Part shown: positions 1 to 64,000 of the stretch, piece by piece
How the letters are laid out: each line of letters begins with the position of its first letter
Position numbering within the stretch: position 1 is the stretch's first letter
Source: Desulfosporosinus sp.
Lineage (GTDB): Bacteria; Bacillota; Desulfitobacteriia; Desulfitobacteriales; Desulfitobacteriaceae
DNA length: 64,000 nt
Reading direction: 5' to 3'
Assembly (NCBI GenBank): GCA_031292095.1
Contig: JARLHU010000049.1
Location: forward strand, 1 to 64,000
The notes under the pieces: model-generated
Seen by the model: only the letters and a program-made list of their open reading frames with translations
What the model was told of the DNA's origin: nothing
The model's database searches: none
Program-made: the position numbers and the translations under genes

Positions 1-292
1 CCTATATGTGTTTGGGTAGGCTGATAATAATGGTAGCGCCACAGTTACCTCCACTATGCAAGAAATTCATTCCTATGCATAATTATAATACAACTGGCAC
101 TAACCGACTACCCCGTTTGTATTATATTCTAGTCTAGTCTATTTACTAGACCTAGTTTATAATGTATTCGTCGGAATCTTTTCCGCTGATCACTGTGCAA
201 AGGGTAATTTACGGTAGTAGGAAAAGGTGACTTTGAACAGAATCGTAGCTTATTCTCAACTAGAACAGCAAAGGAGGGTCACTAAATTGATA

Positions 293-1978
293 ATGACTGG
301 AGCAGAGGCAATAATTCAATCCCTGAAAAATGAAAACGTAGATGTGGTGTTTGGCTATCCTGGGGGGGCAGTGTTGACACTTTATGATGCCTTGTACCAA
401 ACAGACTTTAGACATATTTTAACAAAGCATGAACAGGGAGCGGTTCATGCCGCCGATGGGTATGCCAGGGCTACGGGAAAGGTTGGAGTTGTCATTGCTA
501 CCTCCGGTCCTGGGGCAGCTAATCTGGTGACAGGAATAGCCACAGCGTATATGGATTCTATTCCTTTAGTTGCGATAACTGGACAAGTGGCCGTTTCACT
601 GATCGGTAGGGATTCCTTTCAGGAAGCAGATATCCGTGGTATCACGACCCCTATTACAAAACACAACTATTTGGTTAAGAAGGTTGAGGATTTACCTAGG
701 GTCCTGAAAGAAGCCTTTTATATTGCCCGCACAGGTAGACCCGGACCAGTAGTTGTCGATGTAGCTAAAGACGTTTTTGCAGCTTCGGTAGATTATCAAT
801 ACCCGCAAGAGGTTAAGTTACGTGGTTATCATCCTATATTTGCAGGAAAGTTAGAAACAATCGATAAGGTCTTTGAGGAATTAAAATTAGCGAAAAAACC
901 TCTTATTTTTGTAGGAGGAGGCGTGAATCTCTCGAATTCGGCTGAGGCTTTGAGAACATTAGTCGATCAGACAGGGTTTCCGGTCATTTCGTCCTTGATG
1001 GGTTTGGGTTGTCTGGCGTCTGATCATCCCCAGTTTTTAGGTATGGTCGGTATGCATGGAACGTACGCGGCTAATATGGCTACGACGGAATGTGATTTGC
1101 TCTTAGGAATCGGGGTTCGTTTTGATGATAGAGTCACTGGACTCTTGAGTGAGTTTGCCAAGAAGGCCAAAGTTGTCCACTTTGACATTGATCCTGCTGA
1201 AATCAATAAAAATGTTATGGCACATCTACGCGTTGTCGGAGATCTAAACTGGTCGATACCGGCCCTCTTGGAACGAATCAAAGACGTCTCCGGTGAGTTT
1301 AAGGAGCAGGCACGATCTTGGACCGAGCAAGTGCTCTCCTGGCAACAGGAACAGCCTTTAACCTACGAGCAGGATAAAGACTTTGTGATGCCCCAAGCGA
1401 TTATCGAGAAAGTCAGCCAGTTGACTCAGGGTGAGGCAGTCATTGTCACGGATGTAGGACAACACCAGATGTGGGTTGCACAATATTACGCTTTTAAAAA
1501 TTCTCGCTCGTTGCTTACCTCAGGTGGGCTCGGTACGATGGGTTACGGTCTTCCCGCTGCTCTGGGCGCACAATGTGGTTTACCGGATCGACAGGTCATC
1601 CTATTTGTTGGAGATGGCGGAATTATGATGAATTGCCAAGAACTAGCGACGGCTGCTAATTATAATTTTCCGATCAAAGTACTGATCTTTAATAATCAGA
1701 CGTTAGGCATGGTCGCACAGTGGCAAAGGATGTTTTACGGTGGACGCTATTCACATACCGGTCTCAAAGGAAATACCGATTTTGTAAAATTGGCCGAGGC
1801 TATGGGTGTCACAGGCTTAAGGGTATCTAAACCGGAGGAATTAGACAGAGTTCTTAAAGAAGCATTGGCGACTCCTGGTCCTGTAGTTGTTGATATTCGA
1901 ACCCCAGAAACGGTGGATCTCTTGCCGATGGTTCCGGCAGGTGCACGTTTAGATCAAATGATTTTGGGAGGTTCATAA
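293..1978 (+). CDS. ilvB: Acetolactate synthase large subunit (ThDP-dependent)
   Basis: ORF with FGYPGGAVLTLYDAL, KHEQGAVHAADGYARATGKVG, ThDP motif GDGGIMMNCQELATAANYNFPIKVLIFNN; ATG at 293 (TTG 287 also possible) after AAGGAGGG. Confidence 0.96.
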   Translation: MTGAEAIIQSLKNENVDVVFGYPGGAVLTLYDALYQTDFRHILTKHEQGAVHAADGYARATGKVGVVIATSGPGAANLVTGIATAYMDSIPLVAITGQVAVSLIGRDSFQEADIRGITTPITKHNYLVKKVEDLPRVLKEAFYIARTGRPGPVVVDVAKDVFAASVDYQYPQEVKLRGYHPIFAGKLETIDKVFEELKLAKKPLIFVGGGVNLSNSAEALRTLVDQTGFPVISSLMGLGCLASDHPQFLGMVGMHGTYAANMATTECDLLLGIGVRFDDRVTGLLSEFAKKAKVVHFDIDPAEINKNVMAHLRVVGDLNWSIPALLERIKDVSGEFKEQARSWTEQVLSWQQEQPLTYEQDKDFVMPQAIIEKVSQLTQGEAVIVTDVGQHQMWVAQYYAFKNSRSLLTSGGLGTMGYGLPAALGAQCGLPDRQVILFVGDGGIMMNCQELATAANYNFPIKVLIFNNQTLGMVAQWQRMFYGGRYSHTGLKGNTDFVKLAEAMGVTGLRVSKPEELDRVLKEALATPGPVVVDIRTPETVDLLPMVPAGARLDQMILGGS

Positions 1979-1981
1979 GGC

Positions 1982-2479
1982 ATGAAACATACACTCGCCG
2001 TTTTAGTAGAAAATAGACCCGGCGTTTTAACCCATATTTCCGGGTTGATTAGCCGCCGGGCCTTTAATATTGAAAGTATCGCCGCCGGGTACACGGAAGA
2101 ACCTGAAACCACCAGGATCACAATTGTGGTTGAAGGGAATGAGATCGAGCAAGAACAAGTCGTTAACCAGTTGTCAAAATTAGTGGATGTCATAAAAATT
2201 TGTGATCTGACGGCAGTTGAATCGATTCACCGCGAGTTAGCTTTGATTAAGGTTAAAGCAAGTGTTGAAACACGAGCGGATATCATCAATATTGTCGACA
2301 TTTTTCGGGCCAAAATAGTTGATGTGAATCGGGAGACGATGGTTATCGAGCTTTCTGGTCATGAAACAAAGATCGATGCCCTCTGCCAAGTATTAGAAGT
2401 TGATCATGGGATTATTGAAATTGTGCGAACGGGTAAGATCGCGCTCTCGCGAGGGCCAATCCCGGCTAAGGATCAGTGA
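1982..2479 (+). CDS. ilvN: Acetolactate synthase small subunit (ACT domain)
   Basis: MKHTLAVLVENRPGVLTHISGLISRRAFNIESIAAGYTE; directly downstream of ilvB. Confidence 0.96.
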   Translation: MKHTLAVLVENRPGVLTHISGLISRRAFNIESIAAGYTEEPETTRITIVVEGNEIEQEQVVNQLSKLVDVIKICDLTAVESIHRELALIKVKASVETRADIINIVDIFRAKIVDVNRETMVIELSGHETKIDALCQVLEVDHGIIEIVRTGKIALSRGPIPAKDQ

Positions 2480-2561
2480 ACTAAGGGTCTTAACGATTGG
2501 GCAATGGGGAAACGTTGCGTCACAATAGGGCATAACTTAGAAATCGGGGAAAGTGGACTTG

Positions 2562-3665
2562 TTAAGCCTTGCCAAAACTGAAGAATAACGTTGCACCTTC
2601 ATCAACTTCTCCAGTCATCCAAGCTAAAGCATGATGTCTTTTTAAGATTCTTTGGATGATTGCCAAACCTACCCCGGAACCTTCGAATTCATTTTGAGAG
2701 TGAAGTCTTTGAAAGACGCTAAATAACCTTGAGGAGTAACGCATATCAAAGCCTACACCGTTATCATTGACTGAGATAATGAATTCAGTTTCGTTTTCAA
2801 TGGTGGTGGCTTCGATATGCGCTTGCTTTTGGTTGCGAGTGTATTTTAAGGCGTTGGTGAGAATATTTATAACGAGTAGCTTAATCATGACAGGATCACC
2901 TTGGATAATGGGCAGTGATTCAATATTAAATTCTACGTTTCTCGCTGGTTCTAGCGTGATTAGGTCATTAAATACTTCCCTAAACAACAGCTCTAAATTA
3001 ATCGGTTCAATGTTCATTGGCATTTCACTCATACGTGAAAGTTCAAGTAAATGGTTAACAAGTCGAATCATTTCCTTGGACTTATCCTGAATGTTATCAA
3101 TTAATTCGCGTCCATCAATACCTAGCCTGTCTGAGTAATCCAAAGCAAGATATTCTGTGAGTTTACTAAGAGATAGTAAGGGGGCTTTAAGGTCATGGGC
3201 TACAGTATAACAAAAGCTATCAAGCTCGTGATTGGCTGTTATTAACGACTCCGTCTGTTTTTTAAGTTTGATATGGGTATGAACGCGGGCAAGCAGTTCA
3301 GAGGTATTAAAGGGCTTAACAACATAATCCTGGGCGCCTAGTTCGAATCCTTTTTTAATACTTTCGGCATCATTACTGGATGTTAAAAAAATAATCGGAA
3401 TGCTGCTATAATCACTTTCGGTTTTAATGATTCTACAGATTTCAAAGCCATCCATCTCCGGCATATAGACATCTAAAAGGATGAGGTCAGGTGGATGTTG
3501 CTCAATCAATTTAAAAGCAGTGCTTCCTTTCGTGGCAATCCTGACCCGAAAGTTGTTTTCGCGTAGGACGGTAACTGCAGTTTCAATGTGCTCTGGGGTA
3601 TCATCCACAAGGAGTATTTCAGGCTGGTTTTTTGATTGGGTGTAATCCAAAGAGACCAACTCCAT
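2562..3665 (-). CDS. Response regulator receiver / histidine kinase hybrid
   Basis: N-terminal REC (ILLVDDTPEH, PDLILLDVYMPEMDG), HisKA (FCYTVAHDLKAPLLSL), HATPase_c (NDNGVGFD, GSGVGLAI). Confidence 0.93.
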   Translation of the reverse strand: MELVSLDYTQSKNQPEILLVDDTPEHIETAVTVLRENNFRVRIATKGSTAFKLIEQHPPDLILLDVYMPEMDGFEICRIIKTESDYSSIPIIFLTSSNDAESIKKGFELGAQDYVVKPFNTSELLARVHTHIKLKKQTESLITANHELDSFCYTVAHDLKAPLLSLSKLTEYLALDYSDRLGIDGRELIDNIQDKSKEMIRLVNHLLELSRMSEMPMNIEPINLELLFREVFNDLITLEPARNVEFNIESLPIIQGDPVMIKLLVINILTNALKYTRNQKQAHIEATTIENETEFIISVNDNGVGFDMRYSSRLFSVFQRLHSQNEFEGSGVGLAIIQRILKRHHALAWMTGEVDEGATLFFSFGKA

Positions 3666-3686
3666 AAATCTATTTATACTTTATAA

Positions 3687-3900
3687 AAGGGAAGAGGATA
3701 CACAGCTGAGGTAATATCTGGTAAAGAGGAAAGGGGACACACCTGCTGAAGTAATAGTTCTTTATTAAGACAGGAATGTCCCCAACTATAGGAAAGGTCC
3801 CCAATAAACATAATGTATAAATTGTATAGGAGTACCTGTTCTAATACAAGTATAGAGGAAACTAATTTTAAGAGGAAAGGGGACACACTTCCTGAAACAA
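3687..3900. repeat. Cluster of REP-like units (aagaggaaaggggacacac...)
   Basis: aaagaggaaaggggacacacctgctgaagtaa near 3723, aagaggaaaggggacacacttcctgaaacaa near 3870, a decayed copy near 3690, plus GGGGACA/TGTCCCC inverted pairs. Confidence 0.6.
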
Positions 3901-4013
3901 TTGCGTGCCTCGAACCTCGTATTCTGTATAACTGTTGAGTAACCGTTGTAAAGGCCTAGAATTTATCCTATAATAATATTCATAATCTTGATAGACAAGG
4001 CAGCGGAGCCGGT

Positions 4014-6764
4014 TTGAAGTATCAAACTAACTCCTCTGCCTTTTTTCTTTGTCCGGTCAGAATGAATAAATTTCTAGAGGTGATTGATTTGCCCTCAAAA
4101 ATCTTAATTAAACAATCTACGATTAGTGCCATGATGTTAGGAATCTTCTTTTTTATTTCTATTCTGCTGGGCAGTAGTATTTTATACATGAGTTCAAGTA
4201 TCAAAGATGAACAGAATGCAGAAAAGAGAAGGACTGAATTCAAACAACTTGGCATTAATTTAGCAAATGCTTCGGATTATTTAACAGATGAGGCACGGAA
4301 GTATGCTGTAACAAGAGATGAGATCCATATGAATAAATACTGGAAGGAAATCAACGTTACTAAAACCCGGGATAATGTGATATCACGACTTGGGGAATTA
4401 AGTTCTCCGAGTGAAGAAATGGCCTTGTTAGCAGAGGCTAAAAAGAACTCAGATGCGCTAGTGGAGACAGAAAGGCGTTCGATGAGGCTGGTCCTTGATG
4501 CCTTAGGGGTGCAGGAGGGGAAAATGCCGCTTGAAGTATCAACATTTCGGTTGAGTGCACAAGATCAAACGTTGAGTACGGAGGATAAACTTACTAAAGC
4601 GCGAAACATTATGTTTGATGATAAATATGACTTTGATAAGCGGAGCATTATGGACCCCATAGCAAAATTCCAACAAATCATGAATGTCCGCTTGGAAGCA
4701 GAACTGGAGATCGCTCGAAATGCTACGAATAGGGCTGCCATCTTGCAAGCAGTTCTTGCGGCAATCATCATCTGCGCAGTTGCGGGATTACTGCGCATTC
4801 TCTTTACCCAAGTAACTTATCCGATCAAGAATTATACGGAATTGTTGAAGGTGTTTTCATTTAGTAAGGAAGACTTTAGCTTAGTGCCCGAGGGTTCGCT
4901 GGAACTTAGGTTACTTGCTACGACCTTTAATGACTTATATCAGTTGTTTCAGGAGGAATTGGTCAAAAGGAAACTCGCCGAGGATAAGATGAAAGTCGCG
5001 AAAGAAGAGGCCGAGAAGGCCAATAAAGCCAAAAGTGAATTTTTAGCCAACATGAGTCATGAGATAAGAACCCCCTTAAATACAATCATTGGCTATCACT
5101 ATTTACTTGAAAGTACTGAATTTGCACCTAAACAAAAACAATACATGCAAAATGTCGGGATGGCGGCTAAAAGTCTTTTGGGAATCATTAATGAAATCCT
5201 TGATTTTTCTAAAATCGAAGCTGGTCGGATGACCTTAGAAGCTGTTGAATTTAATCTCTACGAGACTATTAAGGAACTCTGCGGTATGGTTCAAATAGAA
5301 GCACATCGCAATGGTTTGGAGGTGCGCTATGTAATCCAACCGGATGTGCCACATTATGTAAAAGGGGATGCTACGAGATTAAAGCAAGTTCTTTTGAATC
5401 TTTTAGCTAACGGAATAAAGTTCACAGATCAAGGTGAACTTGAGGTTTTTGTTGAAGTTTTAAGAAACGATGGCAATCAAGCGCAACTTTGCTTTAACGT
5501 TTCAGATACCGGAATCGGTATATCTGAGGAACAAATGAAGCATCTCTTTGAGGCCTTTACCCAAGGTAATGCCTCAACCTCACGAAAATATGGGGGAACT
5601 GGCTTAGGGCTTGCGATCTGCAAAAAAATTGTTGGACTTATGGCGGGGGAAATTAGTGTCAGCAGCGTCATAGGGACAGGATCAACCTTCAGGTTTACTG
5701 TAAACTTGGAAATCGTCGCTCAGGCACTTGTACCCCTGAAAGAACACAAGCTAAAGCAGTACAGGTTTACTGCTCACAAAATTCTATTAGTTGAAGATAA
5801 TCAAATTAATTTGCAAATGACCCAAGAGATTCTTGAAAATTTAGGGTTGACTACTGATACTGCTCAGAGCGGTTTTACTGCCGTTCAAATGGCCAGCAGA
5901 AAACGCTATGACGCTATTGTGATGGATATTCGGATGCCTGAAATGGATGGGTATGAGACAACGCGGCGTATTATAGAGGTATGTGGGCCTGAGGCGCCAG
6001 AGATTATCGCCTTATCGGCTGATGCAGTGGAAGGTGTCGCTGAAAAGGCTAAATTGGCTGGAATGAGTGGGTATTTAACCAAACCGTTAGAACCTATGAA
6101 ACTGATTGAAGTTTTGCAAAGATGTCTCGGCCTCGAAACGACAGAAGAACTCCTGCCAGAAAATACTGTTCCAGCTCCTAACCTAGAACTATGGATCGAT
6201 TATCAAAGCGGTATCGAGCGTTTGTGTGGTAAACAAGAAAAATATAAATATCTTCTCGAGAGATTTATCGAGAATCACAAAAATGACCATAACTCTATTA
6301 ATGAGTTTTTAGGGAGCGGTAATTATACTGGAGCAAAGGAACTATTACATATTCTGAAGGGGATTTCGGCAAATATTGGAGCAATCAGGCTTAATGAAGC
6401 TTCTTTACGTCTGGAAAATGCTGTAAACCACCAGGATGAAGAAGAGATCTTTAAGGCGAACCGTCAGTTTGAAATAGCCTTAAGAGAAAGTTGTACCTGT
6501 GGGGCTCAGTTTGTTGCTAGCTTACCAGCAGAACCTGAAGCGATAATGGGAGAGGCTCATGACCTTGAAAATCAGTTAACTAAATTAGTCATGCTCTTAG
6601 AGGAGGGAGATTCAGAGGCCTCCACGGTTTATGAGTCCTGTAAATATGCTCTCCAGAAAGAGTTGAGCAGTCTAGACTACAACCAACTGCATGCGAAAAT
6701 CTCCGCTTACGATCTTGAAGAAGCTGCACAATATTTAAAGGGAATAATCAACAAGACCGCCTAG
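4014..6764 (+). CDS. Hybrid sensor histidine kinase (TM, HisKA, HATPase, REC, HPt)
   Basis: [60 protein letters not shown]...[17 protein letters not shown]-terminal HPt [14 protein letters not shown]. Confidence 0.95.
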
Positions 6765-6779
6765 AAAGGGGGGAAGCAA

Positions 6780-7862
6780 ATGTTCAAAGTGTTAATTGTT
6801 GATGACGACAAAGCGGTAAGGTATATGTTGAAAAGGTATAATAAGTGGGCCAACTTTGGATTTTGTGTGGAAGAGGAAGCTAGTGATGGGAAAGAGGCCT
6901 TGAGGAAGCTCTCAGCTGGTCAAATCGACCTTGTCATAACGGATATTAAAATGCCAGGTATGGATGGGATAGAGTTTTTAAGTGAGCTTAGATTCAGGAA
7001 ATGGGATGTGTGTTCAATTTTACTTAGTACGCATAGTGATTTTGAGTACGCGAAACAAGGGATACGTCTGGGTGCCTTCGATTTTATATCCAAACCTTTA
7101 GAAGATGAAGTTTTGAGTGAAGCGTTGGAAAGAGCAAAAAAATATTTAGATGAAAAAAATCAGCAGAGAATCAAAGAAAAAGAAGAAAGTAGGCTAATTG
7201 AAGACAGTCTGACCCATGCTTATCCCAAAAAACGAGCAGAAAGCATAGCCAATCTTATCTTAACTGGAAATTTAGCTGCTCTGGTTGAAGCAGAAACTGC
7301 TTTTTTAGAATTAGCTAAGCTACTGGATCAAGACCTGTTTAAAACAGCTAAGCTGCTGGAAATTATGCTTTTAAACCTTGGCGGGGCGATATATAAAGAG
7401 TACTCCTGGCTCCAAAAGGTTGAAGAAACAGCGTTTGGTCATGTTCTACAGCACTCTGATTCCCTGCAAGGTATGAAGTCGGAATTTCTCAGCCATATAA
7501 GAGGCCTGATCGCCGTAATAAAGAAGTATGAATTTCATCAAAGTGAAAGTATTGTCCGAAAGACGTGCCAATATGTTACTGATCATATTGATACAGACAT
7601 CAATCTTGAATTGGTTGCGAATGAGGTCTATGTGAGTAAAGACTATCTAGGAAAAATTTTCAAACAAAAAACGGGCGTTACTTTTAACGACTATCTGACA
7701 AAAATCAAAATGGAATATGCCAAACATTTGCTTGGAACAGGTGAGTATAAGAACTATGAAGTAAGCGAAAAACTTGGCTATAGTAGTCCAGATTACTTTT
7801 GTCGTCTGTTTAAGAACTATACCAGCTATACCCCCCTGCAATTTAGAAAATTAAAGGTTTAA
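6780..7862 (+). CDS. Response regulator with AraC-type output domain (YesN-like)
   Basis: REC VLIVDDDKAVRYMLKRY, DLVITDIKMPGMDGIEFL; C-terminal AraC HTH VSKDYLGKIFKQKTGVTFNDYLTKIKMEYAKHLL. Confidence 0.94.
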   Translation: MFKVLIVDDDKAVRYMLKRYNKWANFGFCVEEEASDGKEALRKLSAGQIDLVITDIKMPGMDGIEFLSELRFRKWDVCSILLSTHSDFEYAKQGIRLGAFDFISKPLEDEVLSEALERAKKYLDEKNQQRIKEKEESRLIEDSLTHAYPKKRAESIANLILTGNLAALVEAETAFLELAKLLDQDLFKTAKLLEIMLLNLGGAIYKEYSWLQKVEETAFGHVLQHSDSLQGMKSEFLSHIRGLIAVIKKYEFHQSESIVRKTCQYVTDHIDTDINLELVANEVYVSKDYLGKIFKQKTGVTFNDYLTKIKMEYAKHLLGTGEYKNYEVSEKLGYSSPDYFCRLFKNYTSYTPLQFRKLKV

Positions 7863-7896
7863 GTATTTTGGCAAAATATTTTGATAAAATTAGAAA

Positions 7897-7920
7897 AGAC
7901 CCCTACTTGAGAGGTCTTAT
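7897..7920 (+). terminator. Hairpin downstream of the yesN-like gene
   Basis: AAGACCcctacttgagaGGTCTT. Confidence 0.5.
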
Positions 7921-8111
7921 ACGTTTCCCAACTCACATGGAATTTGATAATCCATGTATAATGAATTAGTGTAATAGACGTTATTGACATTATGAAATCA
8001 TTAAATACACCCACATATGGCGTTAATTTTATCCGCCGTTCTCGGACAGCTAAGGTTTGCATCATAGGTGGGATCTTCATGGTGAGAACAGGGAACTGAT
8101 AGGAGTAGAAT

Positions 8112-8237
8112 ATGGGGAAAAGGAAAAATAGTTCATCCATTCCACGTCACAAACGAATGAAGAGAACTGATAGGCTTCAAGTTGCTAAACATTGGCTCGC
8201 CACTTACCGTTGTGGTATGTATGTAATTATGCTATAA
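8112..8237 (+). pseudogene. Truncated conserved hypothetical gene, N-terminal remnant
   Basis: MGKRKNSSSIPRHKRMKRTDRLQVAKHWLATY then non-protein-like tail and stop; runs into the TA promoter. Confidence 0.4.
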
Positions 8238-8248
8238 TAACGGCATAA
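8210..8248 (+). promoter_or_regulatory. Toxin-antitoxin promoter with operator-like inverted repeat
   Basis: TTGTGG - 17 nt - TATAAT (8233-8238) framed by TTATGC (8227-8232) and GCATAA (8243-8248). Confidence 0.6.
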
Positions 8249-8259
8249 TAAGTGCAGAG

Positions 8260-8535
8260 GTGATGAATATGCCACAAATAAGACCGATAACAGATTTGAG
8301 AAATACAAATGAAATTTCTGAAATATGCCATAAACAGAGCGAGCCGATTTTTATTACCAAAAACGGATATGGTGATTTAGTTGTTATGAGTATAGAAACC
8401 TATGAGCGTCAGCTTGCTCTTACTGATGTATATAAGAAGCTTGCTGAGGCTGAAACACAAATTGCACAGGGTGTGCCTCTATTGGAAGGAGAAGAAGTCT
8501 TTAATAAGCTGAGGAAAAAATATGTCACAAAATAG
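8260..8535 (+). CDS. Type II antitoxin, Phd/YefM family
   Basis: MPQIRPITDLRNTNEISEICHKQSEPIFITKNGYGDLVVMSIETYERQ is typical of the Phd/YefM fold. Confidence 0.88.
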   Translation: MMNMPQIRPITDLRNTNEISEICHKQSEPIFITKNGYGDLVVMSIETYERQLALTDVYKKLAEAETQIAQGVPLLEGEEVFNKLRKKYVTK

Positions 8536-8841
8536 TTACAGCTTAAAGTTTACTCCAAAAGCTAGTGAGGATTTAGAACAGATTTACATCTATATCTCGG
8601 GAAAGCTTTGGCTGAAACTTCTGCGAATAATCTGCTTGAAAGAATAGAGAGCAGCATAATTCGTTTAAAGGAATTTTCCTATTCTGGCAGTTTTGTTTTG
8701 GATGAGCCTTTAAAAAGCAGAGGCTATCGCAAGGTGATAGTAGATAATTATATCGCTTTTTATCTCGTTAATGAGATGGAAAAACAGGTTGTCATTATGC
8801 GTATTCTCTATGGTACTCAAAATTATCAAAATCTACTTTAA
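8522..8841 (+). pseudogene. RelE/ParE-type toxin, frameshifted
   Basis: 8522 frame gives MSQNSYSLKFTPKASEDLEQIYIYISGK; homology continues only in another frame as ALAETSANNLLERIESSIIRLKEF...YKVIVDNYIAFYLVNE-type sequence, so there is one frame break near 8603-8610. Confidence 0.75.
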
Positions 8842-8984
8842 GTTATCTTGAAGCATCTGTTAATTCAGGTGCTTATGTTTATTAATGAGCCGATGACCTT
8901 GAGACCGGGTGCAGCAATGGTTTTTTATTAGCAATATGTTCCAGCGGACTTTACAAACGCTACAGTGACGGAAAGGAGTCACAT

Positions 8985-9071
8985 ATGAAAATAATACAGA
9001 CAATTCAAGCAGCAGTTCTTGAAAAAAAGAAACTTAAAGTTTGCGCTTACGTCAGGGTATCGACTGATTAG
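8985..9071 (+). pseudogene. Serine recombinase N-terminal remnant
   Basis: MKIIQTIQAAVLEKKKLKVCAYVRVSTD then TAG; continues AEQK. CAYVRVSTD is the resolvase N-terminal motif. Confidence 0.7.
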
Positions 9072-9114
9072 GCCGAGCAGAAGTTGCCTTCTTCAATGCA
9101 AGTCCTCTAAGGAA

Positions 9115-9260
9115 TGATAAGGGTGAAATATTAGGTTCAATTTGTACAATCGAGGATGTTACACAACTTGTTCATATGAAAAGAGAACTAAATGCTCATC
9201 AACTTAATCTTCAAGAAATGATTGAATACTCGGCGGAACATGCTTGTGAATTGACATTTT
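9115..9260 (+). pseudogene. PAS-domain sensor fragment
   Basis: NDKGEILGSICTIEDVTQLVHMKRELNAHQLNLQEMIEYSAEHACE resembles a PAS C-terminus plus linker; no start codon or downstream domains. Confidence 0.45.
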
Positions 9261-9312
9261 TTGTCGTTCCGCGTAGGTTCCAGGAACCTTTGCGGAACGA
9301 CAAGTTCCGCCG
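9231..9312. repeat. Nested palindromic element (REP-like)
   Basis: Core 9261-9303 TTGTCGTTCCGC gt AGGTTCC A GGAACCT tt GCGGAACGACAA; outer arms cggcggaac (9231-9239) / gttccgccg (9304-9312). Confidence 0.8.
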
Positions 9313-9480
9313 AATATAGAAAGCATAGAGTAGAATAATTTGGGCGATTGGAAAGTTCTCATACGTAAGAGTAAAGATACTTAGTTTCCCCAAGTAGGTT
9401 GGGCTAACGTAACTTGAAGTGGCGCTAATATCTTTTGCCACAGAGGGATAACACGAAACAAAATTGGAGGAAGTTATTCA

Positions 9481-10266
9481 ATGGATATGTTCAGAGAATT
9501 GAGTATTGAATTCAAGGGAATCAAAGGAGCTATTAAAGACTACACGTCGGAACCATGTATAACCAATTATCTGGACGAACTAGAAAAAAGTATTTTATTA
9601 AAGAATAGGGACGAAATAGTTTTTCTGCTAGATAAAATTATTATATGGTTTGCAGAAAACCAAAGTAATATTGAATCGAATCAATTTGTAATGAATGGAG
9701 AGAAATATAAAGATTATCAAGAGATACTTATTTCCTTTTTTGACAAATTTAAAGCAATTGATAATACCTTAAATTTTGAGGATAGAGGCCAATTTGAAAT
9801 GAAGAAGATTTTTATAAGCCATTCATCCAAAGATAAGGATATTTGTGATGCGTTTGTAGATGTTTTAGAACAATTAGGTGTTCATGAAACTGACATATTG
9901 TATACATCTTCAGATAGACACGGTGTACCGGGAGATGAAGATATTTTCGAATATCTAAAAAAACATATTACGGAAAGAATTAACGTATTTTACATGTTGT
10001 CAGACAATTATTATAAAAGTGCTTATTGTCTTAATGAAATGGGGGCATCTTGGATAGTGCAGAATGAATATTCAATATTTATTCTGCCAAATTTAAATTG
10101 TGGGATTCAAGGAGTAATAGACAGTAAGAAAAAAGGATATAATTTGGCATCATCTATTGAATTAATCGGTCTCAAAGAGAAGATAACGAAAATGTACAAT
10201 ACGAGTATATCGGAAAAAAAGTGGGAAGACGTTAAAAGTAAATTCCTTACAGTAGTATTAAGGTGA
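9481..10266 (+). CDS. TIR-domain protein with uncharacterised N-terminal region
   Basis: KKIFISHSSKDKDICDAFVDVLEQLGV...FYMLSDNYYKSAYCLNEMGASWIV is a TIR fold signature; about 108 aa N-terminal extension. Confidence 0.8.
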   Translation: MDMFRELSIEFKGIKGAIKDYTSEPCITNYLDELEKSILLKNRDEIVFLLDKIIIWFAENQSNIESNQFVMNGEKYKDYQEILISFFDKFKAIDNTLNFEDRGQFEMKKIFISHSSKDKDICDAFVDVLEQLGVHETDILYTSSDRHGVPGDEDIFEYLKKHITERINVFYMLSDNYYKSAYCLNEMGASWIVQNEYSIFILPNLNCGIQGVIDSKKKGYNLASSIELIGLKEKITKMYNTSISEKKWEDVKSKFLTVVLR

Positions 10267-10484
10267 TTTGGTAATAAAACAACCATTAGCCTCGCCACTA
10301 CTGAAGCGCGTCCCACTATTCAAAAACGAAAATTTGAACACTGAACCATTATCCAACCACTCACGTAAAGAATCGACTGCACTGTTGTATCACAAGGATT
10401 ATATGTTAGGTTAAAAGGGCAAAAAGAAGGTTACGGTTGAGGTTGGGATTAATAGGAAATATTTGGATAACCCACTAATAGTAA

Positions 10485-10518
10485 AGGGCATCTGTTGGAA
10501 ACGTCAGGTGCTTTTTAA
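10485..10518 (+). terminator. Hairpin followed by T-run
   Basis: GGGCATCTGttggaaacgtCAGGTGCTTTTT. Confidence 0.45.
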
Positions 10519-10755
10519 TATGGGTGGATATACTTGAACAAATGATTATTTAATTGAGTTTTACTTCGTTTTTGGTGTATACATTAACCTGCGATTAGGT
10601 TGTGGAAAGACTTACTTTGGTACATTTCTATTTACAGATATAAGAGACGGTAGACTAATTGTTAATAAAACCAAGTTTCACACAATTATATGTTACAATA
10701 TGTCAATATGCTTCTCGAAAAAAATAGACATATGGTCACAAAGGGGAAGAAAATT

Positions 10756-13700
10756 ATGAAAACAATACGATCAGCATGTAAATTACAACCCAAGGCCCTT
10801 GAAATAAATGTTGGTGATCAGATCGAACAACTTGATCAGATCATTCATGATACTAACGGACAGGAATACTTTAAGAAAACATTCATTACAGATGGAATGA
10901 AGACTCTTCTTTCCAAAGGCATGGCACGTCTGGCCGGAAAGTTAAACGATACCGTGTTTCATCTTAAACAAGCCATGGGTGGTGGTAAAACCCACTTGAT
11001 GGTTGGATTTGGACTCCTAGCAAAAGATTCGGCCCTTCGAGAGACACAAATAGGATCCATGCCATATCAGTCAGATTTTAATTCGGCAAAGATAGCCGCT
11101 TTTAATGGACGTAACAATCCTCATACTTATTTCTGGGGGGAAATTGCTCGACAGTTAGGCAAAGAGAGTCTCTTCAGGGAATATTGGGAATCCGGTGCAA
11201 AGGCTCCAGATGAACAATCATGGGTAAACCTGTTCGATGGAGAAGAGCCCATTCTTATTCTCTTGGATGAGATGCCTCCATATTTCCATTATTACAGCAC
11301 TCAGGTTTTAGGGCATGGAACGATTGCCGACGTGGTTACCAGAGCATTTTCCAATATGCTGACGGCAGCTCAAAAAAAGAAAAATGTCTGTATTGTCGTA
11401 TCTGACCTGGAGGCCGCCTATGATACTGGCGGGAAGTTAATCCAACGCGCTCTTGATGATGCCACTCAGGAGCTGGGGCGTGCGGAAGTTTCTATTACTC
11501 CGGTTAATCTGGAATCCAATGAAATCTATGAAATTCTTCGCAAACGTCTCTTTCTTTCGTTGCCGGATAATAGCGAGATAGGAGAAGTTGCCGCAGTCTA
11601 TGCGTCAAGGCTTGCAGAAGCAGCAAAGGCAAAAACGGTGGAAAGAAGCGCTGAGGCTTTGGCCAACGATATTGAATCCACCTATCCCTTCCATCCAAGC
11701 TTCAAGAGTATTGTTGCCCTGTTTAAGGAAAACGAAAAGTTCAAACAAACGCGTGGTTTGATGGAATTGGTTTCGCGTCTTTTGAAATCCGTCTGGGAAA
11801 GCAGCGAAGACGTGTATCTGATTGGTGCTCAGCATTTTGATCTTTCTATCCACGATGTTCGGGAGAAACTGTCCGAAATCTCTGAAATGCGCGATGTGAT
11901 TGCAAGAGACATCTGGGATTCCACTGACAGCGCCCATGCGCAAATCATCGACATCAACAGCGGGAATCATTATGCAAGACAGATTGGAACTCTTATGCTC
12001 ACGGCCAGTCTTTCAACTGCCGTCAATTCTGTAAAAGGGCTTACTGAAAGTGAAATGCTTGAATGCTTGATCGACCCTAATCACCAAGGAAGCGATTACC
12101 GAACTGCATTCAGTGAGTTTCAGAAATCCGCTTGGTATTTACATCAGACCCAGGAAGGACGTAACTATTTCAGTCATCAAGAAAATTTAACAAAAAAGCT
12201 TCAGGGGTATGCGGATAAAGCTCCACAAAACAAGGTGGATGAACTGATACGCCATCGCCTTGAAGAGATGTATAAACCGGTAACCAAAGAAGCTTATGAA
12301 GCTTATGAAAAAGTGTTACCTCTTCCTGAAATGGATGAAGCAGAGGCTGTTCTTAAAGCAGGACGAGCACTTTTGGTTATTAGTCCAGATGGGAAGACTC
12401 CTCCCGGTTTTGTTGACAATTTTTTTAAGAGACTGGTTAACAAAAATAATGTGCTAGTTTTGACTGGCGACAAGTCATCTATTGCCAGCATTGAAAAAGC
12501 CGCCCGCCATGTCTATGCAGTAACAAAAGCGGATAAGGAAATTCCCGATTCACACCCACAGCGAAAAGAGCTGGATGAAAAGAAAGCTCAATATGAACAG
12601 GATTTCCAAACCACCGTTCTTTCGGTTTTCGACAAACTTCTCTTCCCGGGAAACAATCGGGGTGAAGATGTGCTTCGGCCGAAAGCACTCGATAGTACGT
12701 ATCCGTCAAATGAACCCTACAATGGTGAACGGCAGGTTGTAAAAACGCTGACTTCTGATCCAATCAAATTATATACCCAGATCACCGAAAACTTTGATGC
12801 TCTTCGCGCTAGAGCGGAGTCGTTACTTTTCGGTTCTCAGGATGAGGCACGCAAGACCGACTTGCTGGACAAAATGAAGCAGAAGACTCAGATGCCTTGG
12901 CTTCCAAGTCGTGGATTTGATCAGCTGGCCATTGAAGCGTACCAGCGTGGTGTATGGGAAGATTTGGGGAATGGCTACATCACAAAAAAGCCGAAACCCA
13001 AAACAACAGAGGTCATTATCAGTGAAGACTCTTCCCCGGATGATTCAGGTACGCTGCGCTTGAAGATTAATGTGGTGAATGCAGGAAATAGCCCTCGAAT
13101 CCACTATGCAGAAGACGGTGATGTTTCCGAAAGCAGCCCAGTACTGAGCGACAATACATTGGCCACCAAAGCACTGCGAGTTCAGTTTCTTGCCGTCGAT
13201 CCTACTGGAAAGCACCTTACTGGTGCTCCCAAAACATGGAGGAATCGTCTTACACTGCGTAACCGATTTGACGAAGTTTCCCGAACAGTAGAACTGTTTG
13301 TCGCACCGAAAGGATCTATTAAGTACACCTTGGATGGTTCAGAAGCCCGAAACGGAGCTGATTATACAGGTCCTATTCAATTGGGTAATGAAGAAACGAC
13401 AGTTTATGTCTTTGCCGAGTGTGAAGGACTTGAGGAAAAGCGGAACTTTACATTTGCCAAGTCCGGCTCTAAGGAAGTTCCGATTATTAAAGAGGTCCCT
13501 GCGATTTTGTATAGCCCGTCACCGAAACGCTTGGATAGTTCCTCGAAAACGTATGAGGGGCTGAAGATGGCGAAGGAGAAAGGCATCGAATTTGAACAGG
13601 TGACGCTGATGGTGGGCTCTGCACCAAAGGCGATTCATCTTTCCCTGGGTGAAATTAGGATCAGTGCAGAGTTTATTGAAACGGAGTTAGCACATCTTCG

Positions 13701-13833
13701 AACTCTCCTTAGCCCGGATGCACCTGTAATTATGACATTTAAAAAAGCCTATATGTCAACTGGTTACGATTTAGAGCAATTCGCCAAGCAGCTCGGTATT
13801 GAGATAGGCAATGGAGAGGTAGAACAAAATTGA
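10756..13833 (+). CDS. DUF499-family AAA+ ATPase (COG1483-like)
   Basis: Walker A region LKQAMGGGKTHLMVGFGLLA; Walker B PILILLDEMPPYF; large protein with this gene context; ATG 10756 after AAGGGGAAG. Confidence 0.85.
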   Translation: MKTIRSACKLQPKALEINVGDQIEQLDQIIHDTNGQEYFKKTFITDGMKTLLSKGMARLAGKLNDTVFHLKQAMGGGKTHLMVGFGLLAKDSALRETQIGSMPYQSDFNSAKIAAFNGRNNPHTYFWGEIARQLGKESLFREYWESGAKAPDEQSWVNLFDGEEPILILLDEMPPYFHYYSTQVLGHGTIADVVTRAFSNMLTAAQKKKNVCIVVSDLEAAYDTGGKLIQRALDDATQELGRAEVSITPVNLESNEIYEILRKRLFLSLPDNSEIGEVAAVYASRLAEAAKAKTVERSAEALANDIESTYPFHPSFKSIVALFKENEKFKQTRGLMELVSRLLKSVWESSEDVYLIGAQHFDLSIHDVREKLSEISEMRDVIARDIWDSTDSAHAQIIDINSGNHYARQIGTLMLTASLSTAVNSVKGLTESEMLECLIDPNHQGSDYRTAFSEFQKSAWYLHQTQEGRNYFSHQENLTKKLQGYADKAPQNKVDELIRHRLEEMYKPVTKEAYEAYEKVLPLPEMDEAEAVLKAGRALLVISPDGKTPPGFVDNFFKRLVNKNNVLVLTGDKSSIASIEKAARHVYAVTKADKEIPDSHPQRKELDEKKAQYEQDFQTTVLSVFDKLLFPGNNRGEDVLRPKALDSTYPSNEPYNGERQVVKTLTSDPIKLYTQITENFDALRARAESLLFGSQDEARKTDLLDKMKQKTQMPWLPSRGFDQLAIEAYQRGVWEDLGNGYITKKPKPKTTEVIISEDSSPDDSGTLRLKINVVNAGNSPRIHYAEDGDVSESSPVLSDNTLATKALRVQFLAVDPTGKHLTGAPKTWRNRLTLRNRFDEVSRTVELFVAPKGSIKYTLDGSEARNGADYTGPIQLGNEETTVYVFAECEGLEEKRNFTFAKSGSKEVPIIKEVPAILYSPSPKRLDSSSKTYEGLKMAKEKGIEFEQVTLMVGSAPKAIHLSLGEIRISAEFIETELAHLRTLLSPDAPVIMTFKKAYMSTGYDLEQFAKQLGIEIGNGEVEQN

Positions 13834-14417
13834 ATAGAACTACAGACTTTGGAGCGCCAACAGAGTTTGGTATGCACCATTTTTATGTGGAAATTCCCGC
13901 AGCTCCGCGGGATGCTGTCTGTATTTATGAGGATTTTGGCTTCGATGGCGATGAAGCTCGCCGTGAAACGGTTGAATGCAGACTGGTTCTGGCTCGTGAG
14001 CTGTGGACCCAAATTCGGGATGACGCCAGACGAGACTTTAATGCACGCTTAAAAAACAAAAAGCAAAGCACCGGCAGTTGGACAACCGGAAAAATCAAGC
14101 TGGACCGCTTTCTGGGGAGAGAGTTGTGCGTCCTTGGCTGGGCAGCAGAGCATGCCTCACCTGATGAGTGCCTTGTAATATGCCAAAAGTGGCTGGCATT
14201 GCGTCCCGAGGAACGCTGGTGGCTTTACAGCAAAACTGCCTCGGAGGCAGGGCATGACAATCAGTCCGGGCGAGGCTGGCGCAAAGCAATCTACTGCGCC
14301 TTGTCTGACGGCTCAAATATTAAGCTACAACCCAAAAAGAAGCCAAAGACAAAAGTGAAACCAGAAGGACAAGAGACACTGACTCTTTTTAATTTCATAG
14401 AAAAGGGAGACATCTAA
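13830..14417 (+). CDS. DUF3780-family protein
   Basis: FGAPTEFGMHHFYVEIP...VLARELWTQIRDDARRDFNARL...KIKLDRFLGRELCVLGWAAE; located between DUF499 and the methylase. Confidence 0.75.
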   Translation: MNRTTDFGAPTEFGMHHFYVEIPAAPRDAVCIYEDFGFDGDEARRETVECRLVLARELWTQIRDDARRDFNARLKNKKQSTGSWTTGKIKLDRFLGRELCVLGWAAEHASPDECLVICQKWLALRPEERWWLYSKTASEAGHDNQSGRGWRKAIYCALSDGSNIKLQPKKKPKTKVKPEGQETLTLFNFIEKGDI

Positions 14418-17290
14418 TGGCACTAGCACCATTTGAATGGCAAGATAAACCGGCACTGATTGAACATCTATTTCCAGTGCAGAAAATTTCAGCTGAGAGC
14501 TATAAGGAGCAGATGGCGGGCTCCGGTAAAACACTTACAGCCCTTGGTAGCTATTGGAAAGGTCGGAAACCGCTCATTCTCAATAAGGCATGTATTCTTG
14601 GGTCATTACTTCCAGCCACAGAGGATCACCTCAAAGATCTGGAAATCTTTGAAATGCTGATGGGCATGGATGCGGAGACGATGGAGAAGCGCCTCGAGGC
14701 AACGCTTCCCGCTGCCAACCGCGATTCCGTGGGGGGATTATTGGTGTTGCCCTACTTCGAACAGGTAAGTAAGGCAAAACGCCCAGATGAACTGGACGAC
14801 TACCTTTACGCGCATATTTGGAACCGCGTGAATCAGTATCTGGGCACATCGGCTAATTCTTTTCCCGAACTGGTGGAGCAAATGGGAATTGCCCGCTTCG
14901 GACGTCGTCCGAAGGTTGCTGATGTATTCTCGGGCTCAGGGCAGATTCCCTTTGAAGCGGCACGCCTGGGCTGTGATGTCTATGCCTCAGACCTGAACCC
15001 GATTGCTTGTATACTCACCTGGGGTGGGTTCAATATTGTTGGGGCTTCCAAAGAGGAAAGGGCTGAAATTGATGAGGCTCAGAAGAAACTGGCGGAGCAG
15101 GTTCAGAAAGAGATTGATGAGCTGGGTGTTGAAACTGATGGGAAAGGCTGGAGAGCAAAGGTTTATCTATACTGTGTCGAGGTTGTCTGCCCGCAATCTG
15201 GCTGGAAAGTACCACTTATCCCAAGCCTGGTTATCAGCAAAGGATACCAAGTTATCGCTGACCTGATTCCGATTCCTATAGAAAAACGTTACGACATCAA
15301 AATTCGCTATGTCGATTCTTATGAGAAGGTTGAAGCGGCCCAAAAAGGAACGGTTCAAGATGGAGATCTCGTTCATTCACCGGATGGAATCGTTCAATAT
15401 CGAGTGAGTATCAAAACTATCCGAGGAGATTACAAAGAGGGTAAAGAAAATAAGAATCGCCTTCGATTGTGGGAAAAGACCGATTTTGTGCCTCGTTCAG
15501 ATGATATTTTTCAAGAGCGACTTTATTGCATCCAATGGATAAAAAAGAAGCCAAATGGCTCGCAATACGACTATGAGTTTCGCTCAGTCACCGATGATGA
15601 TCTGGAGCGAGAACAAAAGGTTATTAACTATGTCCGGGAGCATCTCGAGGAGTGGCAGGAAAAGGGTTACATCCCAGATATGGTTATTGAATCTGGAGAT
15701 AAAACAGACGAGCCCATCAGAACTCGTGGCTGGACCCATTGGCACCATTTGTTTAATCCGAGGCACATACTCTATCTCGGCGCCATAAAGAAAAGTATTG
15801 AAAATCCTTTTATATACCCGCTATTACCTTCAATTTTGGATTTCTCTAGTAAATTAAGTAGATGGACAACATCGGGTGCCAGAATTGCAAAAGATGGTAG
15901 TGGTAAGCAAATCGGTGGGGCTAGCAATAACACTTCTAATGTTCTTTATAATCAGGCACTTAATACACTATACAATTGGGGTTGCCGTTCTTTATTGGAC
16001 CTATTCACTGTATTGGACAAGCCTATAAAAAGCATACCATTCACATCTAATACAAAGGTCGGAAATGGTTTTGCCTCAGAAGTTCAAATTGAAAATGATA
16101 TATATATAACCGACCCTCCATACGGAAATGCCGTTAAATATGAAGAAATCACCGAGTTCTTTATTGCCTGGTTGCGAAAGAATCCTCCTAAGGAATTTGC
16201 ACACTGGACCTGGGACAGCCGTCGTTCATTAGCTATTAAAGGTGAGGATGAGGGCTTCCGCCAAGGCATGGTGGCTTCCTACCGTAAGATGACCCAAAAA
16301 ATGCCGGACAATGGCATTCAGGTTTTAATGTTTACCCATCAAAGTGGGGCTATCTGGGCAGACATGGCAAACATCATCTGGGCCAGTGGCTTGCAAGTGA
16401 CGGCGGCTTGGTATGTGGTAACGGAAACCAACTCAGCTATACGTCAGGGAGCAAATGTAAAGGGAACCATCATTCTGATTCTGCGTAAGCGCCATCAAGA
16501 TCTAGAAACCTTCCGTGATGATCTGGGCTGGGAAATTGCGGACGTAGTAAAAGAGCAGGTGGAGTCGTTGATTGGTCTGGATAAAAAGGTGCGGGCCCAA
16601 GGTTCCGAAGGGCTCTACACCGATGCTGACTTGCAGATGGCCGGATATGCTGCCGCTTTGAAAGTCCTGACAGCCTACTCCCGCATTGACGGTAAGGATA
16701 TGGTCACCGAGGCCGAAGCCCCTCGCCAAAAAGGCAAAAAGATCTTTGTTGATGAACTAATCGAATTTGCAGTCCAGACCGCCGTCCAGTTCCTTGTTCC
16801 AGTGGGGTTTGAAAAAGGTGAATGGCAGAAGCTACAGGCTGTGGAGCGTTTTTATCTTAAGATGGCGGAGATGGAGCATCAGGGTGCCAAAACACTGGAT
16901 AACTACCAGAACTTTGCCAAAGCCTTCAAAGTCCATCATTTTGACCAGTTGATGAGCGACAGCTCCAAAGCCAATTCTGCTCGTTTGAAGCTATCAACCG
17001 AGTTCAAAAGCACGATGATGTCCGGAGATGCTGAAATTGCGGGGACACCGCTGCGAGCCATACTCTACGCTCTCTTTGAACTCTCCAAAGAGGTGGAAGT
17101 GGATGATGTGCTGCTGCACCTGATGGAAAACTGCCCCAACTATCTGCCCAACAAAACCCTGCTCTCCAAAATGGCAGATTATCTGGCAGAAAAACGAGAA
17201 GGTATTAAAGGCACGAAAACCTTCAAACCCGAAGTGGAAGCAAGCTGCGCTCGCGTACTCGCGGAATCCATAAGAAACCAGAGGTTATAA
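14417..17290 (+). CDS. DUF1156-containing DNA methyltransferase (COG1743-like)
   Basis: DUF1156-like N-terminus (ALIEHLFPVQKISAESYKEQ); SAM-binding VADVFSGSGQIPFEAARLGCDVYASDLNP; catalytic ITDPPYGNAVKYEEI. Confidence 0.88.
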   Translation: MALAPFEWQDKPALIEHLFPVQKISAESYKEQMAGSGKTLTALGSYWKGRKPLILNKACILGSLLPATEDHLKDLEIFEMLMGMDAETMEKRLEATLPAANRDSVGGLLVLPYFEQVSKAKRPDELDDYLYAHIWNRVNQYLGTSANSFPELVEQMGIARFGRRPKVADVFSGSGQIPFEAARLGCDVYASDLNPIACILTWGGFNIVGASKEERAEIDEAQKKLAEQVQKEIDELGVETDGKGWRAKVYLYCVEVVCPQSGWKVPLIPSLVISKGYQVIADLIPIPIEKRYDIKIRYVDSYEKVEAAQKGTVQDGDLVHSPDGIVQYRVSIKTIRGDYKEGKENKNRLRLWEKTDFVPRSDDIFQERLYCIQWIKKKPNGSQYDYEFRSVTDDDLEREQKVINYVREHLEEWQEKGYIPDMVIESGDKTDEPIRTRGWTHWHHLFNPRHILYLGAIKKSIENPFIYPLLPSILDFSSKLSRWTTSGARIAKDGSGKQIGGASNNTSNVLYNQALNTLYNWGCRSLLDLFTVLDKPIKSIPFTSNTKVGNGFASEVQIENDIYITDPPYGNAVKYEEITEFFIAWLRKNPPKEFAHWTWDSRRSLAIKGEDEGFRQGMVASYRKMTQKMPDNGIQVLMFTHQSGAIWADMANIIWASGLQVTAAWYVVTETNSAIRQGANVKGTIILILRKRHQDLETFRDDLGWEIADVVKEQVESLIGLDKKVRAQGSEGLYTDADLQMAGYAAALKVLTAYSRIDGKDMVTEAEAPRQKGKKIFVDELIEFAVQTAVQFLVPVGFEKGEWQKLQAVERFYLKMAEMEHQGAKTLDNYQNFAKAFKVHHFDQLMSDSSKANSARLKLSTEFKSTMMSGDAEIAGTPLRAILYALFELSKEVEVDDVLLHLMENCPNYLPNKTLLSKMADYLAEKREGIKGTKTFKPEVEASCARVLAESIRNQRL

Positions 17291-17294
17291 GAGT

Positions 17295-20012
17295 ATGGCG
17301 TTAAAGCGTTTTTCATCTCGAACGGAAAGATTGGATACTGAGTTTTTGGCTGAAATTCTGAAAGGTGCATCAAAGTATTTCCGTATTGCAGGCTATTTTA
17401 GAAGTTCTATTTTCGAGCTGGTTGGCGAGGCAATAGCTCAAATTCCAGAAGTGAAGATTATCTGTAATTCCGAGCTGGATTTGGCTGACTTTCAGGTGGC
17501 AACAGGGCGGAATACAGCCCTAAAAGAACGCTGGAATGAAGTGGATGTAGAAGCTGAAGCACTCCTGAAACAGAGCCGCTATCAGATCCTCGATCAGCTA
17601 TTGCAGTCGGGTAATGTGGAAATCAGGGTTGTACCGCGGGAGCGCCTGTTTCTGCATGGAAAAGCCGGATCTATACACTATCCGGATGGTAGTCGCATGT
17701 CATTCATTGGTTCTGTTAATGAGTCGAAAAGTGCCTTTTCCCATAATTATGAACTGGTATGGCAGGATGACGATGAGGAAAGCGCTGATTGGGTAGAGAA
17801 AGAATTCTGGGCCTTGTGGAACGACGGAGTTCCTCTGCCGGAAGCTATCTTGGCAGAAATCAATCGTGTGGCTAACCGTCGTGAGGTCACGGTGGAAGTA
17901 TTGAAACCAGCTGAGGTCCCGGCTGCTGCAATGGCTGAAGCTCCGATATATCGGGGCGGAGAACAATTGCAGCCATGGCAGCGCTCCTTTGTAACCATGT
18001 TTTTGGAGCACCGAGAAACATATGGTAAAGCTCGCTTACTTTTGGCTGACGAGGTCGGAGTTGGTAAAACACTCTCAATGGCAACCAGTGCACTGGTGAG
18101 CGCCCTTCTTGAAGATGGTCCGGTTCTCATTCTTGTTCCGTCCACGTTAACGATTCAGTGGCAAATTGAGATGATGGATAAGCTGGGGATTCCCGCAGCT
18201 GTCTGGTCTTCTCAAAAAAAGGTGTGGCTTGGTGTTGAAGGTCAGATTTTATCCCCACGCGGAGATGCATCTTCTATAAAAAAATGTCCATACAAAATCG
18301 CCATCATTTCGACTGGATTGATCATGCACCAGCGGGAGAGATCTGACTTTGTCAAAGAAGCAGGAATGCTCCTAAAAAATCGATTCGGGACAGTCATTCT
18401 GGATGAAGCACACAAAGCGCGAGCAAGAGGTGGACTTGGTGATCAAGCATCTGAACCCAACAATCTTCTCGCTTTTATGCAGCAAATCGGAAGGCGTACC
18501 CGGCATTTGATACTGGGTACTGCGACCCCTATCCAGACGGACGTCCGGGAACTTTGGGACCTTTTGGGAATCCTGAATAGCGGTGCAGAGTTTGTTCTTG
18601 GGGATTCATTATCCCCTTGGCGAGACCATGAACAAGCGATTCCACTGGTGACTGGAAAAAGCCAAGTCACTTCCGAGCAAGAGGTCTGGCGGTGGCTAAG
18701 CAACCCACTTCCACCGGCTAATGAACATCATATTGTCCAGCAGATTCGCGATTATTTGGCGATTGACTCCAAGTCTTTCTTTTGCGCACACCGGTATGAA
18801 GACCTAGACTATATGATTCAGAACATGTGGCTTTCTGAGTGTCTGGAGCCCAAATTCTTCAAAGAAAATAACCCCGTATTGCGTCATACCGTTTTAAGAA
18901 AGCGAAAACAGCTAGAAGACGATGGTCTGTTAGAAAAAGTCGGGGTTAATACGCACCCGTTAACCCGAAACCTTGCCCAGTATCAGTCTCGCTTTGTTGG
19001 CTTGGGAATTCCAACCAATACACCCTTTCAGGTTGCGTATGAAAAAGCTGAAGAGTTTAGCAAGCTCCTTCAATCCAGAACCAAAGCTGGTGGCTTCATG
19101 AAAACTTTGATGCTTCAGCGTATTTGTTCAAGTTTTGCATCTGGTTTGAAAACTGCACAGAAGATGCTAAAGCACTCTATTTCAAATGAGGATGAGGACC
19201 GTAGTGAAGAAGTAGAACACATCCTTTCTGAAATGAATCCAGCAGAAGTCGCCTGCCTCAAAGAAATAGAGACGCAGCTTTCACGTGCTGAAGCGGTAGA
19301 TTCTAAACTGAATACAGTGAAGTGGTTCTTAACTGTATTCAGGACTGATGGGAAAACATGGCTTGAACACGGTTGTATTATCTTCAGTCAGTACTACGAC
19401 ACTGCGGAATGGATCGCCAAAGAACTGGCAAAATCAATTAAAGGTGAAGTTGTGGCCGTATATGCCGGTGTTGGAAAAAGCGGTCTTTTCCGAGACGTGC
19501 AGTTTAACAAGGTCGAACGTGAAGTCATCAAGGCTGCTGTTAGAACTCGTGAGATCCGGCTGGTAGTAGCAACTGATGCGGCTTGCGAAGGGTTGAACCT
19601 TCAAACATTAGGCACCTTGATTAACATTGATCTTCCTTGGAATCCGTCTCGGCTGGAACAGCGATTGGGTAGAATCAAGCGGTTCGGTCAGTCTCGTAAG
19701 TTTGTCGATATGCTCAATCTTGTCTACAGCGAAACTCAGGATGAGAAGGTTTATAACGTATTATCAGAACGCCTGCGTGACACCTATGACATTTTCGGCA
19801 GCCTCCCTGACATAATCGATGATGAATGGATTGAAGACGAAGAAAAGCTTAAAGACCGAATGAACGAATACATTCACGAAAGGAAAAAGGCACAGGATGC
19901 TTTTACTGTGAAGTATCGTGGGACCATAGACCCTGAGGCACATTTATGGGAACGATGTGCGTCTGTTTTATCTCGTCGTGACATTGTAAACAAACTAAGT
20001 GAGCCCTGGTAG
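17295..20012 (+). CDS. SNF2-type helicase with N-terminal phospholipase D-like domain
   Basis: PLD-like FLHGKAGSIHYPDGSRMSFIGSVNESKSAF; helicase LLADEVGVGKTLSMATSAL, VILDEAHKARA, C-terminal WNPSRLEQRLGRIKRFGQ. Confidence 0.9.
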   Translation: MALKRFSSRTERLDTEFLAEILKGASKYFRIAGYFRSSIFELVGEAIAQIPEVKIICNSELDLADFQVATGRNTALKERWNEVDVEAEALLKQSRYQILDQLLQSGNVEIRVVPRERLFLHGKAGSIHYPDGSRMSFIGSVNESKSAFSHNYELVWQDDDEESADWVEKEFWALWNDGVPLPEAILAEINRVANRREVTVEVLKPAEVPAAAMAEAPIYRGGEQLQPWQRSFVTMFLEHRETYGKARLLLADEVGVGKTLSMATSALVSALLEDGPVLILVPSTLTIQWQIEMMDKLGIPAAVWSSQKKVWLGVEGQILSPRGDASSIKKCPYKIAIISTGLIMHQRERSDFVKEAGMLLKNRFGTVILDEAHKARARGGLGDQASEPNNLLAFMQQIGRRTRHLILGTATPIQTDVRELWDLLGILNSGAEFVLGDSLSPWRDHEQAIPLVTGKSQVTSEQEVWRWLSNPLPPANEHHIVQQIRDYLAIDSKSFFCAHRYEDLDYMIQNMWLSECLEPKFFKENNPVLRHTVLRKRKQLEDDGLLEKVGVNTHPLTRNLAQYQSRFVGLGIPTNTPFQVAYEKAEEFSKLLQSRTKAGGFMKTLMLQRICSSFASGLKTAQKMLKHSISNEDEDRSEEVEHILSEMNPAEVACLKEIETQLSRAEAVDSKLNTVKWFLTVFRTDGKTWLEHGCIIFSQYYDTAEWIAKELAKSIKGEVVAVYAGVGKSGLFRDVQFNKVEREVIKAAVRTREIRLVVATDAACEGLNLQTLGTLINIDLPWNPSRLEQRLGRIKRFGQSRKFVDMLNLVYSETQDEKVYNVLSERLRDTYDIFGSLPDIIDDEWIEDEEKLKDRMNEYIHERKKAQDAFTVKYRGTIDPEAHLWERCASVLSRRDIVNKLSEPW

Positions 20013-20547
20013 AGCCGTATCCGCACGTCCTCTGCTTCGGCGGTGGGTCGCGGGAATTTCGAGAAACTGGAAACGAAACGGGCGCGGTACTGCTTTAACA
20101 GCTAGTACCCAGCTCCACTTCGTTTCGCCCAAATTGGCTCCCATAGATCACCAAATTCTGGTACTCGCGGAACAATATATGAAAACCCTTTGCAAATTCA
20201 AAACAGATATACTGGACAACAGACAATGTAAGTGGACTGCTCACTACTTCCATATTTGGCTACTAGTACCGTCAACATTCGACGATGATTTTAGGAAGAT
20301 GTTAGCTGAAATAGTAATTAAAGATAAGGATTGTGAAGAAAATCTTAATGTTCTTTGGGTAAAACTAAATGATAATGATCGGCCGGTTTATTATAATTTT
20401 AGCTATGAAAACGAAAAGCACCTTTTCGGGTTTAATACTTTCAATTTTGAAAAGCTGATTGAGAAGTATAACGCAGAAATTAAATCAGTTTTACCAAGTT
20501 TGAGTCTGGAGTATTATGGTAGTGTGTGCTCGCCTCTTGAAGTATAG
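19999..20547 (+). CDS. Hypothetical protein; start uncertain, probably internal
   Basis: ORF open downstream of the helicase; C-terminal 120 aa look protein-like, N-terminus overlaps GC-rich non-typical sequence. Confidence 0.35.
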   Translation: MSPGRAVSARPLLRRWVAGISRNWKRNGRGTALTASTQLHFVSPKLAPIDHQILVLAEQYMKTLCKFKTDILDNRQCKWTAHYFHIWLLVPSTFDDDFRKMLAEIVIKDKDCEENLNVLWVKLNDNDRPVYYNFSYENEKHLFGFNTFNFEKLIEKYNAEIKSVLPSLSLEYYGSVCSPLEV

Positions 20548-20627
20548 GTGACTACGTATGTTTTGTTAATGATGCCGATCTGGAAAGGCTGAGCGTATTT
20601 AATCTAGAAGTATGAGTTTACAGTGAG

Positions 20628-20744
20628 GTAAATAAATCGCCGGATCATTCTAAGATAGGGAAGGGTGTCCCGGCTAAGTAAAGAAGCTCTGGGGTAGTTA
20701 AGTAATTTGCTGGGTGGGGTGAGTTTGTAATTAAGGCGGGATAG
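20628..20744. repeat. Direct repeat, copy 1 (upstream of SRPBCC gene)
   Basis: cggatcattc...aagggtgtcccggct...aaagaagctctggggtagttaag...ctgggtggggtgagtttgtaa; same order as copy 2. Confidence 0.8.
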
Positions 20745-20748
20745 TATT

Positions 20749-21672
20749 TTGAAACTCTTTTCTTTTTTGAAAATTAATAGAATTCTGGCTACCTTGGCAA
20801 TAATTGTCTTGGTAATGACTGGGTACTTGCTCTTGGCACGTCCTTACCAGCTTAATTGGGGCGCGACGGACCAGGAAGTGAAACAGTCCATGCCGGGAGA
20901 TCAGCTGTCTCTCCATCCGGAATTCTTCGCAACTCGGGCGATTACTATCACTGGTTCACCGGAGGAAATCTGGCCTTGGCTGATACAGATGGGATATGGT
21001 CGAGCCGGGTACTATGGCTTTGACATCCTGGAAAACCTAGGAAGTTCGAAGGGAATTCGCAGTGCTGACCGCATCTTACCTGAATTTCAGCAATTTAAGG
21101 TTGGTGATGAAGTACCGATTAGTTCCGTTGCCCATATGGTCTTCGTTGCTATTGAACCAAACCGGTACGTAATTTGGACTGGAACGAACCATCAAGGCAG
21201 TTTTATCTGGGCATTATATCCTTTAGATCAGAGCCATACCCGTCTGGTTAGTCGTATCCGCTGGTCTTTTCATTGGACACAGCCTCGTCTACTTGCCCTT
21301 GACTTGTTCACAGAATTCACCGATCATATTGCCGTCCGTGAAATTTTACAAGGAGTAAAACGGCGGGTAGAAAATCAAATTGAGCCAATGGCGCAACAAG
21401 ACACTGAGTTTGCGGTCTATGTTGTGGCCGCTCTAATCTTCTTTGCTACACTCCTGTTGTCGCTCATTCGCCCGCTCACCTGGGGAAGATGGCTGGCGGG
21501 ATTTGGAGGAGGATTGGCTTGGCTCATCATCTGGTATGCACCAGTATCGATCTGGATCAGAGTTGGATTTTGTCTTCTGGTTATATTGGGATTACGCATG
21601 TGGTTCGTCAGACCTCTCCGCCAAAAAACTACTTCTCAAAGTAGAGTGGATCATAATTCTCAGTCAGGATAA
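20749..21672 (+). CDS. SRPBCC-like membrane protein
   Basis: N-terminal TM, SPEEIWPWLIQMGYGRAGYYGFDILENL...GTNHQGSFIWALYPLDQSHTRLVSRIRW, two C-terminal TM segments; TTG start. Confidence 0.7.
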   Translation: MKLFSFLKINRILATLAIIVLVMTGYLLLARPYQLNWGATDQEVKQSMPGDQLSLHPEFFATRAITITGSPEEIWPWLIQMGYGRAGYYGFDILENLGSSKGIRSADRILPEFQQFKVGDEVPISSVAHMVFVAIEPNRYVIWTGTNHQGSFIWALYPLDQSHTRLVSRIRWSFHWTQPRLLALDLFTEFTDHIAVREILQGVKRRVENQIEPMAQQDTEFAVYVVAALIFFATLLLSLIRPLTWGRWLAGFGGGLAWLIIWYAPVSIWIRVGFCLLVILGLRMWFVRPLRQKTTSQSRVDHNSQSG

Positions 21673-21725
21673 GTCCAAATAGAATAAACTTTGCTTTCTA
21701 TAGTGCCCCAAAGTAGGTCATTACA

Positions 21726-21842
21726 TAAATAGGTCCCCGGATCATTCCCAGATTGAGGAAGGGTGTCCCGGCTTGGCAAAGAAGCTCTGGGGTAGTTAAG
21801 GGTGTTCTGGGTGGGGTGAGTTTGTAAATAGGCGAGGGTAAC
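21726..21842. repeat. Direct repeat, copy 2 (upstream of YjbQ gene)
   Basis: cggatcattcccagattgaggaagggtgtcccggcttggcaaagaagctctggggtagttaagggtgttctgggtggggtgagtttgtaa. Confidence 0.8.
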
Positions 21843-21846
21843 ATAC

Positions 21847-22245
21847 ATGATTCATGAGATACATTTGCTGACCAAGAGAAGGGACGAAATGCTCGACATA
21901 ACGGCACAAGTTGAAGAACTTCTGGTTCTGGGAAATGTTCAAGACGGCCTTGCAGTAGTCTATTCTTTCCATACCACGGCAGGGATAACGATCAATGAGA
22001 ATGCCGACCTGGATGTGCAAAGAGATATTCTACGGAGGCTTGATGAAATTTACCCGTGGGATATGGCTGAAGACCGCCACTTTGAGGGAAATTCTGCCGC
22101 ACACTTGAAAGCAAGCACGGTAGGGGCATCCCAAACCTTCATTATTCATAACGGGAAATTGCTCCTAGGCCGCTGGCAGGGTATTTACTTTTGTGAATTT
22201 GACGGTCCTCGTGCGCGTACTTGTTATGTGAAAACCCTGAGGTGA
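21847..22245 (+). CDS. YjbQ family protein (UPF0047)
   Basis: [26 protein letters not shown]...[47 protein letters not shown]. Confidence 0.92.
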
Positions 22246-22249
22246 TTTA

Positions 22250-22453
22250 GTGTATATAGCTTTCCCAGCGGACGAAAGGGTCAAAGCAAGGCTTGATTCT
22301 GTTTGTAAATCTCTTGGTATTACCTATGAAGAGTGGTTTGAGACTGCCCTGAAAGCATCGGAGTTCAATGGTTTTGTTAAGTTTCTAGATAATCCTGAAA
22401 ACCAAACCTCGTGGATTGGGACGAGAACCTATGCAATTTGTAAGACGATCTGA
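22250..22453 (+). CDS. Small hypothetical protein
   Basis: 67-aa ORF 5 bp after yjbQ, followed by a terminator. Confidence 0.5.
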   Translation: MYIAFPADERVKARLDSVCKSLGITYEEWFETALKASEFNGFVKFLDNPENQTSWIGTRTYAICKTI

Positions 22454-22475
22454 CGCTGAATAAGCGTCATTTTTT
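22449..22475 (+). terminator. Rho-independent terminator
   Basis: TGACGCtgaataaGCGTCATTTTTT. Confidence 0.85.
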
Positions 22476-22832
22476 GTTGTCGTGGAATTATATTGGAGGA
22501 ATTTAGCAACTTTTGAAGAACCTTATAATATGGCTATCCATTAATAAGCTGGAATGATAAAGACCTAATGTATAACATATGCGAGTGGTTGACTGAAAAA
22601 TGCTATAGTCATTTGCCTGGATGCATATTTCGGTTTGATGGAGCCACCATTCCGTTTTGGACTGAGCCACCTGTGGCTCTCACTTTCCGGAACGTTCGCT
22701 CATTTTGACCCGGAGTATACAGCCTGGATAGTAATTTTTTTCTAATAATCAAAGTAAGGATTTTTGATAATTTTCGGAGAGATTTGGTAATACGAATTCA
22801 AAATTTGAAATTCTATTCGAGAGGGGAAATAG

Positions 22833-24710
22833 ATGTCAGTTTATTCGATAGATGTAAAAATAGAGTTATCTGAAGATAAATTAATAGACATGTTTATCCT
22901 CCAGTGGCATACACCACTGGCTCAGGGACATGTTCTGTCGAAACTCTCAAATCAACGTGCTAAAGAAAGAACGAATGATTTAGTTGAATTCCGCGATTGG
23001 CTATTAAACTATTTGGATAAAACAGTACCAATCAGACCATTATTTATTATTTCTCCCGAGCTATCTATTCCAGATGGCTGTACCTGCGTTCTTCAAGAGA
23101 TCGTTGAAAGGATTAATCGGCCTACTATGATTATCGTTGGACTCGAATATATGGACTGGGGGCAATATCAAGACCTCATAAATTCGCTTCCTGATATGCC
23201 AGAGAAAAACCAATGGCTTGATGAACGGTTTGATAAGCATATTTTTAACACGGCTGGAATATGGATTCGCGACTTGGATGGAGTAATAAAAAGGTTCATT
23301 CAACCTAAAATGCACCCCCAAGATCATGAACAGGCAATGCCTGTTTATTCAGGCCAGCATTATTTTGTTTTCAAATCAACAACTCAAGTTGGGGGTAAAA
23401 GACTGAATTTTTGCGTACAAATTTGTAGTGATTTTAGTGCCTCACAAAACGTGAGAGACTTTAGAGGTGCAATTGCATCAGAGTGCCCAGGGCTAGAACT
23501 AGATTTAACATTTCTCATACAATGTAACAAAGATCAATGGGTAGAACAGTTTCAACAGGCTGTTCAAGCATATTTCGAGATACCTGATGGAATGGCATCA
23601 ACATCTAACGGTTGTCTGGTATTTGTTAATAATGCGAACGAAAAATTTGGAAAGACATCCGAATGGGGTATTTCGAAATTACACTTTCCGCACAAAAGAT
23701 GGCGCAATTTAGATTTTCCTGCACCGACTTATTGGCTACATAATGATGGACCTCATAACTATCAAGCAGTTGTGTTACGTGAATCGGGTCCGGGCTTTTA
23801 TTGGTTAACCTATAAACCTCAATATTTAGTCTCGAGTATCGCTGGTAGTGGACAGGCACTGCCATTTCCTAAGGTAGAAGCGCTTTTTGCTCCTGTAATT
23901 GGACAAAAATTTGGAGGATTGGTAAAACCATTTGAACCAATTCTTCCTATACTTCATTGGTTTAGGAGTGAATCGTTAGAAGGTGTGAAGGAACTTGATT
24001 TTGATTTAAAGTCAAACGAGGTCAATAATGACGTTTCCATTTCGTACATTGAGTCGTTTAAATTTGGAATAGATGATTGGTGTCGGACATTTAGTACACA
24101 AGATTGGCAACTACGACAGGCAACTAACCTATATTTCCTATGGTGTGAAAGATGCAAACGTGAGCCCCTGAACCCAATAAATGAGCCAGAACCCGTGAGA
24201 TGGTGTAGACAAGCCTCTAATGGGGTTAAACGATTAATGGGATCTTATTCTTTGTTGTGTCTGGGATTTTCTGCTTTTCAATGTGAACATATTGAACCTA
24301 ACATCAGCCAAACATTGCACGCTTATTTCGGTAATGACTTGGGTGTGGTATTCTTATGGGGATGTGGTTCAGCTATGTCAAGAAAAATGATTGTTGATTA
24401 TTTACATAGTTTAAGTGTAGAAGGGTTAACTACACCAAAGGTTTTAATAGTATTGGTAAATCCTATTGACAATCCCGGAAGTAATAAAGTTAAAGAAATT
24501 GTTGGTTCAGTAGGGAATTCTATTACTCAAACCACTTCATATGAAGAGTTACCCGCTCATTTGAAACCACCAGGTGATGTTGTAAGTGTCAAAGGACCTG
24601 AATTTATATGCATGTGTGATAATATACTTATTAACGGAGTTAGTAATGCTATCGACCAACTCGACCTTAAAAATAGGCTGAAGCTAGCCATCCAGGAGGT
24701 TATAGCATGA
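22833..24710 (+). CDS. Divergent nitrilase-fold (carbon-nitrogen hydrolase-like) protein with unknown C-terminal half
   Basis: ISPELSIP (Glu), GIWIRDLDGVIKRFIQPKMHP (Lys), LNFCVQICSDF (Cys), then GMASTSNGCLVFVNNANE, in nitrilase order; C-terminal about 280 aa unassigned. Confidence 0.7.
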   Translation: MSVYSIDVKIELSEDKLIDMFILQWHTPLAQGHVLSKLSNQRAKERTNDLVEFRDWLLNYLDKTVPIRPLFIISPELSIPDGCTCVLQEIVERINRPTMIIVGLEYMDWGQYQDLINSLPDMPEKNQWLDERFDKHIFNTAGIWIRDLDGVIKRFIQPKMHPQDHEQAMPVYSGQHYFVFKSTTQVGGKRLNFCVQICSDFSASQNVRDFRGAIASECPGLELDLTFLIQCNKDQWVEQFQQAVQAYFEIPDGMASTSNGCLVFVNNANEKFGKTSEWGISKLHFPHKRWRNLDFPAPTYWLHNDGPHNYQAVVLRESGPGFYWLTYKPQYLVSSIAGSGQALPFPKVEALFAPVIGQKFGGLVKPFEPILPILHWFRSESLEGVKELDFDLKSNEVNNDVSISYIESFKFGIDDWCRTFSTQDWQLRQATNLYFLWCERCKREPLNPINEPEPVRWCRQASNGVKRLMGSYSLLCLGFSAFQCEHIEPNISQTLHAYFGNDLGVVFLWGCGSAMSRKMIVDYLHSLSVEGLTTPKVLIVLVNPIDNPGSNKVKEIVGSVGNSITQTTSYEELPAHLKPPGDVVSVKGPEFICMCDNILINGVSNAIDQLDLKNRLKLAIQEVIA

Positions 24711-25270
24711 TACCGAAAATATATTCAAACGTTACGAATCTGTTTACCATGTCCGGTTGGGAGCCGATTCCGCTTAATGCTAATGCCGAGGAGGCCGGTT
24801 TTACAGGGATTTTCACATGTGGCTATGGGACAATAGGGCTTGTTATTGATGAAGTCAACTCAATATTATCATGTTGGGTAGATTGTCAGGCCTTTATGTC
24901 TGAACTCCGTGAGAACCAGAGTGTTGGTGTAAAGAAGGATTTATATCTTGTGTTCATTGTTCCAAGAATTACTGAAAACTCTGTGGTTAATTTACAAAGT
25001 GTTGTAAATGATACCTATGTTTGTCGAAAAATATGTATCGAACAGGGTGAGAGAACACCGGAGGAGTCATTGATGGATATACCATTTTTAAAATTAGTTC
25101 ATGCAAGGGATATAGGTAATGAGTCTCAAGAGTTCGCCAGTTCAATCGAATTTTCTACTAAAGGTCTATCTAAAGAGTTGTTAACAGATTTAGTAAAACG
25201 GTCAAAAGGGGCAATAATTGAAAGTTTACTAGAAGGAAAGTACAAAGAGGTGTCCATTGATGAGAATTGA
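24707..25270 (+). CDS. Small middle protein of the cassette; possible ABC-three-component middle component
   Basis: 187 aa; start overlaps upstream stop, end overlaps downstream start; called by context and size rather than a firm motif. Confidence 0.55.
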   Translation: MIPKIYSNVTNLFTMSGWEPIPLNANAEEAGFTGIFTCGYGTIGLVIDEVNSILSCWVDCQAFMSELRENQSVGVKKDLYLVFIVPRITENSVVNLQSVVNDTYVCRKICIEQGERTPEESLMDIPFLKLVHARDIGNESQEFASSIEFSTKGLSKELLTDLVKRSKGAIIESLLEGKYKEVSIDEN

Positions 25271-28200
25271 TAAAATTTCTCTACAGAACTTTCGCTGTTT
25301 CCGTCAAGCCGAAATAGACCTATCTGCAGATATTGTTGCCGTTTATGGGCGTAATGGCGTGGGTAAAACAGCAATTTTCGATGCTTTAGAGTATGCATTA
25401 TTAGGTTCAGTTGGTCGATTTTCTACAGACGTAGAAGCCCCTCCGAACTATCTATCCAATATTCTTACAGACGGGAAAGTGGATATACGTGTTAATTTCA
25501 AAGGAAAAAATGAACAGTGGCTAGAGGTTACTCAAGAACGTGGAAAAAACGATCCGGTTATTGCAAGTAGCGGTGGATGGACAAAGAGGCGGGATTTATT
25601 ATATGGGCTTTTAGTGGATGAAAATTATTCCCCTCCTAGGAGAGAAGTTGAGCCCATTAATGAACTTTTCCGGTCCACGTTGCTTTTATCGCAAGACTCA
25701 ATAAGGCATTTCATTGAAGGAAACTCTTCTGAACGATCAAGGGTTCTAGCTGCGATTGCTGGATCAGCTTATTTTCAGCGCTGTCTAGACAAAGTCAAGG
25801 ACATATTAGAAGAAATAGTGATAAGGGACAAGAAGGCAAAACTTAGGTCAGATGAAATACAAAAAGAAGCTTCCGAATTAGCGGCGATACTGTCTGAAAA
25901 AGACGCCAGAATCAAAACTATAAAGGAACGATTAGGTACCGAAGTTGTTTCAATTGAACAAGTAAAAGACGCTCTTGATAATGCTGGGATCTGCAAAGAC
26001 ATATCAGAAACTAATTTAGAAGAATTTGTGTCAGCTATTAAGGGAGTTTATATTGAAAGATCGTCTAATTTAGAAGATCAAAGTAAACGTTTAGCAGGAT
26101 TATCTGAAATGGCCAGGCAACACCCCGATCGAGTAGAACGTAAAAATATTCTACTCGAAAAGGTCTTAACTGCAAAAACTACTTTGATTGATCTGGAAAA
26201 ACAAGAAAAGTATTTAATAGAGACTATACGAACTTATGAAAAAAACATTAAAGAACTAAAGATTAATTTAGCTGAAATATCTAACAGATATCAGGCTTTG
26301 CAAGAATTACCCAATCTGAAGCGACAACGCAAAGATTTGTTGTCATCTCAGACAAAGCTATCATCTGACATAGATGGAGTTAGAAAGCAACTTGATCTTG
26401 GGCGCTCAAAGGCAGACTTTGCTCAAGAAGAGGTTAATAAAGTTAAAATGGAATTGGAACAATACCAAAGCACAAATATACAGTACTTATCAGTTATAAA
26501 TAGACTTGATAGTTTAAGGATCTCGTTTCCAACCTATATTGTGGCAAAAGAACAGATTTTGCAATGTGAAATTCAAATCAATATGATACACGAGCAAAGA
26601 AAGTCATTAAAAGAAAAGGCTGAGGTTTTGCAGAACAACATAGGCAGTCAAAACCAAAGGATTAACGAACTTGAAAAAGAATTATCTAATATGAAAGTTG
26701 ATTCTGAAGAGTATTCCAAATTAATTACGAAACTAAAATATTATGCAACCAGCGAGATATGCCCTCTATGCGGCTTTAATCACCTATCTTCAGATGCTTT
26801 ACTAGATTCAATAGCAAAGCAACTAAAAAGTATTCCGAGTAAATTGCAAGAAATAACATATCAGCTTCAAGAATACACCTTTCATGCTACAAGCTTAAAT
26901 ACTGATTTGATTACTATCTATAAACAAATCCAACAGCGTGATGAAGAGGCTCAAAAACTATCTTTAGAACGTGAAGAAAGAACAAAATTCATTCAAAGCA
27001 TTGATACAGTGGCTTCAATCGTTGGTATTGAAATGGATCTGTCCGTAATAAATGAATGGTTAATGAAATATTCGATATTAATCACTGAAGTACAAAACAA
27101 TTTGAGATATGAGGAAGCCGTGCTAAATAACAAGAATACTTTGTTGGCTGAAGCAGTTATCTTAATAGAATCAAAAGAAACCTTATACACTTCAAGTCTC
27201 GAAAGGTTAGAGAAAACCAAGGATTTAATAAGCAAACTCGAAAATCGATTAATAGAATTGGGGTTAAAGGATGAAATTAGTCTCTTAGATGAACAGATCT
27301 CTCAAAAGTGCGAATTATTCTCAAAGGATTTGGCTGATCTTGAAGTTCGAAAAGACCAACAGGAAACCCTTAAAATTGAGACACAAGAAGAACTAACTAA
27401 TATTCGGCTAAAACAAAAGAGTTTTGAAGGTGATTTGCAGCAGTGGGAACAATATCTTTCTAGACTAGCAATTGAAATTGAGGATTTTAATCAAAAATGT
27501 ACGAGTGTTGATCTTCCGCCAGAAACAGCATTCAATAACATAATAGGAAGACAAGAGGGGCTGAATCAAAGCAAAAACCTATTAAGTACTGCAATGAAAA
27601 TTGTTGAGAGGTATGAATTGTCTCGTAGGGCAATTGATCTGGATAATGAGCGCAGTGAATTACAAAATAAATATGAACCGCTAACATCTGAAACCCAAAA
27701 AAGCAAAGAAAGCGTTATTAAACTTAGGCAGGCTCATAAAGATGCTTCAGAATGGATGGAGGCTCTCACGAGAGGGGTTAACCATGCAGTTGAAGAAAGG
27801 ATAAGCAGACATCAACCTGAAATATTTCGACTGTTTAAGGGAATGATTCCATCCCCTTTCCTTTTTGAAAATATCACTATGAAACAAAGTGATGACGGTT
27901 TGGTGCTTGGCTTAAGGTATCGTGGACAGGACATGGAAGCTGGGGAACCTCGTTTTTTCCTTAGTAGTGCACAGGCAAACGTGTTAGCATTAGCCATTTT
28001 TATTTCGCTCGCAATGGGTCAAAAATGGTCGACATTGGATACAATTTTGCTGGATGACCCAGTTCAACATCTTGATGACTTGGATGTAGTGGCTTTTCTG
28101 GATAATATTCGGGCGGCTGCTGCTGGAAAGTTTGGAGTAAGAAAGCAGATTATTATATCTACATGTAATCAAAATCTTTATTTATTAATGATTAAAAAAT

Positions 28201-28331
28201 TTAGGTTACTCGAGTCGATGGGTCTCCATTTTAGAGCTATTTCGCTTTTAGATAACGGAATAGGGGGACCTATTATCAAGTATGATGTTGGCGCCCCTGA
28301 GGGTTATTATTTGGGCAAACAGTTATTATAA
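25257..28331 (+). CDS. Rad50/SMC-like ATPase with zinc-hook-type CxxC
   Basis: Walker A VYGRNGVGKTAIFDALEYALLG; long coiled coil; central CPLCGF; signature region FFLSSAQANVLALAIFISLA; Walker B ILLDDPVQHLDDLD; IIISTCNQN. Confidence 0.92.
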   Translation: MMRIDKISLQNFRCFRQAEIDLSADIVAVYGRNGVGKTAIFDALEYALLGSVGRFSTDVEAPPNYLSNILTDGKVDIRVNFKGKNEQWLEVTQERGKNDPVIASSGGWTKRRDLLYGLLVDENYSPPRREVEPINELFRSTLLLSQDSIRHFIEGNSSERSRVLAAIAGSAYFQRCLDKVKDILEEIVIRDKKAKLRSDEIQKEASELAAILSEKDARIKTIKERLGTEVVSIEQVKDALDNAGICKDISETNLEEFVSAIKGVYIERSSNLEDQSKRLAGLSEMARQHPDRVERKNILLEKVLTAKTTLIDLEKQEKYLIETIRTYEKNIKELKINLAEISNRYQALQELPNLKRQRKDLLSSQTKLSSDIDGVRKQLDLGRSKADFAQEEVNKVKMELEQYQSTNIQYLSVINRLDSLRISFPTYIVAKEQILQCEIQINMIHEQRKSLKEKAEVLQNNIGSQNQRINELEKELSNMKVDSEEYSKLITKLKYYATSEICPLCGFNHLSSDALLDSIAKQLKSIPSKLQEITYQLQEYTFHATSLNTDLITIYKQIQQRDEEAQKLSLEREERTKFIQSIDTVASIVGIEMDLSVINEWLMKYSILITEVQNNLRYEEAVLNNKNTLLAEAVILIESKETLYTSSLERLEKTKDLISKLENRLIELGLKDEISLLDEQISQKCELFSKDLADLEVRKDQQETLKIETQEELTNIRLKQKSFEGDLQQWEQYLSRLAIEIEDFNQKCTSVDLPPETAFNNIIGRQEGLNQSKNLLSTAMKIVERYELSRRAIDLDNERSELQNKYEPLTSETQKSKESVIKLRQAHKDASEWMEALTRGVNHAVEERISRHQPEIFRLFKGMIPSPFLFENITMKQSDDGLVLGLRYRGQDMEAGEPRFFLSSAQANVLALAIFISLAMGQKWSTLDTILLDDPVQHLDDLDVVAFLDNIRAAAAGKFGVRKQIIISTCNQNLYLLMIKKFRLLESMGLHFRAISLLDNGIGGPIIKYDVGAPEGYYLGKQLL

Positions 28332-28613
28332 GAAAATAAAAGAACCAAAAAAGGGAAAACAATTATCTTTTACCCAATAGTTCCGCTTATTAGGCTAGCC
28401 TGTTTGAAGTCAGATGGCCTTGCGAATTAACGATTTGTATGACCGTTCCACCACTGCTAAATAAACCCGTCTAAGGACACACCCCGGTGGCCTTGAATTG
28501 TGTGTTGGCGGATTGTGGGTGTACACTCGAACTTCTCCTAGCCCACGTAGGAAAAGGTGGGAATACGTAAATTAAAGAGATAGGTTTAGCTGTAAATTCA
28601 GCTGAGCCTATCT

Positions 28614-28770
28614 TTATTGAACTGCATCTTTAAGTATCTTTCCAGCTTTAAAACCAGGAACTTTCGAGGCCGGAATTGTGATGCTTTCTTTGGTTTGTGG
28701 ATTTCTACCAATACGTTATGCCCGTTCTTATACTTCAAATGTACCGAAACCAATAAGCTGTGTATCGAAT
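28614..28770 (-). pseudogene. HU family DNA-binding protein remnant
   Basis: Reverse strand reads [52 protein letters not shown]-terminal region with two in-frame stops and no N-terminus. Confidence 0.88.
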
Positions 28771-28783
28771 TGCAATTTATATT

Positions 28784-29017
28784 TCATAGTACCACACTTA
28801 TCCCCTCAGGTATTTTTCCAGCATATCGAAGGGAAGTAAGCGTCAGAATATCTTCATATTTTCTAATATTTCTAATGAGATAATCTCTATTTGGACTATG
28901 AAGAACAACTTCTCCACCAGTTATTGTTCCATCTTGATTTTCTTTACAATCTATTAAATATACCCATTCACCATCATATTTAACTTCACTTGAGTTCCAT
29001 AGGCTGTAATTTATCAA
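28784..29017 (-). CDS. Hypothetical protein (possibly a fragment)
   Basis: 77-aa ORF with protein-like composition (WVYLIDCKENQDGTITGGEVVLHSPNRDYLIRNIRKY); same frame stays open upstream without a start. Confidence 0.35.
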   Translation of the reverse strand: MINYSLWNSSEVKYDGEWVYLIDCKENQDGTITGGEVVLHSPNRDYLIRNIRKYEDILTLTSLRYAGKIPEGISVVL

Positions 29018-29189
29018 ACTTATTTTATCCTCTAAAATGGAATAGAGTCTCTTTGTGAAGCTAGGCTGCTGAGCTTGGCAAACTTCCTTCCTGTTTTTTA
29101 GGGTAAAATAGCTATTTTTTACGGTTAAACTATATAAGCATCAATGGTAATATAGTTACATATAGAGTACTCAATTTGCAACCAGCAAC

Positions 29190-29250
29190 GGCGCTGTGAG
29201 GAATGAACAGTATCCCTGAGGATACCGAACATTCTTTACAGCGCTATTTT
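29190..29250 (+). promoter_or_regulatory. Long two-part hairpin in the urtA leader
   Basis: GCGCTGTgagGAATGaacaGTATCCctgaGGATACcgaaCATTCtttACAGCGCtatttt. Confidence 0.6.
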
Positions 29251-29338
29251 GGTTAGTACGTTAGGCCTAACAAAAGATTTCAACAGCGATTCTGGCCAGT
29301 CGTGTTGGAAAAGATTAAGGATAGGGGAGGGGTAAGTT

Positions 29339-30589
29339 ATGATAAATTATTTTTCGCTCAATATGAAAAAAAGAACAGCTGGGATAATCTCCGCAACCCT
29401 TATGGCAGGCTTGCTGCTGACGGGATGTGGAGCTAGTCAAGCAAGCAAACCAGCCGAAACCACTAGTACTGGAGATACCATTAAGGTGGGGATCCTCCAT
29501 TCGTTGAGTGGGACAATGGCAATCAGCGAAGTATCCGTTAAGGATTCCGAAATGATGGCGATTGACGAAATCAATGCAGCTGGTGGCGTCTTGGGTAAAC
29601 AAATTCAGCCGGTTATCGAGGATGGTGCCTCAAACTGGCCTAACTTCGCAGAAAAGGCTAAAAAATTGTTACAACAAGATAAGGTAGTGACTGTATTTGG
29701 CTGCTGGACTTCAGCAAGCCGTAAAGCAGTTCTCCCAGTGTTCGAAGAAAATAATGGCTTGCTCTGGTATCCTGTTCAGTATGAAGGAATGGAAGCATCA
29801 CCTAATATTTTTTACACCGGGGCTGCTCCAAATCAGCAAATTGTTCCAGCTGTCGATTGGTTGTTTAAGAACAAAGGAAAAAAATTCTTTCTGCTAGGGT
29901 CTGATTATGTGTTCCCAAGAACGGCCAATAAGATTATTAAAGCTCAAGTAGCAGCTCTGGGTGGCGAAGTTTTGGCTGAGGAATACACCCCGCTGGGACA
30001 TACCGACTATAGTACCATTGTCAATAAAATCATCGCTGCCAAGCCTGATATCGTGTTCAATACCTTGAATGGGGATAGCAACGTCGCTTTTTTTAAGCAA
30101 CTTAAGGATGCAGGTATTACCTCCAAAGATCTTACCACCCTTTCGGTAAGTGTCGCTGAAGAAGAAGTCCGCGGTATCGGGGCAGCAAACATGAAAGGCC
30201 AGCTGGTATCCTGGAACTATTACCAAACGACAGATACGCCTGAGAATAAAATATTCGTCAAGAACTACAAAGCAAAATATGGCGCAGATCGTGTAACTGA
30301 TGATCCTATCGAAGCGGCTTATGACGCAGTGTACCTCTGGGCAGCTGCTGTTAAAAAAGCAGGCTCAACAGATGTCGCGAAGGTTAAGGAAGCTGCGAAA
30401 GGCATTGAATTTAAGGCCCCTGAAGGTCTGGTTAAAATTGAGGGCGAAAATCAACACCTTTGGAAACCTGTAAGAATTGGTGAAGTGACTGAAGATGGTT
30501 TGATAAAAGAGATCTGGAGTACAGAGACGTCAGTCAAACCAGATCCGTTCCTGAAATCCTATGATTGGGCTAAGGGCCTGAGTAATTAG
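29339..30589 (+). CDS. urtA: Urea ABC transporter substrate-binding lipoprotein
   Basis: Lipobox [44 protein letters not shown]; adjacent urtBCDE and urease genes. Confidence 0.95.
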
Positions 30590-30615
30590 TGTTTGAGTTT
30601 TTTGGATTGTATTCT

Positions 30616-30646
30616 AACGGTGCAGGTCAGCAAAACCTGCACCGTT
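30616..30646 (+). terminator. urtA-urtB intergenic hairpin
   Basis: AACGGTGCAGGTcagcaaaACCTGCACCGTT. Confidence 0.65.
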
Positions 30647-30669
30647 ACTACTAATATGCTCATGAAAAG

Positions 30670-31590
30670 GTGGTGGGAAAAATGGGAACGTATATCCTAC
30701 AAATATTTAATGGAATCAGCGTCAGCTCGATTCTTATGCTTGCCGCCTTGGGACTGGCAATAACCTTTGGTTTGATGAAAGTAATCAATATGGCCCACGG
30801 TGAGTTCATCATGATTGGCGCCTATGTTACGTATCTCATGCAAAATCTATTTATAGCGCATCTGCCTAAGAGCCTGTTTGGATTGTATTTCATTTTTGCT
30901 ATTCCAGCTTCATTTATCATTGCCGGCCTTATAGGATTTGTGCTGGAAGGGACCGTGATACGCCATCTTTACAATCGACCGTTGGATAGTATATTGGCGA
31001 CTTGGGGTGTCAGTTTAGTCCTTCAGCAACTGGCCAGGAGTATTTTCGGAGCGCCGAATGTCGATGTAAAAAGCCCCGGCTGGTTGGAAGGCGGCCTTGT
31101 CTTAAGTCGAGGGCTGCAGCTACCCTATAAGCGTCTCTTTATTATCGTTTTAGTCATTGCTTGTCTCAGTGGAATGTTTGGGCTGCTTTATAAAAGTAAA
31201 ACTGGGCGACGGATTCGAGCGGTCATGCAAAATAGGGAAATGGCAAAGAGTATGGGGATTAATACTAGAAGTGTGGATGCTTATACGTTTGCTGTTGGCT
31301 CAGGGCTTGCTGGAATCGCTGGGTGTGCTTTAACGTTGCTAGGTTCAATCGGGTCCACCTTAGGAACTAATTATATTGTCGATACATTTATGGTGGTTGT
31401 CTTGGGTGGAGTAGGAACGCTCATGGGAACGGTGGCAGGCGGACTATTCATAGGAACAGCCAACACGACGCTTGAATTTTTCACCAATACCTCATTGAGT
31501 AAGGTGCTAGTCTTTATCTTAATTATTGCATTTTTACAATGGAGACCTAAAGGACTATTCAATATCAGCAGTCGTTCGTTAGACGAATAG
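30670..31590 (+). CDS. urtB: Urea ABC transporter permease UrtB
   Basis: LAITFGLMKVINMAHGEFIMIGAYVTY; LivH-type permease in the urt cluster. Confidence 0.94.
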   Translation: MVGKMGTYILQIFNGISVSSILMLAALGLAITFGLMKVINMAHGEFIMIGAYVTYLMQNLFIAHLPKSLFGLYFIFAIPASFIIAGLIGFVLEGTVIRHLYNRPLDSILATWGVSLVLQQLARSIFGAPNVDVKSPGWLEGGLVLSRGLQLPYKRLFIIVLVIACLSGMFGLLYKSKTGRRIRAVMQNREMAKSMGINTRSVDAYTFAVGSGLAGIAGCALTLLGSIGSTLGTNYIVDTFMVVVLGGVGTLMGTVAGGLFIGTANTTLEFFTNTSLSKVLVFILIIAFLQWRPKGLFNISSRSLDE

Positions 31591-31622
31591 AGTGAAGTTA
31601 ATACGGAAAGGGGGACAGGACC

Positions 31623-32729
31623 GTGATCGAGGTTCGAGGTTCGAGGTTCGGGGTTCGAAGTTTAGTTAAGTCAAAAGAAAAATGGGTGTTTTCCTTAATC
31701 ATTTTAGGCTTAGTCTTAGCTCCCTTGTTTTTATCCGATTTCAGAGTGAATTTACTTGGAAAATTTGTTGCCTATGCAATTTTGGCAATTGGGTTAGATT
31801 TAATCTGGGGCTATACGGGGATTTTAAGCCTAGGACACGGTGTATTCTTCGGGCTTGGAGCATACTGTATGGCCATGTATCTGAAGTTAGAAGCGGCTCA
31901 CGGAAAACTACCGGATTTTATGTCTTGGAGCGGGCTTGAGGGACTTCCGTGGTTTTGGAAACCTTTTTCCAATAGTTTTTTTGCAATCTGTATGGCTATT
32001 CTAATTCCTAGCCTCTTGGCGTTTTGTATTGGGTTCTTAACGTTTAAGAACCGTATCCGGGGAGTGTACTTTTCCATCTTGTCCCAAGCCTTATCAATTA
32101 TTTTTGTTACTCTTTTTGTGGGGCAACAGGCTTATACCGGTGGAACAAACGGATTGACAAACTACAAAAGTATTATGGGCTTAGCCTTATCCCATGCTTC
32201 TACAAAGCTTGTTTTGTATTACATCTCGATTGGCCTCCTGGTTCTGATCTATGGATTTTGTAGTTTTTTGGTTAAACGGAGACTAGGTAGGATACTCGTT
32301 GCCATCCGGGACGGAGAAAACAGAGTTCGGTTCTCAGGGTATAATCCTACTACCTATAAGATCTTTGTCTACTGTCTATCAGCAGGCATAGCTGGGTTGG
32401 CTGGCGCAATCTTTGTCCCTCAGGTCGGGATTATTTCCCCGGCGGAAATGGGTATAGTGCCCTCGATAGAAATGGTGATTTGGGTAGCAATCGGGGGACG
32501 AGGAACCTTGATAGGGGCTGTTATTGGGGCAATCTTGGTCAATGCCTTGAAAAGTGGGATCAGTGAAAGTTTCCCGGATGTATGGTCCTTCTTTATTGGG
32601 TTTGCCTTTATTTTCATAGTCTTGTTTATGCCCAACGGTATTGTCGGACTGGTCAAGGAAATCGCAGGGAAGTTTGGTAATCAGGCACTTAAAGGTGGTC
32701 AGCAGATAAAAACGGATAAAGCAGCATGA
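31623..32729 (+). CDS. urtC: Urea ABC transporter permease UrtC
   Basis: [31 protein letters not shown]; LivM-type; start uncertain (short repeats at the N-terminus). Confidence 0.94.
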
Positions 32730-32777
32730 AGAGGATAATCACCTGTATAAAACCAGATAGGACAAAAAATTTTTGAA

Positions 32778-33557
32778 TTGATAATTATAGAAGGCGGTGG
32801 GGATATGGATTCGATATTACAGATTGATAATCTAACCGTAAGTTTCGATGGATTTAAGGCAGTTAATAATGTCAATACTGGGATTGAGAAAGGGGAGATT
32901 CGGTTTTTTATCGGACCCAATGGTGCAGGGAAAACCACCTTGCTGGATGCTATTTGCGGGCGGGTGAAGCCTCAGTCAGGACAGGTTACGTTTTTCGAGA
33001 GAGACGTCACCCGGTATTCGGAGCATGAGATTGTCAATATAGGAATAGGAAGGAAGTTTCAGGTACCTTCCGTATTTACTAACATGACCGTTTATGAAAA
33101 CATGGAACTTGCTGTTGTGAAGGACCGTTCGCTGTATTCTTCTTTGTTTCATGGCTTGAAAAAGGAGCAGATCGAGAGAATTGAGGATATCTTAGACACG
33201 ATTGGTTTGTATGAAAAGAGATTTAACACTCCGAAAGCTTTATCTCATGGTGAAAAGCAGTGGTTGGAAATTGGCATGTTGCTGGCCCAAGAGCCTAAAC
33301 TTATGCTCCTAGATGAACCGGTTGCCGGGATGGGTCGGGCCGAAACGGATAAGACCGGGGAACTTTTGAATAAGATAGCTCAAAATTGTACCATTATCGT
33401 GGTCGAACACGATATGGAATTTGTCAGGGATTTTGCAAGTAAGGTTACGGTCCTTCACGAAGGGGCAATTTTGGATGAGGGCAGTGTTCATGACGTTCAG
33501 AATAATCAAAAGGTAATTGATGTGTATCTTGGACGGGGTGGGGAACGTGATGCTTGA
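32778..33557 (+). CDS. urtD: Urea ABC transporter ATPase UrtD
   Basis: FIGPNGAGKTTLLDAICG; LSHGEKQWLEIGMLLAQEPKLMLLDEPVAGM. Confidence 0.95.
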   Translation: MIIIEGGGDMDSILQIDNLTVSFDGFKAVNNVNTGIEKGEIRFFIGPNGAGKTTLLDAICGRVKPQSGQVTFFERDVTRYSEHEIVNIGIGRKFQVPSVFTNMTVYENMELAVVKDRSLYSSLFHGLKKEQIERIEDILDTIGLYEKRFNTPKALSHGEKQWLEIGMLLAQEPKLMLLDEPVAGMGRAETDKTGELLNKIAQNCTIIVVEHDMEFVRDFASKVTVLHEGAILDEGSVHDVQNNQKVIDVYLGRGGERDA

Positions 33558-34242
33558 GGTAACAAATCTTGAGGCCTATTATGGGGAAAGTATTATTCTA
33601 AACGATATACATCTGAGTGTTCCTAAAGGGAAAATTGTTTGTCTTCTCGGCCGTAACGGGGTAGGAAAGACAACTTTTTTGAAAAGTATTATGGGCTTGG
33701 TAAAGACCCCTAAAGGAAGTATTAAGTTCAATGGCCAAGAGATAGTGAAGAAGCCCACCTATTTTAGGGCTCGGCAAGGGATTAGTTATGTTCCGCAAGG
33801 TAGGGATATTTTTCTTCAATTAAGCGTCCATGAAAACCTTCTACTTGGTCTTGAGGCATCCGGAGGGCAGGGAAGCATCGATGAAACGATCTATGAATTA
33901 TTTCCGGTGCTGAAGGCCATGCTGAAAAGAAAGGGGGGAGACCTCAGTGGAGGGCAGCAGCAGCAGCTAGCGATTGCTCGGGCCCTAGTGTCTAAACCCA
34001 AATTACTGATCTTGGATGAACCTACTGAAGGGATACAGCCGTCCATCATCCAGGAAATCGGTCGGGTCATTAAACATTTAAATCAGGAAACGAACTTAAC
34101 CATTCTGATCGTTGAACAGTATTTGGAGTTTGTCGTTGAGGTATCCGATTATTATTACGTGATGGAAAAAGGGAGTATTGTGGCTGAGGGCCCCACTAAG
34201 GATTTAAATCAGGCGGAAATTCAGAAACGGATGGCCATCTGA
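33550..34242 (+). CDS. urtE: Urea ABC transporter ATPase UrtE
   Basis: LLGRNGVGKTTFLKSIMG; LSGGQQQQLAIARALVSKPKLLILDEPTEGIQPS. Confidence 0.95.
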   Translation: MLEVTNLEAYYGESIILNDIHLSVPKGKIVCLLGRNGVGKTTFLKSIMGLVKTPKGSIKFNGQEIVKKPTYFRARQGISYVPQGRDIFLQLSVHENLLLGLEASGGQGSIDETIYELFPVLKAMLKRKGGDLSGGQQQQLAIARALVSKPKLLILDEPTEGIQPSIIQEIGRVIKHLNQETNLTILIVEQYLEFVVEVSDYYYVMEKGSIVAEGPTKDLNQAEIQKRMAI

Positions 34243-34271
34243 TAAATAAGGAGTAACAGGGAGGTTAGAAG

Positions 34272-34586
34272 ATGCATCTAAGTCCAACTGAACGAGATAA
34301 ACTGTTGATTTATACCGCAGGACAGGTAGCACGCGACCGTCTAAAGCGGGGCTTGAAGTTAAATTATCCAGAAGCAGTGTCCTTGATTAGTGCCGAACTG
34401 CTAGAGCGAATTCGTGATGGATTTACTGTCGCCCAACTCATGGAGATGGGGACTAAGATCCTGACGCGTGACCAGGTTATGGAGGGAATTCCTGAAATGA
34501 TTGAGGAAATTCAGGTTGAGGGTACCTTTCCTGATGGAACGAAATTAGTTACGGTACATCATCCTATCCGGTTATCCGGTCGCTAA
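34272..34586 (+). CDS. ureA: Urease subunit gamma
   Basis: [40 protein letters not shown]. Confidence 0.97.
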
Positions 34587-34626
34587 AGCGACCATCGACC
34601 ATCGAACATAGCAGGGAGGTAGAGAG

Positions 34627-34977
34627 ATGATTCCAGGAGAGTATAGATTGGCTGAAGGCGCCATTGAAGCGAATCAAGGCTTGGCTACCGAAACCACAAC
34701 GGTGGTAAACACTGGCGACCGTCCCATCCAGGTCGGTTCTCATTATCATTTTTTCGAAGTAAACAGGTATTTGGTTTTTGATCGAGCCTTAGCTTGGGGC
34801 CTGCATTTAAACATTCCCTCAGGGACCGCTGTTCGTTTCGAACCAGGAGAAAGCCGTACAGTTAAGCTTGTTCAATTTTCTGGTCAAGGGCCTTGGTTAG
34901 GCGCAAATAACTTGACGGCTGGCTGTAGGGACAAGACGAAATGTATTGAGCAAGCTAAGCTACAAGGGTTTATATAA
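34627..34977 (+). CDS. ureB: Urease subunit beta
   Basis: [18 protein letters not shown]...[24 protein letters not shown]. Confidence 0.97.
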
Positions 34978-35071
34978 CCAGAAGTCGGAGGTCAGAGGCC
35001 AGAGGTCGGATCGCTGGATAATAAATTTCAGTTGGAGTGAATACTTCACCTTGATATAATGTGAGGAGGAA

Positions 35072-36784
35072 TTGACTGTGACTTTAAGTATGTCACGTCG
35101 ACAACATGCTGATATGTATGGTCCAACCACAGGAGATAAAATTCGCTTAGCAGATACAGAATTATGGTTAGAGGTGGAAGATGATCTTACTCATCCGGGG
35201 GATGAAGCAAAATTTGGTGGTGGTAAGGTCATCCGCGATGGTATGGGGCAGGATCCGCAAGCGTTGGATGAGGCTATGGATTTGGTCATTACAAATGCAG
35301 TGCTTATTGATCATTGGGGCATTATAAAGGCCGACATAGGGATTAAAGAAGGACGTATTTATGGCCTAGGTCACGCCGGAAATCCCAAGACAATGGCAGG
35401 GGTTAATCTTCCCATAGGGGCAGGCACTGAGGTGATTGCCGGAGAGAACTACATCGTTACGGCAGGCGGAGTTGATAGTCACATTCACTTTATTTGTCCG
35501 CAGCAGATTGAAACGGCAATTGCCTCCGGGGTGACAACCATGTTGGGGGGCGGAACTGGCCCTGCTGCTGGAACCAATGCCACAACCTGTACACCGGGTA
35601 AATGGAATATCTATAGGATGCTACAGTCTGCAGAAGGGTTTCCGATTAATATGGGCTTTTTTGGAAAAGGGAATAACTCTTGTCCGGAACCGCTGATAGC
35701 CCAAGTTAAAGCTGGAGTCATTGGTTTGAAACTACATGAAGATTGGGGATCGACGCCGGCGGCAATCGACTGCTGCCTAAAAGTTGCAGATGACTATGAT
35801 ATTCAGGTTGCTATACATACGGATACGCTTAATGAAGCTGGCTTTGTCGAAGATACGATTGCTGCGATTGCTGGGCGTACGATCCATACGTTTCATACCG
35901 AAGGAGCCGGAGGTGGTCACGCTCCGGACATTATTAAGATCGCTTCCTTGCCCAATGTCTTACCCTCTTCAACCAATCCTACCCGGCCTTTTACGGTTAA
36001 TACGCTGGAAGAACATCTCGACATGTTAATGGTCTGCCATCATCTGGATAAACAGGTTCCTGAGGATCTGGCGTTTGCTGATTCCCGAATCCGCCCAGAA
36101 ACTATTGCGGCTGAGGATATTCTCCATGATTTAGGCGTAATCTCCATGATGTCTTCTGATTCTCAAGCAATGGGACGCGTCGGAGAAGTTATTATTAGGA
36201 CCTGGCAGACAGCGCATAAGATGAAGCTTCAGCGTGGTCCCTTGGAGACAGACGGTATAAATAATGATAATAACCGGATAAAACGTTATGTCAGTAAATA
36301 TACCATTAATCCTGCCATAACTCATGGTATTAGTCATATCGTAGGTTCGGTTGAAAAAGGTAAGTTGGCGGATCTGGTGCTCTGGAAGCCGAAGTTTTTC
36401 GGCGTAAAACCGGCGCTGGTGATCAAAGGTGGGTTTATCATGCATGCCGCGATGGGGGATGCCAATGCCTCGATTCCAACACCGCAGCCGGTTATCCAAA
36501 GGCCAATGTTTGCTGCGTTTGGTAAAGGGATTGCCGCTTGTTCAGTAACCTTTATTTCCCAAGCAGCTGATGCAGAAACGATAGCTAAAGAGTTAAAACT
36601 GAATAAACAACTGGTTCCAGTGAAGAACTGTCGTCAAATTAGTAAGGCAGACATGAAACATAACTTCGCAACCCCTCAGATTTCCGTGGATCCAGAAACC
36701 TATCAAGTAACCGCAGATGGAGAAATCCTTACTTGTGAACCAGCCGAAATCCTACCTCTGGCCCAGCGGTATTTTTTGTTTTAG
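35072..36784 (+). CDS. ureC: Urease subunit alpha
   Basis: [77 protein letters not shown]. Confidence 0.98.
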
Positions 36785-36982
36785 GCATATGAAAGAAAAT
36801 AACAAGTCAAAGATGCCAATAGAGTGGCAGACTGACTGGTTATTTACTTGAATGTGCCTAAAGTTAGAAAATTGCAAGTTGTGATAGCCTATGCCCCGAT
36901 GGGGCAAAGGGATTTCGCCGAATATAGATTGAGAGCTTGAGTTACTAGCTTGTTGTAAATTCGAACGAAGGCCGATAGGAGT

Positions 36983-37423
36983 TTGAGATCGATGATCATA
37001 ACTAAAGTAATTGGGAAACTTACTGACTTAGAACCGGATCCTCAGTGCGAAAAAGAGGCTTTGACTATCGAACAGCTATTTCTTTCCTGGGATGAACTTC
37101 AGAAGCGGATTCTTCGCAAGACAACCGATGTGGGTAGGGATATAGGAATACAACTGGAAAGTGGACATTTGCATCCGGGAGATATTCTTCACCGAGAAGA
37201 AAACCATCTAATTGTTGTTAGGGTAAAAGAAGAAGCGGTTTTAGTTACTCTGGTCAGGAATATGAGGGAAATGGGATTAGCGGCCCATGCTATTGGTAAT
37301 ATGCATGCCCCGATTGAGGTGAGGAGTGATTCGGTTATTACACCCTACAATTCGATTTTACAAGAGCAGCTTGTTAAACTAGGCTTAAACTCTGTTAAAG
37401 AAGATGGGGCTTTTGCGCCATGA
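36983..37423 (+). CDS. ureE: Urease accessory protein UreE
   Basis: EALTIEQLFLSWDELQKRILRKTTDVGRDIGIQLESGHLHPGDIL; position between ureC and ureF. Confidence 0.9.
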   Translation: MRSMIITKVIGKLTDLEPDPQCEKEALTIEQLFLSWDELQKRILRKTTDVGRDIGIQLESGHLHPGDILHREENHLIVVRVKEEAVLVTLVRNMREMGLAAHAIGNMHAPIEVRSDSVITPYNSILQEQLVKLGLNSVKEDGAFAP

Positions 37424-38097
37424 TGCGGCAATCATCACTGGTGGGATTGCGCTTAATGCAGCTAGCAGATTCAGCCTTTCCTTCAGGTGGCTTTACGCAA
37501 TCGTTTGGACTTGAAACGTTTATTCAGAGTGGTGACATTAAGACTAAGCAAGAATTAGCCCAGTTTATGCAGACCCTTCTCTATTTCACTTGGCGGCCTA
37601 CGGATCTTCTAGCAGTAAAACTCGCTTGGAAGGCAACGAAACAATTAGACATGAAGCACCTTTATCTCCTGGATAAACGCTTGAATGCCATGAAGTTACC
37701 GTCCGAAAGCCGTGAAGGTAGTCTTAAGATGGGGAAAAGGCTTCGACAGTTACTAGCGGAAATTGATCCTGATTACCGTTTGGATGCTCAATTTCCCTTT
37801 GGTCATCAGGCTATTATTTTGGGACATTATGGAGCGGTAGCAGGTATTGAATTAACTTCTTTACTCGTTGCATTTGCCCATATGACAACCGCGTTACTCA
37901 TTGCCAATGGCGTCCGTGCTATCCCTTTAGGACAAACTAGTGGACAGCAGGTGCTGGCGCTTCTTCAACCTCTGCTTGATACCTGCATTCAATGGGTAAC
38001 AACAGCAACTGCCAAAGATTGGGGCGGCAGTGCACCGGCCTTCGATTGGGCAGGTATGGCTCATGAAAGGCTATATTCTCGGATATTTATGTCCTAA
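37420..38097 (+). CDS. ureF: Urease accessory protein UreF
   Basis: LMQLADSAFPSGGFTQSFGLETFIQSGDI. Confidence 0.94.
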   Translation: MMRQSSLVGLRLMQLADSAFPSGGFTQSFGLETFIQSGDIKTKQELAQFMQTLLYFTWRPTDLLAVKLAWKATKQLDMKHLYLLDKRLNAMKLPSESREGSLKMGKRLRQLLAEIDPDYRLDAQFPFGHQAIILGHYGAVAGIELTSLLVAFAHMTTALLIANGVRAIPLGQTSGQQVLALLQPLLDTCIQWVTTATAKDWGGSAPAFDWAGMAHERLYSRIFMS

Positions 38098-38110
38098 TCG
38101 AGGTTGAAGT

Positions 38111-38752
38111 GTGAAGTTTGAATATGAGGAGGGATTTTTAGTGTGGCCGATTCGTATCGGAGTTGGGGGTCCCGTTGGTTCAGGGAAAACTGCCCTTGTC
38201 GAAAAATTAACACGCTATTTGGTAGCAGAATATAGTCTGGCTGTTATAACCAATGATATTTTTACCAAGGAAGATGCTGAATTTCTGTGTCGTCATGGTG
38301 TTTTGCCGCAGGATCGAATCCTAGGAGTCGAAACGGGGGGATGTCCCCATACAGCCATCAGGGAAGATGCCTCTATGAACCTGGAAGCGATTGATACGCT
38401 CAAGGGAAGATTCCCCGATCTGCAAATTATTTTTGTGGAAAGTGGAGGCGATAATTTAGCAGCTACCTTTAGCCCTGAACTAGTAGATGTTTCAATTTAT
38501 ATTATTGATGTGGCCCAAGGAGAAAAAATTCCACGCAAAGGTGGCCCGGGGATTACTCGATCCGATCTTTTGATCATCAATAAAACAGATCTGGCGCCTC
38601 ATGTTGGGGCCAGTTTAGAAGTGATGGCCAAAGATTCCCGGAGAATGCGCGGAGAACGCCCCTTTTTGTTTACCAATCTAAAAAGTGAAGAGGGTTTAGA
38701 TAACGTTTTACTGTGGATTAGAAAAAACGTTATCATGGAAGATATCCAATGA
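38111..38752 (+). CDS. ureG: Urease accessory GTPase UreG
   Basis: [54 protein letters not shown]. Confidence 0.97.
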
Positions 38753-39627
38753 AAACACCGCTAAAACACGGTATTCTTCAAGTTGAAGTCCAGCAGGATA
38801 ACGGTAGGAGTATTATTAGTTCTCTTCACCAGAGAATGCCTCTCCGGGCCTCAAGTCCGCTCTATTTTACCGAGAAAGAAAAAGTTTTTTTCTATATCAT
38901 GAATCCTGCTGCTGGTCTTCTGCAAGGAGACCAGCATAGTATTTTAGTGCGGCTTAAACCTGGCGCTCAGGCGGTTGTTTTCGGTCAAGGAGCGACAAAG
39001 GTTTTTCGCTCACCGCAAGGAAATCTCTCAAGGGTATTTACAACCTTGATTGTTGAGCAAGGTGCAAGACTGGAATACATGCCAGAAGTCGTTATACCCT
39101 TTGCCGAGTCCTGCTTATATAGTCGTATGAATCTCCAAATATCAAGCCAAGCCTCGGCATTTCTATGGGAAATTACTGCACCAGGGCGAGTAGCCCGGCA
39201 AGAGCTATTTGAATATAATTTGCTTGATCAGCAGACCAATATTTTTATTGATGGTGAATTAATTTTTAGTGATAGGTTTACGTTGGAGCCGCTAAAGGTT
39301 CCGGCCTTTTTACAAACTTGGAATAGCCAGCTGGGCCTAATGCATGGCTATACGCATATGGGGACATTTTGGGTTATTGATCCTAATCTGGAAAAGGTGA
39401 TGCTTGAATTAGTAAAACGCGACACAGAAGATGAAATTGGTTTTTTGGAACAGCTGTCTGAACGCTACGATGTTTTGATTGGCGGAACTGCAATTTGTAA
39501 GCAGGCTTACTGTTTCCGGGCCCTGGGTAATAGTGCAGAAAGCATTCAAGAGGGATTTAAGGAGATATGGAGAATCTTACGTTTTCGCCTATATAATGAG
39601 CTCGAGTGGCCATGGAGAAAATTCTAG
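38749..39627 (+). CDS. ureD: Urease accessory protein UreD/UreH
   Basis: [38 protein letters not shown]. Confidence 0.93.
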
Positions 39628-39731
39628 CATTGGAAACAGTTGTTCTATGGCATTTTGAGAGAGTGGTTCTGGGGATTTCAATTTGTCAACAACTTGAGAC
39701 TAGCGCCCAAAGATGTAGCTGGTATTTAAGC

Positions 39732-41792
39732 TCAATTTGTGGGAATGGGAGTTATATAATAATTATAGATGCCATGGAAGATAGCAGAGGCAACGTTTTT
39801 TTGGAAGGTCGGATTTTGCAATCTAGCTTCTTCATAAGGACTAGAAATAAAGGCGACCTCCAGTAAAATAGCAGGTATGGTTGTCTTGCGTAATACGTAA
39901 AATCCGGCTGCTTTAACTCCGCGGTTCTTGGTTTTAAGCGTGTCGATTGCTGCAGTTTCGATGCTGTTGGCAAGCTGTAAGCTCTCATTGCCTTTGAGAT
40001 TATCTTGGGAATAATAAGTGGAAGTACCTTGCACGTCAGGGTTAGTAAATGAGTCATTATGGATGCAGATAAATAAGTCGGGGTTATCTTTGGCGGCTAA
40101 AGCCACCCTGGCTTCCAGGTCAGCTGTTTCTGAATAATCTGAAGCAGGAGATATATCTTTATCTCGTGTTAAGATAACTTTCGCGCCGGCTTGTTTTAAG
40201 ATATCATTTAAGGCAAGTGCTATAGCTAAGTTGTCATCTTTTTCATAAGTATGATTAGGACCGACTGCCCCTGTATCGGGTCCTCCATGTCCGGGGTCAA
40301 GCATAATCGTCTTGCCTGCTAAAGCGTTAGCAGGCATTCCTTGAAAAGGATTAATGAGAACTTCTGTGGAAGGATCATAGGTTGTTTGAACACAGGGGAT
40401 GGGGGTAGTGTCAGCGGGAGGAGAGGTAATGACAGCGCCACCCGTTGAAGGAGGATCCGGTTTTTTGATCACAGAGGGAAGAGGGGGGAAGTCTTTAAGA
40501 TTAGCTTTATAGAGAGAAGAAGCTTTTCCCTGAATAATATTTTGTGTATTAGAACTGATAACTCCCGTACCACCTAAAATATAAACTGTACCATTCACAC
40601 TTAAATCAAGGTTAGTAGAACCGACGTTGCTTGTCGGGGTGGGTGTCACATAGGCGGCAGAAACCCAACCGGTTTTAGATCGAAAGTTGGTTTTATACCA
40701 TTGGTTTTGCAGATCGATAAGATCAATCGTCGTGCCTTCCGGAATCGTGACAAGGGTTTTTCCTGTGGAGGATGAGGCATCTCTAAGGTTCAGGCCTCCT
40801 GCGGCGGTGATTTTACCTTGCTGAGGTGCATTGTTGACACTTCCGCTAGTGCTATTAGACGGGGGTGGTTCAATCTGCATATGTGCGCGCATGAGACTGT
40901 AAACGGGCGTCGGAATATCCCCCTTTTCCGTGAGCAAAAGAGGGGATTTACTTCTTGAAGCGAGAACAGTACCGGCAACAGCATCTGGGAATGTGATACC
41001 AGAGGCCAAGAAAAGATCATTTGAGGCACAGGTATCTTTCATAAAGGCTACGACTTTGGCGTTGGTTTCGTAACGGTCCTGACCACCCAAACGGGTTTCG
41101 AGAGTGAACTTATTTTTAGTTAAATCATTGGTAGGAACGACGCCTTCTCCACCAATCACGATTAAATGCTTAGGCCCAGTTACTTGATAATATTGAATGA
41201 CAGAGTTCGGTAGAGTTGTTGAGGTAAGAACAATGGGGATCTGTTTAATGCCTGCAAATGTTGCAGCTGATAAGGCATCTGGAAAATTATCACCGTTAGC
41301 TAGGATTAAGGAATCGCTGTTTAAGTGCTGGGCAAGCAGGACTGACGTTTCATAACGGTCTGTTCCGCCGATACGTTCCCATTTTAACGCTAAATTGTCA
41401 AGTTCCTTTTCAATAGAAGGTTGTAAACAGCCGATTCCGCCAAGAAGAATGATATTTTGGGGTTTTAATCGCTGCAGTTCTTGGACGACCCGTGGATCAA
41501 TAGAATCTCCGGAGGTAAGTAGGATTGGAGCATCTAAGCTAACGGCAAAAGGCGTTGAAGCAATGGAATCCGGGTAATCGGAGTATTCACATAAAATAAC
41601 TGTTTGTGCAGAGTCCCAGCCTTTTTGCGATATTTTAAGAGCTGTTTCAACTCTGTCCGATCCGGCTATGCGCTCTGTTGAGTAAGCCAATGGACTAGCC
41701 TGTGTCATAAAAGGTGTACTTAATACGAAGGCAAGCGATGTAATTATGGAAAAAACGATCTTTTTCACAATCATTTCCTTTCCTTTTTTCAA
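39732..41792 (-). CDS. N-acetylmuramoyl-L-alanine amidase with CWB2 repeats and SH3b domain
   Basis: Three CWB2-type repeats (ERIAGSDRVETALKIS, ERIGGTDRYETSVLLA, TRLGGQDRYETNAKVV); SH3b; Amidase_3 IMLDPGHGGPDTGAVGPNHTYEKD...LLEVAFISSPYEEARL. Confidence 0.95.
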   Translation of the reverse strand: MKKGKEMIVKKIVFSIITSLAFVLSTPFMTQASPLAYSTERIAGSDRVETALKISQKGWDSAQTVILCEYSDYPDSIASTPFAVSLDAPILLTSGDSIDPRVVQELQRLKPQNIILLGGIGCLQPSIEKELDNLALKWERIGGTDRYETSVLLAQHLNSDSLILANGDNFPDALSAATFAGIKQIPIVLTSTTLPNSVIQYYQVTGPKHLIVIGGEGVVPTNDLTKNKFTLETRLGGQDRYETNAKVVAFMKDTCASNDLFLASGITFPDAVAGTVLASRSKSPLLLTEKGDIPTPVYSLMRAHMQIEPPPSNSTSGSVNNAPQQGKITAAGGLNLRDASSSTGKTLVTIPEGTTIDLIDLQNQWYKTNFRSKTGWVSAAYVTPTPTSNVGSTNLDLSVNGTVYILGGTGVISSNTQNIIQGKASSLYKANLKDFPPLPSVIKKPDPPSTGGAVITSPPADTTPIPCVQTTYDPSTEVLINPFQGMPANALAGKTIMLDPGHGGPDTGAVGPNHTYEKDDNLAIALALNDILKQAGAKVILTRDKDISPASDYSETADLEARVALAAKDNPDLFICIHNDSFTNPDVQGTSTYYSQDNLKGNESLQLANSIETAAIDTLKTKNRGVKAAGFYVLRKTTIPAILLEVAFISSPYEEARLQNPTFQKNVASAIFHGIYNYYITPIPTN

Positions 41793-41916
41793 ATATATGT
41801 CGATTATAACATAGATACTGATACTTTTTGATGAGATCGTGAAAAATATGAAAAGAGGTTTCGCGTGTTGACATGAAGTCCCTATGAAGTAGAATAAGAA
41901 GAATAACTCACAAAAT

Positions 41917-42981
41917 ATGAATACAAGAGGGAATGTAATGTATCCTATAAATTTGAACTATAAAATGCCTGCTGAATGGGTCGACCATACCCGTACCTTT
42001 ATTTCCTGGCCAGTTCAAGCATCTATGTGTTATCCGGAGGATTTTGAAGCGGTTTGCCTTGGTTATGCCGAGATTATCGAGGCTATTGCCGAATTTGAAG
42101 CCGTTACGGTTGTGGTGAATTCTGTTGTTGCGGAGGAATCTGAAACGCTCGCTCGCTTATTTAGTAACAAGCGGATTGAAGGCCTTTCTATCGCGCATGA
42201 TGATGCGTGGCTACGCGATAACGGACCGACGTTTCTCGTCCATGATCAAGGGGAGGTAGCAGGGGTCAATTGGCATTTTAATGCCTGGGGTGGTAAATAT
42301 GCGTCCTGGGCTTTGGACGATCAGGTGGCTGCTCAAATTCTTAGCTCTGTCGGATTGAAACGTTTTGATGCGCCTCTAGTCATGGAAGGAGGTTCCTTCC
42401 ATGTGGACGGAGAAGGCACGCTTTTGACCACGGAGCAGTGTCTCCTGAATCCTAATCGAAACCCGGACTTAACGAGAGAACAGATTGAAGCTGAGTTAAA
42501 AAAGTTCTTAAATATCCGGAAAGTAGTCTGGCTGAAAAAAGGGTTAGCTGGGGACGAGACAGATGGACATGTGGACAATATTGCCTGCTTTGCAGCTCTG
42601 GGTAAAATCCTGATCCAGGTTTGTGACGATCCTAAGGATGAAAATTACGCGATTACCCAAGAAAACTTAAGGATTCTTGAGCGAGAAACTGATGCCCTGG
42701 GGAGAAAATTTGAAATTATCTCTATCCAGCAACCTCCGAAATTGTTCGCTAAAGATAAACGCTTAACCTTGAGTTATCTGAATTTTTACTTTGTCAATGG
42801 GGGGATTATTTTGCCCATTTTCGGCGGCAAAGCGGGAGAAACCGATCAACTCGCAGTGCAGGTGTTGGGGCAACTATTTCCAGAAAGACGGATTCGCACG
42901 GTTAATGGCATGGCGATCATCCGGGAGGGCGGGAATGTGCATTGCACAACCCAGCAGATGCCCGCGGGGAGGAAGGGGTAA
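41917..42981 (+). CDS. aguA: Agmatine deiminase
   Basis: MPAEWVDHTRTFISWP; DDAWLRDNGPTFLV; WLKKGLAGDETDGHVDNIACF; GGNVHCTTQQMP. Confidence 0.95.
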   Translation: MNTRGNVMYPINLNYKMPAEWVDHTRTFISWPVQASMCYPEDFEAVCLGYAEIIEAIAEFEAVTVVVNSVVAEESETLARLFSNKRIEGLSIAHDDAWLRDNGPTFLVHDQGEVAGVNWHFNAWGGKYASWALDDQVAAQILSSVGLKRFDAPLVMEGGSFHVDGEGTLLTTEQCLLNPNRNPDLTREQIEAELKKFLNIRKVVWLKKGLAGDETDGHVDNIACFAALGKILIQVCDDPKDENYAITQENLRILERETDALGRKFEIISIQQPPKLFAKDKRLTLSYLNFYFVNGGIILPIFGGKAGETDQLAVQVLGQLFPERRIRTVNGMAIIREGGNVHCTTQQMPAGRKG

Positions 42982-42983
42982 AA

Positions 42984-43859
42984 GTGAGAAACGTAAAAGT
43001 AGCGGCTACTCAGATGAGCTGTTCGGTTAGCATCGATGAAAACATTGCCAAAGCAGACGCGTTGGTTAGAGACGCAGCCAGTAAGGGGGCTCAAATCATC
43101 TTGTTGCAAGAGTTGTTTGAAACCCCCTATTTCTGTCAAAAGGAAAAATCCGCTTATTATGTTTTTGCGACAGAATTAGAAAATAATAAAGCTGTTCAGC
43201 ATTTTAAACAAGTGGCTAAAGAGCTTCAGGTGGTATTACCGATCAGCTTTTATGAGAAGAAAAATTATGCTCGCTATAATTCGCTGGCCGTCATCGATGC
43301 CAATGGAGACGTGCTGGGGAAATACCGCAAGAGTCATATCCCTGCTGGACCTGGATATGAAGAAAAGTTCTACTTTAACCCAGGGGATACAGGCTTTAAG
43401 GTCTGGGATACCCAGTACGCAAAAATTGGAGTTGGGGTTTGCTGGGATCAATGGTATCCGGAAGCCGCCCGATGTATGGCCTTAATGGGCGCTGAACTAT
43501 TATTTTATCCTACGGCCATTGGTTCTGAGCCCCAAGATGAGGCCATCGATTCCAAAGAGCATTGGCAGACCTGTATGCTGGGGCATGCAGCCGCGAATCT
43601 GATTCCGGTGGTTGCTTCAAATCGGATCGGAGTTGAGGAAGATGAAGATTCCGAGATTACCTTCTACGGCTCTTCATTTGTTGCAGGTCCGCAAGGGAAC
43701 AAGGTGGCCGAAGCTAACCGCACGGAAGAAACAGTGCTTGTTGCTGAATTTGACTTGGAGCAACTAGAGCTGCAGCGACTCGAGTGGGGAATTTTCAGAG
43801 ATCGTCGGCCTGATTTATACAGAATTATCTCCTCCTATGATGGCGAGTTAGAACTATAA
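42984..43859 (+). CDS. aguB: N-carbamoylputrescine amidase
   Basis: VKVAATQMSCS; ILLQELFETPYFCQ; YRKSHIP; GVGVCWDQWYPEAARCMAL; coupled to aguA. Confidence 0.95.
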   Translation: MRNVKVAATQMSCSVSIDENIAKADALVRDAASKGAQIILLQELFETPYFCQKEKSAYYVFATELENNKAVQHFKQVAKELQVVLPISFYEKKNYARYNSLAVIDANGDVLGKYRKSHIPAGPGYEEKFYFNPGDTGFKVWDTQYAKIGVGVCWDQWYPEAARCMALMGAELLFYPTAIGSEPQDEAIDSKEHWQTCMLGHAAANLIPVVASNRIGVEEDEDSEITFYGSSFVAGPQGNKVAEANRTEETVLVAEFDLEQLELQRLEWGIFRDRRPDLYRIISSYDGELEL

Positions 43860-43896
43860 ATTTAAGTCAAATTGAATAAAACGGCGGAGGGATTTT

Positions 43897-44730
43897 ATGC
43901 TTAAAATTGGTTTTCTTGGTCCGGAAGGTAACTTTACCCAAAGAGCTGCCTTAATGTATACCTCTCAAAATCAGGCTGAATTAGTCGGTTTGCCCAGCCT
44001 TCGAGAAACTATGTTAGCTGTACAACAGGGTGAACTGGATTTGGCCGTTATTCCTTTTGAAAACTCTTTAGAAGGATCGGTCAATGTCGTTCTGGATATT
44101 TTGGCTTGGGAGGTGGACTTATTTATTATCGATGAACTCATTCTGCCAATCTCACAGACTCTAATGATTACGCCTGGGGCTAAGTGGCAGGATATTACGG
44201 AGGTTTTCACTCATCCCCAGTCGGCCGGTCAGTGCCGTCTCTTTTTGGAAACCAAACTGCCGCAGGCCAAGTTGTATTTAACCAACAGTAACTCAGAAGG
44301 GGCCAACCAAGCCAAAATGAAGGGAATTACAGCGGGGGCTATAGGTCCGGAACAAGCGGCAGATATCTTCGGACTGGAAGTTGTGCTGCGTGATATACAA
44401 GATAAGGACAATAATTTTACTAGGTTTGTAGTGGTAGGGAAAAATTCAGCTCAGTCCACCGCCGCTAAGAACAAGACCTCAATCGTCTTTTCAACCGAAC
44501 ATAAGCCCGGTAGTCTATCCTGCATCCTGAATATATTTAGCTTGTGGGATATTAACATGAGTAAGATTGAATCCAGACCTTCTCGTGGTAAGCTGGGTAG
44601 ATATATCTTTTTTATCGACATTGAAGGGCATATGATTGACCCGGACGTTCGAGATGCTTTAACTATGGTAAAACGAAAAACAACCTTTTACAAATTTCTC
44701 GGTTCCTATCCAAGGGCAGACCTGGATTAA
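43897..44730 (+). CDS. pheA: Prephenate dehydratase
   Basis: IGFLGPEGNFTQRAA; PFENSLEGSVNVVLD; NNFTRFVVVGK; ACT domain KPGSLSCILNIFSLWDINMSKIESRPSR. Confidence 0.95.
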   Translation: MLKIGFLGPEGNFTQRAALMYTSQNQAELVGLPSLRETMLAVQQGELDLAVIPFENSLEGSVNVVLDILAWEVDLFIIDELILPISQTLMITPGAKWQDITEVFTHPQSAGQCRLFLETKLPQAKLYLTNSNSEGANQAKMKGITAGAIGPEQAADIFGLEVVLRDIQDKDNNFTRFVVVGKNSAQSTAAKNKTSIVFSTEHKPGSLSCILNIFSLWDINMSKIESRPSRGKLGRYIFFIDIEGHMIDPDVRDALTMVKRKTTFYKFLGSYPRADLD

Positions 44731-45034
44731 GTTAATGACAGCAAAAATAAAAAAACCAATATCATTTTTGTCGAATGAAGATGGTTTTAACGGCGAAAAG
44801 CTGAGCAAAGTTTTTCTGCGAGAAAGTGGTGGGATTTGTTGGAGCAAGTCATTGAAGAACGAAAAGTACTCTGTTCAGTCGTCTCTAAGATTGTTTCTAT
44901 AATAATCTATCGATTGAAACCGTTAGATGGGCTTGGAGAAGGAGAAATTGTTGGGTTTAAATGTCATAGTATTAGTGTAAACTGTGAGTCCCGGTGCACT
45001 TATAAATATTTCATGGAGGATTTTTGACCATTTA

Positions 45035-46012
45035 TTACTGAGGATCAGGGTTTGACCCACTATCAAAAAACGAAAAGCTGTTTTTCCTGGATTTCTTACT
45101 TCGGTACATGGCAAGGTCTGCATTTTTGATTAAATCCTTGGCATCTAGAGTATCACTCGGATAGACACTGATCCCTATGCTGAGGGTGATAAAGACAATC
45201 TGATCGTAAATTTCAAAGGGCTGTTCGAAAGCACTAATCACTTTTTCAGCAATAATTTTCACATCCTGTTTCGTCTTTATTTGTGATAGAACTATTATGA
45301 ATTCGTCGCCGCCGAAACGGGAGAGGAGATCACTCTTGCGGATACAAGCTTGCAAACGTTCAGAGACCCCTCGTAATAGTTCATCGCCATAAGAGTGACC
45401 AAAATTGTCGTTAACCAGTTTAAACTCATCAAGATCGAGGAACAGAACAGCTAATAGTTCTTTAGTCCGTCGGGCGTACTTGATTGCTAAATTAAGTTGC
45501 TCATCTAGCAAGGTTCGATTTGGTAAATTAGTAAGACAGTCATGCAAAGCATGATGATTGCTAATTCTTTCTGAAACTTTTATATGTTCGTTTTCAATTT
45601 CTAGAGCTTTTATAATATTTTTCAACTGGTGAACACGGTTTAAATGACTCGTTATATCTATAATTTGGATTAGAGCATAGACCTTCTTATCATAATAGAT
45701 CGGTCCTATCTCCATATTTTGGCGAATCGTAGCTTCTAGTGTGTTATTAGCTGGAAAAATGAAAGCGGAATGAAGAGCTCCAGAACAGAAGCGTCGTTGC
45801 CCGAAAAAGAGAGATTTTTGTAGGATTTCAAAATAAATTTTTTCACCAAAACGTGGACAAACAGTTTCGATTTTTTGACCGATCGCTTGTCCCTTTTGAA
45901 TATGGGTAAATTGTTCTATCCAGGCGTTCCAGATTACTATCGTAAGATTCTGATCGACAACGATCGTACCGATATTCATCTGGTCCAGAACCTGTGAAAA
46001 TAGACTATCCAT
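45035..46012 (-). CDS. PAS-GGDEF diguanylate cyclase
   Basis: PAS-like N-terminus; HDCLTNLPNRTLLDEQL...FLDLDEFKLVNDNFGHSYGDELL...LSRFGGDEFIIVL. Confidence 0.94.
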   Translation of the reverse strand: MDSLFSQVLDQMNIGTIVVDQNLTIVIWNAWIEQFTHIQKGQAIGQKIETVCPRFGEKIYFEILQKSLFFGQRRFCSGALHSAFIFPANNTLEATIRQNMEIGPIYYDKKVYALIQIIDITSHLNRVHQLKNIIKALEIENEHIKVSERISNHHALHDCLTNLPNRTLLDEQLNLAIKYARRTKELLAVLFLDLDEFKLVNDNFGHSYGDELLRGVSERLQACIRKSDLLSRFGGDEFIIVLSQIKTKQDVKIIAEKVISAFEQPFEIYDQIVFITLSIGISVYPSDTLDAKDLIKNADLAMYRSKKSRKNSFSFFDSGSNPDPQ

Positions 46013-46628
46013 TTAAACCCTCCGAGAGTTGATTGATTTTTTCTAAAAGTAATGAAACAGAATTGAGGCTTAAGGCGATAAGAACAGCGCCAGTTATTCT
46101 AGTTTTAGAAAGTGTAAACGATGTATGTAAAACAAGCATGTAAATATTATTTTGCAAGAGGATTTTTTGGGTTTCAGAAAAAGAAATTAGTTCAATTTCT
46201 GGCAATGAGTAATCTACTCTTATATCTAACAAGTTTCCAAATTCTCCGATAATGGCATTAATAATAAGATTTCCGATTTCTCTTAAAATATCTAATTCAG
46301 TATCAACGAAACTAACAATGTTTTTACATTCATCAGGTAATAGAATTTCCTCTGTACAAGCTGTGACCAATAGTTTAGCTTGTTCCGGGGGGAAAACTAG
46401 AAATGCTTTCCCTTGAAATTCGTTACCAAATCTCATTGATGAAGAAACAACGTGACCGGAGGAAAAGATAGACAGATATTTATATTCAGAAAAATCCAAT
46501 TCAGAAACTGTCATGAGCATAATTTGGGGAATGGTTAATTCAATCTTTTGATTTACCATTTCAGATAATAGACTGGCAGCTTGACCAATATAGACATTCA
46601 CTAATTCGGTTAGGATATCCTTATGCAT
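46005..46628 (-). CDS. Chemotaxis phosphatase CheC/CheX-like protein
   Basis: DILREIGNLIINAIIGEFGNLLDIRVDYSLPEI; MHKDILTELVNVYIGQAASLLSEMV; ATG at 46628. Confidence 0.8.
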   Translation of the reverse strand: MHKDILTELVNVYIGQAASLLSEMVNQKIELTIPQIMLMTVSELDFSEYKYLSIFSSGHVVSSSMRFGNEFQGKAFLVFPPEQAKLLVTACTEEILLPDECKNIVSFVDTELDILREIGNLIINAIIGEFGNLLDIRVDYSLPEIELISFSETQKILLQNNIYMLVLHTSFTLSKTRITGAVLIALSLNSVSLLLEKINQLSEGLNG

Positions 46629-46632
46629 TAAA

Positions 46633-47004
46633 CTAAGCACCAAACTCCTCCTTAACAAGGTTAATAAGTTGATTGGATTTTTCTTGGTTGAAAGGTTTGT
46701 GTATAAAGGCCGTGATTCCGAACGCCTCAATTTCTTCGCGATTAGCTTTTTGAACATCGGCTGAAAAGACAATAATTTTAGTCGTAAGGTCTTCTTCTCT
46801 AATTAATTTTAAAAGTTCCCAACCGTTCATTTCGGGCATCAATAAATCCATCACGATCAGGTCTGGTTTCTCTGCGCGATAAAGGGTATAACCTTCAATT
46901 CCATTGCTGGCCATTAATAATTCTAAGCTCGGAATATTGATTTGCAAGGTCTTTCCAACTAAAGACCTGACAAAATTGGAATCATCTACAACTAAAATTT
47001 TCAT
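46633..47004 (-). CDS. CheY-like response regulator
   Basis: MKILVVDDSNFVRSLVGK; PDLIVMDLLMPEMNGWELLKLI; GITAFIHKPF. Confidence 0.94.
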   Translation of the reverse strand: MKILVVDDSNFVRSLVGKTLQINIPSLELLMASNGIEGYTLYRAEKPDLIVMDLLMPEMNGWELLKLIREEDLTTKIIVFSADVQKANREEIEAFGITAFIHKPFNQEKSNQLINLVKEEFGA

Positions 47005-47211
47005 GAGGATTCAATCTCCTTTTATGATGATCAAATGTGATCGGTTTGGAGTATTTGGTGGTCTCTGACTAATCTGTTGTAACTTCTATTTTCTCCTAGG
47101 AAATACCTCTTTTTTGAAATTTATGAGTGAATAAAAATTACCCAAAGACTTGGGGCTTTGCACGTCGGTACAAAGCCCCAGATTTAGATATCCATTATGA
47201 ACGGGAATGTT

Positions 47212-48747
47212 TTAATTGCTTTTCTTCAATGCATAACGAGTAAAATTAAACTCATAGGAATAATTCTGCCTTAGAACCCCTTGTAAGAAATATTTGTTGG
47301 TTATATTACTGTTTTCTAAAAGCTCGTTCTTAAATCTTTCGAATAATTCTCTGAACATGATTTCATTTCTATCAAATTCGATAATTGCATCGTGTATTTT
47401 TCTCAGCAATTCGATTGGAATCTTGATGCCGTTAGGCAGTATTCGTTTTCCCTTATCGCATAAAATTGTTAGTTCAGTCACTCTTACATCAATAGCTCTA
47501 TTGTTTTCGGGAAGGTCAACATCACCAAACAACCCCCGCACGTAATTGCGAAAACGAATTGCTTCAGAATCATCATAAAGCTTGATTCCGTCAGGATAAT
47601 ACTTTTCAAGCACAACATAGTACATTCGTGAGAGGCTCATTCTTTTCTTCAAATAAACTGTTCCGGAGAGGGTATAATCGGCTAAAATTAATCTTTTCGT
47701 ATCCTCAAAGGTTATTGGAAGGACCAAATTATCAATAACATCGACAATCACTTCATCAACTGATTCAAAGTCAAATATTTCGGGTAAGCTTTTTTTGTAT
47801 TTTTTTAATTGTTCATACCATTTTTTTTCCCCAATAATGAAGCCATTAAGTTCTTCTGACCAATGTGCTGTGGAGGAGCAGTTGCTTACTTTTAAATAAT
47901 ATGTGAATATACTTGCTAGATCTCCTAATAGCTCTTTTATCTCATCAAGAGAGATATAACAGCTATTTTTGCCAAAGGCATAAAGAATATAGTGCGGCAT
48001 GATCCTTGCCATATATTGATCGAAGTGGCCTTGAAACTTCTTCTCTATCAGACGTACTCCTTCATGGGTAAGTCCACAACCAGTACTAGTTTCTTCGAGC
48101 GTAGCTCCATTGGCACGTTTTCTAATTATTTCTTCATCCCTAGCTTTTTTAAACAAGTTATGGAGCTCATGTTTCATTATAGCTAACTTATCTTCACTCA
48201 ACCAATTCAGGAACCCAACGAGTTGAATATTGTTCATTTCGTCGATAGTCAACGGTAATAATTGCCGTAGATCTCGAACATAATTTATTTTTGAGCTTCC
48301 AAATAGTTCCAAAAGTTTATTTGTTCCATCTTTCACTCCAAACGCTGAGATTAAGGGAGTGATTTTACCGTCATAGTTATTGGCGGCTACAGCTACAATA
48401 AGTTGATAGAGTTTATTTCTAGTTTTTTTGGCATCCTCATAGGTGTCTACATAAGAATTTAAAATTGATATTACATGTTCAAGACCTTTATAGTTTTTTG
48501 AACACCAAATACTGAGCTCTTCTCCCAATTCTTCTCTGATTTCAAGGAGCTTGTTTGAAAAGACGGAATTAATGCCATTAGCTTTATCAAAGTCAGCAGT
48601 CGAAAATGACGATAGCCAACTAAAGGCAATTGCCTTAGCGGGGTTTTCGAGGCAAACGTTAAACATTTCTTCTCCCAAAACCTCTATTATTTTAGCTTTA
48701 GATTTGAGATTGTCCTCAATCAATAATTTGCTGTTGTCTAAAATCAT
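47212..48747 (-). CDS. Protein with sigma-70 region 4-like HTH and possible alpha-CTD-like HhH
   Basis: ANGATLEETSTGCGLTHEGVRLIEKKFQGHF resembles sigma region 4.2; VRDLRQLLPLTIDEMNNIQLVGFLNWL resembles an alpha-CTD HhH. Confidence 0.6.
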   Translation of the reverse strand: MILDNSKLLIEDNLKSKAKIIEVLGEEMFNVCLENPAKAIAFSWLSSFSTADFDKANGINSVFSNKLLEIREELGEELSIWCSKNYKGLEHVISILNSYVDTYEDAKKTRNKLYQLIVAVAANNYDGKITPLISAFGVKDGTNKLLELFGSSKINYVRDLRQLLPLTIDEMNNIQLVGFLNWLSEDKLAIMKHELHNLFKKARDEEIIRKRANGATLEETSTGCGLTHEGVRLIEKKFQGHFDQYMARIMPHYILYAFGKNSCYISLDEIKELLGDLASIFTYYLKVSNCSSTAHWSEELNGFIIGEKKWYEQLKKYKKSLPEIFDFESVDEVIVDVIDNLVLPITFEDTKRLILADYTLSGTVYLKKRMSLSRMYYVVLEKYYPDGIKLYDDSEAIRFRNYVRGLFGDVDLPENNRAIDVRVTELTILCDKGKRILPNGIKIPIELLRKIHDAIIEFDRNEIMFRELFERFKNELLENSNITNKYFLQGVLRQNYSYEFNFTRYALKKSN

Positions 48748-48843
48748 AACATCACTTCCTTCTAGTTTATTTAAAAACTTCTGATAGTTGCACTTAGGCG
48801 CTGCTCGTAAACTTACACTTTCTGACTTAAATAAAAAAACACA

Positions 48844-48882
48844 AAGTGAGCCCTTAATTATGGAAAATTAAGGGCTCACTTA
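48844..48882. terminator. Bidirectional terminator hairpin
   Basis: AAGTGAGCCCTTAATTatggaAAATTAAGGGCTCACTT. Confidence 0.8.
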
Positions 48883-48943
48883 AACACTTGACCGCTGCAA
48901 ACCTGCTATAGATTTGGTGCCCGGTTATGAAATTAGAAAGAAA

Positions 48944-48979
48944 AAGCCGCCAGATATCGTAAAGATATCTTGGCGGCTT
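48944..48979. terminator. Hairpin
   Basis: AAGCCGCCAgatatcgtaaagatatctTGGCGGCTT. Confidence 0.75.
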
Positions 48980-49184
48980 CATTGCCGATTGAGTAACATC
49001 AAGAGTTAGTCATATAATACCTTTTGATTTGAAATTTGTCACTAACTAGATTATCCCATAACCACCTAATATTATGGAGCAAATCCTAGTTAAGTCCTAT
49101 AATCAAGGTGTTACGCCGTTTTACTCAATATTTTTCGTGACTACAATGAAGATTTAGTTATACAATATTCAATAGAAAAACCTG

Positions 49185-49213
49185 TTGTATTTCTAGAGCG
49201 ACGCGTCTATAAT
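49185..49213 (+). promoter_or_regulatory. Sigma-A-type promoter of APC copy 1
   Basis: TTGTAT - 17 nt - TATAAT; the same arrangement recurs at 54543-54571. Confidence 0.75.
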
Positions 49214-49220
49214 ACGTTTT

Positions 49221-49330
49221 AAGAGGTGCACATGATTCTTACAGATCGTCCTTGAGGTGCACGTCAGTTTACTTAGAACTATTAGCTTAAAGCAACGGCG
49301 CTTTTGATTTTTCAAAAGCGCCGTTTGTGT
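49221..49330 (+). promoter_or_regulatory. Leader element A with intrinsic terminator, copy 1
   Basis: Two AGGTGCAC motifs (GTGCAC self-complementary) then AACGGCGCTTTTGAtttTTCAAAAGCGCCGTT + T-rich (49294-49330); conserved in copy 2. Confidence 0.7.
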
Positions 49331-49384
49331 TTTTGTAAGGATGGAGGGAATGAATTTGATAAAACGAAGAGATAAAAGAAAATA

Positions 49385-49463
49385 GGGGTAAGAAACTTGG
49401 AAACGTCTTTGCGTTGCTACTGCCAGGTAAACGTGCAAAGGTTGTTAACTATAATTTTACCCC
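49385..49463 (+). ncRNA. Leader element B: structured 5'UTR RNA, copy 1
   Basis: Outer stem GGGGTAA/TTACCCC, inner stem CTTTGC/GCAAAG, conserved loop gttgctactgccaggtaaacgt; covarying pair with copy 2. Confidence 0.65.
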
Positions 49464-49548
49464 AATAATTAGTAGTTTCATTATATCGGAATATTGCGAC
49501 GATTTAAAGAGTGTCTTCGATAATCTAATTTAAAGGAGGAAAAGCCCT

Positions 49549-51051
49549 ATGTCTAATGAAGTACAAATGAAAAAAACTCTTGGTCTAACTGGTGTAACAG
49601 TCAATGCTATGGCGCTTATAGCTCCTGGAGCATTTTTATGGTTAACCTTTCAAATGCAAGCGGCTCAAGTTGACACCGCAGGGAATTCGACGGCAGGGGA
49701 TATGTTCTCTGGGTTAATATTAGCTTTGATCCTTGCTTTTCTTACTGCGATTTCGTATGCTAAGCTTGCAGAACTTTATCCGGATGCAGGCACGGGAAGT
49801 TCTTATTATTTTGCCGAACAGTCCTTTCTTAATAAAGAAATCAATATCGGCCATTTCTCTAGATTAGCCAAATTTGTCGTTGGTTGGTTCTCCCATCTTT
49901 ACTATTGGGTCTATCCAGGGGTTATGGTCGCCATGTTTGCCACGATGATCAATTATATCGCCAGTCAATTTGGAATTACTTTGTCAATTCCTGTGCAAAT
50001 ATTAATAGCCGTCGTTTTCTCGGGTATTACCGGTGCTGTTGCCTACAGAGGGATTAATGGATCCACGGTCACAGCCATCTTAATTAACGTGATTCAAATT
50101 GTTTCTCTGGTATTTGTTACGGTTTTAGCCTTAATTTATCGTACCACCAATCCGGAACATGTGGTCTTCGTGCATCCCTCAATGGTTGATGTCATTATAC
50201 CTCATAGTATGTCCGCTATTATATTTCAGGCTACCATCGCAATTTTATTGTTGGTAGGATTTGAAACGACAACGGCTTTAGGGGCGGAATCAAAATCCCC
50301 AAAACATATAAGCCGTGGGGTTATTCTATCTTTAGTGATTCAAGGTCTGATCTTTTACATTTTTGAGTATTTTGGTGCTAACGCTTGGATAAATAACTCT
50401 TATGTCGTCGATAAGCACATAGGGTTAGATGCAGCGGGTGCTTCAGGTGCTCCAATCGGGGATATGGTAAAAAACTTGGGGGATGTCTTATTACACAATT
50501 CGGGTTTTGCCTTAATGATCCTTGTAGCGTTAACTGTTGGAATCGCCATTTTCGGTACTACTTTAGCGTGTATGAATACCGGAGTTAGGGTAACGTACGC
50601 GATGTCCAAAGACAAAGAAGTTCCCAGTGCTTTAGGTATCTTACACCATCATCATGCGACTCCGCATAACGGCGTTTGGGCTATTACTATTGCTTCAGCT
50701 ATTATTGGAGGATTTGGGGTTATTTCGATTACCAATTTAACGGCTGTCACGCTGCTCTCGAATGTCGGAACGTTTATTCTTTATGGAATGACTTGCCTAA
50801 TAACACTGGTAGCCTTTTTACGTCATCCTAAACAAAACAAGTTCACACATGTTGTGATTCCGATTCTAGGTTTCCTATCAAACTTTGGAATGTTGCTGGC
50901 AATCTTTTACCTCGGTATCTTAGGTGGCGGGGCCACACGTACAGCTGCTTTAATAGCCATAATTAGTGCAATCGTGTGGACAGTTCTTGGTGTTATTTAC
51001 ATGGTTTCCAATAGCAAGGCCACTGGTCAGAGGATTGTAGCAAAAGTTTAA
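49549..51051 (+). CDS. APC-superfamily permease, copy 1
   Basis: LGLTGVTVNAMALIAPGAFLWLTFQMQ, about 12 TM-like segments, GFETTTALGAESKSPKHISRGV. Confidence 0.9.
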   Translation: MSNEVQMKKTLGLTGVTVNAMALIAPGAFLWLTFQMQAAQVDTAGNSTAGDMFSGLILALILAFLTAISYAKLAELYPDAGTGSSYYFAEQSFLNKEINIGHFSRLAKFVVGWFSHLYYWVYPGVMVAMFATMINYIASQFGITLSIPVQILIAVVFSGITGAVAYRGINGSTVTAILINVIQIVSLVFVTVLALIYRTTNPEHVVFVHPSMVDVIIPHSMSAIIFQATIAILLLVGFETTTALGAESKSPKHISRGVILSLVIQGLIFYIFEYFGANAWINNSYVVDKHIGLDAAGASGAPIGDMVKNLGDVLLHNSGFALMILVALTVGIAIFGTTLACMNTGVRVTYAMSKDKEVPSALGILHHHHATPHNGVWAITIASAIIGGFGVISITNLTAVTLLSNVGTFILYGMTCLITLVAFLRHPKQNKFTHVVIPILGFLSNFGMLLAIFYLGILGGGATRTAALIAIISAIVWTVLGVIYMVSNSKATGQRIVAKV

Positions 51052-51149
51052 TCTATAACTCTGATACCTATTTCCTATAATCAAAACGAAAAGAAAAGCT
51101 TGCGTTAGGGCGCTTAACAGCGCCCCCTTGCTAGTTCGGGGGTGATGCA

Positions 51150-51944
51150 ATGTTAACATTGAAAAATAATTCACAACCAAAACTGTATTTTAGTGTCGAC
51201 GGCAATACAGATAAGGGCCAAATTCGTCCGCGCAATGAGGACTATTTTAGTTTTTTTATTCCCCCCGATTTAGTAACAAGAGAAACATTGGGCAGCCTTA
51301 TCGTTATTTCGGATGGTGTAGGGGGGCATTTAGCGGGAGAAGTTGCCAGCGCAGAGGCCGTCAATGTTCTATTGCAAGAATACTATTTTGGTGATTACCC
51401 CAAAAAACTACCTAATCGTCTGAAAGGAGCCTTTGCTAAAGCAGCTTTGCATATTTTTGATTTATCGAAACAGCATAAGGATTTCTCGAATATGCAGTGT
51501 ACCTTAACTGCCTTGTTACTCAAGCAAGATCAATACTTTATCGCCCACGCAGGAGATACTAAAGCATTTTTACTACGTTCTAAGAACTTTATCCAATTAA
51601 CGAAGGATCATAGTTTAGTCGCCAAACTTGTGCGCATGGGTATGGTATCGCAAGAGCAAGCAAAAACACACCCTTATAAACACATGCTCATCCGAGCCTT
51701 AGGAGAGAGCCCTCTCTTACCTATCGATATTTATACAGGGACTATCCAAGTAGGAGATGTTTTCTGTCTCGTAACCGACGGGATCTTAGAACACTTAACT
51801 GAAGAGGAATTACAAATGTATCTCTTAGAGAATGATACTTTAGATAATATCCAAAAAAAGCTGATTCAAGAAGTGAATCGACGCGGTGGATGTGATAACA
51901 TGACAATATTAACTGTGAAAGTAATAGAGGATGATCAAAATTGA
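51150..51944 (+). CDS. PP2C-type protein phosphatase
   Basis: GNTDKGQIRPRNEDYFSFF; LIVISDGVGGHLAGEVASA; IAHAGDTKAFLLR; CLVTDGILEHLTEEE; GGCDNMTILTVKV. Confidence 0.93.
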   Translation: MLTLKNNSQPKLYFSVDGNTDKGQIRPRNEDYFSFFIPPDLVTRETLGSLIVISDGVGGHLAGEVASAEAVNVLLQEYYFGDYPKKLPNRLKGAFAKAALHIFDLSKQHKDFSNMQCTLTALLLKQDQYFIAHAGDTKAFLLRSKNFIQLTKDHSLVAKLVRMGMVSQEQAKTHPYKHMLIRALGESPLLPIDIYTGTIQVGDVFCLVTDGILEHLTEEELQMYLLENDTLDNIQKKLIQEVNRRGGCDNMTILTVKVIEDDQN

Positions 51945-51968
51945 TGATTCTCCTTGAAATAGTCAGGC

Positions 51969-52006
51969 AATGACGCCTACAACTATAATTAGTTGTAGGC
52001 GTCATT
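51969..52006. terminator. Hairpin, copy 1 of duplicated terminator
   Basis: AATGACGCCTACAACTataattAGTTGTAGGCGTCATT. Confidence 0.85.
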
Positions 52007-52033
52007 TGTCTTTGAGAAAGAAGGCGCCTTACG

Positions 52034-52981
52034 ATGTTGGAAATCGAGAAGCCCAGAATTGAGTGTATCGAGCGTTCGGAGGATAACTCCTATGCAAAAT
52101 TCGTCGTAGAACCTCTGGAGCGGGGATATGGGGCAACTTTGGGAAATTCTCTTAGTCGCATCCTTTTATCCTTTCTGGAGGGATCGGCGGTGACATCAGT
52201 CAAAATCGAAGGGGCACCCAATGAGTTTTCTGTGATTCCGAGAGTTTTGGAAGGAGTTACTGATATTATCCGAAATTTGAAGTCCCTTGCGCTAAAGAGC
52301 TATACGGATGAACCAAGGATAATTCGCATAGAGTCTCAGGGGGGAGGGGTTGTTACAGCCGGAGATATCCTCAGCGATCCTGACATTGAGATTCTGAACT
52401 CTGATTTGAAGATTGCTACATTAGAGCAAGATGGCCGATTATTCATGGAAATGACGGTCGAACGCGGACGAGGGTGCGTCGTAGCGGACGAAAATAAGAA
52501 ACCAGTTTATAGTAGCGGAGTGATCTCGATTGATTCCATCTTTACCCCAATTTATAAGGTTAACCACTCGGTGGAGGCTATTCGAGTTGGTCAAATCACG
52601 GACTATGACAAATTAACCCTCGAAGTATGGTCTAATGGAAGTATCTCCCCGGAAGAGGCTACCAGTTTTGCAGCTAAAATTCTGAGCGGTCATCTGCGTC
52701 TTTTTACTGTGTTTACTAATAAACTCCAGGGTTTTGAGAATCTGGTGGAAAAAGCAGAAGACTCCAAGAATAAAGTTCTTAAAATCATGATTAAGGAACT
52801 TAATTTGTCCGTTCGTTCTTACAACTGTCTGAGGAGGGCGGGGATCATCACGGTGGAAGACTTAATTCAAAAGACAGAAGAGGACATGCGTAAATTACGT
52901 AACCTTGGCGGCAAGTCATTGAACGAATTAAAATTGAAGCTTAAAGATTTAGGTTTATCGTTCCGACCTGAGGGAGATTAA
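52034..52981 (+). CDS. DNA-directed RNA polymerase alpha subunit (orphan paralog)
   Basis: [63 protein letters not shown]; alpha-[51 protein letters not shown]. Confidence 0.95.
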
Positions 52982-53728
52982 ATTAGCTTGACGTATTATT
53001 TTATCGACAGCCTGCACTGAAATCGCCTCATCGGGCAAATCAAAGAGTGGTTTACCGATAATATCCTGCTGAAAGACCAATTCATCAAGTGGAATATCTC
53101 CAATTAATTGTAACCCAGTCTGAGCGATCTCCTCAGCTAGAACTGCTAAACTGTTTGATTCTGTTTTGGTAACTATCAAATATATTTTATTAACTTCTGC
53201 CTGTAGTCCCTGAATCAATTCGTGTACCCGTTTAGCCGAGCGTATTCCGCGCGCCGTGGAATCACTAATCACAAACATAATATCTATATGGGGAATTGTA
53301 AGTCGGCTAATATGTTCCATTCCTGCTTCTGAATCCACTATTACAAAATCATAATTTTTCTCTATGGTCTCCAGATACATGCGCAAAATGTTATTAGGAT
53401 AACAATAACACCCAGGACCTTGGGGATCTCCCATAGCTAAAAAATCAAACTCAGGTGTTTTTATGAGGGATTTTTCTAAATTTTGTAGAAAAGAGCTAGT
53501 TGTAGTGCTATCCGCTAGGGTTCTCATATTCTTATTTTCTTCCAAAATATCTGAAATAGTTGTAGAGATAGTAAGCCCTAGAGCTTCATCTAAATTTGCA
53601 TTAGGGTCGGCATCGACAGCTAAAATTGAAACTCCGGATTTCTCATGTAATATTTGCCTTAACATTAAGGTGATAAAGGTTGTTTTCCCCACGCCACCTT
53701 TTCCGGACACGGCAATATATTGTGTCAC
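52955..53728 (-). CDS. CooC-like MinD/ParA-family ATPase
   Basis: [66 protein letters not shown]. Confidence 0.88.
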
Positions 53729-54014
53729 ACTAATTCCTCCTCATTAAGTTGGTTTTTAATCTTGATAATGGTCTTTCTTGCCTGAGTATATGGATCAAAT
53801 CGAATAGTATCTATAATGGTAAAATAAAAACGAGCGCTTAAAAGTCTCTGTCCAAAAATTGGTAGAACTTTTTCACCTCGTTGTGATCACAATCAAAAAA
53901 TTATTGACGAACAATTACTAATATTTTGAATTATACTCTATAAATCACCAATTGCCAATGTATTAATATCGAGAAGGGACTACCTGAAACTTATTATTCC
54001 TGACTGGAACGAAA

Positions 54015-54051
54015 AGCGGCTGATTATTTAACCAGTAAATAATCAGCCGCT
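54015..54051. terminator. Terminator hairpin for the glnB-type gene
   Basis: AGCGGCTGATTATTTAaccagTAAATAATCAGCCGCT. Confidence 0.85.
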
Positions 54052-54070
54052 CCCTGGTCTCTACCTTAAG

Positions 54071-54409
54071 CTAGAGGGCTGCCTCACCTTGCTCGCCAGT
54101 ACGGATACGTACCACTTCTTCTACGTTCGAAACGAATATTTTACCATCTCCAACATTACCAGTGCGTGCAGTTTTAACGAGAATCGCAATAACTTCTTGT
54201 ACTTTTTCATCAGTGGTTACGATTTCTAGTTTGATTTTAGGCAATAAATGCGTAGTGACCTCTTGCCCCCGATAAATTTGAGTATACCCTTTTTGTCGTC
54301 CGAAGCCCAAGGCATGGGTGACGGTAATACCCAAGATTTCGGCGGCAGCCAAAGCATCTTTGATTTCATCCAACTTACCCGGTCTAACAATTGCTTCAAC
54401 CTTTTTCAT
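54071..54409 (-). CDS. glnB: Nitrogen regulatory protein P-II
   Basis: MKKVEAIVRPGKLDEIKDALA; T-loop GFGRQKGYTQIYRGQEVTTHLLPKIKLEIV. Confidence 0.95.
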   Translation of the reverse strand: MKKVEAIVRPGKLDEIKDALAAAEILGITVTHALGFGRQKGYTQIYRGQEVTTHLLPKIKLEIVTTDEKVQEVIAILVKTARTGNVGDGKIFVSNVEEVVRIRTGEQGEAAL

Positions 54410-54542
54410 AGAAAATTCCCCTTTCTGTATGTGCAATCATTATACTGAATTTTGAACACGTAGGAAAGCTATTAAGGGATAAATAATAATTTGAAAATTT
54501 AAATATTATACAATATTCTTGGAAAATCAGAGATTAAAACTG

Positions 54543-54690
54543 TTGTATTTCTACAGTAACACGACTATAATACGTTTCAAGAGGTGCACATTTAGATACT
54601 TATAACGGTTCTTGAGGTGCACGTCAGTTTACTTAGAACGATTAAATTAAAGCAACGGCGCTTTTGATTTTTCAAAAGCGCCGTTTGTGT
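54543..54690 (+). promoter_or_regulatory. Promoter and leader element A with terminator, copy 2
   Basis: TTGTAT-17-TATAAT; AGGTGCAC twice; AACGGCGCTTTTGAtttTTCAAAAGCGCCGTT at 54654-54685. Confidence 0.7.
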
Positions 54691-54743
54691 TTTTGGAGAA
54701 AGGTGGGAACGAATCCAATAAAAAGAAGAGGTAAATGAAAATA

Positions 54744-54822
54744 GGGGTAAGAAACTTGGAAATATCTTTGCGTTGCTACTGCCAGGTAAACGTGCAAAGG
54801 TCATTAACAATAATTTTACCCC
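54744..54822 (+). ncRNA. Leader element B, copy 2
   Basis: GGGGTAA/TTACCCC outer stem, CTTTGC/GCAAAG inner stem, same loop as copy 1. Confidence 0.65.
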
Positions 54823-54900
54823 AATAATTAGTAACTATAGTATATCAGAATGGCGTGGCGTTTAAAAGAGCGTCTTCAACTTTGAAGGAGGGAAAGCTTT

Positions 54901-56403
54901 ATGTCTAATGAAGTACAAATGAAAAAAACTCTTGGTCTTACGGGTGTAACAGTTAATGCTATGGCGCTCATTGCTCCTGGAGCATTTTTATGGTTAACAT
55001 TTCAGATGCAATCGGCTCAAGTTGACACCGCAGGGAATTCGACGGCAGGAGATATGTTCTCTGGGTTGATCTTAGCCTTAACCTTGGCTTTTCTGACAGC
55101 AATTTCATATGCTAAACTTGCCGAAGTCTACCCAGAGGCAGGCACGGGGAGTTCCTATTATTTTGCCGAACAATCCTTTCTTAATAAAGAAATCAATATC
55201 GGCCATTTCTCTAGATTAGCCAAATTTGTCGTTGGCTGGTTCTCGCATCTATATTATTGGGTCTATCCAGGGGTTATGGTCGCTATGTTTGCCACCATGA
55301 TCAACTATATCGCCGGTCAATTTGGGATCAATTTGCCAATTCCTCTGCAAATATTAATAGCCTTCGTTTTCTCAGGTATAACAGGGGCTGTTGCCTACAG
55401 AGGAATTAATGGATCCACGGTCACAGCCATCTTAATTAATGTGATTCAAATTGTTTCTCTGGTATTTGTTACTGTCTTGGCCTTGATATATCGCACCACT
55501 AATCCAGAACATGTGGTCTTCGTGCATCCCTCAATGATTGATGTCATTACGCCCCATAGTATGTCCGCTATTATATTTCAGGCTACGATCGCGATTTTGC
55601 TGTTGGTAGGATTTGAAACGACAACAGCGTTAGGTGCGGAATCAAAATCACCTAAACATATAAGTCGTGGGGTTATTCTATCCTTAGTGATTCAAGGTCT
55701 GATCTTTTACATTTTTGAATATTTTGGTGCGAACGCTTGGTTAAATAACTCATATGTCGTCGATAAGCACATAGGGTTAGATGCGGCGGCTGCTTCAGGT
55801 GCTCCGATAGGGGATATGGTTAAAAACTTGGGGGATGTCTTATTACACAATTCGGGGTTTGCCTTAATGATCCTTGTAGCAGTAACTGTTGGAATTGCCA
55901 TTTTTGGCACAACTTTAGCGTGTATGAATACTGGAGTTAGGGTTACGTACGCGATGTCCAAGGACAAAGAAGTACCTAGTGCTTTAGGTATCCTCCATCA
56001 TCATCACGCAACTCCGCATAACGGCGTTTGGGCGATTACAATTGCTTCAGCGATTATTGGAGGCATTGGGGTTATCTCAATTAAAAATTTAACCGCGGTG
56101 ACACTGCTTTCCAATGTCGGAACATTTATTCTTTATGGGATGACCTGCCTTATTACCCTCGTAGCGTTTTTACGGCATCCTCAACACAACAAGTTTACCC
56201 ATGTCGTAATACCAATTCTAGGTTTCCTGGCAAATTTGGGAATGCTCCTAGCGGTCATTTATCTCAGTATCTTAGGTGGTGGTGACACCCGTACGGCCGC
56301 TCTAATGGCCATTGTTGCTACAGTCGTATGGACAGTTCTCGGGGTTGTTTACATGCTTTCTAATAGCAAGGCCACTGGTCAGAAGATTATCGCAAAAGCC
56401 TAA
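54901..56403 (+). CDS. APC-superfamily permease, copy 2
   Basis: Near-identical to the 49549 protein over its full 500 aa. Confidence 0.9.
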   Translation: MSNEVQMKKTLGLTGVTVNAMALIAPGAFLWLTFQMQSAQVDTAGNSTAGDMFSGLILALTLAFLTAISYAKLAEVYPEAGTGSSYYFAEQSFLNKEINIGHFSRLAKFVVGWFSHLYYWVYPGVMVAMFATMINYIAGQFGINLPIPLQILIAFVFSGITGAVAYRGINGSTVTAILINVIQIVSLVFVTVLALIYRTTNPEHVVFVHPSMIDVITPHSMSAIIFQATIAILLLVGFETTTALGAESKSPKHISRGVILSLVIQGLIFYIFEYFGANAWLNNSYVVDKHIGLDAAAASGAPIGDMVKNLGDVLLHNSGFALMILVAVTVGIAIFGTTLACMNTGVRVTYAMSKDKEVPSALGILHHHHATPHNGVWAITIASAIIGGIGVISIKNLTAVTLLSNVGTFILYGMTCLITLVAFLRHPQHNKFTHVVIPILGFLANLGMLLAVIYLSILGGGDTRTAALMAIVATVVWTVLGVVYMLSNSKATGQKIIAKA

Positions 56404-56472
56404 GGTAACGCTTATCCTTCACAATTCTACTAAAAGAAAAAACTTGCGTCAGGGCGCTGAAAGAGTGCCCCA

Positions 56473-56574
56473 GATAATATCCGAAAAAAGCTGATTCAAG
56501 AAGTGAATCAGCGCGGTGGATGTGATAATATGACAATACTAACTGTGAAAGTAATGGAGGATGATCAAAATTGA
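56473..56574 (+). pseudogene. 3' remnant of a PP2C phosphatase gene
   Basis: DNIRKKLIQEVNQRGGCDNMTILTVKVMEDDQN* matches the C-terminus of the 51150-51944 protein; 5' part absent. Confidence 0.92.
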
Positions 56575-57548
56575 TGATTCCGGAAATTGGCGATACGTTT
56601 GAAAATCGTTACAAGCTCCTTAAACAATTAGGACAAGGCGGATTTGCCAGCGCCTTCTTAGCTGAAGACGCCTTAACGGGCGAAAAAATCGTCTTAAAAT
56701 TTCCTGATATTTCTCAATTAGGTGATCCAGCTGTTTATGAACGGTTTAGACGGGAACTGGCGATTGGAAAATTACTAAATCACCCAGATTTGCCGGTTGC
56801 CTTAACCTGTTCGGAAGGTAGCCCTCCCTATTTGGTCTTAAAATTTATCGAAGGAGAAAATCTGGCCAGCGTGTTAAAGGAAAAAGGTAGTTTTCCGGTT
56901 GACCAGGCGGTTAACCTCGTCGCCAATTTATTGGATGCTATCCACCATTGTCATGAACAAGGTGTTTTTCATCGGGATATAAAACCGGAAAACCTATTAT
57001 TAGCACCGGATGGGCACCTGAAAATATTGGACTTTGGGATCGCTCTCATGGAGGGAGGTCCAAGGGTAACCTGGCGTGGCTTTTCTGGTTTAATGGGAAC
57101 CCCAGAATACATGGCTCCAGAACAAATTAGAGGGGAACGAGGAGGAGCCCAAAGCGATATTTATTCAATTGGATGCCTATTATATCACATGTTAGCGGGC
57201 AACCCGCCCTTTACCGGAGACAACCCACTATCGATAATGCATCAACATTTAACGACGGATCCACGTCCTATTCCTGAAATTATTCCTGAAATTCAGTTGG
57301 GAATTTGGGCTGTCATTAAAAGGGCGCTACGTCGGCGCAAGGAAGAACGGTATGCTTCCGCTCTAGATATGGAAAAAGATTTGAGGCACCCGGAGAAGGT
57401 TGATCTTGAAGGGCTTAAGACGATTGATCCACCACTTGTCGCGGTTATGACTAATGAACGTACGCCTTGGCTTTTTGTGGGGGGGGCAGTTATTGTCGGG
57501 CTTATATTGGCCTTGGTGCTTGTTGGTTTATCGATATTTTTGAAATAA
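56574..57548 (+). CDS. Serine/threonine protein kinase with C-terminal TM, no PASTA repeats
   Basis: LGQGGFASAFLAEDALTGEKIVLKFP; HRDIKPENLLL; KILDFGIAL; GTPEYMAPEQIRGE; C-terminal TM helix. Confidence 0.95.
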   Translation: MIPEIGDTFENRYKLLKQLGQGGFASAFLAEDALTGEKIVLKFPDISQLGDPAVYERFRRELAIGKLLNHPDLPVALTCSEGSPPYLVLKFIEGENLASVLKEKGSFPVDQAVNLVANLLDAIHHCHEQGVFHRDIKPENLLLAPDGHLKILDFGIALMEGGPRVTWRGFSGLMGTPEYMAPEQIRGERGGAQSDIYSIGCLLYHMLAGNPPFTGDNPLSIMHQHLTTDPRPIPEIIPEIQLGIWAVIKRALRRRKEERYASALDMEKDLRHPEKVDLEGLKTIDPPLVAVMTNERTPWLFVGGAVIVGLILALVLVGLSIFLK

Positions 57549-57552
57549 TAAA

Positions 57553-57592
57553 AGCACTCTCCTTTGTGAACCTGATCTTCAAAGGGAGTGCT
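57553..57592. terminator. Terminator hairpin after the kinase
   Basis: AGCACTCtcCTTTG...CAAAGgGAGTGCT. Confidence 0.75.
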
Positions 57593-57644
57593 ATTATTAC
57601 TTATTTCAAGAATAGTTCGCTGGATGAAATGGTATTCATAAAAA

Positions 57645-57983
57645 TTAAATAACGTTTTCCCCAGTTTCTCCAGTTCGAATGCGCATAGCACTGCTAACTG
57701 GATAGGTAAATATTTTCCCATCGCCGATTTTATTAGTACGAGCATTATCGGCAATTAATTTAACCACTTCATCTACGATGTTATCAGCAACGATAACCTC
57801 AATTTTAATTTTTGGCAGGAGATTAATATCAAACTGTTCATCATTATCAACTTCGGTATACCCTTTTTGGAGGCCACAACCGATTACCTCTAAAGCGGTC
57901 ATTCCATGTATTCCGAATTTGCCTAAGGCACTCTTGACAACGTTCAATTTATTGGGTTGTAGATAAGCTTCAATTTTAGTCAA
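57645..57983 (-). CDS. P-II-family protein, atypical T-loop
   Basis: TKIEAYLQPNKLNVVKSALGKFGIHGMTALEVIGCGLQKGYTEVDNDEQFDINLLPKIKIEVIV; TTG start at 57983. Confidence 0.88.
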   Translation of the reverse strand: MTKIEAYLQPNKLNVVKSALGKFGIHGMTALEVIGCGLQKGYTEVDNDEQFDINLLPKIKIEVIVADNIVDEVVKLIADNARTNKIGDGKIFTYPVSSAMRIRTGETGENVI

Positions 57984-58211
57984 GTAGAACAGCCTCCTAA
58001 GTTTTAATAGATAACGCCTAACTCCTACAATAAATACATGGTAACAGGATATGAATATGTAGAAAAAAAAGAAAGTACAAAAGTACACTGATTTAATTAT
58101 ACCATGTTCTACATCTAAAGAAAATAAAATCAACGGAAATTTGAATAATTTTAGTGCAGTGTTAGATATGGACAATTGGGTCCGTTTAGAATATAAAGTG
58201 TTATATTCTAC

Positions 58212-58300
58212 TGTGTATCTTGAATTTTATTCAAGATACACTATACTAATAATAACTTAGGCAATGACGCCTACAACTATAGCAGGTTGTAGGCGTCATT
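58212..58300. terminator. Two consecutive hairpins; second is copy 2 of the duplicated terminator
   Basis: GTGTATCTTGAAttttaTTCAAGATACAC, then AATGACGCCTACAACtatagcagGTTGTAGGCGTCATT (58263-58300). Confidence 0.85.
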
Positions 58301-58376
58301 GTTTTGTCAAAAATAATAGCCTTTAAGCTAGGCTGTTAAGATATAATTTAAATATAAATTGGGGAGTGTTTTTAAA

Positions 58377-59330
58377 ATGAAAGTACTAGCTTGGATCTCC
58401 GACCATCTATTACATTTCGTATTAATCGTAGGAACCTTTTCACTCGTTTTTCCTGGACCTGGTTCTTCTTTAGGATGGATCGTTACGCCTGTCCTAGCCA
58501 TCATGGTTCTCAATGTAAGTATGACGATTAAAGCAGTGGATTTTAAACAAATCAAGAAATATCCTTTTATGATTTGTTGGGGCGTATTTCTACAATTTGT
58601 TCCCATGGCTTTGTTTGCCTTATTACTAGGTAAGCTATTTTCACATTGGCCAGATCTTAGCACAGGGCAGTTACTTTTGGGTAGTCTTCCTGCCGACGTT
58701 TCGGCACCACTTATGGTTTATCTGGCTGGAGGTAGCACGGCTATAGGCACGGCAATGTTGGTGGTGGCAATGGCTCTTACCCCATTTGTTTTGCCTAATG
58801 TACTCGCTTGGTTCGGTGGAGTTGCTTTTAATATACCTGTTTCCTATCTGGTGATTGAATTAGCTGGAATTATTGTCATACCGGTAGTTTTAGGTATCTT
58901 ATTAAACTACCAATCAGCAAAGGTGCGGGAGAAGGAACAAGTTTGGTCAGGGATTGCTTCTCTTTGTTACATCGTACTCCTATTTGTTGTAGTTTCATCC
59001 AATGCCAAAGCGATAATTTCTCTCAGAATGTTTGCCTTACTTATCTTACTAGCTGAAATAGCTCTTAACCTCTTTGGATTTGCCCTAGCCTATCTTACGA
59101 AACTTATTTCCAAACAGAAAGACACCTTTCTCCCACTCTTATTCCTTGTAAGTACTAAAGAATTTGGCATCGCTTCCGCAGCGGCGGAGACAATGAAATT
59201 GAATTCCGCCTTGGTTATACCTTCGGCCTTTTACGCAGTTGTACAAATGATATCGTCACCGATTATGGTTAAGATCATTAAAAACATTCAAGCTAAGAAA
59301 TCAGATCCCTCCAGAGGAGAGCATAATTAA
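58377..59330 (+). CDS. Bile acid:sodium symporter (BASS) family transporter
   Basis: ISDHLLHFVLIVGTFSLVFPGPGSSLGWIVTPVLAIMVLNVSMT; GSLPADVSAPLMVYLAGGSTAIGTAM; STKEFGIASAAAETM. Confidence 0.85.
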   Translation: MKVLAWISDHLLHFVLIVGTFSLVFPGPGSSLGWIVTPVLAIMVLNVSMTIKAVDFKQIKKYPFMICWGVFLQFVPMALFALLLGKLFSHWPDLSTGQLLLGSLPADVSAPLMVYLAGGSTAIGTAMLVVAMALTPFVLPNVLAWFGGVAFNIPVSYLVIELAGIIVIPVVLGILLNYQSAKVREKEQVWSGIASLCYIVLLFVVVSSNAKAIISLRMFALLILLAEIALNLFGFALAYLTKLISKQKDTFLPLLFLVSTKEFGIASAAAETMKLNSALVIPSAFYAVVQMISSPIMVKIIKNIQAKKSDPSRGEHN

Positions 59331-59395
59331 TCTTAGGTGAAATAGGGTATGCTGAAAAGTAAAGTCAAGAATAATTATACGAGAAGAGGGACTAT

Positions 59396-60373
59396 ATGCT
59401 TTTGCCGCTTAGCCAACTATCTGAACTGAGTCCAAATCGTCGAGCTTTTCCGTTGGTCGAGGAACTCCTAGCCAAGAGTGAATTACTGCGGGTCAAGGTT
59501 CACAAACAAAATGGGGTGACAGTAATTGACTGCGGCGTTCATATTGTAGGCGGCTGGGAAGCAGGGCTTCTCTTTGCTTCTGTGTGTCTTGGAGGGCTGG
59601 CTCAGGTTAAACTTCATTGGTTGGACTTTAGTGGGCTACGTTGGCCGGCAGTTGAAGTAGTGACGGATCATCCGTTTCGAGCCTGCATGGCGTCACAATA
59701 TGCGGGTTGGCCGATTAAAAATGGCGAGTTATTGGCTATGGGTTCCGGTCCGGGACGGGCGATTGTTCATAAGGGGAGTTTGTTTGAGACCTTAGGCTAT
59801 GAGGATCAGTCTGAGACTGTTATTATTTGTTTAGAAAGCGATGAACTTCCTATAGCAGAGGCAGTCCGGCATATTGTAGAGGAATGTCAATGTGAGCCAA
59901 AGAATCTCTATATTTTAGTAGCGCCAACTGCGTCCCAGGTGGGTTCAGTTCAGATAGCTGCCCGCACCTTGGAAACTGGTCTATCGAAACTTATGGGTCT
60001 TGGCTACGATCTGGAAAAGATAGTTTCCGGTTGGGGTACTTGTCCAATAGCTCCCGTGGCGTGTGATAATCTTAGTGCCTTAGGACGGACGAATGATGCG
60101 CTTCTTTATGGTTCCACCGTACTTTACAACCTTCGTGATGCTGAAGGTTTAGATGCGTTGGTGAAGCAAGTTCCGTCCTGTTCATCCATGTCATACGGGC
60201 GACCCTTTGTAGAAGTATATCAGGATTATGGGAATTTTTACGACATCGACCCTCTTTTATTTAGCCCAGCCGAGGTTTGGTTATGTAATTTAAACAGCGG
60301 TTGCTCTTATCATGCTGGATCCTTACGCCCAGATATATTGCGCTCTTCATTCGGGCTAGAAACAAATTCATAG
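59396..60373 (+). CDS. mch: Methenyltetrahydromethanopterin cyclohydrolase
   Basis: GVTVIDCGVHIVGGWEAGLLFASVCLGGLA; TDHPFRACMASQYAGWPI; AMGSGPGRAI; VAPTASQVGSVQIAARTLETGL; ALGRTNDALLYGS. Confidence 0.88.
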   Translation: MLLPLSQLSELSPNRRAFPLVEELLAKSELLRVKVHKQNGVTVIDCGVHIVGGWEAGLLFASVCLGGLAQVKLHWLDFSGLRWPAVEVVTDHPFRACMASQYAGWPIKNGELLAMGSGPGRAIVHKGSLFETLGYEDQSETVIICLESDELPIAEAVRHIVEECQCEPKNLYILVAPTASQVGSVQIAARTLETGLSKLMGLGYDLEKIVSGWGTCPIAPVACDNLSALGRTNDALLYGSTVLYNLRDAEGLDALVKQVPSCSSMSYGRPFVEVYQDYGNFYDIDPLLFSPAEVWLCNLNSGCSYHAGSLRPDILRSSFGLETNS

Positions 60374-60474
60374 TGCTTTCAAGCCCCCCAAGGTATACTA
60401 AAGAGGAGAGAGGGCAAGTGGTGGTAAGCACGGGAAGAGAAAAGTCAGATCAAGGGAAGGGGGGAGGGTAGAGC

Positions 60475-61509
60475 ATGACTAGTACCACGGTTTTCATTTT
60501 AGTCATAGTTATTTTCGTTGCGTTTATTTTCACATTAACTAATGGCCTTCATGATGCTAGTTCTGTTGTGGCGACCTTTATTTCCTGCGGAGCAGCAAAC
60601 CCGGTCCAAGCGATTAGTTTGGCGGCGATCTGTGGCTTCTTCGGAGCGTTAACTAGTGGCAACGCTGTAGCTAATACCATTTCTGGTATTGTTACAATCC
60701 CTACAGAAACCGCCTTACTAAAAGTACTCTTAGCGGCGATGATTGGAGCTGTAGTATGGAACATAGTCACCTGGAAATTCGGTTTCCCGTCAAGCTCGAC
60801 TCATGCTTTAGTTGGCGGATTAGTGGGAGCTGTTTGGGTTGCTCGTGGTACGAATTATATCTTGTGGGGTTGGAGTGAGTTGATTGGTCCAAGTCATCAA
60901 TTATTGGGAGTAACGAAAATTGTTGCGGCCTTAATATTGTCACCTGTACTAGGATTTATGGCTGCTTTCATTATACAATCACTATCGAACCTTCTCTTGC
61001 GAAATGCAAAAATCTCAATCAATAAATGGATCAAAAAAATACAATGGGTCATGGCCGGGTTATTAGCTTATAGTCATAGTGCTAATGATAGTCAAAAGAC
61101 GGTTGGAATTATCTGGCTAGCTTTAGCTTCTGCAAGTTATTCCAACGGCCAAGTCGGTCTCATCTGGATTAAAGGTTTAGCTGGCGCAGTTATGTTTGCC
61201 GGCACATTGCTTGGTGGGTGGCCGATTATGAAAACTATTGGGAGAGGAATTTACACGATTCGCCCGATCCATAGTCTGAACTCTCAGCTTTCCTCGGGAG
61301 GGTGCCTTGTTGTGGCGACAGCATTTGGTGCGCCCGTATCCACTACACATGTGGTTGTGGGCAGCGTAATGGGAGTTGGTGGAGCGGATGAATTTCGGAT
61401 GGTTAACTGGAAGATTGGCAAAGAAATTATCATTGCTTGGTGTATCACAATACCAGCGTCAGCAATTGTGGCAGCCTTGGTATTTTATTTGCTGCGTTTA
61501 GTGGATTAA
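60475..61509 (+). CDS. Inorganic phosphate transporter, PiT family
   Basis: FTLTNGLHDASSVVATFISCGAANP; FGFPSSSTHALVGGLVGA; AYSHSANDSQKTVGII; GAPVSTTHVVVGSVMGVG. Confidence 0.96.
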   Translation: MTSTTVFILVIVIFVAFIFTLTNGLHDASSVVATFISCGAANPVQAISLAAICGFFGALTSGNAVANTISGIVTIPTETALLKVLLAAMIGAVVWNIVTWKFGFPSSSTHALVGGLVGAVWVARGTNYILWGWSELIGPSHQLLGVTKIVAALILSPVLGFMAAFIIQSLSNLLLRNAKISINKWIKKIQWVMAGLLAYSHSANDSQKTVGIIWLALASASYSNGQVGLIWIKGLAGAVMFAGTLLGGWPIMKTIGRGIYTIRPIHSLNSQLSSGGCLVVATAFGAPVSTTHVVVGSVMGVGGADEFRMVNWKIGKEIIIAWCITIPASAIVAALVFYLLRLVD

Positions 61510-61555
61510 TAGCAGAGTGGTCTATAATGAGTATTTTTAGGCAAAGGAGAATATC

Positions 61556-62179
61556 GTGGTTAAATTAAATTTTTGGGAGAGGTTATTTCCCGTAAAACAT
61601 GATTTTTATAAAATGATTGGGGATCAGGCGGAAGCATCTAGCAACGTGGTAGGATATTTAAGTCGTTGGCTTAGCAGTCGTTCACAAGAAGATTACCAGC
61701 TATTATTACATGAGGCGGGTGAGGCAGATCGGTTACGGTTTATTATGGAAGACAATCTGATCGAGGCCTTTGTCACGCCTTTTGATCGACAGGACATATA
61801 TTCTGTTTCTGTAGAAATGGCTAGGATTGTAGAATACGCAAAATCAACGCTTACGGAAATGGAAGCGTTTGAAGTGTTTGAGGATTCAATTATTCAGAAT
61901 ATGGTCCAACAATTAAAGGTTGGGACAGATCAACTTTCTGAGGCGATCCATCTCTTAAAAAAAGATCCGCGTTTGTCTCAAGCTCAAATAGGTAAGATTC
62001 GCAAGGTCCAGCTAATAATTGAGGACGAGTATCGCGCTGGTATGGTGGCGTTATTCAATAATCCAGACCCGATGCAGGCCTTAAAATATCGAGAAGTTTA
62101 CCACCATATTAAAGACGCAGAGGTCTACTTGGGATATACTACAGATACTTTACATAAAATTGTCGTGCGAGTGGTTTAA
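61556..62179 (+). CDS. DUF47 family protein (PhoU-like)
   Basis: FYKMIGDQAEASSNVVGYLSRWL...EADRLRFIMEDNLIEAFVTPFDRQDIYSVSVEMARIVEY; adjacent to PiT. Confidence 0.93.
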   Translation: MVKLNFWERLFPVKHDFYKMIGDQAEASSNVVGYLSRWLSSRSQEDYQLLLHEAGEADRLRFIMEDNLIEAFVTPFDRQDIYSVSVEMARIVEYAKSTLTEMEAFEVFEDSIIQNMVQQLKVGTDQLSEAIHLLKKDPRLSQAQIGKIRKVQLIIEDEYRAGMVALFNNPDPMQALKYREVYHHIKDAEVYLGYTTDTLHKIVVRVV

Positions 62180-62186
62180 GCTTCAG

Positions 62187-63002
62187 TTAATTGTCTGCCT
62201 TTACTTCCTCGATTAGCTGCGCGATAGTTAAATTAATTTCTGGGAAATTCAGTTTTAGCTTCTCTAGTGTTGTTACTATTTTTTCAAGTATTAGATAGTC
62301 TCTAAACCATCTGTGATCAGAGGGGACTACATACCAAGGTGCTTGTTCAGTACTACAATTAGAAAGCACATCGGCATAACAATTTTGATATTTGTCCCAG
62401 AACTTTCTCTCAGCAAGATCAGCCATTGAGAACTTCCAATGCTTTTCAGGTACTTCTAAGCGACTGAGGAGCTTTTTTTGCTGAAATTCTTTTGAAATAT
62501 GCAAGAAGAACTTTAAAACGATCGTTCCGTTGCTGACAAGATACTTTTCAAACTCTACTATTTCCTTGAATCTAGCCGCTGCAGTCTGATCGTCAATCGT
62601 TTTATGGACTCGTGTCACAAGGACATCTTCATAATAGGAGCGGTTAAACACTGTAATATGACCTTTAAGTGGGGTTGCTTTGTGAGCCCTCCATAGATAG
62701 TCGTGCTCAAATTCTTCTGGGGTTGGTTGCTTAAAGCTCTGAACTGCAAAGCCATTGGGATTCACTCCTGCTAAAGCCTTTTTAACAGTACCATCCTTGC
62801 CGCTACAATCCATACCCTGTAATATTATTAGGAGGCCGAATTTTTTAGAGGCAATGAAGACCTCTTGAAGTTCAAGGAACCTTTCTTGGAGCGCTAAATA
62901 CTTTTCTAGAATATCTTTTTTCTCTAACTTGTCCGTATCAACTGGACTAAAATCTTTTAAACTCACCTTTTGATTAGAACTAAGAATATAATTTTTTAAC
63001 AT
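62187..63002 (-). CDS. Polyphosphate kinase 2 family protein
   Basis: LLIILQGMDCSGKDGTVKKALAGVNPNGFAVQSFKQPTPEEFEHDYLWRAHKATPLKGHITVFNRSYYEDVLVTRVH; ATG at 63002. Confidence 0.95.
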   Translation of the reverse strand: MLKNYILSSNQKVSLKDFSPVDTDKLEKKDILEKYLALQERFLELQEVFIASKKFGLLIILQGMDCSGKDGTVKKALAGVNPNGFAVQSFKQPTPEEFEHDYLWRAHKATPLKGHITVFNRSYYEDVLVTRVHKTIDDQTAAARFKEIVEFEKYLVSNGTIVLKFFLHISKEFQQKKLLSRLEVPEKHWKFSMADLAERKFWDKYQNCYADVLSNCSTEQAPWYVVPSDHRWFRDYLILEKIVTTLEKLKLNFPEINLTIAQLIEEVKADN

Positions 63003-63112
63003 ATAGAACTCCTTTCGATCAAAAAAGACTTGGTTTGGAATATAATAAATCATAAATTCGTAGTATTATATTAAACAGGGGGCAATTCACTTACCCCCTG
63101 TTTAGTATAATA

Positions 63113-63592
63113 CTATTTAGCTTTCTTCTTGCTTTTACACTTGCATTTAGCGAGTTTTACTTTCTTACCTTTACATTTACACTTAACTATCTTTTCTTTA
63201 CTGTCCTGTTTTTTCATTTTTTTATTCACAAAGGTATTCAGCTCCACTAAAAGTTTTGCGAATTTATCTTCTAATTCTGCTATCTTAAGCTCAAGGCTTT
63301 TGACATCCTGACGATCCAGATCATCTTCATCAGATGGGACTTCATTTTCAGATTCAGGTATAGGTAAAGCCGTAGTTTCACTTTCAGATACAAGTATAGG
63401 TAAGGCCGTAGCTTCATCTTCAGATACAAGTATAGGTAAGGCCGTAGTTTCACTTTCGGATTCAGGCATAGGTAAGGCCGTAGCTTCATCTTCAGACACA
63501 GGTAAGGCTGTAGTTTCAGTTACCGGTACCGCAGCAACTTCTTCTGATAGGTCATGTTCCTCTATACGATTAGCGACTTTTCTTACCATCAT
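63113..63592 (-). CDS. Acidic-repeat protein with Lys/Cys-rich C-terminal tail
   Basis: 12-aa repeats (DEATALPILVSE/SETTALPILVSE), tail KCKCKGKKVKLAKCKCKSKKKAK. Confidence 0.8.
   Translation of the reverse strand: MMVRKVANRIEEHDLSEEVAAVPVTETTALPVSEDEATALPMPESESETTALPILVSEDEATALPILVSESETTALPIPESENEVPSDEDDLDRQDVKSLELKIAELEDKFAKLLVELNTFVNKKMKKQDSKEKIVKCKCKGKKVKLAKCKCKSKKKAK
63346..63520. repeat. 36-bp tandem repeat within a coding region
   Basis: Unit like tcagatacaagtataggtaaggccgtagcttcatct, 4-5 partly diverged copies. Confidence 0.85.
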
Positions 63593-63652
63593 AAAACCCC
63601 CAATTATTATTTTAATCGTCCGCTATGTTTCAGACTAGACTAGATTATTTAA

Positions 63653-63692
63653 GTTATATACTTGTAGTTATTACAAGTATATAACTTTTCTC
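63653..63692. terminator. Terminator hairpin
   Basis: AGTTATATACTTGTAgttatTACAAGTATATAACTttt. Confidence 0.8.
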
Positions 63693-63699
63693 ACCAAAA

Positions 63700-64000
63700 T
63701 CAAGATTCAATTCCTTTATAGGAAATTATAGGTACGAATTTTGGGCGATTAAGAGCTACTTCGTCGGGAAGGGTTTCACGTAGGTTAGAATTAAGGGAAA
63801 TTTCCTGACTATTAAGAATGTCCTTGCCTCTTTTATCGATTTTATTATAGGTGCCGTCTAAATTTAGCACTCTTGATTTCGAGGTATCTTGCAAGGCTAG
63901 ATCTAAAATATTCATGACTTTCCCTCGAGCAATTGGATCCTCAACTGGAAACAAAAGTTCAACCCTTCTATCTAAATTTCGCTTCATCAAATCGGCACTG
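63700..64000 (-). CDS. ppk1: Polyphosphate kinase 1, C-terminal part (runs off the window)
   Basis: Reverse strand reads SADLMKRNLDRRVELLFPVEDPIARGKVMNILDLALQDTSKSRVLNLDGTY, a PPK1 C-terminal signature; frame open to 64000. Confidence 0.92.
   Translation of the reverse strand, partial: SADLMKRNLDRRVELLFPVEDPIARGKVMNILDLALQDTSKSRVLNLDGTYNKIDKRGKDILNSQEISLNSNLRETLPDEVALNRPKFVPIISYKGIES

Follow-up and report, generated by a model that had tools for sequence, protein, structure and literature searches.

Element B, a hairpin of four helices (P1 to P4) in the leader of an APC transporter gene of Desulfosporosinus sp., is a structurally conserved RNA without an Rfam family. The window, which is the whole stretch of 64,000 nucleotides analysed here, holds two copies: copy 1 at 49385 to 49463 (seen in the sequence, a covariance model, an alignment and folds) and copy 2 at 54744 to 54822 (sequence, covariance model and alignment). 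No strand is assigned to either, and copy 1 lies within both predicted transcripts. With middling confidence, we suggest from the sequence that a sense leader and an antisense RNA share element B as their stem-loop, and that the pair acts in cis on the transporter operon. The structure, both promoters, the terminator and the strict linkage to the APC gene are conserved in sequence; we infer that antisense RNA is produced, that it is repressive and by which mode it acts.

The outer GGGGTAA...TTACCCC and inner CTTTGC/GCAAAG arms, which the earlier note had placed before both APC genes, are found exactly at these coordinates, and the 34-nt centre from CTTTGC to GCAAAG is the same in both copies, as the note had claimed for the loop. 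Of the two compensations that it proposed, the change from C-G to U-A holds. In register, the second (G.U to A-U) gives A.C, which pairs only with one C bulged. In a pairwise comparison of the two copies, element B is identical at 74 of 79 positions (94%) and the upstream terminator at 45 of 45. The APC coding sequences agree at 89% of all positions and at 63% of the fourfold-degenerate sites; identity is 77% in the spacer and 44% in the DNA upstream of the sense promoter. Since the fourfold sites, the spacer and the upstream DNA are less alike, the conservation of element B and the terminator reflects selection and not recent duplication alone. The terminator, the same in both copies including its loop, is conserved above the level of element B.

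The window lies in a draft genome of 4.59 Mb (G000), and 47 genomes of its family were searched for APC homologues. Close homologues, with 74-88% identity over the matched stretches, were found in four further genomes: G009, of the same genus as the window; G012, of the same genus and with two fragments; and G001 and G002, both of one other genus. Element B is present in the leader of every one of them. In total, five genomes of one family provide seven loci (two in the window, two in G012 and one each in G009, G001 and G002), and at each locus a single element B stands before the same APC transporter gene. A covariance model (R1) was built from five copies, with G009 and the second G012 copy held out, and it recovered both at the orthologous position (E 3.3e-6 and 1.5e-5, respectively). 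Across 84 genomes of the class R1 gave no other credible element B, and neither did model R2 in a phylum-wide sample of 398 genomes. Weak matches in G037, G056, G002:C45, G012:C232, G125 and G431 (E 0.017-0.65) were judged to be noise, and no APC leader was found where the surroundings were read (the first four).

The independent recovery of the two held-out loci is stronger structural evidence than the shuffle statistic of the seven-locus alignment. In that alignment, made by hand, 90% of the cells are standard pairs, and eight pairs, distributed over P1, P2 and P3, show two-sided changes, the covariation expected in a wider alignment if selection acts on RNA structure, as the earlier note had proposed. 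The two-sided-change count was matched by 0.1% of column shuffles, a figure that overstates the case because the sequences had been aligned to fit the structure; an unfitted five-sequence alignment did not exceed its column shuffles. The proposed selection is supported by the orthologous matches of the covariance model to the held-out loci together with the compensatory changes in three helices. In the seven loci P1 and P2 vary freely in sequence, and P4 is near-invariant, with G-[CG]-UACU, a GNYN loop (UGGCC in G009) and GGYAA-N-C. As the note had also held, no known class could be assigned. Rfam 15 at the gathering threshold gave a single match in the whole window, 5_ureB_sRNA, away from element B, and when copy 1 and four homologous loci were scanned permissively against Rfam, every match fell below the threshold and none was credible for element B. 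The 5_ureB_sRNA match lies at 35233 to 35516 on the minus strand, with 71.4 bits, above the gathering score of 40.

In the window, APC copy 1 (49549 to 51051, plus strand; gene call, with an AA_permease_2 domain in the domain scan) is followed in its operon by a PP2C-type phosphatase gene (51150 to 51944, plus), and APC copy 2 (54901 to 56403, plus; gene call) by a Ser/Thr protein kinase gene (56571 to 57548, plus), phosphatase and kinase both being identified by domain scan. In G009, G001 and G002 the operon order is APC, PP2C phosphatase, Ser/Thr kinase, the genes being named by likeness to the window proteins. The window operon is therefore duplicated and split, with copy 1 retaining the phosphatase and copy 2 the kinase. 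P-II nitrogen regulatory proteins encoded on the minus strand at 54071 to 54436 and 57645 to 58175 flank the pair of APC copy 2 and kinase, and a P-II gene also adjoins the operon in G009 and G001. A membrane protein at 58359 to 59330, which by eye resembles the bile acid:Na+ symporter family, adjoins the second P-II gene, and a similar gene follows P-II in G009. A full-length paralogue of the RNA polymerase alpha subunit is encoded between the APC copies (52034 to 52981), and the alpha C-terminal domain occurs at two further loci in the same genome.

The leaders of all loci share one order: sense promoter, 5' hairpin, terminator, G-rich run, element B and a block like TATAGTATAYCA. The predicted sense promoter, TTGNNN-17-TATAAT, is found in all seven; in the window it was read from the sequence as TTGTAT-17-TATAAT on the plus strand (promoter A, 49185 to 49213 for copy 1 and 54543 to 54571 for copy 2). 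The 5' hairpin of the sense transcript lies on the plus strand at 49223 to 49265 in copy 1 (GAGGTGCAC...GTGCACGTC, from the sequence) and at 54581 to 54625 in copy 2 (sequence and fold), and the other leaders also have a 5' hairpin, with a different sequence. The direct repeat AGAGGTGCAC, or a near form of it, surrounds the hairpin in the two window copies and at the two loci of G012 and is absent in G009, G001 and G002. The scan placed the intrinsic terminator hairpin at 49294 to 49325 in copy 1, where it is usable from both sides, and at 54654 to 54685 in copy 2, where it was reported on both strands; it is conserved in the seven leaders. Transcription from the sense promoter would meet this terminator before it reaches the gene, and expression of the operon should therefore require read-through. 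Element B lies downstream of the terminator, at a distance of roughly 80-200 nt from the APC start codon.

The block 3' of element B reads as a minus-strand extended -10 (TGNTATACT) in six of the seven loci and as TATAAT in the other, a reading that the earlier note had overlooked. In copy 1 the block is CGATATAAT, with TATAAT in place of the TATACT of copy 2 and CG in place of TG, a change that would keep the promoter but not the primary sequence. TTTAAA stands 15-17 nt upstream of the minus-strand -10 in six of the seven loci. The candidate antisense promoter is thus TTTAAA-17-TATAAT in copy 1 (49480 to 49508, minus; conserved in the seven loci) and TTTAAA-16-TATACT with the TG of an extended -10 in copy 2 (54839 to 54866, minus). 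In a simple promoter scan the minus-strand site was the best near copy 1 (10/12), and the extended -10 promoter was found near copy 2. The promoter score was reached by 1-28 of 2000 shuffles in six loci and by 91 of 2000 in G009. The end of the -10 is always 13-19 nt from P1, which places the predicted antisense start 6-12 nt ahead of element B.

From the positions of promoter and terminator, the predicted antisense RNA of copy 1 spans 49287 to 49472 (186 nt, minus) and that of copy 2 spans 54647 to 54831 (185 nt, minus); across the seven loci it would measure 165-186 nt and end at the conserved terminator hairpin. The minus-strand T-tract (GCTTT) is weaker than that of the plus strand, and the scan lists a minus-strand terminator for copy 2 only. 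The G-rich run of the leader is a C-rich stretch on the minus strand in all seven loci, with a mean unpaired probability of at least 0.59 in six and 0.38 in G002; in copy 1 it is UUCCCUCC at 49343 to 49350 (GGAGGGAA on the plus strand), unpaired in the predicted fold.

The fold statistics do not tell the strands of element B apart. Averaged over the seven loci, the fold z-score is about -3.3 on the plus strand and -3.25 on the minus strand, and the SCI is 0.617 against 0.634. The held-out loci scored 38.1 and 35.9 bits with the plus-strand model and 38.8 and 38.5 bits with the minus-strand model. There are 12 G-U cells, seven of them from one invariant pair, and 11 A-C cells. Such equality is expected if both RNAs carry the hairpin; they share one stretch of DNA, and selection may therefore act on the hairpin in each of them. 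G-U pairs in the terminators of G002 and G001 favour the plus strand by eye. The earlier note had taken element B for a sense-strand leader RNA, possibly a riboswitch. Element B does lie in the APC leader, but the hairpin scores equally on both strands, and the best-conserved neighbouring signal is the minus-strand extended -10, which places element B at the antisense 5' end.

A sense/antisense arrangement would work as follows. On the plus strand, transcription from a sigma-A promoter would pass through the 5' hairpin to the intrinsic terminator, and read-through would give an APC operon leader of 310-400 nt containing element B. On the minus strand, the extended -10 promoter would start an RNA in which a C/U-rich linker joins the element B hairpin to the same terminator hairpin. 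This antisense RNA would most likely lower the expression of the transporter that it faces. It may pair with the leader, hairpin to hairpin first, with decay following; alternatively, antisense transcription may oppose the read-through polymerase (transcription interference). Direct ribosome blocking is not an obvious route, because in the window the antisense start lies 70-77 nt before the APC start codon; the predicted RNA also does not extend to the APC ribosome-binding site. Action in cis is suggested because element B is found only beside the APC gene, one per copy, and because both window copies are constrained.

A comparable RNA is ArrA, which lies antisense over the dnaA 5' UTR of Bacillus subtilis and lowers dnaA expression (PMC12112137). 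In both cases an antisense promoter lies inside the 5' UTR of the sense operon in an endospore-forming Firmicute, and the transcript faces the leader; on sequence evidence, element B shares with ArrA a conserved opposite-strand promoter inside the leader of the gene. The gene is a different one, however, and ArrA was shown in vivo, whereas the antisense RNA of element B is predicted from sequence conservation.

It is possible, at a clearly lower probability, that element B is a sense-strand cis element of the APC leader, either an orphan riboswitch or a protein-binding hairpin, with near-invariant P4 as the binding site and an effect on the translation or stability of the read-through mRNA. 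At all seven loci the same APC operon has element B in its leader, together with a sense promoter, and the core of the element is near-invariant. On the plus strand the unpaired positions of element B are rich in A (35%, with 22% U), as is usual for a structured RNA of the sense strand, and this is a point for the plus strand. Like other orphan riboswitch candidates, it is structured, conserved and upstream of a transporter gene, and since it has no Rfam match a new riboswitch class is possible. However, element B lies past the terminator and far from the start codon, and no expression platform was seen downstream of it in the seven loci, neither a conserved terminator nor a helix masking the ribosome site being tied to it. 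The conserved minus-strand promoter would also be unexplained, the fold support of the opposite strand is equal, and the distribution is narrow for an orphan riboswitch.

Several further readings were rejected. The core UACUG...AGGYAAAC partly resembles the RAT antiterminator site of BglG/LicT; no terminator overlaps element B in the scans, and CAT_RBD (PF03123), found in 4 of 14 controls, was not found in the genome (92.6% complete). By eye, a sigma-54 promoter in copy 1 (GG-N10-GC) is not retained in G001 and G002, a switching pairing between the terminator and element B is inconsistent across loci, and pairing of the loop UACU with a downstream AGUA is weak and lost from the main block of copy 1. 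A tiny open reading frame between the terminator and element B (5-11 codons, with a stop beside P1) was also judged by eye: its peptide is unconserved, some loci have lost its start codon or carry a substitute, and its spacing to the GGAGG run is inconsistent. It is better explained as the complement of the C-rich stretch.

We consider it unlikely that the minus-strand RNA is a trans-acting sRNA of the RoxS/RsaE kind, in which element B would guard the 5' end and the C-rich linker would pair with the Shine-Dalgarno sequences of several mRNAs. C-rich regions of RoxS bind Shine-Dalgarno and other G-rich sites (PMC5419742). The predicted antisense RNA is likewise short, with its own promoter and terminator, and it has accessible C-rich stretches as expected of such an sRNA. 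However, element B is tied in every case to one neighbouring gene and was never found away from it in the genomes searched, both window copies are kept although a trans regulator would be redundant, and a small duplex test on ten ribosome-binding sites found no specific target, the operon's own sites not being preferred over controls. A passive mRNA hairpin lacking a regulatory partner, such as an RNase III site or an RNA-stability element, is very improbable: the hairpin is long and irregular, in a long leader, and P1 and P2 vary freely, but the P4 core is near-invariant where drift would be expected, and the conserved antisense promoter would be unexplained.

Returning to the sense/antisense pair, we regard as a long shot its extension to an RNA that senses a ligand or pH and controls an antisense RNA directed at an APC-phosphatase-kinase operon limited to acidophilic sulfate reducers, with the sensor on the strand opposite the regulated gene. 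Element B is tied one-to-one to the APC-PP2C-kinase operon and is without an Rfam family. Compensatory changes in a conserved "leader RNA" fit equally well with an antisense RNA that has this structure as its 5' domain, and a riboswitch claim therefore calls first for a check of strand and promoters. If confirmed, element B would provide a simple sense/antisense pair to study in culturable relatives.
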